DNA of 64,000 bases from Dastarcus helophoroides. Lineage: Eukaryota > Arthropoda > Insecta > Coleoptera > Bothrideridae. Position 1 is the first letter of the stretch. Every line of letters begins with the position of its first letter. The notes below the pieces were generated by a model. That model was given only the letters and a program-made list of their open reading frames with translations. It searched no databases and had not been told where the DNA came from. Below, in pieces: positions 1 through 64,000 of this stretch. The translations under genes were made by a program, and so were the position numbers. The DNA is taken from the NCBI GenBank assembly GCA_028583605.1, contig CM053325.1:41467435-41531434 (forward strand). Direction: 5' to 3'.

Positions 1-602
1 ACAGAATAGCAATTTAGATCTGAAGAGTTTGGTATACCCAGCTGGAACCTAGCAAATGCTCTGGTTGAATGTATTCAACAAAAATTACGAATGTTCTCAA
101 ATGTAATTTGTGGTGACACTGAAACTTTTATGCTATCTGGAGAGAAAAAAAAGGTATGACTGCAATAGTAATTGCAGAAAAATCATCTTGGTGATACCTA
201 CTAAAAAAATATTGTTTCTGATTTGCCAATAATAACACTGGGGAACAATTTGGAACATAATTTCTGTTGCGTTTATTTTTTGGGATTTTTAAAAATTAAT
301 TAGCTATGCTGATTTCAAAACTATCGGTAGTTTTTTCCTACCAAGTCAAGTTTTTTCTTTATATTTTATGTGTATATCCACTCGGTATTCTGCTCTTGAT
401 TAAGAGAAAGTGCATTTTTACAATTTTTACGTTTTTTTTAGTGATGATGGAATTGTATAATGCCATAACATAGAAGGTTTAATAGAAGTGTCGAAAATTT
501 TTGCCTAAAATGCAACTAAATGATCATTTTTATCAGTAACTCAAGCTGAAGATTTAAGGGTGTCTTCCTCCACGACGGACATTTATTTCATGAAATCCTA
601 AT
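1..602. other. AT-rich stretch without recognisable gene
   Basis: I see no coding region or named repeat here. It is interrupted at its right end by the PLE insertion. It may be the upstream part of the decayed multicopy gene that reappears after the PLE near 2660, but I could not align it to that family. Confidence 0.5.
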
Positions 603-614
603 AGGTTACTACGC
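603..614. repeat. Target-site duplication, left copy, of PLE-1
   Basis: The 12-mer AGGTTACTACGC occurs here and again at 2642-2653, exactly where PLE-like sequence begins and ends. A non-TA duplication of this length fits target-primed retrotransposition. Confidence 0.85.
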
Positions 615-2168
615 TACGGTTACTGTTAAATGACGGATCCTATATTCCTCTTCCTCGGGACCCAACAAGCAAAATTGAACGTGAACTAAAGTCGAAACTA
701 AAATCCTCAAATTTGCCCGCAGACACTCTCAGACATCTTGTTCCGAAAGAATCCAAATCACCTCGTCTTTATGGTCTCCCCAAAATTCACAAACCCAATA
801 TTCCTCTTAGGCCCATTGTCAGCACGATAAATTCACCTACCTACAATGTCTCGAAATACTTATCTAACATCCTCAAGTCATATACCGGAAACACATCATC
901 ACACGTCCTAAATTCCAAACACTTTGTCGAATTATTGTCCGAATTAACCCTAGACCCCAACGACATATTAGTAAGTTTTGACGTCACTTCACTATTCACA
1001 AACGTCCCAGTTTCCGACTCCATGACGATAATTCGTCAATTACTTTCAGGCAAAGAGAATGCAGAATCTCTAGCTGATTTAACTGAAAAGTGTCTCACAT
1101 CGACTTATTTTTCTTTTAATGGCAGTTTCTATAAACAAGTCTCCGGCACCCCGATGGGTTCTCCCTTATCCCCAGTCGTAGCAAATATTTTTATGGAATC
1201 TTTCGAAAACACTGCGTTGGAAACTGCAGATTTAAAACCCAAGGTTTGGCTTCGGTATGTAGATGACACATTTATTGTATGCCCACATGGCAAGGATTCA
1301 CTAAATTTATTTTTGAAACACCTAAACAGTTTACATTCCTCTATTAGCTTCACTATGGAAATCGAAAACAATGGTTCTCTTCCCTTTCTTGACGTACTGG
1401 TCACTCGTTTACCAAACGGTCGCGTTTCTCATTCCGTTTATCGAAAACCCACCCATACTAATCGTTATTTGCATGCAGAGTCCCATCATCACCCTTCCCA
1501 AAAACAAACGTTCCGTCATAAATTCACTGGTTTCACGAGCTGTAGCAATTTCACAACCAATAAATCTTTCAGATGAGTTGAACAATATTCGTTTCAACCT
1601 CCGCAACAATGGTTACAAATCGCACGACATTGAAACTGTCATTAAACGACATCTTCACCCTACCCCTCGTCCTTCACAAAATTCAATAGTTTCTTCTAAA
1701 GCCTTTCTTCCTTATGTTCGCGGAGTAACAGATCAAATCGGAAAATTATTGAGAAAACACAACATTAAACCCACTTTTTCATCATCCTCAAAGATCCAAC
1801 AGCTCCTTCCATCTCCCAAAGATAAAATTTCATCCTTTTGTTCTAATGGCGTGTATAGGTTTCCTTGTTCTTGTGGTTCAGTGTACATCGGAGAAACGGG
1901 GCGATCATTTAAGACGCGAATATCCGAGCACCAAAGGTGTCTTAGGTCTGGTTTATTTTCGCAGTCAGCCATTGCCGAACATCAACATGAGACCGGACAT
2001 AAGATTCTCTTCGATAATATTTCAATTATATCCAATATTCCCAATTACTATAATAGGAGGATACGCGAGGCCATCGAAATCCAAAAATTCCCCAATAACA
2101 TCAACAGAGACGAAGGTTACATGTTTTCCTCCATCTGGAAACCAACCATCGGAAATCTTCGGAAGTGA
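614..2168 (+). pseudogene. PLE-1 reverse transcriptase / GIY-YIG endonuclease, frameshifted
   Basis: The RT part runs in one frame to the stop at 1574-1576. It has the PLE signature LYGLPKIHKP near 768, the segment GTPMGSPLSPVVAN near 1146 and the catalytic YVDD box at 1256-1267. Around 1500-1510, just after the HHHPSQK segment in an A-rich run, homology switches to the other frame and continues to 2168. This second part carries the linker, then the endonuclease with a GVYRF strand, a VYIG segment, and the basic Arg and following SEH residues (about 1849-1940). The protein would reverse-transcribe the element RNA at a nick made by its own endonuclease. Because of the frameshift, no single ORF encodes both domains. 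Confidence 0.85.
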
Positions 2169-2182
2169 TCGCACAGACGCGT

Positions 2183-2194
2183 GGTATATAAAGT
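2183..2194 (+). promoter_or_regulatory. TATA-like box in PLE-1 pLTR
   Basis: The stretch GGTATATAAAG lies just after the ORF stop and upstream of the tandem repeats. PLE terminal repeats are known to carry promoters; function here is inferred only from the motif. Confidence 0.35.
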
Positions 2195-2215
2195 TTCCCT
2201 TTCCCTCTTTCCTGT

Positions 2216-2450
2216 CAGAAGAGTTTCGCCTCTGGTATGGTGGACATACTGAGTTACCGTGCTCTTCTGCCTAAACTTTCTTTTGTACCAAGTTTCAATT
2301 CAGAAGAGTTTCGCCTCTGGTATGGTGGACATACTGAGTTACCGTGCTCTTCTGTCTAGACTTTCTTATCCTTTGTACCAATTTTCAATTCAGAAGAGTT
2401 TCGCCTCTGGTATGGTGGACATACTGAGTTACCGTGCTCTGATGCTTTGA
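2216..2450 (+). repeat. Three-copy tandem repeat, period 85-90 bp
   Basis: Units begin at 2216, 2301 and 2391 with CAGAAGAGTTTCGCCTCTGG and share the following TGGTGGACATACTGAG core. The last unit is cut short and runs into the T-rich tract. Related units are present in the fold-back at 22130-22370. Confidence 0.9.
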
Positions 2451-2515
2451 AATTGGCCTTTTATTTTTTTTATTTTTTTTTGCATAGTCCCTCATTTCAT
2501 CTATTTTTCTTTCTT

Positions 2516-2560
2516 TGTTCCTGAAGAAGCCCCCTACGATGGTGGGCGAAACGTCGAACA
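2516..2560 (+). ncRNA. Hammerhead-like ribozyme motif (family A) in PLE-1 tail
   Basis: The hammerhead box CTGAAGA (2521-2527) is followed by a G/C stem (GCCCCC with GGTGGGC), then GAAAC (2548-2552) and GTC. TGTTC before the box pairs perfectly with GAACA after GTC, giving a 5-bp stem I. Stem III has almost no room to form, so a monomer may be weak or inactive. PLEs are known to carry hammerhead motifs with minimal stem III. I did not fold it computationally. Confidence 0.55.
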
Positions 2561-2641
2561 CTTTTAGTGGTTCTTTGACACGGTCCAATCCCGGAAGAAG
2601 TATATCCTGTACTGACTCTGGCCGTGGAAGCCTTCGTTATC

Positions 2642-2653
2642 AGGTTACTACGC
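2642..2653. repeat. Target-site duplication, right copy, of PLE-1
   Basis: Perfect second copy of the 12-mer seen at 603-614. Confidence 0.85.
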
Positions 2654-2659
2654 AGTTTG

Positions 2660-3345
2660 TTTGCATGCACAATATGAACGCATAAAAAGAGTCACTGATT
2701 TGTTGCAACATCACATGAACCAATGGATCATCTCTATTGATCTTCCTACTTTTTCCTTGAACAATAACCTGAATATATCAAGGATTCCTATTTTTTGTGT
2801 ATGTGAAACAGCAGAGCTTGTAAGAACCACTGGACGCAGTCGAATTGGCTGCCAAGACGTAAATTGAAACCTGGTGATTTAAACATTCTGCACCAGTCAC
2901 CTAAACATTCTGATGTTTCAGCTCTGAGCCTCATAAAGCAATTTGTTAAGGATATATCTTAATTCAAGCATATCGCTGCAAGTATCCATCCTATCATTCC
3001 CTAGACTATCAATTGGAAAGATAAAGGCAAGTGTGTTTGATGGTCTACAGATTCGGTAGCTTAATAGAAATAAACCTTTTACTGAAACAGTGGCAGAACT
3101 TGAAAAAGAATAATTTGTCAGCATTCAAAAACATTGTCAGAGACTTTGTTGAAAATACATGAGCTTAGAATTACATCAAAATTGTCCAGACACTTTTGGA
3201 GCTCTTCAAAATATCTAGTTGCTACATGAGTATCAAACTCTAATTTTTACATAGCCATTTTGTTGATTTCTTGAAAAATCTTAGCGCAGTCAAGATGAAC
3301 GATTTCACAAAGATTTAAAGGTCATGAAGGCATGATATCAATGTT
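2660..3345 (+). pseudogene. Decayed copy of a multicopy arthropod gene of unknown function
   Basis: Conceptual translation in shifting frames gives segments such as NSRACKNHW, LKPGDLNILH, SLIKQFVKD, KPFTETVAELEKE, FKNIVRDFVENT, NYIKIVQTLLELFK, CYMSIKL and FLHSHFVDF in collinear order. I recognise these as matching a widespread multicopy uncharacterised protein family of arthropods and other invertebrates, whose intact members carry a C-terminal SDEQGERFHQD motif. Here that motif is decayed. Several stops and frameshifts interrupt the copy. Its function is unknown. PLE-1 sits immediately upstream and may have inserted into it. Confidence 0.5.
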
Positions 3346-3758
3346 AATGTAAACATATACTGGGTGTTCAAAATAAACTTGGTACTATTGCCAATTTTCT
3401 TATTATTAAGGATACAACTTTGGTTAAATTAGCAAAGTTGTGTATTTTTTTAGTGCTGCTTTTTATGGTGATACCAAAATAGCAATTGAACATCGTGTTT
3501 TTGAGTTTTATCACAAAGTTATTTTTTTATACAGAACACCTTATTTATTTTATGTTTTTTTATAATAAAATTTAGAATAAAAGTAGTTATTATACATTTT
3601 TTGCTAAGATGAATAATAACGAAGTTATGAGGACATAAACTTATATCAGGAAACATCGAAAAATAATGAAAAATAAGCTTGGTAGGCTTTGGGGACAAAT
3701 ATCACGAGTTTCTTATAATCTGACAGACGTAGAATATAAACTGAAATAGCGCGAGTTC

Positions 3759-4157
3759 TGGACCGGACCGTAAATTATGTAATATTTTTTTAATCTGTCC
3801 TGCTAGACAGGTATACAACTAAAACGAACTGTCAGGCAGGTAGTTTTAGAATTAAAACCAACTGGTAGACAAGTAGTTGTGCAACTAAAACCATCTGATA
3901 ACCAACTAGTAGGCAAGTAGTTGTGCTGAAGAGACAATTACGTAAACTAAATGGTGTCTTGGAGGACACAATATCAAGTAACATCTAAATCGGCGGTTCA
4001 GATAACAATTTATCCGTACCTAGGAGTTCTCAGGACATCCCTTGGTTTACATAATTGTATCTTGAACACAACCACTTGTATAACCGTTGGTTTTGCTTAA
4101 ACAATTATACTTGTTTATCATGATAGATTAAAAAGCTATTACGTCACTTCCGGTCCA
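3759..4157. mobile_element. Palindromic MITE, about 400 bp
   Basis: The ends carry TGGACCGGA and its inverse TCCGGTCCA, and the inverted similarity continues inward for roughly 90 bp. The inside has short direct repeats built on AACTAAAACCA and CAAGTAGTTGTGC. There is no coding capacity, so it would be a non-autonomous DNA element. Confidence 0.65.
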
Positions 4158-4168
4158 AAATTTTTTTG

Positions 4169-4195
4169 ATATATATATATATATATATATATATA
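4169..4195. repeat. (TA)n microsatellite
   Basis: Uninterrupted alternating AT run directly next to the end of an inverted PLE fragment. Confidence 0.95.
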
Positions 4196-4204
4196 AACAA
4201 AAAA

Positions 4205-4800
4205 TTTCAAGCACTGAACTAAACACTGTGGTTTGTTATTAGGTCCAAAGAAGGTTTCACCCCTTTACCACATGGGCAATTAAATAAATAATTACGGGAT
4301 ACGTATTTTGCAAGCAGAACTAGCATTTTTAAGCGTACTTATCTAAAAAGATTAGCAAAGATTCATCGACGTCATTTGCATTAAGATTCAAATCAATACT
4401 GGAGGTCTTTTGCTTCCTTTCCTATTTCTAATTGTTTAACACATCTGGTGCATGCAATTTTGACCAGGCACAAATACCTTCAATAAACTGGAGGCCGCCA
4501 GTGATCCTTTATCTCCGTTAAGGGTCACTGGCCTCTGATTGATGTAATTTGTCTCGTATGCGTCAAGTTCTCTGTTATTTGTGATCGATCTTAACAATTT
4601 TAAATTTTTGATGTTAATTTGTGTCCTTTACTTGTCATATGTAATGCGACACTTGATTTTTCTTCTCTATTGTATCTAAAATGAGCGATATGTTCTTTAA
4701 ATCTGGTTTTAATGGATCTCTTAGTCTGTCCAACATATGATAAATTACAATTGTTACAGCTTATGTCGTAAATTCTGGAATTCCCAAGCTCCCAAGTTCA
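4205..4800 (-). mobile_element. 3' fragment of a PLE-2-family element
   Basis: On the minus strand this matches the 3' end of PLE-2 (about 21130-21700) at high identity. It includes the GIY-YIG coding part (SYVGQTKRSIKTRF, then a KEHIAHFRYNREE segment), a stop at 4372-4374 and the following pLTR down to about 4205. It is severely 5'-truncated and keeps no RT. A short deletion relative to PLE-2 near 4480 shifts the frame, so it is not functional. Confidence 0.8.
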
Positions 4801-4834
4801 ATAGTGGATAAATATCTCGTTTAACGAACATACT

Positions 4835-5470
4835 GCAAAGAGCATTCAAAGGCAAAGTGATGTACTAAAAGTCAGTGGGCAATTTGTAAAGCTTCTATTT
4901 TTATGACCATTTGTGCAAAACGTTAAATTTCAGTATCTTACTTCATTGTATATTTTCTAGGGCTTCGGCTTCCACATTATTGACTATCAGCAGTGATTGT
5001 TCTTTGGCGATGGCAGTTTATAAACAACAATGAGCGACAATTGAAATAATTCTTTTGGCATGTCACGCTTGTCCTCTTTTGTCATCACCGAAATTTACAG
5101 ATTACTTAAAAAGAGAGTACAAATCAAATTCCATTCGATAAAGAAATATTAATAATAATAATAATAATATTAAAAATGGCTAAATATTTCTTTGCAAAAA
5201 CGAAAGCGACTTACGCCTTACTCTTTTACACCATACTTAATAGAAGTTTGTGAATATGTGAAAAAACTAATTTTTCCCTGCCAACCCCAAATCCATGGAA
5301 ACAAAAATTTTAAGAATGGATCCAGAATTGCTGCCTGTGACTTGATGACAAACGAACCTTTAAATAACTGACAGAAATAAGAAATGTTTTTCAATTATTA
5401 ATTTTAGACTTCATATCAATTTTAAAATGTAACAAAAAAGATATTTCTGCTTAGAGAAATCTTTCCTTTA
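4835..5470 (+). repeat. Interspersed repeat family R, copy 1
   Basis: Sequence collinear with copies at 31860-32420 and 34650-35450. Shared landmarks are a GTCAGTG..AATTTG block, TTTCAGTATCTTA, GGCATGTCACGCTTGTC, and a segment rich in GACTT..ACC..CTTTTACAC. All three copies have the same orientation. No protein or terminal repeats are evident; class unknown. Confidence 0.55.
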
Positions 5471-6920
5471 TCCACTAAAGTGGAGTCAAGTTTTTAGAAA
5501 TTCTGCATTAAAGCAAACCACGATCGATGGTCGCAATGTTTCTCGAAATCTGGAGAAAAAAGTTGACACTTCGAGTAGAGAATATAATAAGAAAGTGAAG
5601 TTAAAAGTCTGATTTTTAGGAAAAGTTTCCAAAAATTCTTTTTTTTTTTAATTTTCTCAGTTGCCAGAAAATATCTAATATTTATATTATTTTAAGATTA
5701 AAAATAAATAAAAATAATTTAGTTTTTTAGTTTTCAATGGCCATTTCAAGAAAAAATTAACAGTTGGGAAGTAAGGGTGGACGTTTTGAAAACTGGAAAA
5801 AATAAGTCTTACGAAATTTCGAATACAAACGTCCTTTCAAGATTAAAATAAAACTTTTGAAATAATTTATAAAAATAATCAAACTTATTAGAGGAAAAAA
5901 CCTTCACTTTGAGATGACTGTCTTAAAAGATAATATCATAACTTATTTCTTCTAACCTAAAAAAGTTGTTCATCATTTTTCCTCATCGCCCATAAATTTG
6001 GATTTCTAATTACATTGAGAAACAGTAAAGAGAATGGCTGATAATAAGTGGCACGCAATTTTAAGCTTCAGATCCACAACCATAACTATAATACTCAGAC
6101 GCTTTTTTTCAATGAACATAAAAAGTAACTATGATCGTATCCTTTCGATTTGTGATAAAATTGAGGACATTGTAAATCTAATAACAAATATGAATATACC
6201 AAGCGCGAAGGCTATATTTCTAGGCGGATTTTCTCCACTTAAAAAAAATTGAACAAACAGATAAATTTGAGCTAATGTCGAGATATATAACCTTTCTGCT
6301 TTGTTCTAACGGTTTAAACCGATAAAATAAATGTATATCTATGTTCAAGCATTTTTTTACTCATATATTTATTTAGTGGCAGTGTCAGACGTGATACTAA
6401 AAGAATGCTTTAATAATTTCAAATATTTTTTTAACAAAATTTATGTGTCGCTGCGCCGTTAAGTTTTCAGCAGTCTCTATATATTAAATCAGCAACTTCC
6501 TTTTGTTTCGTTCTAATTTACGATTGATAAAATTAATTTTCTTCGCCTACGGATAAATATTCAGAAACTGCACATTTCTCCCTCACCGAAAATTGCAGCC
6601 ATTTGTAAAAAGGATTTAACTAGAACATACAGGGTGTTTCAGTTATAAAGTCATTAATAATAATAAGAGAAAATAAAGAAATATGAGTATGACAGGGATG
6701 CGTGAATGAAATAATTTTTGTCACGTATATTTAAGCTGAATTTTTCCTTTTAAATTATATGTTAAAGCCTCCTTGAGTCTGCCACTTATTCCAAGCGACT
6801 TTGACATAGCCGGACAATATCACAGCTGCACCACTCGGGAATCAAAAGAAAAAAACAACTGTTTATAACAAGCTGTGCGACTTTTTAACGAAATATGCAG
6901 CGAAATTTATTTTCATGTAT
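5470..6920. other. AT-rich stretch without recognisable gene
   Basis: No coding signal convinced me. An isolated mariner-type terminus, TACAGGGTGTTTCAG, lies near 6630. Confidence 0.5.
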
Positions 6921-7143
6921 AATATACAGTGTGTTTCACCGGGAATCGCCGCATTCTGGTAAAATACACTTCTAAAACATTTGAAAATTTGGCAACTTAG
7001 CAAAGTTAGCGAGGTCAATACAACTAAAATATTCGCAAAGTTGTAGTACCTGTCGATGATACCAGAAGTTGACACCAACTTCTTATTTTAAATGGGGCAA
7101 GCTAGATATTTTTGCATTTTTAGATTTTATTTGATATTTTAAC

Positions 7144-7151
7144 ACCACTAT
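7144..7151. repeat. TSD, left copy, of the hammerhead insertion
   Basis: ACCACTAT occurs here and at 7932-7939, flanking the inverted-plus-tandem hammerhead insertion. Confidence 0.65.
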
Positions 7152-7444
7152 ATATGCAAGAAGAATGCAACCTAGACTACAAATTCATGCAGCCCTCCAG
7201 GCGTGTATAGTAAGTAAATCATAGGTAGCTGAACTACCAACAGTTGAAACACTGCCACCTAGCGAAGCGGTTGCTCTCTAGGAGAGTTCCCAGAAGACAA
7301 GGATTCTATAATGCACAGACCAATACGTTTGAACATTTATTAGATTCGAAATTTCTCTATGGACCAATAGGTGGTAGTACTAAAGAGTCACTCGCTTGAC
7401 GCCTGTCAATGTTTTAGTACTTACTTGTCGGAGCATTTATTAGC

Positions 7445-7517
7445 ATTCGAGTTGGATATACCAAACTGACGAGATCTAACAAGATCGAAACCGGTATTTG
7501 GTTTCCAAACTTCGAAT
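7445..7517 (+). ncRNA. Hammerhead ribozyme, family B, copy 1
   Basis: The full core is present: CTGACGA (7466-7472), stem II GATC/GATC with loop TAACAA, then GAAAC (7487-7491), a 2-nt loop and GTA, with predicted cleavage after A7496. Stem III is just A-U and C-G. Stem I pairs ACCAAA before the box with TTTGGT after the cleavage site. After an internal loop, ATTCGA-GTTGG pairs with CCAAAC-TTCGAAT. This is a type I hammerhead with the internal loops needed for tertiary contacts. Activity is inferred. Confidence 0.87.
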
Positions 7518-7819
7518 CTAATAAATGTTCAAACCTATTGGTCTGTGCATTATAGAATCCTTGTCTTCTGGGAACTCTCCTAGAGAGCAACCGCTTCGAT
7601 AGGTGGCAGTGTCAACTGTTGGTAGTTCAGCTACCTATGATTCACTATACACGCCTGGAGGGCTGCATGAATTTGTAGTCTAGGTTGCATTCTTCTTGCA
7701 TACGACATTGTTGGCGATGGCCATAGTTTCTCTATGGACCAATAGGTGGTAGTACTAAAGAGTCACTCGCTTGACGCCTGTGAATGATTTAGTACTTACT
7801 TGTCGGAGTATTTATTAGC

Positions 7820-7892
7820 ATTCGAGTTGGATATACCAAACTGACGAGATCTAACAGGATCGAAACCGGTATTTGGTTTCCAAACTTCGAAT
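7820..7892 (+). ncRNA. Hammerhead ribozyme, family B, copy 2
   Basis: Nearly identical to copy 1, with CTGACGA at 7841-7847, stem II GATC/GATC (7848-7851 with 7858-7861), GAAA at 7862-7865, and predicted cleavage after A7871. The only core-region change is in the stem II loop (TAACAG for TAACAA). Both stem I helices are kept, so the pair would release a 375-nt RNA. Confidence 0.87.
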
Positions 7893-7931
7893 CTAATAAA
7901 TGTTCAAACCTATTGGTCTGTGCATTATAGG

Positions 7932-7939
7932 ACCACTAT
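7932..7939. repeat. TSD, right copy, of the hammerhead insertion
   Basis: ACCACTAT, matching 7144-7151. Confidence 0.65.
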
Positions 7940-7948
7940 TGTATAACA

Positions 7949-8222
7949 AACCTTGTTCTTAAAATTTATAGTTTTTGAGACAACTGGATTTTTATAAAAC
8001 ATTTGACAGATGCAAGGCCCTGCGAAATTATCTGTATCTTTTTCCAGAAACCTGATATTTATTAGTTTCATATTTGGTATGCAAGTAGAATACATGCGAA
8101 ACTATCTTGCACAACTTTCTGATTTCTGGAAAAAGATACAAAGAATTTCGTAGAACTTTGCATCTGTCAAATTTCTCGAAAAAATTTATTTATCTCGAAA
8201 ATTTTAAATTTTAAGAACAATG
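7949..8222. repeat. Palindromic MITE-like repeat
   Basis: Inverted arms at about 7949-8065 and 8103-8222 share TTGTTCTTAAAATTTA, TTTGACAGATGCAA and TATCTTTTTCCAGAAA in mirrored order. No coding sequence. Confidence 0.7.
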
Positions 8223-8329
8223 TTGGTTATCAAAAGTGGCTTTAAGATAGTAAATAAAATTAAGGTGTTTTATTTAAAATAACCAAGTAGGTGTCAGCTT
8301 CCGGTATAACCAGAAGTGCTACATTTCTT

Positions 8330-9480
8330 TGTTAATAAAAAATATTTATTAATTATGAAAAAATAATATCATAAGGTTAATCTCAAAAAGTGTTTTTCCT
8401 TGATGATGATTTAAAGTTACGAAACGTTTAGTTCCATCCATCAATAAAATCAGGTAGAATAAAAATTACAGGTCAGTATTGAAAATAACGAACTTGATGA
8501 TGATTGTGGAGAGACGAAATGGATAATAAAACAACTTTTTATGCTGTCTTGTAAAGGATAAAAAACGCTAAAGAAAAGTGTGCTTAGTTTTTTCATTACT
8601 ATTCAAATAACGCCAAGAAATAATAAAAACCAAAATTCTAAATTTTACCATTTTTCAAATATCTCAAGAACGGCTAGAAATATTTTTGACTTCTCAACAG
8701 AATATTTATGAACGTTAAATCGTGCTACTTCGTCTTAATTTGACCGATGCTGAATCTCTTGCCACTTTCAAGATCCCTATAGTGAGAAGCGAATTTGTTA
8801 AAACCTGTAAATTATTAAAATTACTTAGAACAAAAGTACAATTATGAAGGGGTTTTAAAATTGCTAAGAATCTTGTTTTGATCAAATTGTTAGAGCTGCA
8901 TAACTTTTGCACTTACCATTTGTTTTGAATACATTTTTAGAATATCAAGGAAGAATAACCTTGTTCCAGACCCTGTCCATCACACTAACCAGGGGGGGGG
9001 TAACTTATATGGAAATGTCGCTAAAAAATGCTACCTGCAAGTCCAATTCACAAAATTTTTGAAGGAAAAAAAGGGGATAAGATCTAAAAATATTTTTCCA
9101 TTTCGTGTCTAGAGTAATTTTCATGACTAACAACAAAAACAAAAGAAAATCACCCACTGTGGGGACTATTGTGCATTTGTACATATGGCACACCCTTAAA
9201 TAAAAATATGTTAGCGGTATTCTCTAAGACATAATGTATAATCGTTATGTAGTGAAAACTTAACCATATCAAAAGGGCGAGTCGAGAAACGAAGCAGCAA
9301 TGCAATACGCAAACAGTCTTCGAGAGGAGTAACGTGAATAAGCGCGAATCGACAAACCTCCGTCAATCTTTTGTAATGAAAGATTAATAGACTGATTTAA
9401 TTTAGTAATGTGTATTAATTGGGAAATATACTTTCCCTATTATTCATCTACGTCAACAAATATACAAAAAATAAATAATA
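8330..9480. other. No recognisable gene
   Basis: AT-rich sequence with a short G run near 8992-9000. I see nothing further that can be named. Confidence 0.45.
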
Positions 9481-9499
9481 GTGGTACACTGGAACTTTC

Positions 9500-12400
9500 A
9501 GTCGCCCGAGGTAGTACCATATCACGCATCACTAGGAGACGGTGAAATGATGCTGACATCATGTTTCCGTCTTTGACACGTAAGTCGGTTTCTGCTAGTC
9601 TTCTTTCCTTATGCTGTCCTTAATCTTATTTCCTTTTTTCATCTACTCTGATTTTTTCTTCTAATTATTAAAAACAAAAATGATGGATTCTCTTCGTGCA
9701 AAGAATTCCGGACATAAACTATCCTCCCGTTCGGATGTCCGGGTGGAGGGTGTACGAAACAATCCAAGATCGACAGAATATTTTAATGTACCACGGGCCA
9801 AGATTCTTTCAAACAATTCATTCAAAATTCAATTTTGTACCATCCAGGGTCCAAACTCAAATCTAAACTCGGTTCATCAACACTTTCAAAACGAAAGACC
9901 CTATGTGCTGTATCTGACAGAAACCCAAGTCTCCCCATCCATACATTACATTTGCTTTGCTCTAACTATGACTTGCACACAAAATTTTGACACAAGAGGG
10001 GAATTTGTGCTTTTACGCGAAGCGACCTGTCCTGTCAACGAGAAGAAGCACTGGAATCTGCTGATCATAATGTAATTTGGCTGAAAATCTGCTCCAAAAA
10101 CAAAGTAATATTCATTTGTTCACTTTATTTGTCTCCAAACGATCCCTCATACAGACCGCTCTTCTCTTATCTCCCCGTAACCTTTGACCTACAGATAAAT
10201 TATCCAAAAGCTAAGGTTGTCTTTCTCGGTGACTTCAACGTATACAACATCCCCTGGTTAAGGTTTTCTTCCCGAACTGACGACGCGGGAAGGGTGGCAG
10301 AGGCTTTGGTCATCACTTGTGGACTATCGCAATTAGTTGAGGAACCCACAAGAATTTCTAATGTAGATAGAAATCAACCTAATCTACTCGACCTTTTCCT
10401 TACAAATTCACCAAGTTCGTATAAAATGTCCGTGACATCACTGCTTGGAAATTTGACTCACAAGCTTTAAGCAGCCTCTCGCTCGCTTCATATACCACCT
10501 CCTTTCCAGACGCAGTCTTGCAGGGTTTAGCACTTTAACTCTGCAAACTGGGAAAAATTAAGAAAGTTGTTTGCATTTTTTCGATGGCAGAAAGTCTGCT
10601 TTAGCTCAGACAAGGCTTCTTTAGATGCCGAATCCATCACGGAAACTATCCTGATTGGTATGGAATGCTCAATTTTCCACTCCCAAAAGAAGTCTGCCTC
10701 CAGTAAATCTTGGTTCAGTAAAAAATGTGCTCGGGCTCTCTCCTGCAAAAATCGCGCATATCGTAGTTGGTGAAATAATCCCTTAGTCGAGACTCGGACC
10801 ATATTTGTAGTTGCACGAAATTCTTGTAAACAGGTTATTGACGAGGCAAAAGGTGATTTTGATCGTAAAATGCGCCAGAGGCTTATCAACTGTCCGAACG
10901 GTTCCAGGTACTTTTGGGGATTTGCAAAGTCAATTGGAAAGAATTTTAGACCTTCAAATTTTCCACCTTTGCTCGATAAAAATAGCAATATTGCTACTAC
11001 CTCCAAGAAAAAGGCTGACATGTTAGCCTTAATATTTGCTGAACATTCCAATTTTGATTCTGAAAACGCAGAACCTCTTATTTTTCCTAAGGTTGGCACT
11101 GCGATGCCTGAAGTTGGTTTCAGACAACTCACAATCAGGAAGATTCTGCTTGAGCTCGACACCTCGAAAGCGTCTGGCCTTGATGGTATTCCCCCTATTG
11201 ATCCTAAGAAATGCGCCCCAGAGTTGACCCCGGTCCTAAGCAAATTCTTTACACTTTCTTACAACAACATCTGTAAATCTGCTAGAGTGCAGGCTGTCCA
11301 TAAAAAGGGAAAAAGGAATCTAGCTAACAACTATCGCTCAATATATTTGTTACCCGTTATATCCAAAGTGATGGGAAAGGTTATTAACATCGAGATTCTC
11401 AAATATCTGGAGGAAAATAGAATCATCTCCGACAGGCAATACGGTTTTAGACAACAACGTTCCACTGGCGATCTAGTGGTATATGTTACTCATATCTGTA
11501 ACTCAGCTATGGAAAAACATGATGAGGTTAGGATTATGGCATTAGATATCTCAAAGGCTTTCGACAGAGTCTGGCACCGATCTCTTCTCGCCAAATTAAC
11601 ATTTTATGGTCTTTCTCCTAGACTCTGTCATTTGATATCCAGTCTTCTCGCTGACAGATCTCTTCAGGTCGTCGTCGATGGCATCTCATCCGAGACATTT
11701 GCGATTAACGCAGGGGTGTCTTAGGGGTCTGTTTTGTCTCCTACTTTATTTCTGTTTTACATTAACAATCTCTTAGCTTTAACTTCCAATCCTATGTATA
11801 GCTACGCAGATTATGGTAACCTTGTGTCATCTTTTTTCTCCGACAAACCATTATCTATCGCTGCTTCAGATCGACTAAGGGAACAGCAGATGCAGACGAT
11901 TAATAGAGATCTCAAAATTATTCTGAAATGAAGTAAGAACCATTCGGTCGACTTCAACGCTTCAAAAACTCAGACCGCGGTTTTCTCTAAGAAAAGCATC
12001 AAGGGATAATGCAACAAACATACTAATGGACGGTAAAATCCTTCCGATGGGATCTAATCTATCTATCCTAGGAATGAATGCGAGCACTAACTTCTCTTGG
12101 GACGATCATGTGCGCGCCATTGCCAAATTCACCTCTCAGAAGCTAGGCTTTCTTTTTAAAGCTAAAAAGTACTTCACATCTCATCAGCTATCAACACTGT
12201 ACAAAGCTCAAGTTAGGCCAACACTAGAATACTGTTCTCATGTTTGGAGTTCAGCCCCAAAACACGCTTTAACTCTCTTGGATTCAATTAAAAGAAGAGC
12301 GATTCGCCTAATTGATGACGAGAGTCTGACCGATTCTCTCGAAACACTAGAGCACAGCCGTATGGTTGGTGACTTGTCTTTTTTCTACAAGTACTATCAT

Positions 12401-12716
12401 GGAAGATGCTCGCAGGAACTAATAGGATTAATCCCCCCAAGGGCAAGATTCTTGAGGCGCACTAGACAGTCGGAGACAGCAAATTCCTGTGCGGTCCAGC
12501 TTGACACAGTGAGGACTTATGTCTACGAAGACTCTTTTTTTTATAGAACTTCCAAGTTATAAAACTTGTTACCGAAAGAAATTTTCCCCAAAAATTACAC
12601 CTTTCATTGTTTAAGAAGGCGGTTCATCGCCATCTATCCTTGTTTCCGCATCCTACTCGCAGTGCTTTGAAAGCATAATGGGGTTACCCTTTGCGAGTAA
12701 ATTAAACCTAAAAAAA
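9500..12716 (+). mobile_element. Jockey/CR1-like non-LTR retrotransposon (LINE-1)
   Basis: Endonuclease, reverse transcriptase and a C-terminal domain follow one another on the plus strand, ending in a short A-rich tail (about 12700-12716). No upstream ORF1 is visible, so the copy is probably 5'-truncated. The left boundary is uncertain and I found no target-site duplication. The copy is decayed. Confidence 0.75.
9680..12562 (+). pseudogene. LINE-1 ORF2: endonuclease plus reverse transcriptase, broken
   Basis: The reading frame opens at ATG 9680 in an A-rich context. The apurinic-type endonuclease shows FLTET-like (LYLTETQ) near 9915 and the catalytic VFLGDFNVYNIPW segment near 10219, followed by NLLDLFLTN near 10380. 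The RT domain has KASGLDGIPP (11167), NNYRSIYLLPVISKV (11325), QYGFRQQRSTGD (11438) and ALDISKAFDRVWH (11540). An in-frame TAG sits at 11722-11724, in the middle of the usual GVPQGSVLSPTLF motif. The catalytic YADD box reads YADY (about 11801). After another shift the C-terminal part continues at 12026-12562 with YKAQVRPTLEYCSHVW and RRAIRLIDD. Frameshifts also break the endonuclease between 9960 and 10130. It cannot be autonomous. Confidence 0.8.
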
Positions 12717-12717
12717 A

Positions 12718-12950
12718 GTGAAGATATTGATATATTATTAAAATCAGCAAGAAAGTTTACAAACAGAAGTTATTTTTATTATTATTAACTAAAACAAATG
12801 GTTCCTAAACTAATTGCTTAAAGCAAATTGAAAATTAAAAAGGTAAAATAATAAAACAATGAAGTTCGGTTGTAATGATCTTATAAGAAAATGTAAAATT
12901 GGTCATAATAAGTCGACGTTATCAAAACCTGATATATTTTAAATACAGGG
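12718..12950 (+). repeat. Dispersed repeat shared with 41700-41955
   Basis: Both copies share AAATCAGCAA(G/A)AAAGTTTACAAAC, AAATAATAAAACAATGAAGTTCGG and AAAATGTAAAATTGGTCATAA in order. Here it ends where a mariner-type terminus begins. Class unknown. Confidence 0.65.
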
Positions 12951-13094
12951 TGTTTGGAAAATTTGGTACAAAACTTAGGGAGCTAAAAATAAAACCGAAA
13001 TTAACAAAAAAAGTTTATATAAACATAGGTCCTACTTACTATATTTACTGAGGTATAGCCCTTTACAAGAGATTATATCATTTCACAATTGTTT

Positions 13095-14345
13095 GAATAA
13101 TTTTATTTTTAATTAAGATAATAAAATTAAATTTGCAGATAATAATTAAATGCTAAGGATCTTAAATTCCCAAATATTTTATCAAAGTCGCTTATGAATA
13201 AAAGTAGTTTTCTATCTACCCTTAACACAAAACTGTAGATATTTTTCTATTTCTTTGAATTATCAAGCAAATGATATTATTATTATTATTTAATACGATT
13301 TTAAGAAAAAAACGTGTTTACGTTTTTCTTCGAATTTAACGTAGTTTAGTGGGACCATATATTTTTTAAACGATGTACGGTTCAGAAGAGTAACATTTTT
13401 CTACATTGTCACATAGTAGGCCCCTTTCACGATGACAGTTTAATTGCAGTACTTGTTAATTTTTTCGTGATATTAAAATTTTTCTTTACTTTTTTTATTA
13501 TCTTTTTGTTGCGGGCTTATCGGTTGGAATGTTCATCAACACTTGCTGAATAATACCCACTTTATTTCTAAACTAAACTCGGAACACTACAGCTGAATAA
13601 TGAACTCACCTATTGACTTCTAACTACTAACTCACTAATTAACTACACTGACTGACTGACTAAGGGAAAGCCAACCAGACCCCCTTTATGTAGATCACTG
13701 GTTCGGGTTCTAGAAGTTTTCGGCAGATAAGTCTTGTCGTTTGCCAAAATTTCTAGAACGCTTATCTGCCGTTTACTTCATTATCGCGACCGCTTTCCCT
13801 TATCACATCTTTCTTGAAAATTTTCTTACGTACTAAATTCTACAATTTACATTTTCTTACATTATTATTTGAAAGGGTTTTTTTTAAAGGACAGGCGGCT
13901 AGATTTGAATTTTGCTAATCAGAAAAAAAATATTAATGAGAGTATGCGAAAGTTACAAACATTACGATGCAACTGTCATAGTGAAGGCGGCCTACTACAC
14001 GTGACAATGTAGAAAAATGTTACAGTTTTAAACCTTACATCGTTAAAAAAAATAAGTTCCTACTAAACTACGCTAAATTCAAAAATAGAAAAAAAAACGT
14101 AAAGACGTTTGTTCTTTAAAAGAGTCCGTTTTATTAAATAATAATATAATTTTCTTGATGATTCAAAGGGATGGGAAAATATCTACAAATTTTTGTTAAG
14201 GGTAGATAGAAAACTACCCTTATTCATAATCGAGTTTGATTAAATTCATGAAAATTAAAGATTCCTACCAGTTAATTATTTTCTGCAAATTTCATTTTAT
14301 TATTTCAGTTAAAAAGAAATTTATTCATAATAATTTAAATTAAAA
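13095..14345. repeat. Long palindrome split by a solo LTR
   Basis: Arms at 13095-13455 and 13965-14345 are inverted copies. Shared blocks include TAGTTTTCTATCTACCCTTAAC, AACGTAGTTTAGT and ACATTTTTCTACATTGTCAC with mirrored order. The loop is occupied by the minus-strand solo LTR. Confidence 0.8.
13507..13861 (-). mobile_element. Solo LTR, family L, copy D (355 bp)
   Basis: Read on the minus strand it runs from TGTAAG to CAACA. It shares with the other copies GATAAGGGAAAGCGGTC, GGCAGATAAGCGTTCTAG, a promoter-like CTACATAAAGG, GTAGTGTTCCGAG, the polyadenylation-type AATAAAGTGG and CCGATAAGCCCGCAACA. It carries no internal retrotransposon sequence. Flanking 4-mers (TTTT and TTAT) match at only three of four positions. 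Confidence 0.85.
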
Positions 14346-14830
14346 AAACTTTTTAAATGAACACGTTTCTTTAAAACGAACCAAAAGGTATAAAATAATT
14401 TCTCCTAGTTTCATACTGATTTATAATCCCATACAGATTCCTAACTCTATACAGATGGTCCTAAAAACTTGTGATTATGAATTTCTAATAGATATGAAAA
14501 TACTTGTAAGATTTAAAACAAAAAACGTGGGGCGAAGCAGTAAAACTGTTGACCGAACTATTCAAGCATCAATTATATTATTTATGGTATGGGCCCACGG
14601 TAAACTTTATTTTAAATCTTACAAGTATTTTCATAGCTATTAAAAATTCATAATCACAATTTTTCAGGACCATCTGTATGGAGTTAGAAATCTGTATGGG
14701 ATTATAAATCTGTATGGAACTAAGATAAATTATTTTATACTTTTTTGTCCATTTTAAAAGAACGTGTTCATTTAAAAAGTTTTTTTTTTGTTTAAATTAT
14801 TTTCAATTTTTTACTGTTGTGTGCCTGAAT
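14345..14830. repeat. Second palindromic MITE-like repeat
   Basis: Arms at about 14345-14560 and 14620-14830 mirror each other, with AACGTGTTCATTTAAAAAG, CATACAGATTTATAATCCCATACAG and CTTACAAGTATTTTCATA. A single-ended copy of the same terminus lies at 15190-15245. Confidence 0.75.
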
Positions 14831-15334
14831 GAAATTTGGAAATCCATTTTAAAGTTCATTATTCTTGCAAACTGATTCCGTTTCCTGTAAAAGCTTGTCT
14901 TGCTGTTTTTGCTTCTTTTGTGGTCGTTGTTGGGTCGTTTGTGTTGCGCAGCTGTCTCTTTGACTATTGCCATAGTAGAAATTGTCACTATTACAATATT
15001 AACTATCAGTTAATATTATAAGGTATTTATTTATATTATTATTTCCTTCTTTTTCACTTTCACTTTAGTATTGTTTTATTTTTAATCTTTAAATTCTATG
15101 TTAATAAATTCCTAGACCAATTAAAATAAAATATTTAGGGATATGTAAGTAAATTCTCAAATAAGGATGTATAAACTGTTGATCACATTTAGATTTATAA
15201 CTTCATACAGATTCCTAACTCTATGCAGATGGTCCTGAAAATTTGCCACTATAAATAATTTTTAATTTATAAATTTAAAACTGAAAAGATGAAACGCCTA
15301 CAATACATGGATAATTGATGCATGAATAGATTTT

Positions 15335-16150
15335 ATCGTGTTAGGTGACTTGAATATTTCACCCAAGTCTACCAATTTTATTGCGTTGGTTGGTTGTCTC
15401 GACTATCGTAGTTCAAAATTTAACTTGTATATTATTATAAGAAGTTTAAATTAAAAGTATGTCTCTGACCTGGCTTTGATTTATTCGTTTATCTTATAAT
15501 GTATCAATTTGTAGAAGTTTATACATTTTGATCTGAGAACCTGCATATTATCTGAATTTTTCTAGTTGACATCGCTTGTTTAAAGTTTACGCACCCTTCT
15601 CAAGATACGATCCTCAACGTTACTTTTAACGAATTAATGATTTACTGACATTCGTTAGTTAACATTTTAACTTTGGTGACACTTTCATGAAGGTGTAAGC
15701 TATCGTGTGAACTTGTTGGTTTCAATTTTCTTTTATAATTCATTTTTCAGGGGATAAAATGGGTAATACCACAGGACTTTTCACGTCTAAAAGATTAAAA
15801 TATCAACAAATATAAACAGGAACGGATGCAGAATTAATAAATTTACCACCTGGTGATGATTTGTAAGCACTGTCCTAGATTTCAAAGAAGATAATGATTT
15901 TTCTTATGACAGTAGTGACAAGAGTAGGTCAAAAATGACAATACAAAGCACCGGATAATCGTGGAAAGTAAACAATAGAAGTTTGCCAAATACTGTTGAT
16001 TGGCAGGTTGATTTTATTTCGTTGAATATTCTACCATTTGTTGCAGAGATCTGTTAAAAATTGTAGTATTATTCATCAGTTGAAGATTTGAAACTAGCCT
16101 ATATTCGTTTTTACGTTAGGTTCGTTTTTTTAGGTTATGTTTGTTTTTAG
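15335..16150 (+). other. Possible transposon protein fragments, unassigned
   Basis: A short translation VLGDLNISP (about 15339) resembles a LINE endonuclease motif. TDAELINLPPGDD (about 15817) and NTVDWQVDF (about 15979) are reminiscent of the acidic N-terminus and following region of piggyBac-type transposases. Frames are broken and matches are short, so I do not assign a gene. Confidence 0.2.
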
Positions 16151-16551
16151 GTTATGTCCATTTTAAGTCAAGTTTGGTTATCGAATTTTTTATTTGCGTT
16201 ATAATTATCATGATTGGATTAAAATATTGCATTGTCATCCAGTTCTGATTTATGGTTAAAGTTTCAAGTCTCTAGCTCATCGGAAAGTTGGTTTAAAATC
16301 GATTGCAAAATTTGTAGAATTGTCAGACACACATCAATGTCAAACGTCGATTGAGGCTAATTTTTAATCACAGACAAGAAAGTGAGTTAATAAAAAAACG
16401 CGCAAAATAAAATAGTAACATGATAAAACCCCTTTTAGAGGGCTTTATCTCAGTAACAGTAGTAAGTATGTTTATATAAACTTTTTTAATAATTTTGGCT
16501 CTACTTTTACCTCCTTTAGTTTTGTACCAACTTTACCAACACCCTGTATAC

Positions 16552-17696
16552 ATGATGATTCAGTCATAATGGCATTAATTTTAAGGGAAGATAGAGAAAA
16601 ATGGGTATAATACAAATACGTGAATAAAAAAAATTTAGGTATATTAAGGCTGAAAACAAATATTTTAAAATCATAATTTAAACCCCTTTTTGAGTTGTCA
16701 CTGACTCCAAAACTCCAAGGCCCAGAGAAGAATTTACGGCTGCGCAGTTGGGACTCGGGCGAAACAAATAAACAAAACATTGCTAAGTTATGTCTAAATG
16801 ACAATACGAAAAACATTAAATGGTTGCGAGAAAGTTGTTGGGTGATTTGCTTTTTTATATGAAAATTGGATAACAACGATTTGTAGAAGAAAATTACGCA
16901 AAAATAAAAAAAATGTGTAATCGCGAGATGGATGTAAACGTTGATATCAACGCTGCAAGTAATAATTAAATTTGCTTTTGTGGGTGCAGGTGTTAAAAGT
17001 GGTTAATACTGAAGAGTTATTTCCCAACGATTTATTTTTTGTGACCCTCTGTGGTACGATAGAAATTTTTTAAACCATGTGTAGTTTACCGACGAATCAT
17101 CACTTTTTTCATGCGCCCGACAGGTCTAAAATATTTCACTGTAAATAAGTACACTGTACTAGTTTTGATTTTGGGCTATCGTTGACATATTTTTTATAAA
17201 CAACAACCTAACTGCTAGCCGACGATAATATGCTTCAAAATTAAATAAACCAGTGCGTCGTATCGTTATTTATTTTGTAGAGTTATTATTTTAATTTAAG
17301 TCGATTGTGGTCGTTTATTTTTTGAATTTGCGTTTTGCTATTCATCAGACTGATTGTAACGAAACAAAAAAATGTAAAAAGTTTTAGGTGTATAAAAATA
17401 CAAATACTTATTCGTCAAAATAGCTAATAACTAATAAAAATTTGTTGCCCATTAATATGCGATGTCTGGCTTATCGTTGCAGCTGGTGAATGGATGATAA
17501 CGTGATAAGCGTCTGTTTCCGCAAAGCATTTAATGTGGCATTTAATAAGGTCAGTAGCGCCGGGCTTTTGGTGGTCATTAGGTTGATTTGGGTCTATTTT
17601 AAAGAAACCAAAAAAACATTTTTTCGATTTTCTGTCTTTACTAAACCTGTCGAACACTCAGTTAAAATTAATGCCATTATGACTTAATCACCTTGT
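16552..17696. mobile_element. MITE-like element with inverted ends
   Basis: TCAGTCATAATGGCATTAATTTTA at the left (about 16560) is inverted at the right (about 17663-17686). The right-hand terminal unit is repeated once more at about 17730-17875 (TTTTTTCGATTTTCTG, then a CACC-TGT end). No transposase seen. Confidence 0.55.
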
Positions 17697-17949
17697 ATAA
17701 ACAACGCTATAAATACATGTTCAAGGAATAGGAAAATAATGGGTTGATTTGCCCCTCTTTTGAAGGTTCGGATAAAACCCTTTTTTCGATTTTCTGCCTT
17801 TATTTACTCTTCCGAATATGTGGTTAAAATGGATGACACGCCAAAATCACCCTGTTTAAACAATTATTCCAATCGCCAAAGCTACCATGCTCAGGTTTTT
17901 TTGTTTATATAGCACGATGATGGATGATATATTTGAGTTTAAAAGTAAA

Positions 17950-18790
17950 AGTTTCCCCAAAAATTTGAGATTTCGAGGCTCGTAACACAATTACGAAAAG
18001 TGATGAGTAATTTCAAAAATAAAAGGTCGAAAATCAAGGTTAAGGCCAAAATGTAAAGACGATTCTTTATTTGCCTAAATAAGTATTTTTTCCAAATTTT
18101 GTTGTTTCTTTTATATGTTAAAAATGTCTAATTTAAAATTGCAATTTTCACTTCTTATTAAAATTTACACTTTAAACTCGAAACCTAGGCTTTAAAAAAT
18201 ATTCGCCCTTTTCTAGGGATTTGAACTTAATTTTAAATTAGAAAATGTTGAACTCGAATTTTGGTTTCAATAATAAACTCTGGATTTCTAAGATGTTGAT
18301 TCTAAAATGTCGATTTTCTTCTCAAAATTCTGAGTATTATGTAACAATTTCGAAATATCGAGTCAAAAATCCAAAATGCAAACATTTTTATCTCAAATTT
18401 TGTTTATATACCAAATTTTTAATTTTATCTTAAAATTTATACTTTAAGGTCGGTCGAACGTTCTACTCAAAACTGATCTCGTTTTGAGTACAAGAAAATA
18501 TTGTAACGAAATGTAATTATATAATTTAAAATAAAGTGCTTATAATTCAGCAAGTGTTAATCATTCAAACCGATAATGCGGGATACAATATTTAAGTTAA
18601 AAATTTGGACGGAATTTTCAAAAAGAATTAGATTATGAGACAAAAGTCAAAAATTTCAAAAAATAAACTAAAAATTTCAAGAAATAATTAAAATATTTGA
18701 GTTTAAAAATCGAAATCTCAAAGAAAGCATTCAAAGTTTCGTGACTGATGTGAAAATTTAAAGGGATTTTAGGAAAAATGGGAGATTTGA
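17950..18790. repeat. Degenerate AT-rich array, array 1
   Basis: Poorly conserved short words of the type AAAATTTCGA/AAATTTGAG recur in irregular spacing. The same texture fills 39400-41620, 60290-60560 and 61620-62450. It is non-coding. Confidence 0.5.
18502..18587 (+). mobile_element. Internally deleted solo LTR, family L, copy E (86 bp)
   Basis: It starts TGTAACGAAATGTAA, has an AATAAAGTGC segment, then GTGTTAATCATTC and CCGATAATGCGGGATACA. These are the two ends of family L joined, with the promoter half missing. ATAT flanks both sides (18498-18501 and 18588-18591), an intact 4-bp duplication. Confidence 0.75.
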
Positions 18791-20661
18791 GTTAGGCCAA
18801 AATGTCGGGAAAATTCTTTCTGTTATTGCCGGATTATTGGCGACATACGACTCGGAAGATTATGCCCACGCTACTTGATTTTAAAAATGTTTTGTTATGG
18901 GGATGCATTGGGACCCATCGGCGGTACATTTTAAAATTAGTTTCCTAATATACAGGATGTCCCATTCATTAAAGTAACTAGGAGTAAAAATTGTCCGTTT
19001 GAAAATAAGATAGTAACAGCAGCAAAAAAGAAATGACTATATTTAGAAATTAAACGTCATTACACTAATAGAACAAGGCATGAAATTAACTCATACAACT
19101 TGTACAAAAAACTAACATACAAACTCAATGAAGAAGAACACGAAGAATTTAGTGCTTTTCAAAGAATAATGTTTGAAAATATAGAATATAAAATCAAGAA
19201 GAAAATTGAAATTCATGAAAGAAAACTGCAAAATATTTTAAAGTACAAAACACAAAGTAATAAACCCTCTCCTTTGAAAAATACTAACATAGGAGTAAAT
19301 CTCTCTAAACAAGTTTTTAATGCTAAAGAATTAGAACTTTTGAATAAAGGACTTAAATTGAATACACCTTTTGTAAAAGCACCTATCGAACAAATTTGCT
19401 TCGGAATCGAATCGGGAATTTCAAAATTAAATGAACCAAGTAAGAATATAATTAGAGAACAAAGTAAAAAGATTATTGAAACTAACAAAGAATATCGAAT
19501 TAATAGTAACCAGAACCACATAATTAAAAACTTATAAAAGAAAGATTGCTACTATCTGAAAGCAGACAAAGGCAATGAGATTGTTGCATTGGATAAACCT
19601 GATTATAACAATAGAGTAAACAATTTAATTGAAAGTGGACCATATGAGAGAATAGCAAAGAATCCATTACCAGAAATGATTAAAGAATTCAAAGATGCTA
19701 TAAAGAAATGCAACAATCTTATTACCAACCCAATGAAATACAAAATTAACTCTGGTAATCCATCGATCCCCAAATTGTATTGTTTACCAAAAATTCATAA
19801 ACCGGGAAATTCATTGAAACCAATTGTTTCAGGTGTAACCGCACCCACTTACCAATAAGCAAAATGGCTTAACAATGAATTCCTAAAACTTCAGAACAAT
19901 AATGTATCATTTTCAATTAAAAACACCACTGAATTTATAAATAAAATTAAAGATTTGACCTTGTCACCTACAGAAATTCTGGTATCTTTTGATGTAAGTT
20001 CACTTTTTCCCAGCGAACCAATACCCGAAACTTTAAATTATTTAGAAGAACTCTTGACATTCAATCAAATAGACAAAGAAGTAATTTTGGAATATTTAAC
20101 TCTTACTTCATTATGCATGAAACAGAATGTCTTCCAGTTTGACATTAAATTTTACAAACAAACAAATGGTACCACCATGGGAAATCCATTAAGTCCATTT
20201 CTAGCAAATCTTTTCATGGACAATTTTGAACAAGAAATCAAAAATGAATTAATAAACTTTCCTCGAATTTGGATACGATACGTAGACGACATTTTTGCAG
20301 TTTTTGACACCAGTAAATATGAAGTTCAAGATTTCGTTGATAAGTTAAACTCAAAATACAATTCAATTAACTTTACATTTGAAAAAGAAACCAATGGATT
20401 TCTCCCGTTTTTAGATATCTTGGTTATTAGAAATAAAAATACTTTAGAGTTCGATATATACAGAAAAGAAACCAATACAAATCGCTTTATCACAGCTGAT
20501 TCTCATCATTGTCCACAACAGAAATTAGCAAGTATACGTTTTTTAATTAACAGGCTTTTAAATGTTTCTCTAAGTAAATCCAGATATACAAAAGAATTAG
20601 CTTACATTAAAGATGTTGCGATTTTTAATGGTTTTCCCGTAAAAATAGTAAACAGTATGTT

Positions 20662-20673
20662 AAGAAAATGTAG
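20662..20673. repeat. TSD, left copy, of the hammerhead insertion in PLE-2
   Basis: AAGAAAATGTAG, repeated perfectly at 20921-20932. Confidence 0.9.
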
Positions 20674-20920
20674 CATGTAGCGAAAATGTTTGCGTAATAA
20701 ACAGTTAAAAGTCAGTTACAAGTCACCCGATGGAGGTTTGCTCTCTTGGGTACTTATACGACTGACTAACGGCTTTAAATTGGAAGTGTATACAACCACC
20801 GTACCATGCTGACGAGGCCAAGGAAGGCCGAAACTAGTCTATGGTTGCGGTTGTACATATTTTCAATTTTAAGCACGTTTAACTGTTTAATTACAGAACA
20901 TTTAATTGGTCATTTGTCAA
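20674..20920 (+). mobile_element. Retrozyme-like insertion carrying a hammerhead (247 bp)
   Basis: A non-coding insertion splits the PLE-2 ORF and is bounded by perfect 12-bp duplications. It contains one complete type I hammerhead. Its two halves are extensively complementary: AAACAGTTAAA (about 20700) with TTTAACTGTTTAAT (about 20879), and TTAAATTGGAA with TTTCAATTTTAA, nested around the ribozyme. The RNA could thus fold into a long rod. There is no poly(A) tail, no pol III box that I recognise and no ORF. Length, ribozyme and duplications fit animal retrozymes, small circular-RNA-producing elements thought to borrow PLE enzymes. A hammerhead-bearing SINE is the main alternative. Confidence 0.75.
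20791..20855 (+). ncRNA. Hammerhead ribozyme, family C
   Basis: Core elements in order: CTGACGA (20809-20815), stem II GGCC/GGCC (20816-20819 with 20826-20829) with loop AAGGAA, GAAAC (20830-20834), a 2-nt loop TA, then GTC with predicted cleavage after C20839. Stem III is A-U plus C-G. Stem I has an inner helix ACCATG with TATGGT, an internal loop, and an outer 7-bp helix TACAACC with GGTTGTA. Every invariant core position is kept. The arrangement is the same as family B although the helices differ in sequence. Confidence 0.88.
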
Positions 20921-20932
20921 AAGAAAATGTAG
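20921..20932. repeat. TSD, right copy, of the hammerhead insertion in PLE-2
   Basis: AAGAAAATGTAG, matching 20662-20673. Confidence 0.9.
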
Positions 20933-21953
20933 ATTTAATAAAATAATTCAGGATTGCTCTAAGCTTGACCAATCTAAAGATAACACTCCTACAACCGCTG
21001 TGAAATTATCATTTTACCCAAATATCACCAATAAAATTAATAAAGTTCAAACAGAAAACAACGTAAAGGTAGTGTACACAGCCAATAAGAGTCTCCGCAA
21101 TAATTTGGGTAATGCTAAAGATAAATTGGACAAGCTTGAGAATTCCAGAATTTACGAATTAAGTTGTAACAATTGTAATTTATCATATGTTGGACAGACT
21201 AAGAGATCCATTAAAACCAGATTTAAAAAACATATCGCTCATTTCAGATACAATAGAGAAGAAAAATCAAGTGTCGCCCTACATATGATAAGTACAGGAC
21301 ACAAAATTAAAATTGAAAATTTAAAATTGTTAAGATCGGTCACAAATAGTAGAGAACTTGATGCACACGAAACAATTTATATCAATCAGAGGCCAGTTAC
21401 CCTTAACGGAGATAAAGGATCATTGGCGGCCTCTAGTTTATTGAAGGCTATTTGCTATTTGTGGCAGGTCAAAATTGCATGCACCAGATGTGTTAAACAA
21501 TTAGAAATAGGAAAGAAAGCAAAAGACCGCCAGTATCGATTTGAATCTCAATGCAGATGACGTCGGTGAATCTTTTGCTAATCCTTTTAGATTAGTGCGC
21601 TTGAAAATGCCAGTTCTGCTGGCGAAATACGTATCGCGTAATTATTTATTTAATTACCGATGTGTTGGACCAAAATAATGTTAAACATTTTTACAGGTTA
21701 GTGTTCACGTTTTCCTACAAAACAAACATTTTTAAAATTAAGACCGATTTTAACATATTTAATATTTATCAAGTTAGCTATGACCCTCAAAAAAATCGGA
21801 ACCTTCTAAATTACACAGCAGGCTTGAACGGAAAAACAATTGATAATTATTACTTAAAATTATAATATTATGATTAATTTATATTATTAAAATAAAAGAA
21901 TGTTCTAAATACAATAAACATTACTGTTTTCTTTATAAGTTTTTAAAATGGCA

Positions 21954-21967
21954 AACCTCTGACTCTA
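21954..21967. repeat. TSD, left copy, of the PLE terminal fold-back
   Basis: AACCTCTGACTCTA, repeated perfectly at 22580-22593. Confidence 0.85.
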
Positions 21968-22579
21968 CAGGATATACTTCTTCCGGGATTGGACCGTGTC
22001 AAAGAACTACTAAAAGTGTTCGACGTTTCGCCCATCATCGTAGGGGGCTTCTTCAGGAACAAAGAAAAGAAAAATAAACGGAAAGAGGAATATGAGGAAA
22101 TATGCAAAAATGAAAGAATGAAAAGGCCAATTTCAAAACATCAGAGCACGGTAACTCAGTATGTCCACCATACCAGAGGCGAAACTCTTCTGAATTGAAA
22201 ATTGGTACAATGGATAAGAAAGTTTAGAGAGAAGAGCACGGTAACACAGGATATTCACCATACCAGAGGCGAAACTCTTCAGAAGAGTTTCGCCTCTTAT
22301 CCATTGTACCAATTTTAAATTCAGAAGAGTTTCGCCTCTGGTATGATACTGAGTTGCCGTGCTCTGATGTTTTAAAATTGGCCTTTTCATCCTTTCATTT
22401 TGCATATTCCTTCATATTCCCCTTTTCATTTATTTTTCTTTTCTTTGTTTCTGAAGAAGCCCCCTACGATGGTGGGAGAAACATCGAACACTTTTAGTAG
22501 TTATTTGATAAAGTCTAATCCCGGAAGAAGTATATCCTGTACTTACTCTGGCCGTTGAAGCCTTCGTTATCATATTCAG
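21968..22579. mobile_element. Fold-back of two PLE-1 terminal regions, no coding sequence
   Basis: The left half (21968 to about 22280) is the PLE-1 tail in minus orientation and the right half (about 22281-22579) is the same tail in plus orientation. Each half holds the CAGAAGAGTTTCGCCTC unit and a hammerhead-like family A core (minus: about 22010-22055; plus: about 22445-22490, there mutated to GAGAAACATC). The whole is bounded by a perfect 14-bp duplication, so it inserted as a unit. It may have arisen by inverted (twin-primed) retrotransposition of a PLE terminus. Confidence 0.8.
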
Positions 22580-22593
22580 AACCTCTGACTCTA
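22580..22593. repeat. TSD, right copy, of the PLE terminal fold-back
   Basis: AACCTCTGACTCTA, matching 21954-21967. Confidence 0.85.
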
Positions 22594-22599
22594 AACCAA

Positions 22600-23755
22600 A
22601 ACATAACCTCATTTCAAGACATTTACAAATCTCCCCAGATGCTTTTCTTCACATTACTTAATTTTTTTTGGAAATGTGTTAGAAAAAAATTGATCTTACA
22701 TATGATATAGTTTCAAATAAATGGATCTCCACGACATTTTTATCCTGAGATCGGAGAATTTTCAAGTGTTTCTCTCTCATAAACCCTAGATCTAAAGAAA
22801 TGTGTTTCAGAATTAATTCCCACTATCTCAAAAAAAATTATTTGGGGATATGTAAAAGAAATTTGTTTGTTTTTACTTTTAATAACATCAGATAATCTGA
22901 AAGATCGCATCGGAGAAGATTTACGAAATAAATGCCCAGTAATGCTGACAAAGGTTATTGCAGGACTTGAAAAGAGGTTAAGTTTTTCTTTAGAATCGAA
23001 GAGTTGTCAGTTTAAACCCATATAATAGGCCACTGTTGTTTGCTCTATTTCCAACAATTTTTTTGTAATTTTTCCGCTTCAAATAAATTCATAATCTTTA
23101 AGATATTAAATAATGATTACTAATTGTTTTTCTTTTAAATCTGCTGTTTATTGCAAGTAGTTTTGATTTTTTAAAAGTCGTCGTAACTTGATAAATATTA
23201 AATTTGTTAAAATGAAATTCCATTTTTAAAATATGCGTTTTCTATGAAAACGCAAGCCGGTAGCTCAGGAAAGCATATTAATAGTTAATAGAAAAATAAC
23301 TCTTTAACTAAACTTACAATATAGGCTGCCCCATTTAAAATAAACAAGTTATTAGCGTTTGCAACTACAACTTATTTAGTTTTAATTTTGGGATACCCCG
23401 TAAAACCTAACCAATTTTTTATATATGTGACACAAAACCTAAATAATTAATAGAATTCAACTTAAATTTGGTTTTTATAGCTAAAGTACGTAGAGGATTT
23501 AAACATTAAAATTCCTACAACATTTTGACAAAATACAAAATATCTCCGAACCCTTAAGGTTTAAAAGAAATAAGCCTTAATAAAACTTGCTTTTATTTTG
23601 ACCGTAGAATCTAAAAATGCAAAAAGATGTAGGGTGTTCTATTTAAAAGAATGAAACTTCAATTCGTTTTATGCTTTTTGAACACCGTGTAGATTATAAA
23701 ACTAATTTTAAAATGTACCCTAGAGGAAAGCTCATTCCTCACTCCAGAAGGATCT
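22600..23755. other. AT-rich stretch without recognisable gene
   Basis: Only isolated mariner-type termini are visible, for example AGGGTGTTCTATTTAAAAG near 23632 and its inverse (TTTTTGAACACCGTGTA) near 23677. Confidence 0.45.
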
Positions 23756-23760
23756 ACATA

Positions 23761-25891
23761 CAGGGTGTTTCATAATTGCATGCTGAACCGGCTGGAGGAT
23801 ATTCCTTGGGCAATTTAAGACAAAATTTTCATATTAACATAGGTCCGGAAACGCTTCATTTTCGATATACAGGGCGGTAAAAATTGAAGAAAAAATCGGT
23901 TTTTCTTCAATATTTCTGAGACTGGTTTAGATATTTTTTTGATATTCAGTACACGATATCTGGGTATAAAAGCAAGTATTTTGACAAAAAAACATTTGTT
24001 CTCATTCCACCAGTGGCGTTCCCACAAACAGGTCGATACGCATTTTTGAAAAAAAAATGTGACGCCAATGCTATTTTTCAAAATAAGAAATATTTTCCTA
24101 GTTTTTGTTGTGTTTCTATCAAAAATGAGCTTTTGATTTTTTGTCCTACGATGGCCGGTTTCCGAATTAAAAAATAAAAATCATTTACTTGCTATGCCTC
24201 TATGGTAGATTAATTTAATAATGAAATCTTAACAATGAAATTAATTAAATCATATCAGGTGTTGAAAATGTCCACCACCTGCAAGTATGCACGCCTCAAC
24301 TCTTCTTCTCATAGATTCGCGTACTCGTTGAAAAATTCTTGGCGTATTTCTTATAGTGTTGCAGGACTCTGTTATGCGATTTCTCAGTTCTTCTTCAGTT
24401 TGGATTGGGGTGCTATAAACTAAGGTTTTAAGATAGCCCCATAAAAAATAATCTAGACTGTTCAGGTCAGGGAATCTAGGCGGCCATAATTCTGTTCCTG
24501 CTCTGCCTATCCAGCGATTATTGTAATTTTGGTCCAAATATGCACGTGGCAAAACACTTAAATGCGCAGGGGCACCATCGTGCATAAACCACATTCGATT
24601 TCGGATTAAAACGGGGACATCTTCTAACAGCACTGGTAAATCATTTTCAAGAAAGTGACGATAATTTTCTCCATTTAATCTTCTTAGCAGAAAAAAGGGT
24701 CCAATTAAATAGTCGTCAACAATTCCTGCCCACACATTTACCCAGAATTGTTCTTGGTGATTGACTTCGACCATGGCATGCGGGTCCTCTTCAGCCCAAA
24801 AGTGATTGTTGTGGAAGTTTCTAATTGCATTTCGGGAAAAACTGGCTTCATCAGTAAATAGTACTTCTCTGTCAAATAGTGGATTTTCAATAATTTTTTG
24901 AATAAACCATTGGCAGAAATTTATACGAAATGGTAAATCCCGAGGCAGTAAGGCCTGAACCCGTTGAATATGGTAAGGGTATAACAAAAAATCGTGAAGT
25001 ATCCTCCAGACTAAAATATGGGAGATATTTAAATTACTAGCAATTTTCCTTGTGCTTATTTCGGGATTTTGCTCAACTGAATTAAGAGCAGCTATTTCAG
25101 TTTCTTCTGTTCTTGCGGTTCTTTGTGCCCCTTTTAAGTGATGATCGGGTTTAAAACATCCCTTCTCGCGTAGTCTTCTATGAACGCTTGAAAAAGTTCT
25201 TGCATCTGGCACAATTCTTTGCGGAAAACGCTCTGCATACAGTCGCCTGGCTTCAAATGCATTTCCATCCACAAGACCGTACATGTAATGAATATCGGCA
25301 AACTCAGCATTCTCAAACATATTTTCTTATACTTATCAATCACTCACATTCAGATAAAGTATTTAAGTGAAAAATTTGACACTTTGGTTGTAAACACAAA
25401 ACTAAATCTCAGTGGCCTACTAGATTTTCATTAATAAATTAATCTACCACAGCGGCATAGCAAGTAAATGATTTTTATTTTTTAATTCGGAAACCGTCCG
25501 TCATAGGACAAAAAGTCAAGAGCTCATTTTTGATAGAAACACAACAAAGACTAGGAAAATAATTCTTATTTTAAAAAATAGCATTGGCGTCACATTTTTT
25601 TTTTCAAAAATGTGTATCGACCTGTTTGTGGGAACCCACTGGTGGAATGAGAACAAATGTTTTTTTGTCAAAATACTTGCTTTTATACCCAGATATCGTG
25701 TACTGAATATCAAAAAATATCTAAACCAGTCTCAGAAATATTGAAGAAAAACCGATTTTTTCTTCAATTTTTACCGCCCTGTATATCGAAAATGAAGCGT
25801 TTCCGAACCTATGTTAATATGAAAATTTTGTCTTAAAATTGCCCAAGGAATATCCCCCTGCCGGTTCAGCATGCAATTATGAAACACCCTG
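23761..25891 (-). mobile_element. Complete mariner-type transposon (2131 bp) with long inverted repeats
   Basis: The ends CAGGGTGTTTCATAATTGCA and the inverse at 25872-25891 are preceded and followed by TA (23759-23760, 25892-25893), the Tc1/mariner target duplication. Inverted repeats extend about 465 bp at each side (to about 24225 and from about 25427) with few differences. Between them lies one uninterrupted transposase gene on the minus strand. This is the best-preserved autonomous-looking element in the window. Confidence 0.9.
24250..25320 (-). CDS. Mariner-type DDD transposase, 356 aa, apparently intact
   Basis: It would cut out and reinsert the surrounding element at TA sites. The N-terminus (about residues 1-55) is a helix-turn-helix of the type seen in insect transposase-like proteins (DUF4817-like), with HYMYGLVDGNA. 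A second DNA-binding region with STRKIASNLNISHILVWRIL lies at about 89-108. The catalytic residues read as D157 (LFTDEAS), D248 (FMHDGAPAH) and D290 (DLNSLDYFLWG). The last two are separated by 41 residues, giving a DD41D pattern as in rosa-like families. The motif before the third D reads PPRFPD where PPRSPD is usual. Start is ATG at 25318-25320. Length is normal for the superfamily. No stops or frameshifts interrupt it, and both inverted repeats are present. Whether it is active is unknown. Confidence 0.9.
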   Translation of the reverse strand: MFENAEFADIHYMYGLVDGNAFEARRLYAERFPQRIVPDARTFSSVHRRLREKGCFKPDHHLKGAQRTARTEETEIAALNSVEQNPEISTRKIASNLNISHILVWRILHDFLLYPYHIQRVQALLPRDLPFRINFCQWFIQKIIENPLFDREVLFTDEASFSRNAIRNFHNNHFWAEEDPHAMVEVNHQEQFWVNVWAGIVDDYLIGPFFLLRRLNGENYRHFLENDLPVLLEDVPVLIRNRMWFMHDGAPAHLSVLPRAYLDQNYNNRWIGRAGTELWPPRFPDLNSLDYFLWGYLKTLVYSTPIQTEEELRNRITESCNTIRNTPRIFQRVRESMRRRVEACILAGGGHFQHLI

Positions 25892-26269
25892 TATATGTAT
25901 ATTATTCATATTTAGATGCTTATCAATAATACTGGTGAGAATTTATTTCGGATGGCCTTTTTTTTCGATCGTCAAAAATAATGTCGGTGGATGAAGTACA
26001 AAACATATCAAAACCTTTTTTTTTGGTCGTAAAAGCTTATTTACTTAAAAAAATATGAATTTAGGACAACAGGCCTAAATTGTGCCCCCAAAATATCTTA
26101 GGTGCACCAATGCTGAAACATTTAAATTTTTCTTGAAATTCCACTTTGTACACCGAAGATATTTTTCTTTAGAAACGTTGTTTTTTTATAACACCTTTAG
26201 AAACGAATTTATAAAGTAAAATATCGTAGGTACCTAAAACCTACTTCTCCTTAGGTTAAGACGTATGTT

Positions 26270-27930
26270 CTATTCTTTTTGTAGCTTCTGTTATTCCGTC
26301 TGTTATTTTTGTTAATGCAATGCGGACGTCCTGCTCCCATATCATCGCTTTGGGGGTCTTCTTAGTGGTCTGGAAGTGTTTGGTTCTTGGGTTTTAGCGA
26401 TCTTAAGTAATCTGTCATTTGTCATTCTATCGATGTGGTCCCTCCACTTCCTTCTTCTTTTTTGCACCCATCTCACCAATCTTCTATTTGGCACGCCTGT
26501 CTTATTTTGTCGTTAGGTTTTCTATCTTGTAGTGTATGACACGTATTGCTCGAAGAGTTCTCATTTCGGATATCCTTTGAAGGCATTTAGTAGCGGTGTT
26601 AGCGATGTTACGCATGTTTTATAAATTTTAATTTTAGCCTTAATGGATATGTGTTTGTTCCTCCAAATACTATCTCGTAGGAATTCTGATATTAAGGTTA
26701 CTTTTTTCACTTGATCTTTCATTTATTCTTTTACATTTCCGTTGCTCGTAGTATTTACTCCCAATAATTTAAACTTTATTACTTGTTCTGCATTTTTGTT
26801 ATAAATAGTTAGTTTGCAGCGTCTAGGTTCCTTAGAGAAAGTTAGGGCTTCGGTCTTCGCCACGGATATGATCATGTAATATTTCTATGCCACGTGTTCC
26901 ATTTTATATAGCATTCTGTGCAGGTCATCTTCTTCCTTTGATATCAGGACTACGGCGTTGGCATAGCAATCTACCTTAATTGCTTCCTTACCCATTGTGT
27001 ATTTTTTTACTGATTCTTTGTATCTCGCTAATTATCTCGTCCATTATTAAATTAATAAGAATTGGGTCAAGGCTTTCTCCCTGTCTTATTCCATCTACGA
27101 CTGGTATTCTCTGCGTCATTTCATTGGCTAACTTTATTGTCATAGTCTTCGTGTACAACTCTGTGATGATAGGTATTATTTTATTATCCATTTCTTTTTT
27201 TTTTAGTAGCACGAGGACATCTGTGAATCTGTGAGATCCACAAAGCACATAAAAGCTAGTTTGTTGTGTTCAATACTTTTCGGCTATTTGACGCAGTATG
27301 AAGATTGCATCGATTGTGGATCTATTTTGTCTAAACCCTTGCTGTTCTTTACGAAATCCTGTTTTCGTTATTTCCGTTGCCAAGATTTTGGTCAATAGTT
27401 TTAAAACGGCACGTAATAGACCAATTCCACGTAGTTTCTTAGGTCGGCTTTCTCTCCTTTTTTGAAAATGGATATTGTCACGCTTTTTTTCCAGATTGTG
27501 GGTTCCTTTTTAGTGTCCATTATTTTGTTGAACAGAACTGTTAATTCGTTTATGAGTGGATCTTCCCCTGCTATTCCGTTTGGGCCTGGTGTTTTTCTAT
27601 TTTCTAGTTTGCCTGCCATTGGTTCGACTGTTTTTTTTTTGTAATTATAAGGCTTTATGTCTTGCCCTGGTCTTTAATTTTGTTCTTTAAGTTTTCGCTT
27701 TGTTCTTTCTTGTTTTATGTGTTTGTGCTATCGAATAGGTTTTTAAAATGTGTTTCTCATTCACCCGGTTTAATTTTGGTGAATTGTACATTTTCATTAA
27801 TTGGTCTTTTTTGACTCCCCAGCATGTTCCAAACTCGTTTTTGTGCTGCATAAGGGTCGTGCTTCATATCAGTTAAGTATTTCTCCAAGTGTTTACGTTT
27901 TATGTTTTACTTAAAAGTAAATTTAAAGAA
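26270..27930 (-). pseudogene. LINE-2 reverse transcriptase relic
   Basis: On the minus strand the RT motifs appear in order with several shifts: NRKTPGPNGIAGE (about 27600), WKKSVTISIFKKGEKADLRNY (about 27490), QQGFRQNRSTIDAIF (about 27350), IPVVDGIRQGESLDPILINLIMDEI (about 27110), a decayed catalytic box reading YANA (about 26965) and KTEALTFSKEP (about 26850). A C-terminal basic segment KRRRKWRDHIDRM lies near 26450. This resembles endonuclease-RT polyproteins common in insects; the exact clade (RTE-, CR1- or related) is uncertain. Stops, shifts and the lost YADD box make it inactive. Confidence 0.75.
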
Positions 27931-29720
27931 ACTAGAATTAAAAAACCAAGAGCAGAGTTAGAAGAAAGACACCAAAGTAATAGTGATGGAATTGGTAGAT
28001 AACAAGGGAAAATCCAAATGGAAAAAAAACGGAGATTATCAGATTCAACAAGGATCAAAAATTTGAAAATAACGGTAAGTTAATGACTTTTAAACATTTG
28101 AAATAAGACATGGCAAGGAATCGTCATAACATCCGTTTATCACAACTTCAATTCGTCAAGTATTAACAAGTGTTTAAACTGCTTATCGCTTTGCCCCTTA
28201 AGTAATGACAGTTCAATTTTCTGTGTATAATGGATGTTGCAGAAAAACAAATCACCTGACATTCAAAACCCCAGCTACGTAACCTACATAATATATATTC
28301 TTTGAAAAGTACTGAACGCCATTCCCACAGCAATTCTCTTACAGCAATGAAACAAATGGAGCTGCGACATTCCTTCCAAACAAAAGAAAAATGAAAGCTC
28401 TCACATTACATAAATACATTTTTGTGTATCTTATTCCGAATTCATTAGAGTGGTATTATGTGAAAGACAGGAAAAAATATCTAATGGACAACAGCGGAAT
28501 GCTCTCTTAAATATTTGTCGAGCAAAAACGCATCAACTGTTTTAGTCTCTCGGGAAACTCGACTGATAGCTCTTTATGTTTTTATTTCACTAGTTTTTCC
28601 ATCGTCGCTGTCATTATACTTCCGTCCTTCTTTTTTCCATTTAAAGGCAAAATGAGAAAATACGTTGTAGTGGTGTTGATGGGTTTAAAATTATCTCTGA
28701 TGGAGTTTATCAGATGAATATGTTACACGCGTTCGACAAAAGCGAAAAATTGTCTTCCATGCGGAAACAAATATTACGACGAAGATGATATGCACGTTAT
28801 ACCCACTACATCGTCATTTCAAAGAAAATTGCTTGGATGCTCAATAAATTGCCAATTTATCCACTAAATTTAGAATATTGCTTGAATCGAATGAAATATT
28901 GAATGTTTTTATGTGTTCGTAAAGTACACTTAGTTTGAACCATTCTTACGTGAGCTATTTCTATTCAAAATATTTACAAATTTAATTGCTTTTAGAGCGT
29001 CCGGATCTTTATATTTTCGAGTATTAATAGCAAAATATTTCAATAATAATGTTTATTGGCTCATTTGTTTTGAATAGAAGTTTGATATATTGCAGGATAC
29101 CTAAATAAGCCTGATAGATTATTTCTATAGTCATATTGTAAATAAATCAAATCACTCAACCGATTAATCTGAATCTTTTGTTTGTCCAATTGTGTTCGAC
29201 GGTGAATATTTTAAATTAAATTGGAGCAAGTATTTTCAAGAAGAATTGTGTTTTTGAAAAACATGGATAAACATATAATTCAAGGGTGCTGAGCTGCGCT
29301 TTTAGGCAAACAAAGTCCTTTAGTACCGGACACGATAAAAACAAACAAAAATAGTAACAAATGGATTTATGTTCACGTTACGTTTACGAGAGATAACAAT
29401 TAATAGTGTACTTTCATCAATTTCTCGCAAAAGAGAACTTATACAAAGCACTTGTGTAGGCAGTATTTTTTTTAATGAAAAGTTGTTTAGGCGCGTTGAG
29501 CGACTTTTGATGGACAATAACCTTATGATTTAGCATTACATCACGCTTATTTGTAATACCAATATGCTCAATGATATCGGCGGATATACAGTGTGTCCCA
29601 CTTAGGAATAAACGTTTAATAGCTTCGTTATAACTTATGGGGAATTCTAAGAAAAAAAGGCTTTATTTTTGTTATATTTTGATTTATACCACAAGTTTGA
29701 CAAAATAACAAAACTTTTAT

Positions 29721-29771
<51 letters not shown>

Positions 29772-31860
29772 TGAGCTTTATTGATCATGGGTAATACCTT
29801 CCAGGTAAAGGGGTAATGACGTTCAAGGCGGATTGTTTGAATGTAATAGAGACATTAATAAAATATTAGAGACGTCGAATTTAAACAACCAAATTAATGT
29901 CTACAGTCACAATTAGGCATAAATAATTGTTGTAGAAGTAATAGATATGAGTAATCATAAGGTTTTAACCTTAATCATACAAACCACAGATGTACAGTGA
30001 TACCACATCTAGTTATTTCATCCAAAGCGTTAGAAAATATTGCATTTGTTATAGTTTTCATCGTCCACATCCATTTCACTACCACTTGATTTTCTTCATG
30101 TTCGGTCTCCGAAAAACTTCCTTGCAAAACTTGACGTTTGTAAAGAAGTTAAAAATTTTTATAATATACTACAATTTTGTTATTGATATTGTTTTTGTGA
30201 TTTTTTTTTAGTCTTATTATTTTTTGCTTTCCTTTAATTTTCTTTCCCTTCTAAAACAGCTTTCTGGTAGATCTTTTTCGTTTCAAGCCCGTTTGGGGGT
30301 AGTTCTTTGACTATTTCTGAATATATCTGTTAACAAGATGTAAGACATCGCTTAAAGGTCACCTGAGGGGCACTACCCTAAACAATCGTTTTGTGTTAAA
30401 ATTATTCAAATGTGTTTACGTCATCGCTAAATAAAATGCTTTTTTACTTAAAATATTAGTAGCAATAATAAATCATAATTAAAATTATGGACTTCTCGCC
30501 AAAAACCAACTGAATAAAATTAGATGAGGAAAGCTACAAACAACACATGAACTCTTCTCTGCTAGGCTTCAAGTCAGCTGAAGTTTGTTATTGCTGCCTT
30601 CTCATGCATCAAACCCCCGTATTTTAACTTCCATGGCGTTTTTCTGTGTGTCATTTTTATCAAGTAATTGAGGAGAGCGGCATTACCCCATAAATTTCAT
30701 TAGCCTTGCTCCCCTACATCAAGTGTAAGAAGTTTGAAAATTTTATTTTCATTAATAAAGAAAAGATAGGAAGTGTACCATGATCCTGTTGCACCCGATA
30801 TTTCAGTTACACTTATTTCAAGTAACTTTTACGCTCACACAAACTAGTGAAGACTAGGTATAAACTAATACTCTTCCTACTAGTACTTGCTTAGTTTTTG
30901 CAGAAGGCTTTTTTGTCGATTTTAGAAGTAAGGCAAATAAATTAAAATTTCTTAAAAATCGACAGAAAAAATTGATTGATGTAGTAATTGAAAGAGAATT
31001 AAAATCTGCTACTAATAATAAAAAGAAAACATTTTAGTTCTATTTGAAAAACTGAGTTATACGGGTTTGAATATTTTGAACTTTAGGGTACCATAATACC
31101 TGGGACTGCGACGAATAATTTTTCTTTCTTAGCCTTTCGACCCTTTGGTCCAAATGTTCATATCTTCGCCTGAAATTTTAGAAACATTTAAGAAAATGTG
31201 GTCGTTCATTCCAACAATCTGAAAGTAAAAATTTCTAGATCCCGATTTGGAGTGATCTATCTGTTAACTTCGTCTTCCTTAAAATTTTAATCGCATTTGC
31301 AAAAACAGCAACAAAATGTTGTTAACTAACTGGTGCGGAAAGATGTGGGTCATATACGGCGAATCGAACTCACTTAAAACTTTTAAATAAAATTACGCGC
31401 GTCACCCGAAACGACAGTGCAGCTTCTCAGTTCTTATTTTAACGTAATTACACTTCTAATCGAGTTACGCTTTGCAACTTCGCGTTGAATTTTCATAGTC
31501 ATCGCCCCAATCCGTAAACTAAACAATTAGAGTAGAGGGCTCTGACACTTCCTGCCTTTCACAAATTATTATTGTTTGCCTTTGTTGGAGGATCCCCTTG
31601 CAACTACATAACTTTAAGACCAAATGCTGATTTAGGTGCGTTATCTTGTAAGTATTCGCTTTTTATAATCATAAAACTTACCTAATTATGTAAATCTGTT
31701 ACGGAGCGAGCTTGCATTGCTTAAAAGCATCTTTGGGCGAAAGATAAGCTTTGAGTTAAATAAGGGCAAAGAGAACGGAAAATGCAATGGATAAGTTTTA
31801 AAATTTTTGTCGTCTAATTATTCCTACTAATTAAAAGACTAATCTGTGTCCCAAGACTGT
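27930..31860. other. Long AT-rich stretch without recognisable gene
   Basis: Contains an isolated mariner-type end (TACAGTGTGTCCCAC near 29588) and an AT microsatellite. Short open frames here show no recognisable motif or coding bias. Confidence 0.45.
29724..29766. repeat. (AT)n microsatellite
   Basis: Uninterrupted alternating AT run. Confidence 0.95.
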
Positions 31861-32420
31861 TTCTAACATAAATATACTTTATGCCACATGCGTTTGACAA
31901 AGAATATTCCTTATCATATAGCAATTTTTAAAAGACCAGTTACACTGGTTATAAATAAAAATGTTTTGTTCAGTAATAAGCAGCCTGCTTAATCAACTTA
32001 CTATAAGAATTTAAAGACAAAATTATCAGCTAAAAGTGAGTATGTAATTTGGGCAGTTTCTATTTTCATGACAATAGGACATTTTATTTCAGTATCTTAT
32101 ATTCATGTTTGTGCAGTTTCTGACTAGTTTTCATCTATCTCACATTGAATATTATCAGCAGAGTTATTATATTTTTATTTTTGGCAGATGAGAATTTTGA
32201 AATAAATAAATTTGACGTGTCAACTGTGATATGCCTGTCATAGTTTTGGCATAGTTTATACAAAGAAAACATAGTAATTTCCCTGAAAGAGAAAGAAAAA
32301 GAAAAAACTTTTTGTTAAATTCATTTTTCTCCAAATTTAAATCAAATTACTTCTCACCCTTTTACACTGTCGGTACGAAGAATTAGAAAGTTTCAATTTT
32401 TTTAATACGCTAAATTATAG
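31860..32420 (+). repeat. Interspersed repeat family R, copy 2
   Basis: Collinear with 34650-35230 and partly with 4835-5250. Shared landmarks are CAGTTACACTGGTTATAAATAAAA, TTTCAGTATCTTATATTCATG and GAATATTATCA. Class unknown. Confidence 0.6.
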
Positions 32421-33184
32421 TCCTAAAAATTATGAAACGACCAAAAACAATTGTTTTGAAATATCTTTAAAATTGGCTAAATTATGGTCCTTTGAAATCC
32501 AAATTTCTTACGTCCTCTCGGCGACGTCATAAAACATGATAGGAATCTGGAAAGTCGCCTTGTCTTTGCCGTGCTATTTCAGTTGACACTTCTTCAAATC
32601 TTGTTTCCGTAGTCATTTCGTGCTAAATAATAACCAGCAAAAAATGAGAGCCAAGACTTTCTTATATAAATAATGTATAGTTTCTAAATGTCAGTAGCCC
32701 GGATAATTATTTCTTTTCCGAACCGAAAGTACAAAGTTTGAAAAAAAAGTGGTGCAGAGTTATGAAAAGACGTGATAAACAATAACTTTCATGTCAGTCT
32801 TCATTATATTACAGTGAAGATCATTTTGATATAGGTATAAACCAATTTAACAGCAAACATAAATATAATCTACTGCAGTAAAAGCAGTGGGTAACAAATA
32901 AATAAATAATACAATTGTTAAGTGAGTAAATTTAAATATAATATCGCTCGTTTTTAAAATATAATATTAAAAGGAAAAAGATGACTTTTAGCCGTTATTT
33001 TATTAAATTTAATATTACATAATTGAAATGTAACGTCACTGGTTTTTAGTTAATGTATTTTTATGAAATACAACAAAAACATTGTTGTAGGTCGAAGCAG
33101 ATGTATCTTTGTATCTTTGTGATAACTTCTTCATTTTCATTACATTCAAATGAACTTTATGTTCGGATGTTATTCTTCAAGGTC

Positions 33185-33610
33185 TAGAGACCTTGTCCCC
33201 TATAACCAAGAAAGATTAAAAAACACAACAAACGTTGCTTTAACGCGTTTCGACAGCCAAGCTGTCATCTTCAGAGAAATACTAACACCTAATCTTAAAA
33301 TTTACCCTTAACTAATAAGAATATTCACTTCGTGCATGATTGACCGCATCCGAACGCGCATCGAATCGTACACGTCGCAGTGTCACAATTTCTTATCTAT
33401 CAACCTTAACTATTTTTAACAGAGATGAGTTGCCTAAAGGCCCAGCGCAACTATTTTTAAGGTTTTTTCCAACCTTATGGATGGCTAAGCTTTCACATGC
33501 TTTAAACATATTATTCTTATTTACTACTCTTAACAATTTAATATTATTATCTATCCTATGATCTAATTCAAAAGCTTCTCTTTTTTCTTACACATATCCA
33601 ATCCAGATCT
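33185..33610 (-). mobile_element. PLE-3 3' end fragment
   Basis: On the minus strand it encodes the C-terminal end of a PLE protein (NACESLAIHK-like segment, here mutated, and SSLLKIVKVDR) to a stop near 33405. The terminal region follows with a family A hammerhead-like core: CTGAAGA (complement of 33268-33274), stem GACAGC/GCTGTC, and GAAAC (complement of 33247-33251). It matches 55080-55470 in the opposite orientation. The RT is absent. Confidence 0.75.
33242..33274 (-). ncRNA. Hammerhead-like motif (family A) in PLE-3 tail
   Basis: CTGAAGA, a strong 6-bp stem II (GACAGC with GCTGTC), GAAAC, a 2-nt loop and GTT, read on the minus strand. Flanking stem I pairing is weak, so I regard it as a core-only or decayed ribozyme. 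Confidence 0.45.
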
Positions 33611-34650
33611 CTTCCAGGTCTGCCACAAAAATATCTATTGTTATAAAGAAATAACACTTTTACCACCATTAAATATAAATAACGTTTTTGTTAATAAGTC
33701 GTTCTTATACAAAAAAAAAAACTCAAACCAAATATTGATATCGACATACTGCATAACAATGACATCACTAGATCTCTCACTAAATATTTACTAATTTCTT
33801 AAATAACAATTACTATACACTAGTCAATACTAATTATTTATGTAAGGATAAGCACTTCAAAAGTTCTTAAGGAAGTACTGGAATAGTCTACTTTGCACCT
33901 CGAATTTCTGCACTGGCATACCTAGAGGATTATTCAAAAAAAAAACTATAATCATTGCTACATCCACTTTCGGTAAATTTTTGGAATCACCACGAACAAA
34001 ACCTTTTTCCATTGTTGATTATTTCCCGAGAACAACAAAATAAAACAATTCATTGAATTCACACTGTCCCTATGGTTTATTAATTTATAGCACATACTTA
34101 GTTTATAGGTAGCAACAGCCGGCATATTAGCCGGGTCGTGGCTAGTGACGTCACACAACATTTACGGAGTCGCCTGTACCATAAATACTTTAAAGTGCAA
34201 TAACTTATTCAAATTTAAAGATATTGACATAATTCTTTCGGCAATTTTTTAAGTTTACTTTATACTACCACGTAACGTTAAAATTAGTAGTACTTTTAAC
34301 AAGTGGAAACTTTCTAATTATGAATTTGACTTATATTATGTAGAAAAGATTGACCCAAAAAAAAAGAAAAAAATTCTTTAAAATAAACTTCGGCAAATAT
34401 TAATTAAGAATTCAAAGCCAAATATTTAAAAAAAATGTGGCAAATAAAAAAATGTACTATTGTTAAAATCATCGAAAATGGCGAAAAGCTATATATTTAA
34501 AAAAAGCCAAAATAGTTGGAAAACCAACAGTGCGCACTACGAAAATCGGTTTTATAGTTTACATTTAAATTTTCGTATAAAAGCAGAAAGTTTGACTTTA
34601 ATTTCCACACATAAAAATCTACTTTTGTCTCCAAAACTATTCTTAACTTA
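33610..34650. other. No recognisable gene
   Basis: AT-rich sequence; nothing named. Confidence 0.4.
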
Positions 34651-35450
34651 AACATACCCTATACCTCATACGTTTCACAAAAAGCATTCCTCAACTTATT
34701 GCTGTTCTCATTACCAATCACAGTGGTTACAAATAAAAGTAAGTTCTTTGGTAATAAGTATCGTGTTAGTGAACGTACTAAAAGAATTTAAGGAAAAATA
34801 AATTGTCAGTCAAGTCAGTGCGTAATTTGTGAAGCTTCCACTTCCATGACAATTATTACACAGTACTACAGTATATTTTATATCGGTATCTTATATTCAT
34901 GGTTGTATATTTCCTACCCAGGTTTTAGGTGTATAACATTAAATAGGAGCAGTGAATATTATCATTTTTGGGCAACAACATTTTGGAAATAAATAGGTTG
35001 GATGTGTCAGCTTTGACACGCTTGTCATAATTTCGCCATTATTGATATGTACAGATTACCTAAACAAAGAGCAGAAAACAATTTTTATGAAATGAAAAAA
35101 TTAACTTTTTTTTTAAATTAATTTTTCTTGAAAATGATAGCAAATTACGTCTTACCGTTTCTCACTGCACCTAACAAGAACTTAATCTGCATCATTATAA
35201 AAGGTATAAAAATCTGAATGTTTTCTTTTCTCTTTTCAATAAAGCTTAAACTATTTAGCCAATCGTTTCCAAAATCAATAGGGTTCATTTCTGAGAAATT
35301 TCAAATCGACACAAAGAATAATGGCAAAAATCGCTTAAGAATTGCGACCTGTAGCGTGATACTAGACATTCACAGAGACTGACACTCGTTTTTCAATAAC
35401 AAATTTTAGAGTTAATAGAAATTTTAAAATGTTGCAAAGAGTATTGAAGA
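34650..35450 (+). repeat. Interspersed repeat family R, copy 3
   Basis: Longest copy, matching both 31860-32420 (left part) and 4835-5470 (whole). Landmarks include CACAGTGGTTACAAATAAAAG, GGTATCTTATATTCATGG, GACACGCTTGTCAT and GATATGTACAGATTACC. No ORF or terminal repeat recognised. Confidence 0.6.
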
Positions 35451-38400
35451 AGCTCTTCTCTTATTATTATGATTATATTAATAAAAATAATTTGCAGAAA
35501 TTCTTCTTTTTTTGCTGCTATTACACATTTTTAAGAGAAAAGATGTGTTCCACATAAAAATAAGCAAGAAGGAACAAACATATTTTCTCTAAAAGAACTT
35601 CTCTATCTCTATTGAAAAACGTTAATTTAAAATGTTTCGATCGTCTTTCAGACGATAATGCAGAAGTAGAAATACATCGTAAATAAAGAGTGTTATTTCA
35701 ATGGAAAAATAAGGAAATTCTTAAATAAAAAAGCCCATTGACCTTAAAAAGCCTACTATTTAAATCATAATAAGTAAGAAAAGACTATCTAAACAAGTTG
35801 TCGTTTTGTACCATGTACTTTTACAGAAGCTTAAATTACATAAAAATAAGAGCCTTTAAATATAATTTATATTGTCCTAAGGGCAGCTTTTTCAAATGGG
35901 AAGCTGTTTGGGAAAGAAAGAGCAAATTTAACTTTCCTAGATTAACAGAGGGCAAATTGCTTTCTATGTATAACTAAAATTCTACTTTTGATTGAAATGA
36001 GTCCCAAAATTATTATTATTTTTTTTTTTTCATTTTTAAGCTTATAAAATAAAAACGATCTTGCTTTAGGCAATTAAAAATGGGACCCATGCTGTTTCAG
36101 TCTGTAAATTTATGGGAAATTTCGGTGTAAATTTCGAAAATTTTGGAAGAAGTCCAAATGTGGATTTTGAAGTTATAATGTTTTTTTTTTTAATTATTAT
36201 TCATTATTAAAAATAAAAATTTCGTATTTAATAAATTAAAATTATTATTTCTAGTTTTTATATCTTTTATATTTGTATACGAAATAGTCTTTCTTCTTTA
36301 TGATTGTCACCTGTACGAGATTCCAATCTCAAAAATAAAGCAATTTTACAAGATAATTAACCTCCTAAATTAACAAATTAAAAATGTAAATGAAAACATT
36401 AATAAGCTGTTAGTATGTAAAAAGTAATAAGTCATTAGCAAGAAAATGAGTAGAGATATAATATTGTAGATCGCCTTTTCTCTTTTCTAATGGAAGCAAT
36501 TTTTGCTAACAGGGAGAATAGGAATAATAATAATTAAATTAAAGCACAATTTTAACAATTACAGTATAGGTACACATTTTCGCACATTCAATTTAAATTC
36601 AGTGGCACAGTGGTAGAGCAGTGGACTAGTAGTTTATAGTAGCGGTTGTTGGTGACGTAACACCGATATATGTGATTACATATATGACAACACCATTCAT
36701 TTGTCCCCTATCCTTAGTCGCTTGAAAAAGTTTTCACTTCAATAAAAAAAAGTTGAAACCTAAAAAGTTTGGGGTAAAGTTGCAAAGTCAATCAATTTCG
36801 TAGAAATTTATTGAAATTAATAAAAAATTTCAAAAAAATGTTGTCAAAAAATTGGAATTTATAAAATCAATTGCAGATTAACTCCAAACATCGGTCTTAA
36901 AGTCGAACTTTTAAAAATTAGTACTACTATTATCTTAAAATTTGCTAAAGAGCTTCAGAAAAGAATGCAAATTTATAACAGAAAATGTTTCTACTTTAAG
37001 TGCTTAAAATTCTAATAGTCTTAGTTATTTATTTTAACCCGTATTCGGAAGCTTTAACAAAGACATGAAAATTGAGGAAGAAAATATCATGCTTAAAAGA
37101 AGAATAAATAAGCACGCTTTTGGCTTGAAAAAAACTCCCTTAATAGTATCTTTCTCACGGCAGAGATGCTTATCATGTTATAACCACACCTACCCACAAA
37201 GTGGAGGTAGTAAGACAGACTGGCAAGAGAGAAAACAATGTCAATTTATAAGCAACAAGTTTGTAGGTATTATTTGGTACTTTAATTATGTGCATTTCCA
37301 AACACATGAAACTAATAAAAAAATAACTGTACCTAATCAACATTTTAACTCAAAGTTCTGGCAAAAAATAAAATAGAAATTTTAATAAATAAATCCGCAA
37401 CATTAAAGATCGCTCAAATGGATGTTGGCAAGTATTGGAAATGGGGTGTGTATGAACGATTTAATTCAATGAAACACTACACTTTAAATATCGAGACTTT
37501 ATTTATACAAGCGGTCTCGGAAGGTGTGTGTTGTCGCGACGAAATTATCTTAACTTCACAGTCAAAACGAAATCTTTTCATAATATTTCCAAATACATCT
37601 GGTCTATTTGATGATACACTGCTAATATACATGTTAACATTAATCCCTTAAAACCTACTTTCAGAAAAGAGATTGACCAGCATTCTTAGATTTAATCATC
37701 CACCTAAGAGTGTTCCAAATAAATTGAAGTACCCGTATCAGATTTCATTTCGTAAAAGATACAGCGAAACCCATAAAGCATTCGACTGTGTCAAATATTT
37801 TACTTTAAAATAAGCACAGATAGATTTTTGCTCTTACACTTTGAACGTGACCTCCAGTAGTAAGTATTCCAATCGTTTAATACGTTGTCAAATTTGGTAA
37901 CAATGACATAATTTTGCAAGAACATTCTATTTATGCAAATTCTGTGCTAGGCTTGACTTGCAAATGGAAAGACGTTTTGTGGGAAAGATGAAACACAAAT
38001 AATTAGCAGTTGTCTTGTCTTTGATAATAATTAAATACCCACTTATTTTAGTGCGGCCGAGTTTTATTGCATCTTACTATCTTTACAACTTGCTGCAGGC
38101 TTATTCGTGAAACAAATTAGACTTTTTAGTAACAATGTGACATCTTTACTGTAATTTAAATAAGCGTTTGCACTAAAGTTTTGTTAACTATTTAGGTTAG
38201 TAAAAAAATGAATGCCCCCGCTGAAATAAGTTCAAGTATCTGCCCCCATTGTAAGGAAGAACTACACAGCGCGCCTAATCATTTCTATCAAAGAAAAAAC
38301 TTGCTTCGAATATATTTCACAACAACTATTAAATAATTTTTGTCTCCTAAGGTCTAAGATTATTTAAGTCAAAAAATTGGATTCATGATTTTTTCATTTG

Positions 38401-38876
38401 AGTTTTTTAAAAATTATTTGACATCAGTTTTTCAGAAAAAAAATTCATTTCAATAAAAAGTATTGATAAATTTTGAAAACAATTTTCTACATTTCTTGTA
38501 ATCCCATGCTCCTTTTTATTTCTTCTACCTTCCTACGCTTCTAAACCTTCCTAATTATCTTGTCTTGATAACTGTTCGGATCGATTCAGTTAATGTTTAA
38601 AATTCGCTGTCATATTTTATTTCCACAAACACTTTTCTATCAGTATAGTGTAAAAGTAACTTTTCTATTTTTTATATTTACCTTTATCTTTATTACTTCA
38701 ATGGACCTGTGTTAAGTGTTAGTTTAATAAGTTATTATTATTACAATTATGACAGTGCAGTGCGCGGTAAAAACTTAAACGGGTTACATGCATGCTAATG
38801 TCTAATTACGCATCGAATTTGGCAAGAAACCAAATAAATTAGGGTGACAGTTGTACGATCACAAGTAGCTTATAAT
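35450..38876. other. Long AT-rich stretch without recognisable gene
   Basis: Open frames of 103 codons (37065-37376) and 77 codons (37418-37651) exist on the plus strand but show no family resemblance. I treat them as chance. Confidence 0.4.
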
Positions 38877-38880
38877 GTAT

Positions 38881-39169
38881 TGTAACAAAATGTAGTTATA
38901 AAATTGGTATTAGTAAGGAATTTTCTAGAAAACTTTGATAATAGGAAGCAGCCGCGATAATGAAATATACGTCGGTTCTAGAAACCGGAACGGTACCTAT
39001 AAATACGCGGTCATCTTTCCCTCAGTCAGTTAATAAAACAGTAAGTTGGTTAATTGGTTAGACAGTTGATCAGTTAAGTGAATTATAATTGTAGTGTTCC
39101 AAAATCAATTTGGAAATAAAGTGGTTACAATTCACGAAGAATTAATTTTCGAACCGATAACGCGCAACA
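38881..39169 (+). mobile_element. Solo LTR, family L, copy C (289 bp)
   Basis: Starts TGTAACAAAATG and ends CGATAACGCGCAACA. It has a TATAAAT box near 38999 followed by GCGGTCATCTTTCCCTCAGTC, then AATAAAGTGG. Flanking 4-mers GTAT and GTAG nearly match. The right end abuts a TAGAGACCTGCACGAGT terminus. Confidence 0.85.
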
Positions 39170-39170
39170 G

Positions 39171-39320
39171 TAGAGACCTGCACGAGTGAGTACGGCATCG
39201 TCAGATTACAAGTACAAATACTCGGTTAGAGGAGTACAACGAGGCCGATTATGATAATCGTGACGTCACGAGACGAGTATGAGCAATAATCAGCATCGCG
39301 TCTGATTATATTATCGGCAT
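39171..39320. repeat. hAT-like terminus, left
   Basis: TAGAGACCTGCACGAGT begins right after the solo LTR. It fits the short hAT-type terminal consensus and is followed by CG-rich subterminal words. A perfect inverted 17-mer lies at 45387-45403. Flanking 8-mers do not match, so the two may be ends of different copies. Confidence 0.35.
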
Positions 39321-39399
39321 CGTTTGGAGAAATAGAGAGCGAATAATTTTGAATTATATTTTTTATGTTACATTTTCCTTGAAGTAGCTCTAGCGATTT

Positions 39400-41620
39400 C
39401 GATTAAACTTTCTAACTTGACAGTTTTGATTCCAATTCTAGAACATCATTTCTTTTTACATTTCATAGTTTTACTAGAAAATAATATCGAATTTTTCAAA
39501 TGGTTGAATTTTCTCAAATATTGTTATTTCAAACTTAAAATTTCTTTTTCATTAAAATTTCGACTTTTTTAAAAATCTTGGGTTTTGTTAAAAACGTTTG
39601 ACTTTTCAAAATTTCAATTTCATCAAAAATGTCAGTATTTTTCCATATTTTAATCTAAAATTTTCAAAAAGTAAATATTTAGAAAAATGGAAATTACCAA
39701 ACAAGTAAAAATTTTCAAAAAAAAGTTTGAATGTTTAGATATCTCGGGCAATTTTATTTTTTTAAATATGGATGTTATATCAAAATTTCTAATTTTTTTC
39801 ACAAAATTCGACTTTTTGTTATATTTTCGGCTCTTTTCAAATTTTTTATTTTTTTCCAAAATTTATACATTTTTGAGCTTTAATGTTTTCAAAAATTGGT
39901 ACTTTTTTGAAAATATTGATTTTTTCTGAATATTTTGACTTTTCAAGGTTAAGATTTTTTTAAAAAACATTATTGCATCTCTTAAATAATTTTCCTTTTT
40001 TTTTCGACTTTTGTTTACGTTTTAACCAACCTTTCCAAAAATTTCTAGTGTTTTGAAAATTTCGATTTTTCAAGGTTTCAGTTTTTTTCTAAAATTTAGC
40101 CTTTAATCTTGGCTTTTTTTTGGAAATTTTGACATTTTTTAAAATATATTTTCACTCGTTGAAATTTCGTAATTTTTTAAAAATGTAGAATTTTTGAAAG
40201 CTAAACTGTTTTCAAAATGTTAGTTTTTTATATTTTCGAAATTTTTTTAAAAATTGTTACTTTTTGAAAATGTCAACTACTTTTAAAATTTAAATTATTC
40301 CTCAGAATGTCGACCTTTTGTAAACTTTCGATTTTTCAAATTTTGTTTTTTTTTAAAGTAGAACTTTTATTTCAGAATTTCGATTGTTTAAAGGGTCACT
40401 TTTTAAATGGTAAATTTTTTTGCGATTATTGTGTACAATTTTGAATTTTTCTATTTTTTTCTATGAAAACGTCGACTTTTTTCCAAAATTGTGACTTTTC
40501 TGAAAGTTTAAACTTTTTAAAATATTTCGATCATTTTTCAAGATTTTAATTTTTTGAAAATTTTTTGTTTTTTAAAAAATATTTAACTGTTATCTGAAAC
40601 TTTTAACATTCAAAACTTCGCCTTATTTCAAATATTAATTCCTTAAAATTTGGTATTTTTTTCAAAATTTTGACTTTCCTAGTAAATTTGGTTTTTCTTC
40701 AATATTCAGACTTCGACAATTCTGACTTTATTTATAGTTCAATTAAATGGAAATTAATAAATTTTTTTAACTTCGACTTTCTTTTAAATTCCGACATTTT
40801 TATTTTCAAATTGCAATTTTTAAAACATTTTGACTTTTCTGATAATTTTGTGTTTTCTTAAGTAAAGTTGCCTTTTTTTTGAAAATTTAGGTTTTTCGAA
40901 AAGTTGATCGAAAATTAATCAATTTTTTTAAATCTCGACACTTTCTTAAAACTTTCACTCTTTCTGAAATTTTAGATTATTTCCCAAAATATTAACTTTT
41001 TGAAAAATTTAGAATTTTGTTGAAAATTTCCTCATTTTCTTAAATGCTCGAATTTTTTTAAAGAGTTTTAAAAATTTTACATTTTTTAACTTTTTAGAAA
41101 ATCTCAACTTTTTATGACCATTTTAGCTTTCTATGAAAATCTTAACATTTTTCAAAACTTCAATTGTTTAAAAAGTTTTAATTTCACAATTTTCGAATTT
41201 TTTAAAATTTGACTTCTTAAAAATTTCGACTTTTTTCACACTTCTCAATTTTTTCAAAATCTTAACTTTTAATAAAAATTTGAACTAAATTTTTTTTCGA
41301 CGTCTTATTTTCAAATATTCAATTTTATCAAAAATTTTATTCATTCTAAATTTTGGCATTTTTTAAAATGTAGGCTGATTTTTAAAATCTCTTATCTTTT
41401 GAAGATTTCGACTTTATTTAGATTCCCGCTTGTGACTATTTTTTTTAATTTTACGTGTACTTAGAACATATTCATGTGTCTTTTTCCTAAACAAATATCG
41501 AAGTAGTTAAGGGGTTCAAATATTTGACTATTTCTCGAAGTTTTAATTTTTCTTAATACGATTTTTTCCTAAATTTCGACTTTTTCTCGAAGTTATGGAG
41601 TTAGTAAATATGTAATAGGT
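39400..41620. repeat. Degenerate AT-rich array, array 2 (about 2.2 kb)
   Basis: The plus strand is strongly T-rich and made of irregular variants of TTTTTGAAAATTTCGACTTTTT over more than 2 kb. Units are too diverged for a fixed period by eye. Open frames in it are by-products. Confidence 0.7.
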
Positions 41621-41699
41621 AAATTTTACAAATACTTGCTAATAACACATAAAATACTTTAAACTACGTTTCTGAACTAAAAAAAATATACCTAACATT

Positions 41700-41955
41700 T
41701 CATGTGAAGATATGGACATTTTGTTAAAATCAGCAAAAAAGTTTACAAACAAGAGTTGTTTTCTTTATTCTTAACTAAAACAAATGATTCTAAAACTTTA
41801 TTAGAACAAATTTATGCAAAAAACGTTGCTCAAAGCAAATTGAAAGTAAAAAAAGGAAAGGTAAAATAATAAAACAATGAAGTTCGGTTGGTTTTCCAGG
41901 AAAATGTAAAATTGGTCATAAAAAGCGAACGTTATAAAAACCAAATATATTTTTT
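41700..41955 (+). repeat. Dispersed repeat shared with 12718-12950
   Basis: Same orientation and block order as the copy near 12.8 kb. Confidence 0.65.
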
Positions 41956-42039
41956 GTAAAACTGTTATTAAAAGTGACATTTTTAGTTCATTGATAAGTG
42001 AACTAAAAATTGACTTTTATAATGACACGTGACAAAAAC

Positions 42040-42087
42040 ACTTTTAACACTAGTGCGAAAAAGTTTTTTCGCACTAGTGTTAAAAGT
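42040..42087. repeat. Near-perfect 48-bp palindrome
   Basis: ACTTTTAACACTAGTGCG and its inverse meet around an A5/T6 centre. The arm shares ACTTTTAACAC with the fold-back at 43201-43315. Confidence 0.9.
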
Positions 42088-42479
42088 AAATATAGCAGTG
42101 TTTCCAATACTTTTTTTGCCCTAACCCGGTTGTTTTTAATATTTTCCCTTCGCCACCCACTAAAAGATGTTTTAATTATATCTTAATGCTGGAAAGAACT
42201 AATCATTTGTGAGTATGAAGACAATTCTGCAGCCTGGTATTTTATTTTTGTGGTCCGCTGCCGGGTTGTGACCCACTGTTTAGGAAACACTGATATATAG
42301 CAATATGCAATATAAAAGAGAAAGCTGTACTGGTAAAATTAGAAACATATTTTTTTTTTGGTTGAACGGACTGGTCCAACAATATTGTGTTTCCGAACAT
42401 TAAAACATTCAAAATAGTTATAAATTATTTATTTATAATATTAATATTACTATTACAATCTGAACGGTTACTTATTTTA

Positions 42480-42960
42480 GTTTTCCTGAGAAGTAATTGC
42501 AGAGGTATTTATGCAAAGTAATCCGTGCAAAAACCAGGACGGATGTTGCTTTTAGTCTTCATAATATAAAACAAAGATTTTTCAATATCATCCAGTGTTA
42601 ATTTACAAAATTCTTGAGAGCGACAGACTCCAAATAATCCAAAAACTGACGCAACTTTTTACTGCATATTTGGTGTCTGGAGCTTCATTCAAAAAAATCT
42701 TGTACGCTGGTTTTAATACTTGCTTATATCCTAGTTTGATTTAAAAACTAGCTTTCATCATAGAGAGATTCCATAACTTAGAATTTCCTTCGGCGTAAAC
42801 CAAAAATATATTTTTAGTGAAGTTATCCGCTAGATTCTTTATTTCATACCATCATATTTTTGTCCCGATTTCTGGAGCAATAAATCTCAGTTGATGTATT
42901 TGCTGTTTCTTCAACATCAGATGGAATAATAAAATTGCTTTAATTTCCAATCTTTTCTTC
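42480..42960 (-). pseudogene. Tyrosine-recombinase-like (Crypton-type) fragment
   Basis: Minus-strand translation, in two frames, gives SKLWNLSMMKASF, YKIFLNEAPDTKYA, then VFGLFGVCRSQEFCKLTLDDIEK and MKTKSNIRPGF. These match in order the region before and around the first catalytic Arg block of eukaryotic tyrosine-recombinase-like proteins found in many copies in insects (typical motif GACRxEL..L..DDI). The conserved Arg in the GVCR motif is present. The remaining C-terminal catalytic His-x-x-Arg and Tyr are absent, and several stops occur. It is a dead fragment. Confidence 0.6.
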
Positions 42961-43200
42961 AAAATTCATGTTTATTAGCCATAAAATCTACAATATTTTA
43001 GGACAGGTTCAATTGTGGTTACTAATTAACATTAACCAACTTACAATTGTTTTACTTAGTTACACTCTATCCAATACCTGACTTGATTGTCAGATGTAAA
43101 TGTCAAATATGTAATTCAACACGCAAACAATAAATCTAAAATTCAACCCTAGGGACAGCATTTTCTCTTTTAATTTAACAGTTTTACAAAAAATATTGTA

Positions 43201-43315
43201 TGATACACTTGTTAAAAGTGATTTTATTTTGTTCGTGGGGTTGCTCCACTCGCTACGCTCGTTCCGCAATACTCCCCACTCACAAAATAAAATGTCACTT
43301 TTAACACTTGTATCA
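43201..43315. repeat. Fold-back repeat, 115 bp, with CG-rich loop
   Basis: Arms TGATACACTTGTTAAAAGTG... and the inverse ...CACTTTTAACACTTGTATCA enclose CCACTCGCTACGCTCG, itself partly symmetric. The loop is conspicuously CG-rich against an AT-rich background. Confidence 0.85.
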
Positions 43316-43334
43316 TAAATAACTATTAAATATA

Positions 43335-45215
43335 CAGCTTCCGCCATTAGTGCGTAAACGGAAGATAGCTCCTAAGCCTAAAAATATATCAAGATGAAAT
43401 TTTTTCCAGTGGTGTACATCTATAGGGAGGACATTTTAAAATTATTTTTATTTTATTGTACCAATCATATACACAATATAAACTTACTTTTTTTAAATAG
43501 AACACTTTGTATATTTTTATATATTTGGGTAGCCCTATAAAAATGCGGCAATTTTTTAATAGAGGATCATAAATCCGTAGACAGAACTCCGATGAAAAGA
43601 AGATAAAATTACCTTTTCAATAATACCAATTACGTGGAGTTTCTTTTGACAGGTTTTATGCAAATTAGCATTTAAATTAATTTTTTTTAATTTTTAAGTT
43701 TTTGATGAACACTGCTATGATTATTTGTAATTATTACTAATTAAATAAATAGTTGGTATTATATTCATTTAAACAAATTGTTAACATTCGTAAATAATAA
43801 TCGAAACAGCAGATATTTAATTGGGTGCCCGAAAAATTGACAATTAAAAATATGTATTTTATAGGATGGTTTACATGAAAACTTTCGGAACGAGAAAGAG
43901 ATATTAAAACTTTGTCCAATAACGCACATCTTAGGGGGTCCATTTTAAAATAATTTTCATTTCATTACACTGATTATATACAGAGTGTTGACATAAACTT
44001 GGCTTGTTTTAAACAGAACACCCTCTATATTTGTGCATATTTAAATAGCCTCATAAAAATTCAAGAAAATAATATAGACTTTATGGGGGTTTCGATGGGT
44101 TATCTTCCTAGTAGAGGTTTCTAAATCCAAAAACAGGACTCGGACGCAGCCATTTATAAACAGTTTGTATGGTGTACTATTAACCAATTTGCAACATAAG
44201 CAATCACTGACAGTCTTAAGTTTTCATAAACCATAAGAATGTTGAATATTTAGTTATACAGAGTAATCCAGGTTTACAAATCTAATAATTAATAAAAAAT
44301 TTTAGATGAAAAAGTTTATTTGCATGAAAACTATCAAATGTAACCTCACATAATGTAGTATTGTAACCAAATGTAAATGTAAAATTTAGTTGGGGAATTT
44401 TCTAGAAAATTTGATAAGAGGAAGCGGCCACAATAATAAATCAAACGGCAGATAAGCGCTGCAGAAATTTCGGCAAACTAGAAGCCTTATCTGCCGAATT
44501 CTTCTAGAACCCGGACTGGTACCTATATAAGGCGGCCACTTTTCCCTAAGTCATTTAATTAGAAGACAATGAATAAGTTGGTTAATTAAACAGTGTTAGT
44601 GAATTGCAATTGTAGTGTTCCGAGTCTTGTTTAGAAATAAAGTGTTTTGCAATTCACGTGTTAATCATTCGAACCGATAACGCGCAACAGTATTATTGGG
44701 AAGCCAATTTTATCTTCTTTCCATATTAGGTAATAAAAATAGGTCATTTTCTTTAAAATTTTTTAGTAATTTTTCCATTTGCAAACCTCGATCACTCTGT
44801 ATAAGTAAAAAGCATAAGACAACATGTTTATGGTTTATGGAAACTAAAATATTATCAATGATTGTTTTTGTTGCAAATTGGCCAATACTACATCATACTG
44901 AGCGTACACTAATGAGTGCATCAGAGTCCTGTCTTCGGATTTATGATCCTCTATTAGGAAAACGACCCATCAAATCTCCCATAAACCCTACTTTATTTTG
45001 CTGCACTTTTAAAGAGCTATCCCAATTTGTAAAAATATACAGAGTGTTCTATTTAAAAAGAAGTATGTCAACACCCTGTGTATGATTGGTACAATAAAAT
45101 GAAAATAATTTTAAAATGTGTTCCCTATATATGAACACCACTGGGCAAAATTTCATTTTGATGTCTTCTCAGGCTTAGGAGCTTTTCTCTGTCCAGGCAC
45201 TAATGGCAGACCCTG
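43335..45215. mobile_element. Palindromic MITE family M, copy A, split by solo LTR
   Basis: The left end (CCGCCATTAGTGCG...) and the right end (...GGCACTAATGGCAGACCCTG) are inverted. Inverted similarity continues for over 200 bp through CTAAGCCT, GATGAAATTTT and TTGTACCAATCATA to GGATCATAAATCCG. A second left-end unit lies in tandem at about 43920-44160. Copy B is at 58150-59730. No ORF is coding; the longest, 44696-45085, runs through the repeat arm. Confidence 0.7.
44362..44689 (+). mobile_element. Solo LTR, family L, copy A (328 bp)
   Basis: Starts TGTAACCAAATG and ends CGATAACGCGCAACA. Perfect 4-bp duplication GTAT on both sides (44358-44361, 44690-44693). TATA box in CTATATAAGGCGGCC near 44523, and AATAAAGTG near 44635. 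It lies inside MITE copy A. Confidence 0.9.
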
Positions 45216-45386
45216 CATAGAAAGTATGAATTTTCAACAAGTGTCAATTTGTAACATATAACACGAAACCGATAAAATAAACTTCACAATTAAAAATGAA
45301 TTTGGATACGATCCAACGATGCCAATTCCCCAATTACATATTTCGGAAAAATAATCGGCGATTAAAAACCGATTACATTTTTACTT

Positions 45387-45403
45387 ACTCGTGCAGGTCT
45401 CTA
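45387..45403. repeat. hAT-like terminus, right
   Basis: ACTCGTGCAGGTCTCTA, the exact inverse of 39171-39187, preceded by subterminal words rich in AATCGGC. Confidence 0.35.
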
Positions 45404-45855
45404 ATATGTATCTTTACAGATTGCCAGTGACTTATAGTGACACATCAACTGCGCTGCTCTGTATGATTCTAGAGCATTACAATTTCCATGTACACTTATT
45501 TTGAATATACTTTTATTTATCTACATTTTTTAGGTAGGAACGATATAGCTGCTAAATATTGGTGCGGGCAACAGTTTTCGAGATATTTGCCTTCAAAATT
45601 TGCCGTGCGCATATTTTAAGTTATGTAAAGTGAATTTTTCGCAGCGGATTTTAAAATAAAACAATAAAAAGGTTTATAACAAATATAACTCTGTTGACAT
45701 TATTATTACACACATTTTTTACAAATTTCTAATGCAAATTTAAACAAAATACCTAAATTTATTTTCGAAAATAAAAATGTGAAGAATGACTTGTGTCTAT
45801 GTAGAGGTATGGTAAACAATTAAAAGTCAGGCTTCCTCTTGTTGGAATTCATATC

Positions 45856-45858
<3 letters not shown>

Positions 45859-45908
<50 letters not shown>
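45859..45908. repeat. (AT)n microsatellite
   Basis: Uninterrupted alternating AT run. Confidence 0.95.
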
Positions 45909-45910
<2 letters not shown>

Positions 45911-46328
45911 CTCATCACGAAAGTTGAGTTCTACGCCATCAAGTATATTTTCCGAATCAATGTGTTCAAGGTCTCATTTTGGAGAATAATTCATGGGTGT
46001 TTCGTTAAACAAAGGATTTTGTAATTAACAAAATTAGCAAATATAAGACCAAAGCCAGTCAAGTAAGAAGAAAAATGATGGAAGTTAGATTACGCTGCAC
46101 ATTTTTAATAGTTGTTATTTAGCATAACATTTTCTTTTTATCATTACGTGCTGTCTGAGAGGAATATTCAGTCATGATTTATTTTTATTGGATTTCGACG
46201 ACAAAGAGAATGTAGATTATTCCAGAAAATAAGTACAGCTCTGCTTGAGAAAAGAGTTTGTTTAAAAAAAATTGATAATAATGTTATTGTAATTTATTTT
46301 CGTTGTATCTACAAAGAATAAGAAACTA

Positions 46329-46603
46329 TAGTCGACTCCGCCTAAAGTTGCGCCCGTTAAAGTTGCGCGCTCGTTAAAGTTGTCAGGATACGATCGTTAA
46401 AGTTGCGCAGATATTCCCCTACTCTAATTTTTGAACAACGAATTGGACTTCTGAGTTTTAGCGCCACTTTTGAATAACCGACTCAACCGCGCAAGCAGCA
46501 ATAAATCATATATCTTTTTCGACAATGGTAGGGATTACGGGGAGTAGCAACTTAAGCGTTCGATCCAGTACGGTGAGCGCAACTTTAGCGGTAGTCTACT
46601 GTA
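46329..46603. mobile_element. Tigger/pogo-type MITE, copy 1
   Basis: Inverted ends AGTCGACTCC-GCCTAAAGTTGCGC and GCGCAACTTTAGCGGTAGTCTACTG with internal repeats of GTTAAAGTTGCGC, a Tigger-like texture. Flanked by TA. About 275 bp and non-coding. Confidence 0.75.
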
Positions 46604-46991
46604 AATTTTTCTTTTTATCATTAGTTGTTAATTATACAGAACATATGTAATATTCTTATCCTTTCCTCAGAGTGTTTTTCCGAATTCTTGTTTTATTTCT
46701 TACAGCATCCACCTAAAAAAGCACAAAATATAATAAATTCTCTAAGTATTTTGCTACTACAAAAGCTATTATTTGTATGGCCTGTTTAAAGAATTATCCA
46801 GTGATGCTCGCAGTGTTAGAAATTGTGATTTCTTAAATATGTACCATAGAAAGTCACCAATATGTAAGCTTTGACGACATTATCTTTATCATGTTTTTGT
46901 TATTATCCTAGTATAACCGTCTGCAGCCCAAGGCATTGCAATTGTCTAAAAAAGGAATAGAAGGAACTATGTTTTTCTTTCAGAGAACTTA

Positions 46992-47235
46992 CAGTCGACT
47001 CCCGCTAAAGTTACGCCGGTTAAAGTTGCACGCTCGTTAAAGTTATCAGGATACGATCGTTAGAGTTGTGCGGATATTTCCCCACTCTAATTTTCGAACA
47101 ACGAATTGGACTTTAGAGTTTTAGCGCCACTTTTGAATAACCCATTCAATTGCGCAAGGAGGTAGGGATTACGGGAATTAGCAAATTTAACGGTCGATCC
47201 AGTACGCTGAGCATAACTTTAGCGTGAGTCTACTG
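46992..47235. mobile_element. Tigger/pogo-type MITE, copy 2
   Basis: Starts CAGTCGACTCCCGCTAAAG and ends CTTTAGCGTGAGTCTACTG, with TA on both sides. Collinear with copy 1 but lacks about 30 bp in the middle (the CAATAAATCATATATC segment). Confidence 0.78.
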
Positions 47236-47239
47236 TACA

Positions 47240-48200
47240 CTGTTTCTGCATAGGTGGTCGTCTATGAAAATATCTTCGCAGTCTGAGCCTCCTTTTTAAA
47301 ATTTTGTCTCATTCATTCCTAGTCTTTTCGTTGTCTTTTTTAATTAACAATTTGTCTGTAAGTTGTGCGAGTAAGATTGTTTTTCAGATTCTCGCTTCGG
47401 AGCGCGATATACAAAGATATCTCTGCGCCAATTATCAATGTTCATTTATTAAATTTATTTCTGTTCTTACGTCTGTGTGAATAGTTTGCATTTCTTTAAT
47501 AAATTCCCTAATAATGAATTTAAAAAACGTCTACATTGAAAATCTAATATCTACGTAATGTAAAACAAAAGCACTTCAGTGTTTAAAGTTAGATATCTTG
47601 GAAACAGTTGCTCGTATCAACTTTCTAAACGGATATCTTTTACGTAAAAAATATGAAGAAACAAAAACTCCACATTTTAAATAAATATACGTGGACGCAC
47701 AAAAGAATTATGATGATTTAAAGTCATACGGGATAGTAAAGGTAACGCCCCTTTTCAGCTTTTGGGAATATGTTAGCAAATTAGAATATGTCGACTTAAA
47801 AAATTATTTTGTGCCAAATTTCGTGCCTATATTACAATTTATTTAATAGTTATAAGAAAAAAAATAGGATTTTTTTTAAGTATGATTCGCTGTATTTCGG
47901 TCAGTATCAATGTTTGGTGTAAAGTTAATTCAGCTAAACCATATTGTTGTTATACGAAGAAATCACACTTGCTGTGTGTATCATTGCTAAAGGCCGGATC
48001 TTAGGTAAAAACCTATGATCCTATCTTTTCACCTTTTTTGGCGCTTTTCAACCGTAAATGCGTAAATTTCAATTTCGCTTATTTTTAACCTTTTTAAACA
48101 TGATTCGGGCCTATTTTCCAAAGTGTTCTTACTTATTTATCATTTTCTATGAGTTTTCCCCAGTACATTTGTTATTCACTTCTGAATAATTTAAGGAGAA
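47240..48200. other. No recognisable gene
   Basis: AT-rich sequence with a small hairpin, GATCTTAGGTAAAAACCTATGATC, near 47998. Confidence 0.4.
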
Positions 48201-48659
48201 CTATGTAGTGGCCATTTTTTGGATATTTATAATCAAAGATTATCAGTTATTATAACCAATGTCGATACTTTTATATGAAAACTCATTTTCCATAAAGATT
48301 ATATAAACAAATAGAAAAAAATTACTTACATATAAATTTTGCTAACAAAATGGCCATTGTACTTACTACGGTTCAGTGACTACTATAGTATAGTACAATG
48401 ATCCCTGTTATATGGTGTAATGTAGGGCGTTTTTTTAAACAATAAGACAATAAGTATACACAGAAACAACTGGAAATTGCTTGAACAATTTATTTAAAAA
48501 TAAAGTAAATTTCTTTACGAAAAAATTCAGAATTTTATTTATAACATATTTATAAGTATTGTATAAATATGCATTCAAAAGACAGTTTAAACAAAGAAAA
48601 AAGTTATTTAAACTAATAAATGTTATACATAGATAAATTAGTAGAAAAAGAAAATAAAT

Positions 48660-50491
48660 TCGTTATTCTAGCAGTGCCAGCAATTTTGAATGGTCTAGAC
48701 AACTGAAGCACAATACAGTAACGACAGGATACGTAAAATTGTCACCGTTTCGCCTTAAAAATGTTAACTGAATTCATGAATGTTTTCCAAAATCTCTGTA
48801 ACACGTCCAACATAATATTTTAGGTTCCTTTTTGTTGCAAATTTCCCAAGAACAAAAGAGTCTGCAGCAATATTTGTTATGTTATTTATGATTTCCTCAT
48901 TATCTTTTATCCGGTTCGAAGAACAAACCCACATCATCGGGATCTTTCAGTTCAAAATCCAGAGCGCTGTCGCTTGATTTTTCTTCAGATTTTTTATTGG
49001 CGGTAAATTTTGTTGTTTATATAATATTCAAACAATCGGCCACTTTTCTTTTTAATTGGGCTGTTTGTGTGAACTCTTTTTCGAGCTTTGCTCAATTTTT
49101 TTTTCAATTGACATCTTTTACCGGAGCTGCAGTTGCACAAGGAAACGGTTTTCAAACAGTAGAAAAAAAAATTGATTCTCGGAAGTCCTATTTATTAAGG
49201 ATGAAAAGATGGACGGCAATGTTTCAGAAAAATTTTGTTCCTTAGGTGGGTTTTTCACTGTATTATTTATATTTTTGTTGTTGTGAATCTGTTACAGAGG
49301 CTACTATAAAATATTTGCCATTAAAAATATGAATATTAAACGGGTATATCCCAGTGGACTCAAAACCTGATACACAGTTTTGAAAGCTAGTGTCCCAAAA
49401 TTTCGCTATATCATTCATACTAGTTCTTTTGCCCGCATTGTTCAGCAACCACGTCTCGTAGCCCTGATTATAAATTTTTTCAGGGAAAAGTTAACAGATT
49501 TATCCAACGGCTATTGGCTAATATGCGGCGGTAACGTTACTAGAATTATGTTGTGCTCTTTTGCTAATTTTATAGTTGCCATTTAAAAATTAGATTCATG
49601 GTTGTCCATTTACAATAATATTGGTGATTTGAGTGTTGGTTTATTTTGTTTGATAAAATGACTGTCGGCAGTCACCCATCCTAACATTGATACTGTTCCA
49701 GAAGTTCCAGGTGAAGCATTATTGAGCATACAATCTCTAAATTTTTTTCTCAGGAATATCAGAAGTGGAGATATATTGTTTTCAATTGCATTGACACAAT
49801 CACACACAGTTACTTAAGTACTTCGCTCACTTGACGTTATGTGGCCAATCCGTATTTAACCTATCCTTGCAATAACTTTTCCTGTTCCTTGCACCGTAAT
49901 AAGGACAGTTTCGTCGACATTAAAAACTGGTTCAGGTCTCAAGTTGTACTTTTCGTAAATTTGACAGAGATTATTAAAAAATTGTTACACCACTGGTTTA
50001 TTCAACCCCATAGCTCTGCCAAAAGATATTGCTTTTGCTGGACAGATCGTGCCTTCTTTTTATAAAACCATTAGACTACAATCTTCCAGCCATACAACTA
50101 TCGCTTAATGACGCAGGTTTTTTTTGACTTGCAGCCGCCGAATCGTATGACAATTTTCGAGCACATTTTAGATTTATGCCATGATAAAGCTTGGTCATGA
50201 TTGGGAACTATTCACTAAGAAGTTCCTCTTCTTCTTTGGAAGAAATATTTGGTTGGCACTGTAATTAGCAAACACTCTTGGTGCCCCTTACAAATATGGT
50301 GAATTCCCGTAGATTTCTTTTTTTTTCTTGTTGCATGTTTCAAATAACACCTTAGTATAATACATGGAATGCTGTTTAATAGCCGCGGCTTTAGCTGATA
50401 ACCCGCCATTTATCACACCAAAAATTGCACTACACCTTGTTTCTGATGGAGTTTTACCAATTTCAATGATTGTGTTTTTTCTTCGTGGCAT
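48660..50491 (-). pseudogene. Pogo-type transposase, decayed
   Basis: The minus-strand start MPRRKN lies at 50489-50491 and is followed by the helix-turn-helix segment with GGLSAKAAAIKQHS. The DDE domain shows NVDET (about 49920), VTVCDCVNAIENNISPLLIF and NNASPGTSGT (about 49720), DNHES (about 49600, second acidic residue) and PHISQ-PLD (about 49535, third). Further down are NNAGKR and GFESTGIYPFN (about 49350), then a C-terminal LRRNGDNFTYPVV-like tail near 48750. Frameshifts and stops occur throughout. It would bind element ends and catalyse cut-and-paste transposition. Possible termini are TAGTGGCCAT near 48206 and its counterpart ATGGCCACTG near 50912, a weak inference. Confidence 0.75.
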
Positions 50492-50929
50492 TTTCTTAAG
50501 CAATCTAAAATAAAAAATATATAATTATTCAAAATTATGGCCACCCTTTATTTATCTAGTTTAATAGTGGCCGGTGTATCTACATTTAACCTGTCCACTT
50601 TACCAACAATCACATGCTTTAGAAATAGGAGTCAACCAAAAAAAATCCTTCTTGTATTGGAATAATTTATATATCAATAAATATTAACTTACTCTGATAT
50701 TTTTTTTATTTTGTCACTAATGATAAAAATTTGCGCTCGTTGAAATTTGCTACCCGTCCCACATTTTAGGTTAGATTTATTTCTAAGTAAATAACAGGAC
50801 ACTGTTACAAGGAACTTCGTTGATATATTATACATTTGTTTGGTTACTTTTATATTAGATGTTTAACCTGGAAATAGTGAACAAGGGGTCAGTGTTTCTG
50901 TATGGCCACTGTTCCAGGCTCTTGCCTAC

Positions 50930-51480
50930 TAAATAAAAGAAAGCAATAAAATGGAAATTTAATCCATCATAAACACAAAAAGAAGCTTCAAGCGTAAATT
51001 TCTAAGAAATGTAATTCCATAACTATTACTCTTATGACCCACCCAGTCCCTTTAAAATTGTGCCTGCTATGGTAGCGCAGAAAAATAAAATTATACGTTG
51101 TTTATTTATCTTAATTTCTAAGTAAAATAGATGTTTGGGTAAAATCATAAAATCATCTAAAAGATATTCCTATTCTGATTTATCTTTGAACTTTGCTTTG
51201 CGTAAGTGCGTTTGTATGTGAAAAATGGCTCCAGAAAAAGAAAATACTTTAATGAAACTCGCAGTTTAGAAAAATCGTGTAATTATAGATGTCGAAAAAC
51301 TTTTTTATAATAATTTAAATTATACCCCAGTAATTATTTTTTTCACTAAACCATTGCGTTTGTTTCAATTACACAAAAAAGTTTCACGTTATGCAACGTC
51401 ACATTTCACATTCGCTGTTATTGAAAATAATAATAATAAATGAATAATAAATAACAGCAAATTTATCAAGCAACCTTTTT
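50930..51480. other. No recognisable gene
   Basis: AT-rich sequence; nothing named. Confidence 0.4.
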
Positions 51481-51499
51481 TAAAAATGCGATCGTAAAA

Positions 51500-53545
51500 T
51501 ATAGTGTAAACATTTTCATTCATCATAAAAATGGTAATTACGTCAGCAAAATGTTGAAAAAAATATATGTTATTTTATACACCAAAACTAATTTTACCTG
51601 TTTTTGGATTTTGTCGAAAAATATTTTTTTGGGGATAAACATCACTTACACGAATACGTATATGATAGGATGTATTTTTATGATTTTTATTTTATTTTCT
51701 TTCTGAAGCGAAGTATTATGACGAGAAACTAAAAAAATAATTTTTTAAGATTTTTTCGGTGACCTCTCATCCCCACCCTCCACCATTCCCTTGTAGGAGG
51801 GTGAGCTACCTACTTAAAAAACCGGAAAATTCGAGATTATTATGATCCCTCTAACATCTCTATACACCAAAAGAAAAGTTTACCAAATTTTTTTAACCCC
51901 ACCCCACCCCTCCTGATAGAAGTAAATTACCCCTTGTGAAATTTTTAATTAACGAGAAAATAGTCATTAAAACAGCTAAATTTTGAAAAATAAATGTTAT
52001 TTTATACATCAAAATTAATTTTACTTTTATTTGGGTTTTGGTGAAGGAAAATATTTTGGGGTTAAGCACCCTTTAGGTCGAACACGTATATAATAGGATG
52101 TATTTCTATGAGTTTTAATTCTTTTTTTATCTGAAACAAAGTATTTCAACGAGGAATTCGAAAATTAATTTTTTTGAACTTTTCCAGTCACCTCTCTCCA
52201 CCTTATCTTACCAGAGAGTAAGTCATTTACTTAAAAAAACGGAAAATTCGAGATCTTTACGATCTCTTTTTATACACCGAAAAAAATTCTAATGTTTTGC
52301 ACCTTCGTAAGGGGGTAAAGTACCCCTTTCTGAGGTTTTTACGTATTCAAAAAATTGTCATTATAACAGCAAAATTAAAAAAAACACTATGTTTTATATA
52401 TCAAAACTTATTTTATTGACTTTTTTTGGGGTTTGTCGAAGAAAAATGTTTGGAGCAAATGCATATATAAAATATCTATAAAAAAACTGAGGTCAGTTGT
52501 CTGAACTTAAAAAAATTTAGAAGTTTTGTATATTAGATATATCTCCACGAGAAATATGGGAATTTACCAAAACATTTAAGTACATATTATTATGGCGGTA
52601 AAGATATTCGTTTCTTTTTTTCCTGGAACGAAATATTTCAACAAGAAACAATAAAAATAGTTTTTCCGGATTTTTCCAGCCACACCTCGCGTCCTATTTC
52701 TCTCAGAAGGATAAGTCCCCTGGAATGGGAAATGCAAAAATTTAAAACCTTTCTAAACTCTGTTTTGTGGTATCTAGAGAGATAGCAATCATCTCTAATT
52801 TCCAGTTTTTCAAGTAGATAGCTAACTGGCTCACTCTACTGGTATGCCAAGACGAAGGGTAAGAACGGTACAACCAAAATTTAAAAATAATATTTTTCTA
52901 CCTTCTTTAAAATACTTCGTTTCAAAAATAATGAACCGAAAATTTTTCAAATATATCTCCTATTATATATAAATATTTGCGTTAAAGGGTGTTTACCCCC
53001 AAAATATTTTCCTTCACCAAAACCCAAATACAGGTAAAATTAATTTTGATGTATAAAATAACATTTATTTTTCAAAATTGAGTTGTTATAATGACTATTT
53101 CCTTGTTAATTAAAAATTTCATAAGGGGGCAATTTACTCCTAACAGGAGGGGTGGGGGAAAAAAAATTTGGTAAACTTTTCTTTCGGTGTATATGGATAG
53201 TAGATCGATCATAATAATCTCGAATTTTCCGGTTTTTTAAGCAGGTAGCTCAGCCTTCTATAAGGGAAGGGTGGAGGGTGGTGGAGGGATCACCGAAAAA
53301 ATCTTAAAAAATTATTTTATTAGTTTCTTGCCGAAATACTTTGCTTCAGAAAAAAAAATCATAAAAATACATCCTGTCATATACGTATTCGTGTAAGTGG
53401 TGTTTACCCCCCGAAAAAATATTTTTCGACAAAATCCAAAAACAGGTAAAATTAGTTTTGGTGTATAAAATAACATATATTTTTTTCAAAATTTTGCTGA
53501 CGTAATTCCCATTTTTATGATTAAAAAACTTCTAAATGGGGTAGT
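51500..53545. repeat. Large palindrome built from about 0.4-kb repeat units
   Basis: A unit starting with GTTATTTTATACACCAAAAC recurs in direct order near 51565, 51990 and (diverged) 52390. The left arm (51500-52150) is inverted at 52905-53545, with matched blocks for TTTTACCTGTTTTTGGATTTTGTCG and CCCCACCCCTCCTG. Each unit alternates AT-rich DNA with CCCC/GGGG patches. No ORF is convincing. The following 53570-53860 region has similar words and may be a further relic. Confidence 0.75.
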
Positions 53546-54114
53546 TTGCCCCCATGAGGGGGGCGGGAAAATCTTGAAAAAATTTTTTTCTTTTATTTCT
53601 CGTCAAAACAAAACTTTTGGAAAAAGAAACGACTCAACTATCACTTTTGGTATGTGAGAAACAGCAAAATCTGCATTTTTTGACCCAATTTTGAGGGGGT
53701 AAAACTACCCTTAAAACCGTTTATCAGCCGATAAAAAAAACACGTGTCTCTTAGATTTTGGTCCTCTAAAACATATCCAAAAATTAGCAAAATCGGCGCC
53801 GGACACTTCGCGACCTTTCCTTGTAAGTATTCACCCTGCATCGTGGGCAGTTTGAGCATACTTTACTGGGGTAATGCATAAGGTGTGTGACACACTGCAC
53901 TAATATTTCCTACAATGGATAAGGTAGGTGCAAGGTTTTGATCATCAGCAGGGGACATCATGATCTGTTAGGATTTATAAGCTTTTAATTGAACAGCAAA
54001 GGTATAAAGAATACTTTTTCAATGTGCGAAATTTCATTTGATATTGTTCAACTAGTTCAAAGAATCTCATGATACTTCAGGGTTTTACAAGAATCCTTTT
54101 TTAAGGGGGGGGGC

Positions 54115-54385
54115 AACTAATCACAATTTGTTAAGTAAACACACCCCGTTTTGGTCTTCTATTTTGATTACGGAAACCAGTAGTGGGCATTCTCTTCACA
54201 TTTGCGAAATATTTAACTGTTACCAGGGAGTGAAATCATTATAATTCGCTGAAATATAATTTGTTAAGTAAAGACACCCTGTGTTGGTCTCCTATTTTAA
54301 GTATGGGAACCAGTAGTGGGCATGGTGTTTTTCTCTTCACATTGGCGAAATATTTAACTGTTCAAGGAATGAAACCATTATAATC
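54115..54385 (+). repeat. Tandem duplication, about 135 bp unit, two copies
   Basis: Both units contain AATTTGTTAAGTAAA, ACCAGTAGTGGGCAT, TTCACATT, GCGAAATATTTAACTGTT and CATTATAATCCGCTGAA-like words. Confidence 0.85.
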
Positions 54386-54389
54386 CGCT

Positions 54390-54855
54390 GAATTACAAGT
54401 CGGGCTAGTTTTTGTAGTCCGCTATCATCTTGTTCATTTGTTTACTTTTTTCTGAAACACAGATAGTATAGAAATGGGGTCGAAATTTTGGAACTATCCG
54501 CATGACACTTTGGACAGCGTTCTACAAGGTGTCACGTATTTCATAACAAAAAAAAATGATATCGAGTTGAGAAAAAAGTGGGACCTCGTCACTTGACGTA
54601 GCAGAACAAGGTGGTTTATGGAAATGAATTTTGTCAATGCCATAGGTTGAAAGTAGGAGAAAAAATGAAGACATATTTAATTTGTTGTTGAAAAAAAGTA
54701 ATGTTCAAAATTATTAATACATGATTTTCTTGTTAATTGTAATCTTGGCCCTTTAATGCGTTTTTAGAGAATTCGGCCTTTTTGGTGCCTTATTAAACTG
54801 TTCGTTTTTGGCTAATTTAACATTTTGCTCACCTTTTTACCTTATCAACTTTCCA
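54390..54855. other. No recognisable gene
   Basis: Nothing named between the tandem duplication and the PLE-3 fragment. Confidence 0.4.
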
Positions 54856-54859
54856 AGCT

Positions 54860-55470
54860 GATAAAAACAAAAATTTTAAGTTCGTCTCCCTTCCATTTCA
54901 ACCCTCGCTTACGCATGGTTTGGGTGAAATTTTAGGAAAACAGGGCTTCCGGGTTGTTTATAGTTCTAACGGTAAATTAAAATCGCTTTTGAGTACTTTG
55001 AAGGATAAAGTGGAGCAAACGGACAAGTCCGGTATTTACCGAATTTCATAAAAGATTGCAAGTATGGCTCGACATGCTTTTGAATTAGGGAATAGGATAG
55101 ATATTAATATTAAATTGTTAAGAGTAGTAAATAGGAATTTTATGTTAAATGCATGTGAAAGCTTAGCCATCCATAAAGCTGGAGACAACCTTATAAATGG
55201 TTGCGCTGGGGCTTTGGGCCATTCATCTCTGTTGTTAAAAAATATTAAGGTTGATAGATAAGGAATTTTGGCAGTACGAAGTATATGATTAGATGCGCAT
55301 GCGCGTTCGGATGCGGTCGATCATCCATGAAGTGAATATTCTTAGTATATAAGGGTACATTTTAGGATTAGGTGTTAGTATCTCTCTGAAGATGATACCT
55401 TGGCTATCGAAACTCGTTAGAGCAATCTTTGTTGTGTTTTTTAATCTTCCTTGGTTTCAGGGGACAAGTT
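54860..55470 (+). mobile_element. PLE-3 3' fragment: linker, GIY-YIG remnant and tail
   Basis: The translated linker reads VSLPFQPSLTHGLGEIL and VVYSSNGKLKSLLSTLKDKVEQTDKSGIYRIS, then a shift leads to MARHAFELGNRIDI and the C-terminal NACESLAIHKAGDNLINGC to a stop at 55259-55261. The central part of the endonuclease between GIYRIS and ARHAFELG is deleted. The tail contains CTCTGAAGATGATACC...GCTATCGAAAC (55384-55415), a family A hammerhead-like core with a weakened stem II. Same family as 33185-33610. Confidence 0.75.
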
Positions 55471-55499
55471 TTGTATTTCAATTTTTGAAGATAACCAAG

Positions 55500-55990
55500 G
55501 ACCAGTCCGTTCCACCAAAAGTACCTGATTGTGCCCAAAATCCAGGCTCTAATCATTACTTATGGTCCATATGGTGCATATTAAATATTTTCTTGAGATT
55601 ATCAGTTATGAATATCGTTCGATTTCTTGTGTATACTATAAATTAGCGGTTTCAAGCTTTATATATATTTACTTTTAGACAAATTTCATGAACGTAACAA
55701 AACATTAAATAAAGCCATATTAAATTTCTGAAGTTACAAAGTAGTCATCTAATTTAATTTTACAGTTATAAACTTGATACGTCACTTTCATCCGTCTCAA
55801 TAAACGTCAAATAAGTTAAACAGCTGAAATTAATCAAGTAAACTTCAAAGAAGTTAATCTCGAAGGACATTTATACATAACATTTTGGATCGGAGAATCA
55901 AGTATTTAAATAGAATGAAAATCGAAATCGAATAAGGGATAAAGGACTTATAAATTCAGCTTGAATGCGAACACGCGGATTGGGTAAATA
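55500..55990. other. No recognisable gene
   Basis: AT-rich sequence; nothing named. Confidence 0.4.
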
Positions 55991-55992
55991 AA

Positions 55993-56181
55993 ATGGCCGA
56001 CTATCGAGGAAATATACTTCCTGGAGTTATGTCAATGTTCGGAGCAAGAGGCGTGACATCTTCAAGTGAATTTCCCGATTATCGAATAAATTATGGAAGC
56101 AATAATGCCGGTCGGGTTTCGGCTTGGAAGTGTTTGCAAACGGTCTTTGATATTGTCGGGGATAATACGACGATAAAATAA
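55993..56181 (+). CDS. Hypothetical 62-codon ORF of unknown nature
   Basis: ATG in the context TAAAATGGCC is followed by a frame less AT-biased than its surroundings, with many CG dinucleotides. The predicted peptide MADYRGNILPGVMSMFGARG... matches no family I know. No splice partner or promoter is evident. It could be a short exon, a transposon fragment or chance. Confidence 0.2.
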   Translation: MADYRGNILPGVMSMFGARGVTSSSEFPDYRINYGSNNAGRVSAWKCLQTVFDIVGDNTTIK

Positions 56182-56469
56182 ATATTTTGAGTTAATGCCA
56201 ATTATGGAAATCTAGGTTTGGATACGAGAATAAAGGCCGAATGTCCTCGTTTTGAATGAGAATTCAAGCGATCGCCTTGGGTTGCAGCTTCCACTCTGTG
56301 AGATTCTAGCTGAGGAGTTCGGCATTTCGACGTGATCAAATAAGGTTCATGGTTCGTTGATTCTGATGAATATTTTAATTTAAATATGAATTTCCCTGAA
56401 TTATTTAATTTTTTATTTCAAAATTGATCTGAATCAAAAGCTGTAAAATAACTCAATTGTATGATACTT

Positions 56470-56640
56470 ATTGGAGCTGATAGAGCACTGAACTAAATAT
56501 TGTGGTTTATGATTATGACCAAAGAAGGTTGTATCCCTTTACCATATCGACAATTAATAAATAGTTAGGCGATACATTCATTGCCAATGTAATAAAGAGC
56601 TAAAACTCCTTTCGATTTATTGGAGCTATTACATAGTTTC
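56470..56640 (-). repeat. Degenerate PLE-2-type terminal fragment
   Basis: GCACTGAACTAAATATTGTGG and ACCAAAGAAGG...CCCTTTACCA match 4212-4275 in the same order. Coding part absent. Confidence 0.6.
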
Positions 56641-56729
56641 TTCTATAGTCCAAAGGTTATACATAGAAATTAAATTCGGAAACATTTGTAATTTTATAGA
56701 ACCGCGACGAGTGTATTTTTTTTTGTTAC

Positions 56730-56940
56730 ATTCTAGTTGGATATACTAAACTGACGCAATCGCACATGATGGAAAATGTCAAATGTTCAAACCTGTTGAT
56801 TCGTCATATTAAAATAAAGTTTTTTAACGTTATTGCCAGTTTTTTGCTTCTGTTGAACGTAAGTGTTATTAGTTTTGCTACTAGAAGGTTCCCCACACAC
56901 GTTTAGAGGGCTGCGTTATTGCAATCCAGGTTTGTTTTGT
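56730..56940 (+). repeat. Degenerate copy of the family B hammerhead element
   Basis: TCTAGTTGGATATACTAAACTGACG matches the 5' stem I strand and core of family B. The core reads CTGACGC, and the 3' strand of stem I is deleted. Downstream, GAGGGCTGC and TTGCAATCCAGGTTTG-like words match 7660-7690. It is a dead relic. Confidence 0.6.
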
Positions 56941-57049
56941 TTTCAATTCAATTTATATTAAAGAACAGGATATCGCGTTTAATCTATGCTGCAGAAATAT
57001 AGTGGGGTAGGATAAAAACAGGCAGAAGGTAGGCCAGGCATAAATCCTG

Positions 57050-58115
57050 TTAAAGAGCCTACAGGGCACATACTTAAGGGCCGCTGCAGGGACTATATGC
57101 ACTACTCCAACAGAAGCTTAGAGGTAGCGCTAAATATGCCTCCTCCAGATGAATTCACTAAGACACATGCCAAATCAATAGCCTGCATACTTAAGTGTCT
57201 AGGGGACTGAGGGAAGGCAAGGGTAGGCCATACTTCACTTAAAGACCTCAGCAGTAGACCTTTTACCTTAGAACAAGACCGCATTCCCAGCAAACTCTGA
57301 TTGAGATGAAATTATAAGATTCTAATCCCAAACAGGAAAGATTGGGAAAAACCAGAAATTGTGGTAGGTCAGAAAAATGACGTTTGATTGACAGGCAGAT
57401 CCGGCCTCGACAAAAGATACGGAGCTAAAATCTATAGACCAAGCAATAATTACAGGAAAAGTATTCCAATGGAAGGACCTGCTTTAGTCTATTTGAGAAT
57501 GCACAAATTTCCAAACTAACATCACCCGCCATCAATCTAAATCTGCACGGATAGACGTGAAGCGTTAAATGCCCTAGAGAAGCATACCACCAGTTCTTCC
57601 GTAGTGTAAAATTGTGTGCAAATCCTTAATAGACTGGAAGAAGCCAACAAGGTCACATTTGTTTGAGTGTTTGTGCATAGCAACATACACGCCAACGAGG
57701 TCGCCGACGAACTGGCAAGAGGGGGCTCTGATCCTAGGTATGCCTTATGCTATAGGTAGAAACATCATACTAACAAACCTGAAACAGGCTCATTTGAACC
57801 GGTGGAGGAACATAATCCTCTACACGTAAGCAAGCTGATTGATAAATCCTTACAATCAAAACCTGAAATACTTGTTGCAATGAATAAAATTGGACTAAGG
57901 AAAACCCAAGGTCTGCTCACTGGCCACCTGAACTTTAAATGCACCTGGTTAAACTGAACTTAGCAGAAAGCGACCGATGTCGACTGTGTGGGACTGAAAA
58001 GAAAACAAGTTTCCACATTGCGTGTGGTTGTCTAAACCTTGCCAGATACAGATATAATCTGACTGACAAAGAAACATTGAGACCAGAAAATTTGGAAAGG
58101 ATAAGTGTATAGGTC
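57050..58115 (+). pseudogene. LINE-3 C-terminal relic with RNase H domain
   Basis: Translated fragments in shifting frames read NMPPPDEFTKTHAKSIACIL (near 57140), RSGLDKRYGAKIYRPSNNYRKS (near 57400), REALNALEKHTTSS (near 57560), and VFVHSNIHANEVADELARGGS (57668-57730), the last strand and helix of a LINE RNase H domain. The tail has LRKTQGLLTGHLN and a Cys/His segment (RCRLCG..., then HIAC) typical after RNase H in R1/LOA/I-type LINEs. No RT remains upstream, and stops are frequent. Confidence 0.65.
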
Positions 58116-58149
58116 AGATGTTGAGCCTAGCTGTAAAGACCGGAACAGA

Positions 58150-59730
58150 CAGGGTCCGCCATTAGTGCGTTGATGGAGGATAACTTCTAAGCCTGTAAGC
58201 TATAAGGAGCATATTTTAAAATAATTTTTACTTTATTGTACTAATCATATACTGAGTGTTGACATAAACTTGCATTTTTGAATAGAAGAACATTTGGATA
58301 GCTATATAAAAATGCAGCAAAATAAAATGGGACCTAAGAGAATTTTGGTTTTTCTAATAGGAGCTCATAAATCCGGAGACAAGAGTATGCAGCCATTTGT
58401 AAATATTCAGTGTGATGCAATGTTAACTAATCTGCAACACAGAAAATAATTGATAGTCTTGTATTATATTGTAACACAATGTAAATAGATAGAATAGAAT
58501 TAGTGTGTAAGAGAAGTTTCTAGAAAAATCTGATAAGGGGAAAAGCGGCCGCGATAATGAAACAAACGGCAAATAAGCGTTCCAGAAATTTCAGCAAACG
58601 ATAAGCCTTATCTGCGTGATTTTTCTAGAACCCGGGAGCCAAAACTATATAAGGCGGTCAGCTTTCCCTCGTGTCAGTAAGTCAGTCAGTGTAATTACTG
58701 AGTTAGTAGTTAGAAGTAAATAAGTGAGTTCATTATTCAGTTGTAGTGTTCCGACTTTGGTTTGGTAATAAAGTGGGTATTATTCAATTTACGTGTTAAT
58801 AATCAATTCGAACCGATAAGCCCGTAACAATATTTTATAAATCATCCAAATCTTGTGGTACGTTCTTTAGTTACACCGAGTGATCGAGGTTTGCAAATCC
58901 AAAAATTACTAAAAAGTTTTAAATGGAGTTCCCTATTTTTATTAGGTAATATAAAAAGCTAATAAAATTACTTTTCCAACAATATCATAGTATGTGGGAT
59001 TACTTCTGATAGGTTACATGCAACTAAATGAAATTTTAAATTTTTAATTCTTCGCTCGCTCCGTAAAATAACTGCTTAGATACGGTTATTTGCAACTGTT
59101 AATAATTTGTTTATGTTTTCATATACCGTCTAATTATTTAATTAGCAATAATTCCAAATAATCCTATTTGCAATTATCAAGAACCTAAAAACAAAAAATT
59201 AAATGACAAAAGGATGTAATTTAAAATTTCATTTGAATGAGAACTATCAGAGGTATCCACACATAATATAGTCTTGTTGAAATTTTATTTACATTTTATA
59301 TTAACAAATAAAAATGGGAAATTCCATTTAAAAATTTTAGTAATTTTTGGATTTGCAAACGTTGAGCACTCTGTATAACTAAATAATATACGACAACCTT
59401 TCTAACGTTTTTAAAAACTACGAGACTAACAATGATTGTTTATGTAGAAAATTGGATAATACTACATCATACTCAATGTTTAGAACGGCCTGCATCGTAG
59501 TCCTACTTTCGGATTTATGAGCTTCTTCTAGCAAAACGACTCATGAAAACCCCCATATTATTTTGCTGCATTTGAATAGGATCATCCAAATATGCAACAA
59601 CCGGTACTTGATTAGTGCAATAAAATGAAAATAACTTTTAAAGGTGCTCCCTACACGTATACATCAGTGAACCAAATTTCATTTCTATATCTCCTGAGGG
59701 TTTGGAGCTACTCTCCGTCCACACACCCTG
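58150..59730. mobile_element. Palindromic MITE family M, copy B, split by solo LTR
   Basis: Left end CAGGGTCCGCCATTAGTGCG; right end inverted (...CTCTCCGTCCACACACCCTG). Arms share CTCATAAATCCG, TTTGCTGCATTT-like words and the CATTTTAAAATAATTTT block with copy A. It also contains a solo LTR, at a different position and with a different duplication. Confidence 0.7.
58470..58829 (+). mobile_element. Solo LTR, family L, copy B (360 bp)
   Basis: Starts TGTAACACAATG and ends CGATAAGCCCGTAACA. Perfect ATAT duplication (58466-58469, 58830-58833). Contains ACTATATAAGGCGGTC near 58643 and AATAAAGTGGG near 58768. Longest of the five copies. Confidence 0.9.
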
Positions 59731-59739
59731 TATAATGCT

Positions 59740-60290
59740 GACTGAGACTCGAGCAAACTTGTGAGAATTACAAAGTATTTTGAATCTAAATGACAAAGCT
59801 AGAATCGGCCTCCACAAAATAAGAAAAAAGAAAAGACGAATAAGGTAGTTTATTGGGGAATAGACGGGGAATAGTTAAACTTAGGGAACAAAAGGTCCTT
59901 ATAATTTTTATACTGGGTGCTCAATTAAAAAAGTTCTCAAGTTGGCTGCGAAAATTTCTTGTGTTTTTAAGCTATGTTTTGAACACGTAGCTTACCAAAG
60001 ATTGTCAGCTGCGAGGTTTTTATACATTTATACATCATTCGATGACCCTTAAGCGATTCACTAATTTATAAATTTGTGTTTGTATTTTATCAATTTAAAT
60101 CATATTTAGTTAAAAAAAAATCTGTAAACGATTTCTCTTGATTTAGAAATTTCTAACTTCTCTTCATAAATTAGATATTAATGTAACACTTGACAGATTT
60201 ACCAAAACAATCAATAAATAATCGCATGTCTTTTTCGTCACGTCTTTTCATAGTAAAAATTCACAGTTAACTTGACTACTTGGATTAAAT
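59740..60290. other. No recognisable gene
   Basis: Only a mariner-type terminus (TACTGGGTGCTCAATTAAAA near 59909) stands out. Confidence 0.4.
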
Positions 60291-60560
60291 AATTTTAATT
60301 CCAAAATTTCGACTTTTTCTACCAAAATTTGAGTTGAAATTTTTTTGATTCATTTTCAGTTCTTTTCTTGAAGTTTTCAATTTCCTTTCAATACTTTCAA
60401 TTTAATATCAAATTATTACTTCCTGTTTCTCCTAGTTTCTACTTTTAATCTAAAATTTTTTACATTTGTAACAAATTTTTTTTTAAGTTTTCTATAAAAT
60501 GTCCAAAATTTGAACTTTTTTTAGATAATCTGACCTTAATTGAAGCATTTTGATTTTAAT
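60290..60560. repeat. Degenerate AT-rich array, array 3
   Basis: Same T-rich texture as 39400-41620 (CCAAAATTTCGACTTTTT, AATTTGAACTTTTTT). Confidence 0.5.
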
Positions 60561-61620
60561 ATTTTCTAACTATTTGTTTAAAGTTGACTTCCTTTATGAA
60601 ACGTTTCTCAAATTTTCGATGTGATGTGAGTTCCTTAGAACAATTAAACCAAAATTGTGGGTGCCCTTCGGGCACAATTGTGACCAAGTTTCACATTTTT
60701 GAATTCTGTTACCTAGCGAATCAATATTTTTGCAGCATAAAATACGGTCTTCTTGGGAAGACCAAATCAATCACGAAGGAAGCGCATGTGTAATTTTGTT
60801 GTGAATTTGGATCAAAGTTTGGAAATTTCTTATAAACAATCTTTAAAATTTAAGTGGTTTTTGATGAAACTGAAAAAAAAAATAGGACAGTGTGATATAT
60901 CTCCGATTCTTTTAAAAAAAGACTTAGTCCCATTGGGAAATGTGAACGAAAAGTATCAGGTGCTTATGCTTTCCTGCTCTAAGCGGCCGTTACTTCTATA
61001 ACAACATTTCAAAACCAAAGAAGAAATCTGATAAATCTGACTGATACGCCTGTTTCTCCTTCAGTAATAAAAACTTAAGGGTGGCGTATGCGGAAAATAA
61101 ATTTGCTGCAATTGCCTTCACATTCGCGTGGTGGAATTTAAATGTTCAGCCAACCACTGTAGCGAGTTCAATTAAAAGATTTTATGGAACAGAACATAAA
61201 TTAGCCCTGGACCATAATCGCTTTTAACCGCTAATTGAATTTGCCTATCTGGAGAATAGTTGTAGCATAAAGTGGAAGCTGGACTCAATCTCCGCCTCCA
61301 TTATATTTAAACACCAGGCCTAGCTGCTGTAAATAAGTGCCAATTCTATCATTTGAGTTGCTTTATTGGTGTCCAGTGAAGATTTAGGATTGTGTATTGT
61401 AACTATTTTTTACAATAATCCTTATGTCCAATATCGTTCGATCGCCTCAAAGGATAGCTACTTAAGGTTCTATGTTGTTTACATAGTTCTGTTTTGATTA
61501 ACAAGAGGGATGGCTGTTGTTTGTAATATAATAGCATTGTCGAGCTTATAGTCTGTATACATAATTTTAATGTGGTGCTAAGAATTTTTGTTTTAAATCT
61601 GGTTGTAAAATTTTTCATTA
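60560..61620. other. No recognisable gene
   Basis: Two open frames (60584-60793 and 60753-61001) have no family resemblance. A 15-base hairpin, GTGCCCTTCGGGCAC, lies near 60660. Confidence 0.4.
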
Positions 61621-62460
61621 CCCAAGTTTTAAGTATTTCTTAAAATTTTCTTCTAACATTTTGAATTCAAAGTTTATAATTTTTAATGTTCATATTTTTT
61701 TTTGTAGTTTCGATTAGAAATTCTTCCCATAATTGTTACCTTGAAATTGAAATTTTTGGTTTATTATCCTTATTTTAACAATTTCCGAATATCTTTATTC
61801 AAAATTTGTTTCCGATACTTCGACGTTATTTCAGATATTACCGAGTTATGTCTATCCAAAAATTGCTACCATATTTTTAGAAACTTCATTTTTAACCTCG
61901 AAACCTTATCCAATATATTTAGTTAAAATTTGACTTTTTTGTAAACTTTGAGAGCTTTTAAAAAAGCTTACATCTTCCAATCTTCTTGTTCAAATATAAA
62001 CTTAACTTTTAACCAGAATTTCTGGAATAAACTAAGCGAAAAATGTTTATATTATAAAATGTGTTATGAAATTAAAATTTTTTGATAAAAACCAAAATGA
62101 ACAAATAATCGAATCTTTAAGGCTAAAGCCGATAGCCCGAGAAAAATTTTCTGATTTTGAATTAAGGTTTCAACTCTAACCTCAAAATGTTGTGTAAGAA
62201 AATTAGTAAATCCAAAATTAAAGTTTAACTATTAATTTTTTTCTCAAAATAAAAGTTAAAATTCTGAGAAAATAATGCTTTTGATATTGAACCCAAAATT
62301 GCTACTGAAAATTCAATATTTTGAAAAACAAATGGAAATTTTGAGTTTAAAATCGATTTTGACTTAAAGCTCAAATTTTTTAGGCAACAGAGTTTGAACT
62401 CTTTTTATCAAAATTTTGATAAGAAGTCTAATTTTAGGGTTTCATAAAATAAACTATCAA
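61620..62460. repeat. Degenerate AT-rich array, array 4
   Basis: T-rich to A-rich variants of the same words, less regular than array 2. Confidence 0.45.
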
Positions 62461-64000
62461 TTTTGGGATGTGCACTTTTGTCTTTATCGACCATTGTTTA
62501 TTTTGCCTTGAAAGAGTTATCAAATTTTTACCACGTTAGTCTAGTATCCGTTCAATATTTTTCTTTGATGAATGGGATTCTGACTGCGTAAGAGATCCTA
62601 GTCCTTCCGAACAGCTTAACTGTATTGGGTGAATTTAATTCAGTTATATTTCACTTAGATTGGAGTTGATTTATTCGGAGTTAATAAAAACGTCCGCAAA
62701 CCAAGTGGACATTTAGGTGATGTTGAATGAATTTACATTTTGATAATCGAAACACGCGAAGCTCAGAATAAATATTCATAAAGTGTTCATATTTTCAAAA
62801 GGATGGGCAAAATGTATGAGGCAATACCTCGTGAATACAAAAAGTGACCAACTAGTTAGTTTCAAAGCGTGGCTTAATAAACCTGAAAGAAAAACTGTGG
62901 GTAAAATTAAAAATATATTTGATGCTTGAGAAAATATATCAATTAATGACGATGGAGGATGGCTGTATGGATATGTTTGAACGAATATGCAGTTTTATTG
63001 TTAATATGTTTTCAGTTAGGCAATAACTAGCTCCCTGCCCGAATCTTTTCGTCAGGTATATGTAGACGAATTGAATTAGGTCATATTCACAAATTTCTAT
63101 AAACTGAAACATCTTTAAAGTAATTTAATGGAACAGACAACTAGTATTTACGGCTCAATGGTGAAAACTGATCAATGATTAATTGTTTCCGACTTTAAAT
63201 CTAATATAATTATTCCTACTTTTCTCATATACAGGCAACAGTGCGCAGGGTATCTGTAGATCCTATAATAAAGTAGTTAGAAATTTCATTCAAATGCAGA
63301 CATTAACTGTGTAAAAGGATGTATTTCAGAAAAATACGTTCATATGTACAGCGTGTCTCCAAAAAGCGTGAGCCGCTGAAGATGGATTTTTTAAAATAGA
63401 ACCCCCTGTATTTTTTTACATTTTTAGGTTCCTTTCTGACAACTTTACATTCTTCAAAGGTATAGTTAAATTTGGTTTAAAAGTTCCGGAGCAATAAATA
63501 AATAAATAAAATAAAAAACATGCAAAATTTTTTTAAAAATTCATTAAAAATACAAAAATCCCTTAGAATCAAAACTACGCTAGGTGTTTACTGTAGTAAG
63601 CCTTTAGTTACTTTACTAAAAATATCTTAAGCCTTACTTGTACAGGGTGTCCAAAATTCAATGTCAAATTAGTTAAAATAGGAAGCAATTTTTCTTCTTT
63701 TTTTTAAATAGAACACCCTAAATATTTTTTTTCCATGATATACAGAATTAAAAAATGAACATATTTTCTACCTACAAATATTTCAAAATTTTTAATTGTT
63801 AAGCAGATGTTCGTCGGATTATTACATATGGCTCTTTGGACACTAAGATACGAGACCAAAAATCATAGATGGCTTTGATGAAAATTAATTACCTTATGAA
63901 TATTTTGTAAGTTAACTGCCAAGCTCCCTTAGGACTACAAATAAATAACTAAATAAGAAAACATCCGACCAATTTAAACCACTAAAAACTACCTTAATAA
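62460..64000. other. No recognisable gene; mariner-type termini near the right end
   Basis: ACAGCGTGTCTCCAAAAAGCG (near 63350) and ACAGGGTGTCCAAAATTCAATG (near 63643), with AATAGAACACCCT close behind each, look like isolated MITE ends. Nothing coding is recognised. Confidence 0.45.

Follow-up and report, generated by a model that had tools for sequence, protein, structure and literature searches.

A short non-coding segment, RZ-A, interrupts the coding region of a Penelope-like element (PLE-2), and this locus raises the questions of what kind of element RZ-A is and whose enzyme placed it there. All positions below refer to the whole stretch of DNA that was analysed, 64,000 nucleotides in length (the window). 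The features of the locus are these:

19037–20680, plus strand: left part of PLE-2, an upstream part and the reverse transcriptase (RT) in one frame (RVT_1, 5.4e-14).
20662–20673, no strand: left copy of the RZ-A target-site duplication (AAGAAAATGTAG), an exact 12-bp repeat.
20674–20920, plus strand: RZ-A, a putative retrozyme unit of 247 bp, non-coding, between the 12-bp duplications.
20794–20853, plus strand: predicted type I hammerhead of RZ-A, cleavage predicted after 20839 (core scan; sub-threshold match to HH9, 22.7 bits; covariation).
20883–21560, plus strand: right part of PLE-2, with a weak GIY-YIG match.
20921–20932, no strand: right copy of the RZ-A target-site duplication (AAGAAAATGTAG), an exact 12-bp repeat.

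A preliminary description of this DNA had proposed a non-coding insertion of 247 bp with perfect 12-bp duplications, and the ends at 20662–20673 and 20921–20932 bear this out. None of 2000 random point pairs in the window had an exact direct repeat of at least 12 bases within 8 bases of both points. The accompanying claim that removal of the insertion rejoins the PLE-2 frame holds over the junction, where omission of 259 bp (RZ-A plus one duplication) gives a single open frame; RZ-A is a case in which a coding frame delimits an insertion exactly. The claim does not hold further upstream, where stops ending at 19537 and 19858 interrupt the same frame, so that this copy of PLE-2 is broken for other reasons too. 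The final 7 bases of the left part and the initial 38 bases of the right part fall inside RZ-A. The GIY-YIG match of the right flank (E 0.0016, 19.1 bits) lies below the Pfam cut-off of 22.6, and at E 0.001 this flank had no Pfam domain match. A PDB search with the RT piece gave weak RT matches (best E 0.003). The two flanks are 43% and 29% identical to PLE-1, the other PLE of the window. The RT ORF and the C-terminal ORF of PLE-1 (605–2168) overlap in different frames, and a six-frame view of 1–720 revealed no recognisable N-terminal part.

RZ-A has no stop-to-stop ORF of at least 60 aa wholly within it and no RT or endonuclease ORF. There is no second, tandem or inverted copy of it in the 64-kb window, and BLAST of RZ-A against the window detected no direct repeat (LTR) at its ends. 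A DNA transposon was rejected, as the two ends are not inverted repeats of one another. The preliminary description had named a pol III promoter and a poly(A) tail, as in an ordinary SINE, as evidence against a retrozyme. In the RZ-A copy we found no B box and no poly(A) or simple-repeat tail beyond four A's spanning the right junction; an A-box match is present on the plus strand (20678), and the minus strand has a relaxed one (20806).

The predicted hammerhead comprises CTGACGA at 20809, a stem II of GGCC/GGCC with loop AAGGAA, GAAA, the tetraloop CUAG, TC, and a stem I built in two parts, with U16.1 and C17 at 20838–20839; these include the invariant hammerhead bases. The invariant core and the cleavage position after 20839 are the same as those read previously. 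In place of the earlier drawing of stem III, two pairs with a 2-nt loop, we prefer a single A-U pair closed by the palindromic tetraloop CUAG (in ACUAGU). The ribozyme was found on the plus strand only, and its predicted cut site is internal, 166 bases from the left end of RZ-A and 81 from the right.

A core scan (stem II of at least 4 pairs, stem I of at least 5 pairs, stem III free) returned three sites in the window, two of which belong to copies of a single unit; the background was 31 matches in 2911 first-order Markov windows, or about 0.01 per window. No Rfam family reached its gathering score anywhere in the window. The best Rfam model for RZ-A, and for the two further ribozymes described below, was HH9 (RF02275), whose stem III is longer than the one here; RZ-A scored 22.7 bits (E 0.038 for 6 kb) against a cut-off of 52. 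The covariance-model hit whose absence had been named as evidence against the ribozyme was thus obtained below threshold only, and read strictly this result goes against it.

The window contains a second candidate retrozyme family, RZ-B, the parts of which are as follows:

7144–7151, no strand: left copy of the RZ-B target-site duplication (ACCACTAT), read at the repeat boundaries.
7152–7931, plus strand: RZ-B, an inverted partial, a full and a partial copy of a 375-nt unit, found by self-comparison.
7153–7354, minus strand: inverted partial copy, the reverse complement of 7507–7702 at 95% identity.
7352–7726, plus strand: full direct unit of 375 nt, with a hammerhead at 7451–7510 and cleavage predicted after 7496.
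7727–7930, plus strand: partial direct unit, with a hammerhead at 7826–7885 and cleavage predicted after 7871.
7932–7939, no strand: right copy of the RZ-B target-site duplication (ACCACTAT), read at the repeat boundaries.

The unit length of 375 nt follows from the direct repeat of 7352–7555 at 7727–7930 (98% alike, 4 mismatches in 204), and the direct copies run uninterrupted for 1.54 units. In the inverted pair, 196 bases align with 3 mismatches, and there are 6 gap columns besides. Given this similar divergence, all three pieces may well be of one age, which is compatible with one event. The 8-bp duplication, weak alone (a chance direct repeat of at least 8 bases within 8 bases has a base rate of 0.014), falls at most 1 base from both homology ends. 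At the internal junction the start of the direct copy and the end of the inverted copy overlap by 3 bases (TTT, 7352–7354), and AAA at 7507–7509 reads as able to pair with the end of the RZ-B cDNA. RZ-B contains no RT or endonuclease ORF, nor any ORF of at least 110 aa, and its right end has no poly(A), A-rich or simple-repeat tail. Its hammerheads, found on the plus strand only, score 34.4 bits (full unit) and 31.0 bits (partial unit) with HH9, both below the cut-off of 52, and their one-pair stem III is closed by the palindromic loop CCGG (ACCGGU).

Half of the ten plus-strand matches to the pol III B box (GWTCRANNC) in the window lie within RZ-B (7483, 7527, 7858 and 7902) or RZ-C, a relative described below (56785); at 7483 and 7858 the match is GATCGAAAC of the ribozyme itself. 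The A/B box pair with an A-rich tail that is expected of a SINE is not found in RZ-A, RZ-B is without the A-rich tail, and ARAGORN (bacterial setting) detected no tRNA relation. An inverted repeat (86%) flanks RZ-B at 7059–7093 and 8272–8307, and a 74% self-complementary stretch lies near it at 7933–8239; RZ-B seems, from these repeats, to sit within a palindromic, MITE-like element.

In an alignment of the RZ-A ribozyme with the two of RZ-B (three sequences from two lineages, two of them 98% alike, with a structure chosen after both families had been viewed), 15 pairs could be compared, and 45 of 45 cells form standard pairs. In seven of the 15 pairs both partners have changed and still pair; four of these seven lie in outer stem I. 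Neither value was matched in 500 shuffles, and structures slid along the alignment give at most one such pair. We regard this covariation as stronger support for the predicted ribozymes than the Rfam scores. In both families the ribozyme has a stem I internal loop, a loop II of 6 bases and a tetraloop on stem III. Beyond the ribozyme, no significant likeness links RZ-A and RZ-B (P 0.40, 0.19 and 0.74; 2000 shuffles each); the whole-stretch score of 40, against a shuffle maximum of 36, includes the ribozyme. A common body (AGTCAC-CG and GTACTTA in the same order) was considered and rejected, being not significant outside the ribozyme. As RZ-A shares nothing significant with RZ-B beyond the ribozyme, the earlier suggestion of a new family is fair within this window.

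Two further pieces are related to the RZ-B unit:

14–61, minus strand: short RZ-B-like piece left of PLE-1, 78% over 49 bases.
56632–56932, plus strand: RZ-C, a decayed relative of the RZ-B unit, with a degenerate ribozyme at 56736–56792.

The alignment of RZ-C with the RZ-B unit covers 340 positions of the latter and scores 103; the highest score among 100 single-base shuffles was 41. Its ribozyme scores 16.0 bits (E 0.0063) with a model, R1, that was built from the three RZ-A and RZ-B ribozymes and whose top three matches are therefore by construction. RZ-C alone was kept from twelve further R1 matches; the other eleven (E 0.44 to 4.9) were taken as chance. It has no Rfam match and no flanking duplication of at least 7 bases in the stretches compared. 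The piece at 14–61 has E 4.9e-4 in the window, and its score is attained by none of 300 shuffles. A longer likeness of RZ-C to the left end of the window (score 59) is weak, being attained by 2 of 300 single-base shuffles, so of the left-end likeness only the 14–61 piece stands. The RZ-B direct copy (7347–7354) and RZ-C (56632) start within about 5 nt of one unit position, a common start that could reflect an RT stop, an RNA 5′ end or chance.

RZ-A is exceptionally well paired. Its linear fold, computed on 20676–20922 (offset by 2 from the unit), has an energy of −89.1 kcal/mol, against −53.9 ± 4.3 for dinucleotide shuffles (z −8.1; 0 of 200 as low), in keeping with the self-complementarity that had been noticed nearly from end to end. 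The circular fold of 20674–20920 gives z −7.7 with 75% of bases paired, and that of the RZ-B unit z −7.1 (100 shuffles each). The GC contents of RZ-A (0.389) and the RZ-B unit (0.424) are both above that of the window (0.319). Over 61 nt of RZ-A, the hammerhead fold as drawn has an energy of −8.1 kcal/mol, against −21.6 for the minimum-energy fold of the same piece; the drawn fold is not optimised, and nearest-neighbour energies give no credit to the ribozyme's own contacts. For both families the minimum-energy fold contains a false four-pair helix that occupies three bases of the CUGA core (C, U and G); this modelled helix would count against activity of the predicted ribozymes.

The metazoan non-LTR retrozymes described in PMC7229834 have a type I hammerhead with a structured stem I, non-coding units of 170–400 nt, GC below 45–50%, highly self-paired sequences, duplications of more than 4 bp, no LTR, and tandem copies. 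RZ-A and RZ-B resemble them in their type I hammerhead, with structured stem I and sub-threshold in Rfam; in their non-coding units of 247 and 375 nt, inside that range; in low GC and strong self-pairing (z −8.1, −7.7 and −7.1); in duplications of 12 and 8 bp, above 4 bp; and in the presence of PLEs in the same genome. They differ in that RZ-A is a single monomer in the window and not tandem, and that RZ-B carries a fused inverted partial copy; the direct copies of RZ-B amount to 1.54 units. The word "inverted" does not occur in the main text of PMC7229834, and a literature search, with few queries aimed at inversion, turned up no account of retrozymes with fused inverted copies. Reports of retrozyme-like repeats include insects and crustaceans (PMC7229834) and, as a putative case, a tick (PMC4918200). 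RZ-A is best read, from its sequence, as an animal (non-LTR) retrozyme caught in the body of a PLE; this had been the preliminary reading, which gains support from hammerhead type, unit size, self-pairing and duplication length, all matching those given in PMC7229834. It is best filed as a putative new family, within this window, of the known animal non-LTR retrozymes.

One of the ribozymes in PMC7229834, HHR_Amex1 from an axolotl retrozyme, has a stem III of one pair with a palindromic tetraloop, a form shared by RZ-A (CUAG) and RZ-B (CCGG); the repeat length of that element is 330 bp, as compared with 247 for RZ-A and 375 for RZ-B. Cleavage by HHR_Amex1 reached 6% in one hour for the monomer and was much more efficient for the dimer (PMC7229834); by analogy, RZ-A would be expected to cut weakly as a monomer and better as a dimer.

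The best explanation as a whole, which we consider likely, is that RZ-A is a non-autonomous animal retrozyme reverse-transcribed from RNA by another element's enzyme; for insertion by reverse transcription as such our confidence is high. Because RZ-A holds its cleavage site intact and internal, a linear monomer cut at this position was not the template, and a circle, or an uncut or tandem transcript, would fit. RZ-B likewise needs a circle or an uncut or tandem template, since its direct copies continue unbroken for 1.54 units. In the model given in PMC7229834, repeats are transcribed, the hammerhead cuts, an RNA ligase circularises the product, and a borrowed RT copies the circle. Applied to RZ-A, the RNA would be made by read-through or from tandem copies and cut by the hammerhead, probably as a dimer formed via the palindrome ACUAGU. 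A host ligase would then close the cut RNA into a circle, and the enzyme of another element would reverse-transcribe it at a nicked target; judged from the layout of RZ-B, this enzyme may well be a PLE reverse transcriptase/GIY-YIG endonuclease.

The case for a PLE comes from RZ-B. A Penelope insert described in PMC3846280 has two direct copies, an inverted partial copy placed head to head on the 5′ side, and a duplication of 8 bp, and one insert of Penelope layout carried foreign cargo. RZ-B has the same layout, with retrozyme units replacing the pseudo-LTRs (pLTRs) and an 8-bp duplication, while the junction overlap is 3 bp in RZ-B and 15 bp in the Pen2a_Av example (PMC3846280); unlike Penelope inserts, neither RZ-B nor RZ-A has an RT or endonuclease ORF. 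RZ-B could have arisen by rolling reverse transcription through 1.54 turns, after which the cDNA 3′ end would snap back on a 3-base match (TTT at 7352–7354, AAA at 7507–7509), about 200 bases would be copied back, and closure would occur with an 8-bp duplication. This inverted and partially tandem layout with a short duplication is shown by RZ-B and not by RZ-A. It supports, without proving, that PLEs move retrozymes. RZ-A alone is silent on the matter, as it has no tandem or inverted copy and its 12-bp duplication suits a LINE equally. Other Penelope inserts in PMC3846280 have no duplication or direct pLTRs only, so the layout is common but not fixed.

PMC7229834 proposes PLEs as partners because both share type I hammerheads and tandem copies and co-occur, and PMC7761336 describes the metazoan repeats as showing no motif that betrays the partner element. 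Against a PLE stands the report in PMC11167929 that a template of the Anolis PLE must contain the first 172 nt of that element's ORF, a segment for which, as such, RZ-A and RZ-B have no room. That retrozymes are moved by a PLE is thus a tentative attribution, which we place a little below an even chance. The fuller proposal, in which Penelope-like RT/GIY-YIG enzymes integrate animal retrozymes in trans on circular ribozyme RNA, we put forward with the same reserve, as slightly more open to doubt than to belief. If true, retrozymes would be to PLEs as SINEs are to LINEs. Junction architecture is a possible mark of the partner enzyme; should the pattern recur across many copies, it would amount to a novel type of evidence. 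What to count in retrozyme-rich genomes can be seen from RZ-B, which makes the partner question testable from assemblies alone.

A LINE is the main competitor for this role. It would move retrozymes in trans by target-primed reverse transcription, as for SINEs, and the RZ-B inversion would be a rare snap-back or twin-priming product; we regard this as a plausible reading, and on balance a doubtful one. Duplications of 12 and 8 bp lie within the LINE range, so those of RZ-A and RZ-B are compatible with it, and the window holds a LINE with endonuclease and RT matches (9665–12562). However, the right ends of RZ-A (beyond four A's) and RZ-B carry no poly(A) or simple-repeat tail, and RZ-B has the complete PLE-like layout. 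Twin priming, moreover, inverts without duplicating, whereas the inverted piece of RZ-B duplicates a segment. In favour of a LINE, the retrozyme repeats of Nematostella have 15-bp duplications that were likened to LINE ones (PMC4918200). Another reading takes RZ-B, and perhaps RZ-A too, for solo pLTRs belonging to an autonomous PLE family and not for independent retrozymes; we consider it unlikely. PLE pLTRs bear type I hammerheads and occur in inverted and direct sets (PMC11167929, PMC3846280), RZ-B shows such an inverted and direct layout, and the RZ-B-like piece at 14–61 is inverted about 540 bases left of the PLE-1 RT frame, a plausible place for an inverted pLTR. The ribozymes themselves share the type I core and the retroelement link with the pLTR hammerheads of PMC11167929, but PLE hammerheads are described in PMC7761336 as minimal forms that lack nucleotides of helix III or contacts between loops, and those of RZ-A and RZ-B are not minimal, having a stem I internal loop, a loop II and a stem III tetraloop. 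In the PLE flanks compared (1–604, 2169–2700, 18300–19036 and 21561–22200), RZ-A is represented by an 18-base match only (E 0.009) and RZ-B by the 14–61 piece only, and the lack of an ORF of at least 110 aa inside RZ-B also speaks against a pLTR.

The two remaining alternatives concern RZ-A, and both are far less probable. A rod-like fold, a circle-sized unit and a hammerhead would suit the view that an exogenous circular RNA of viroid-like or delta-like type was copied into DNA, which we judge very improbable: the ribozyme is present in one polarity only (plus), RZ-A is without an ORF of 60 aa, and three loci of two families, one of them decayed, within 64 kb are as for a resident element. 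Neither exact core, of RZ-A or of RZ-B, has a match in the viral contigs of IMG/VR. The RZ-A core likewise has none in prokaryote contigs; these scans are uninformative for an animal genome and may not include the genome from which the window comes. A spliceosomal PLE intron of 247 bp, whose direct repeat and hammerhead-like motif arose by chance, is scarcely credible as a reading of RZ-A. PLEs can contain introns (PMC3846280), and six GT-AG pairs keep the frame open, including 20677–20923 and 20677–20896. A perfect 12-bp repeat at the exact ends, covarying stems and a fold of z −8 are unexpected for an intron, however, and the duplications and the ribozyme make one unlikely. The pairs 20677–20923 and 20677–20896 would allow most of RZ-A to be removed in frame, should PLE-2 be transcribed.

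Several other elements occur in the window. The LINE remnants at 9665–12562 comprise an Exo_endo_phos_2 endonuclease match and RVT_1 over several ORFs. A long open frame on the minus strand (24250–25326) encodes a transposase with DUF4817 and sub-threshold DDE_3 and Tc3-type HTH matches; DUF4817 with DDE_3 would hint at an arthropod. A repeat family of about 90 bp lies 3′ of both PLEs, tandem at 2215–2440 and palindromic at 22107–22401, the latter with an Rfam match below threshold only (MIR6217). A separate short repeat occurs at 4210–4302, at 56484–56575 and, on the minus strand, at 21628–21664, with 83% and 92% identity between places; the copy at 56484–56575 is just upstream of RZ-C, and the piece at 21628–21664 is just behind the PLE-2 frame.
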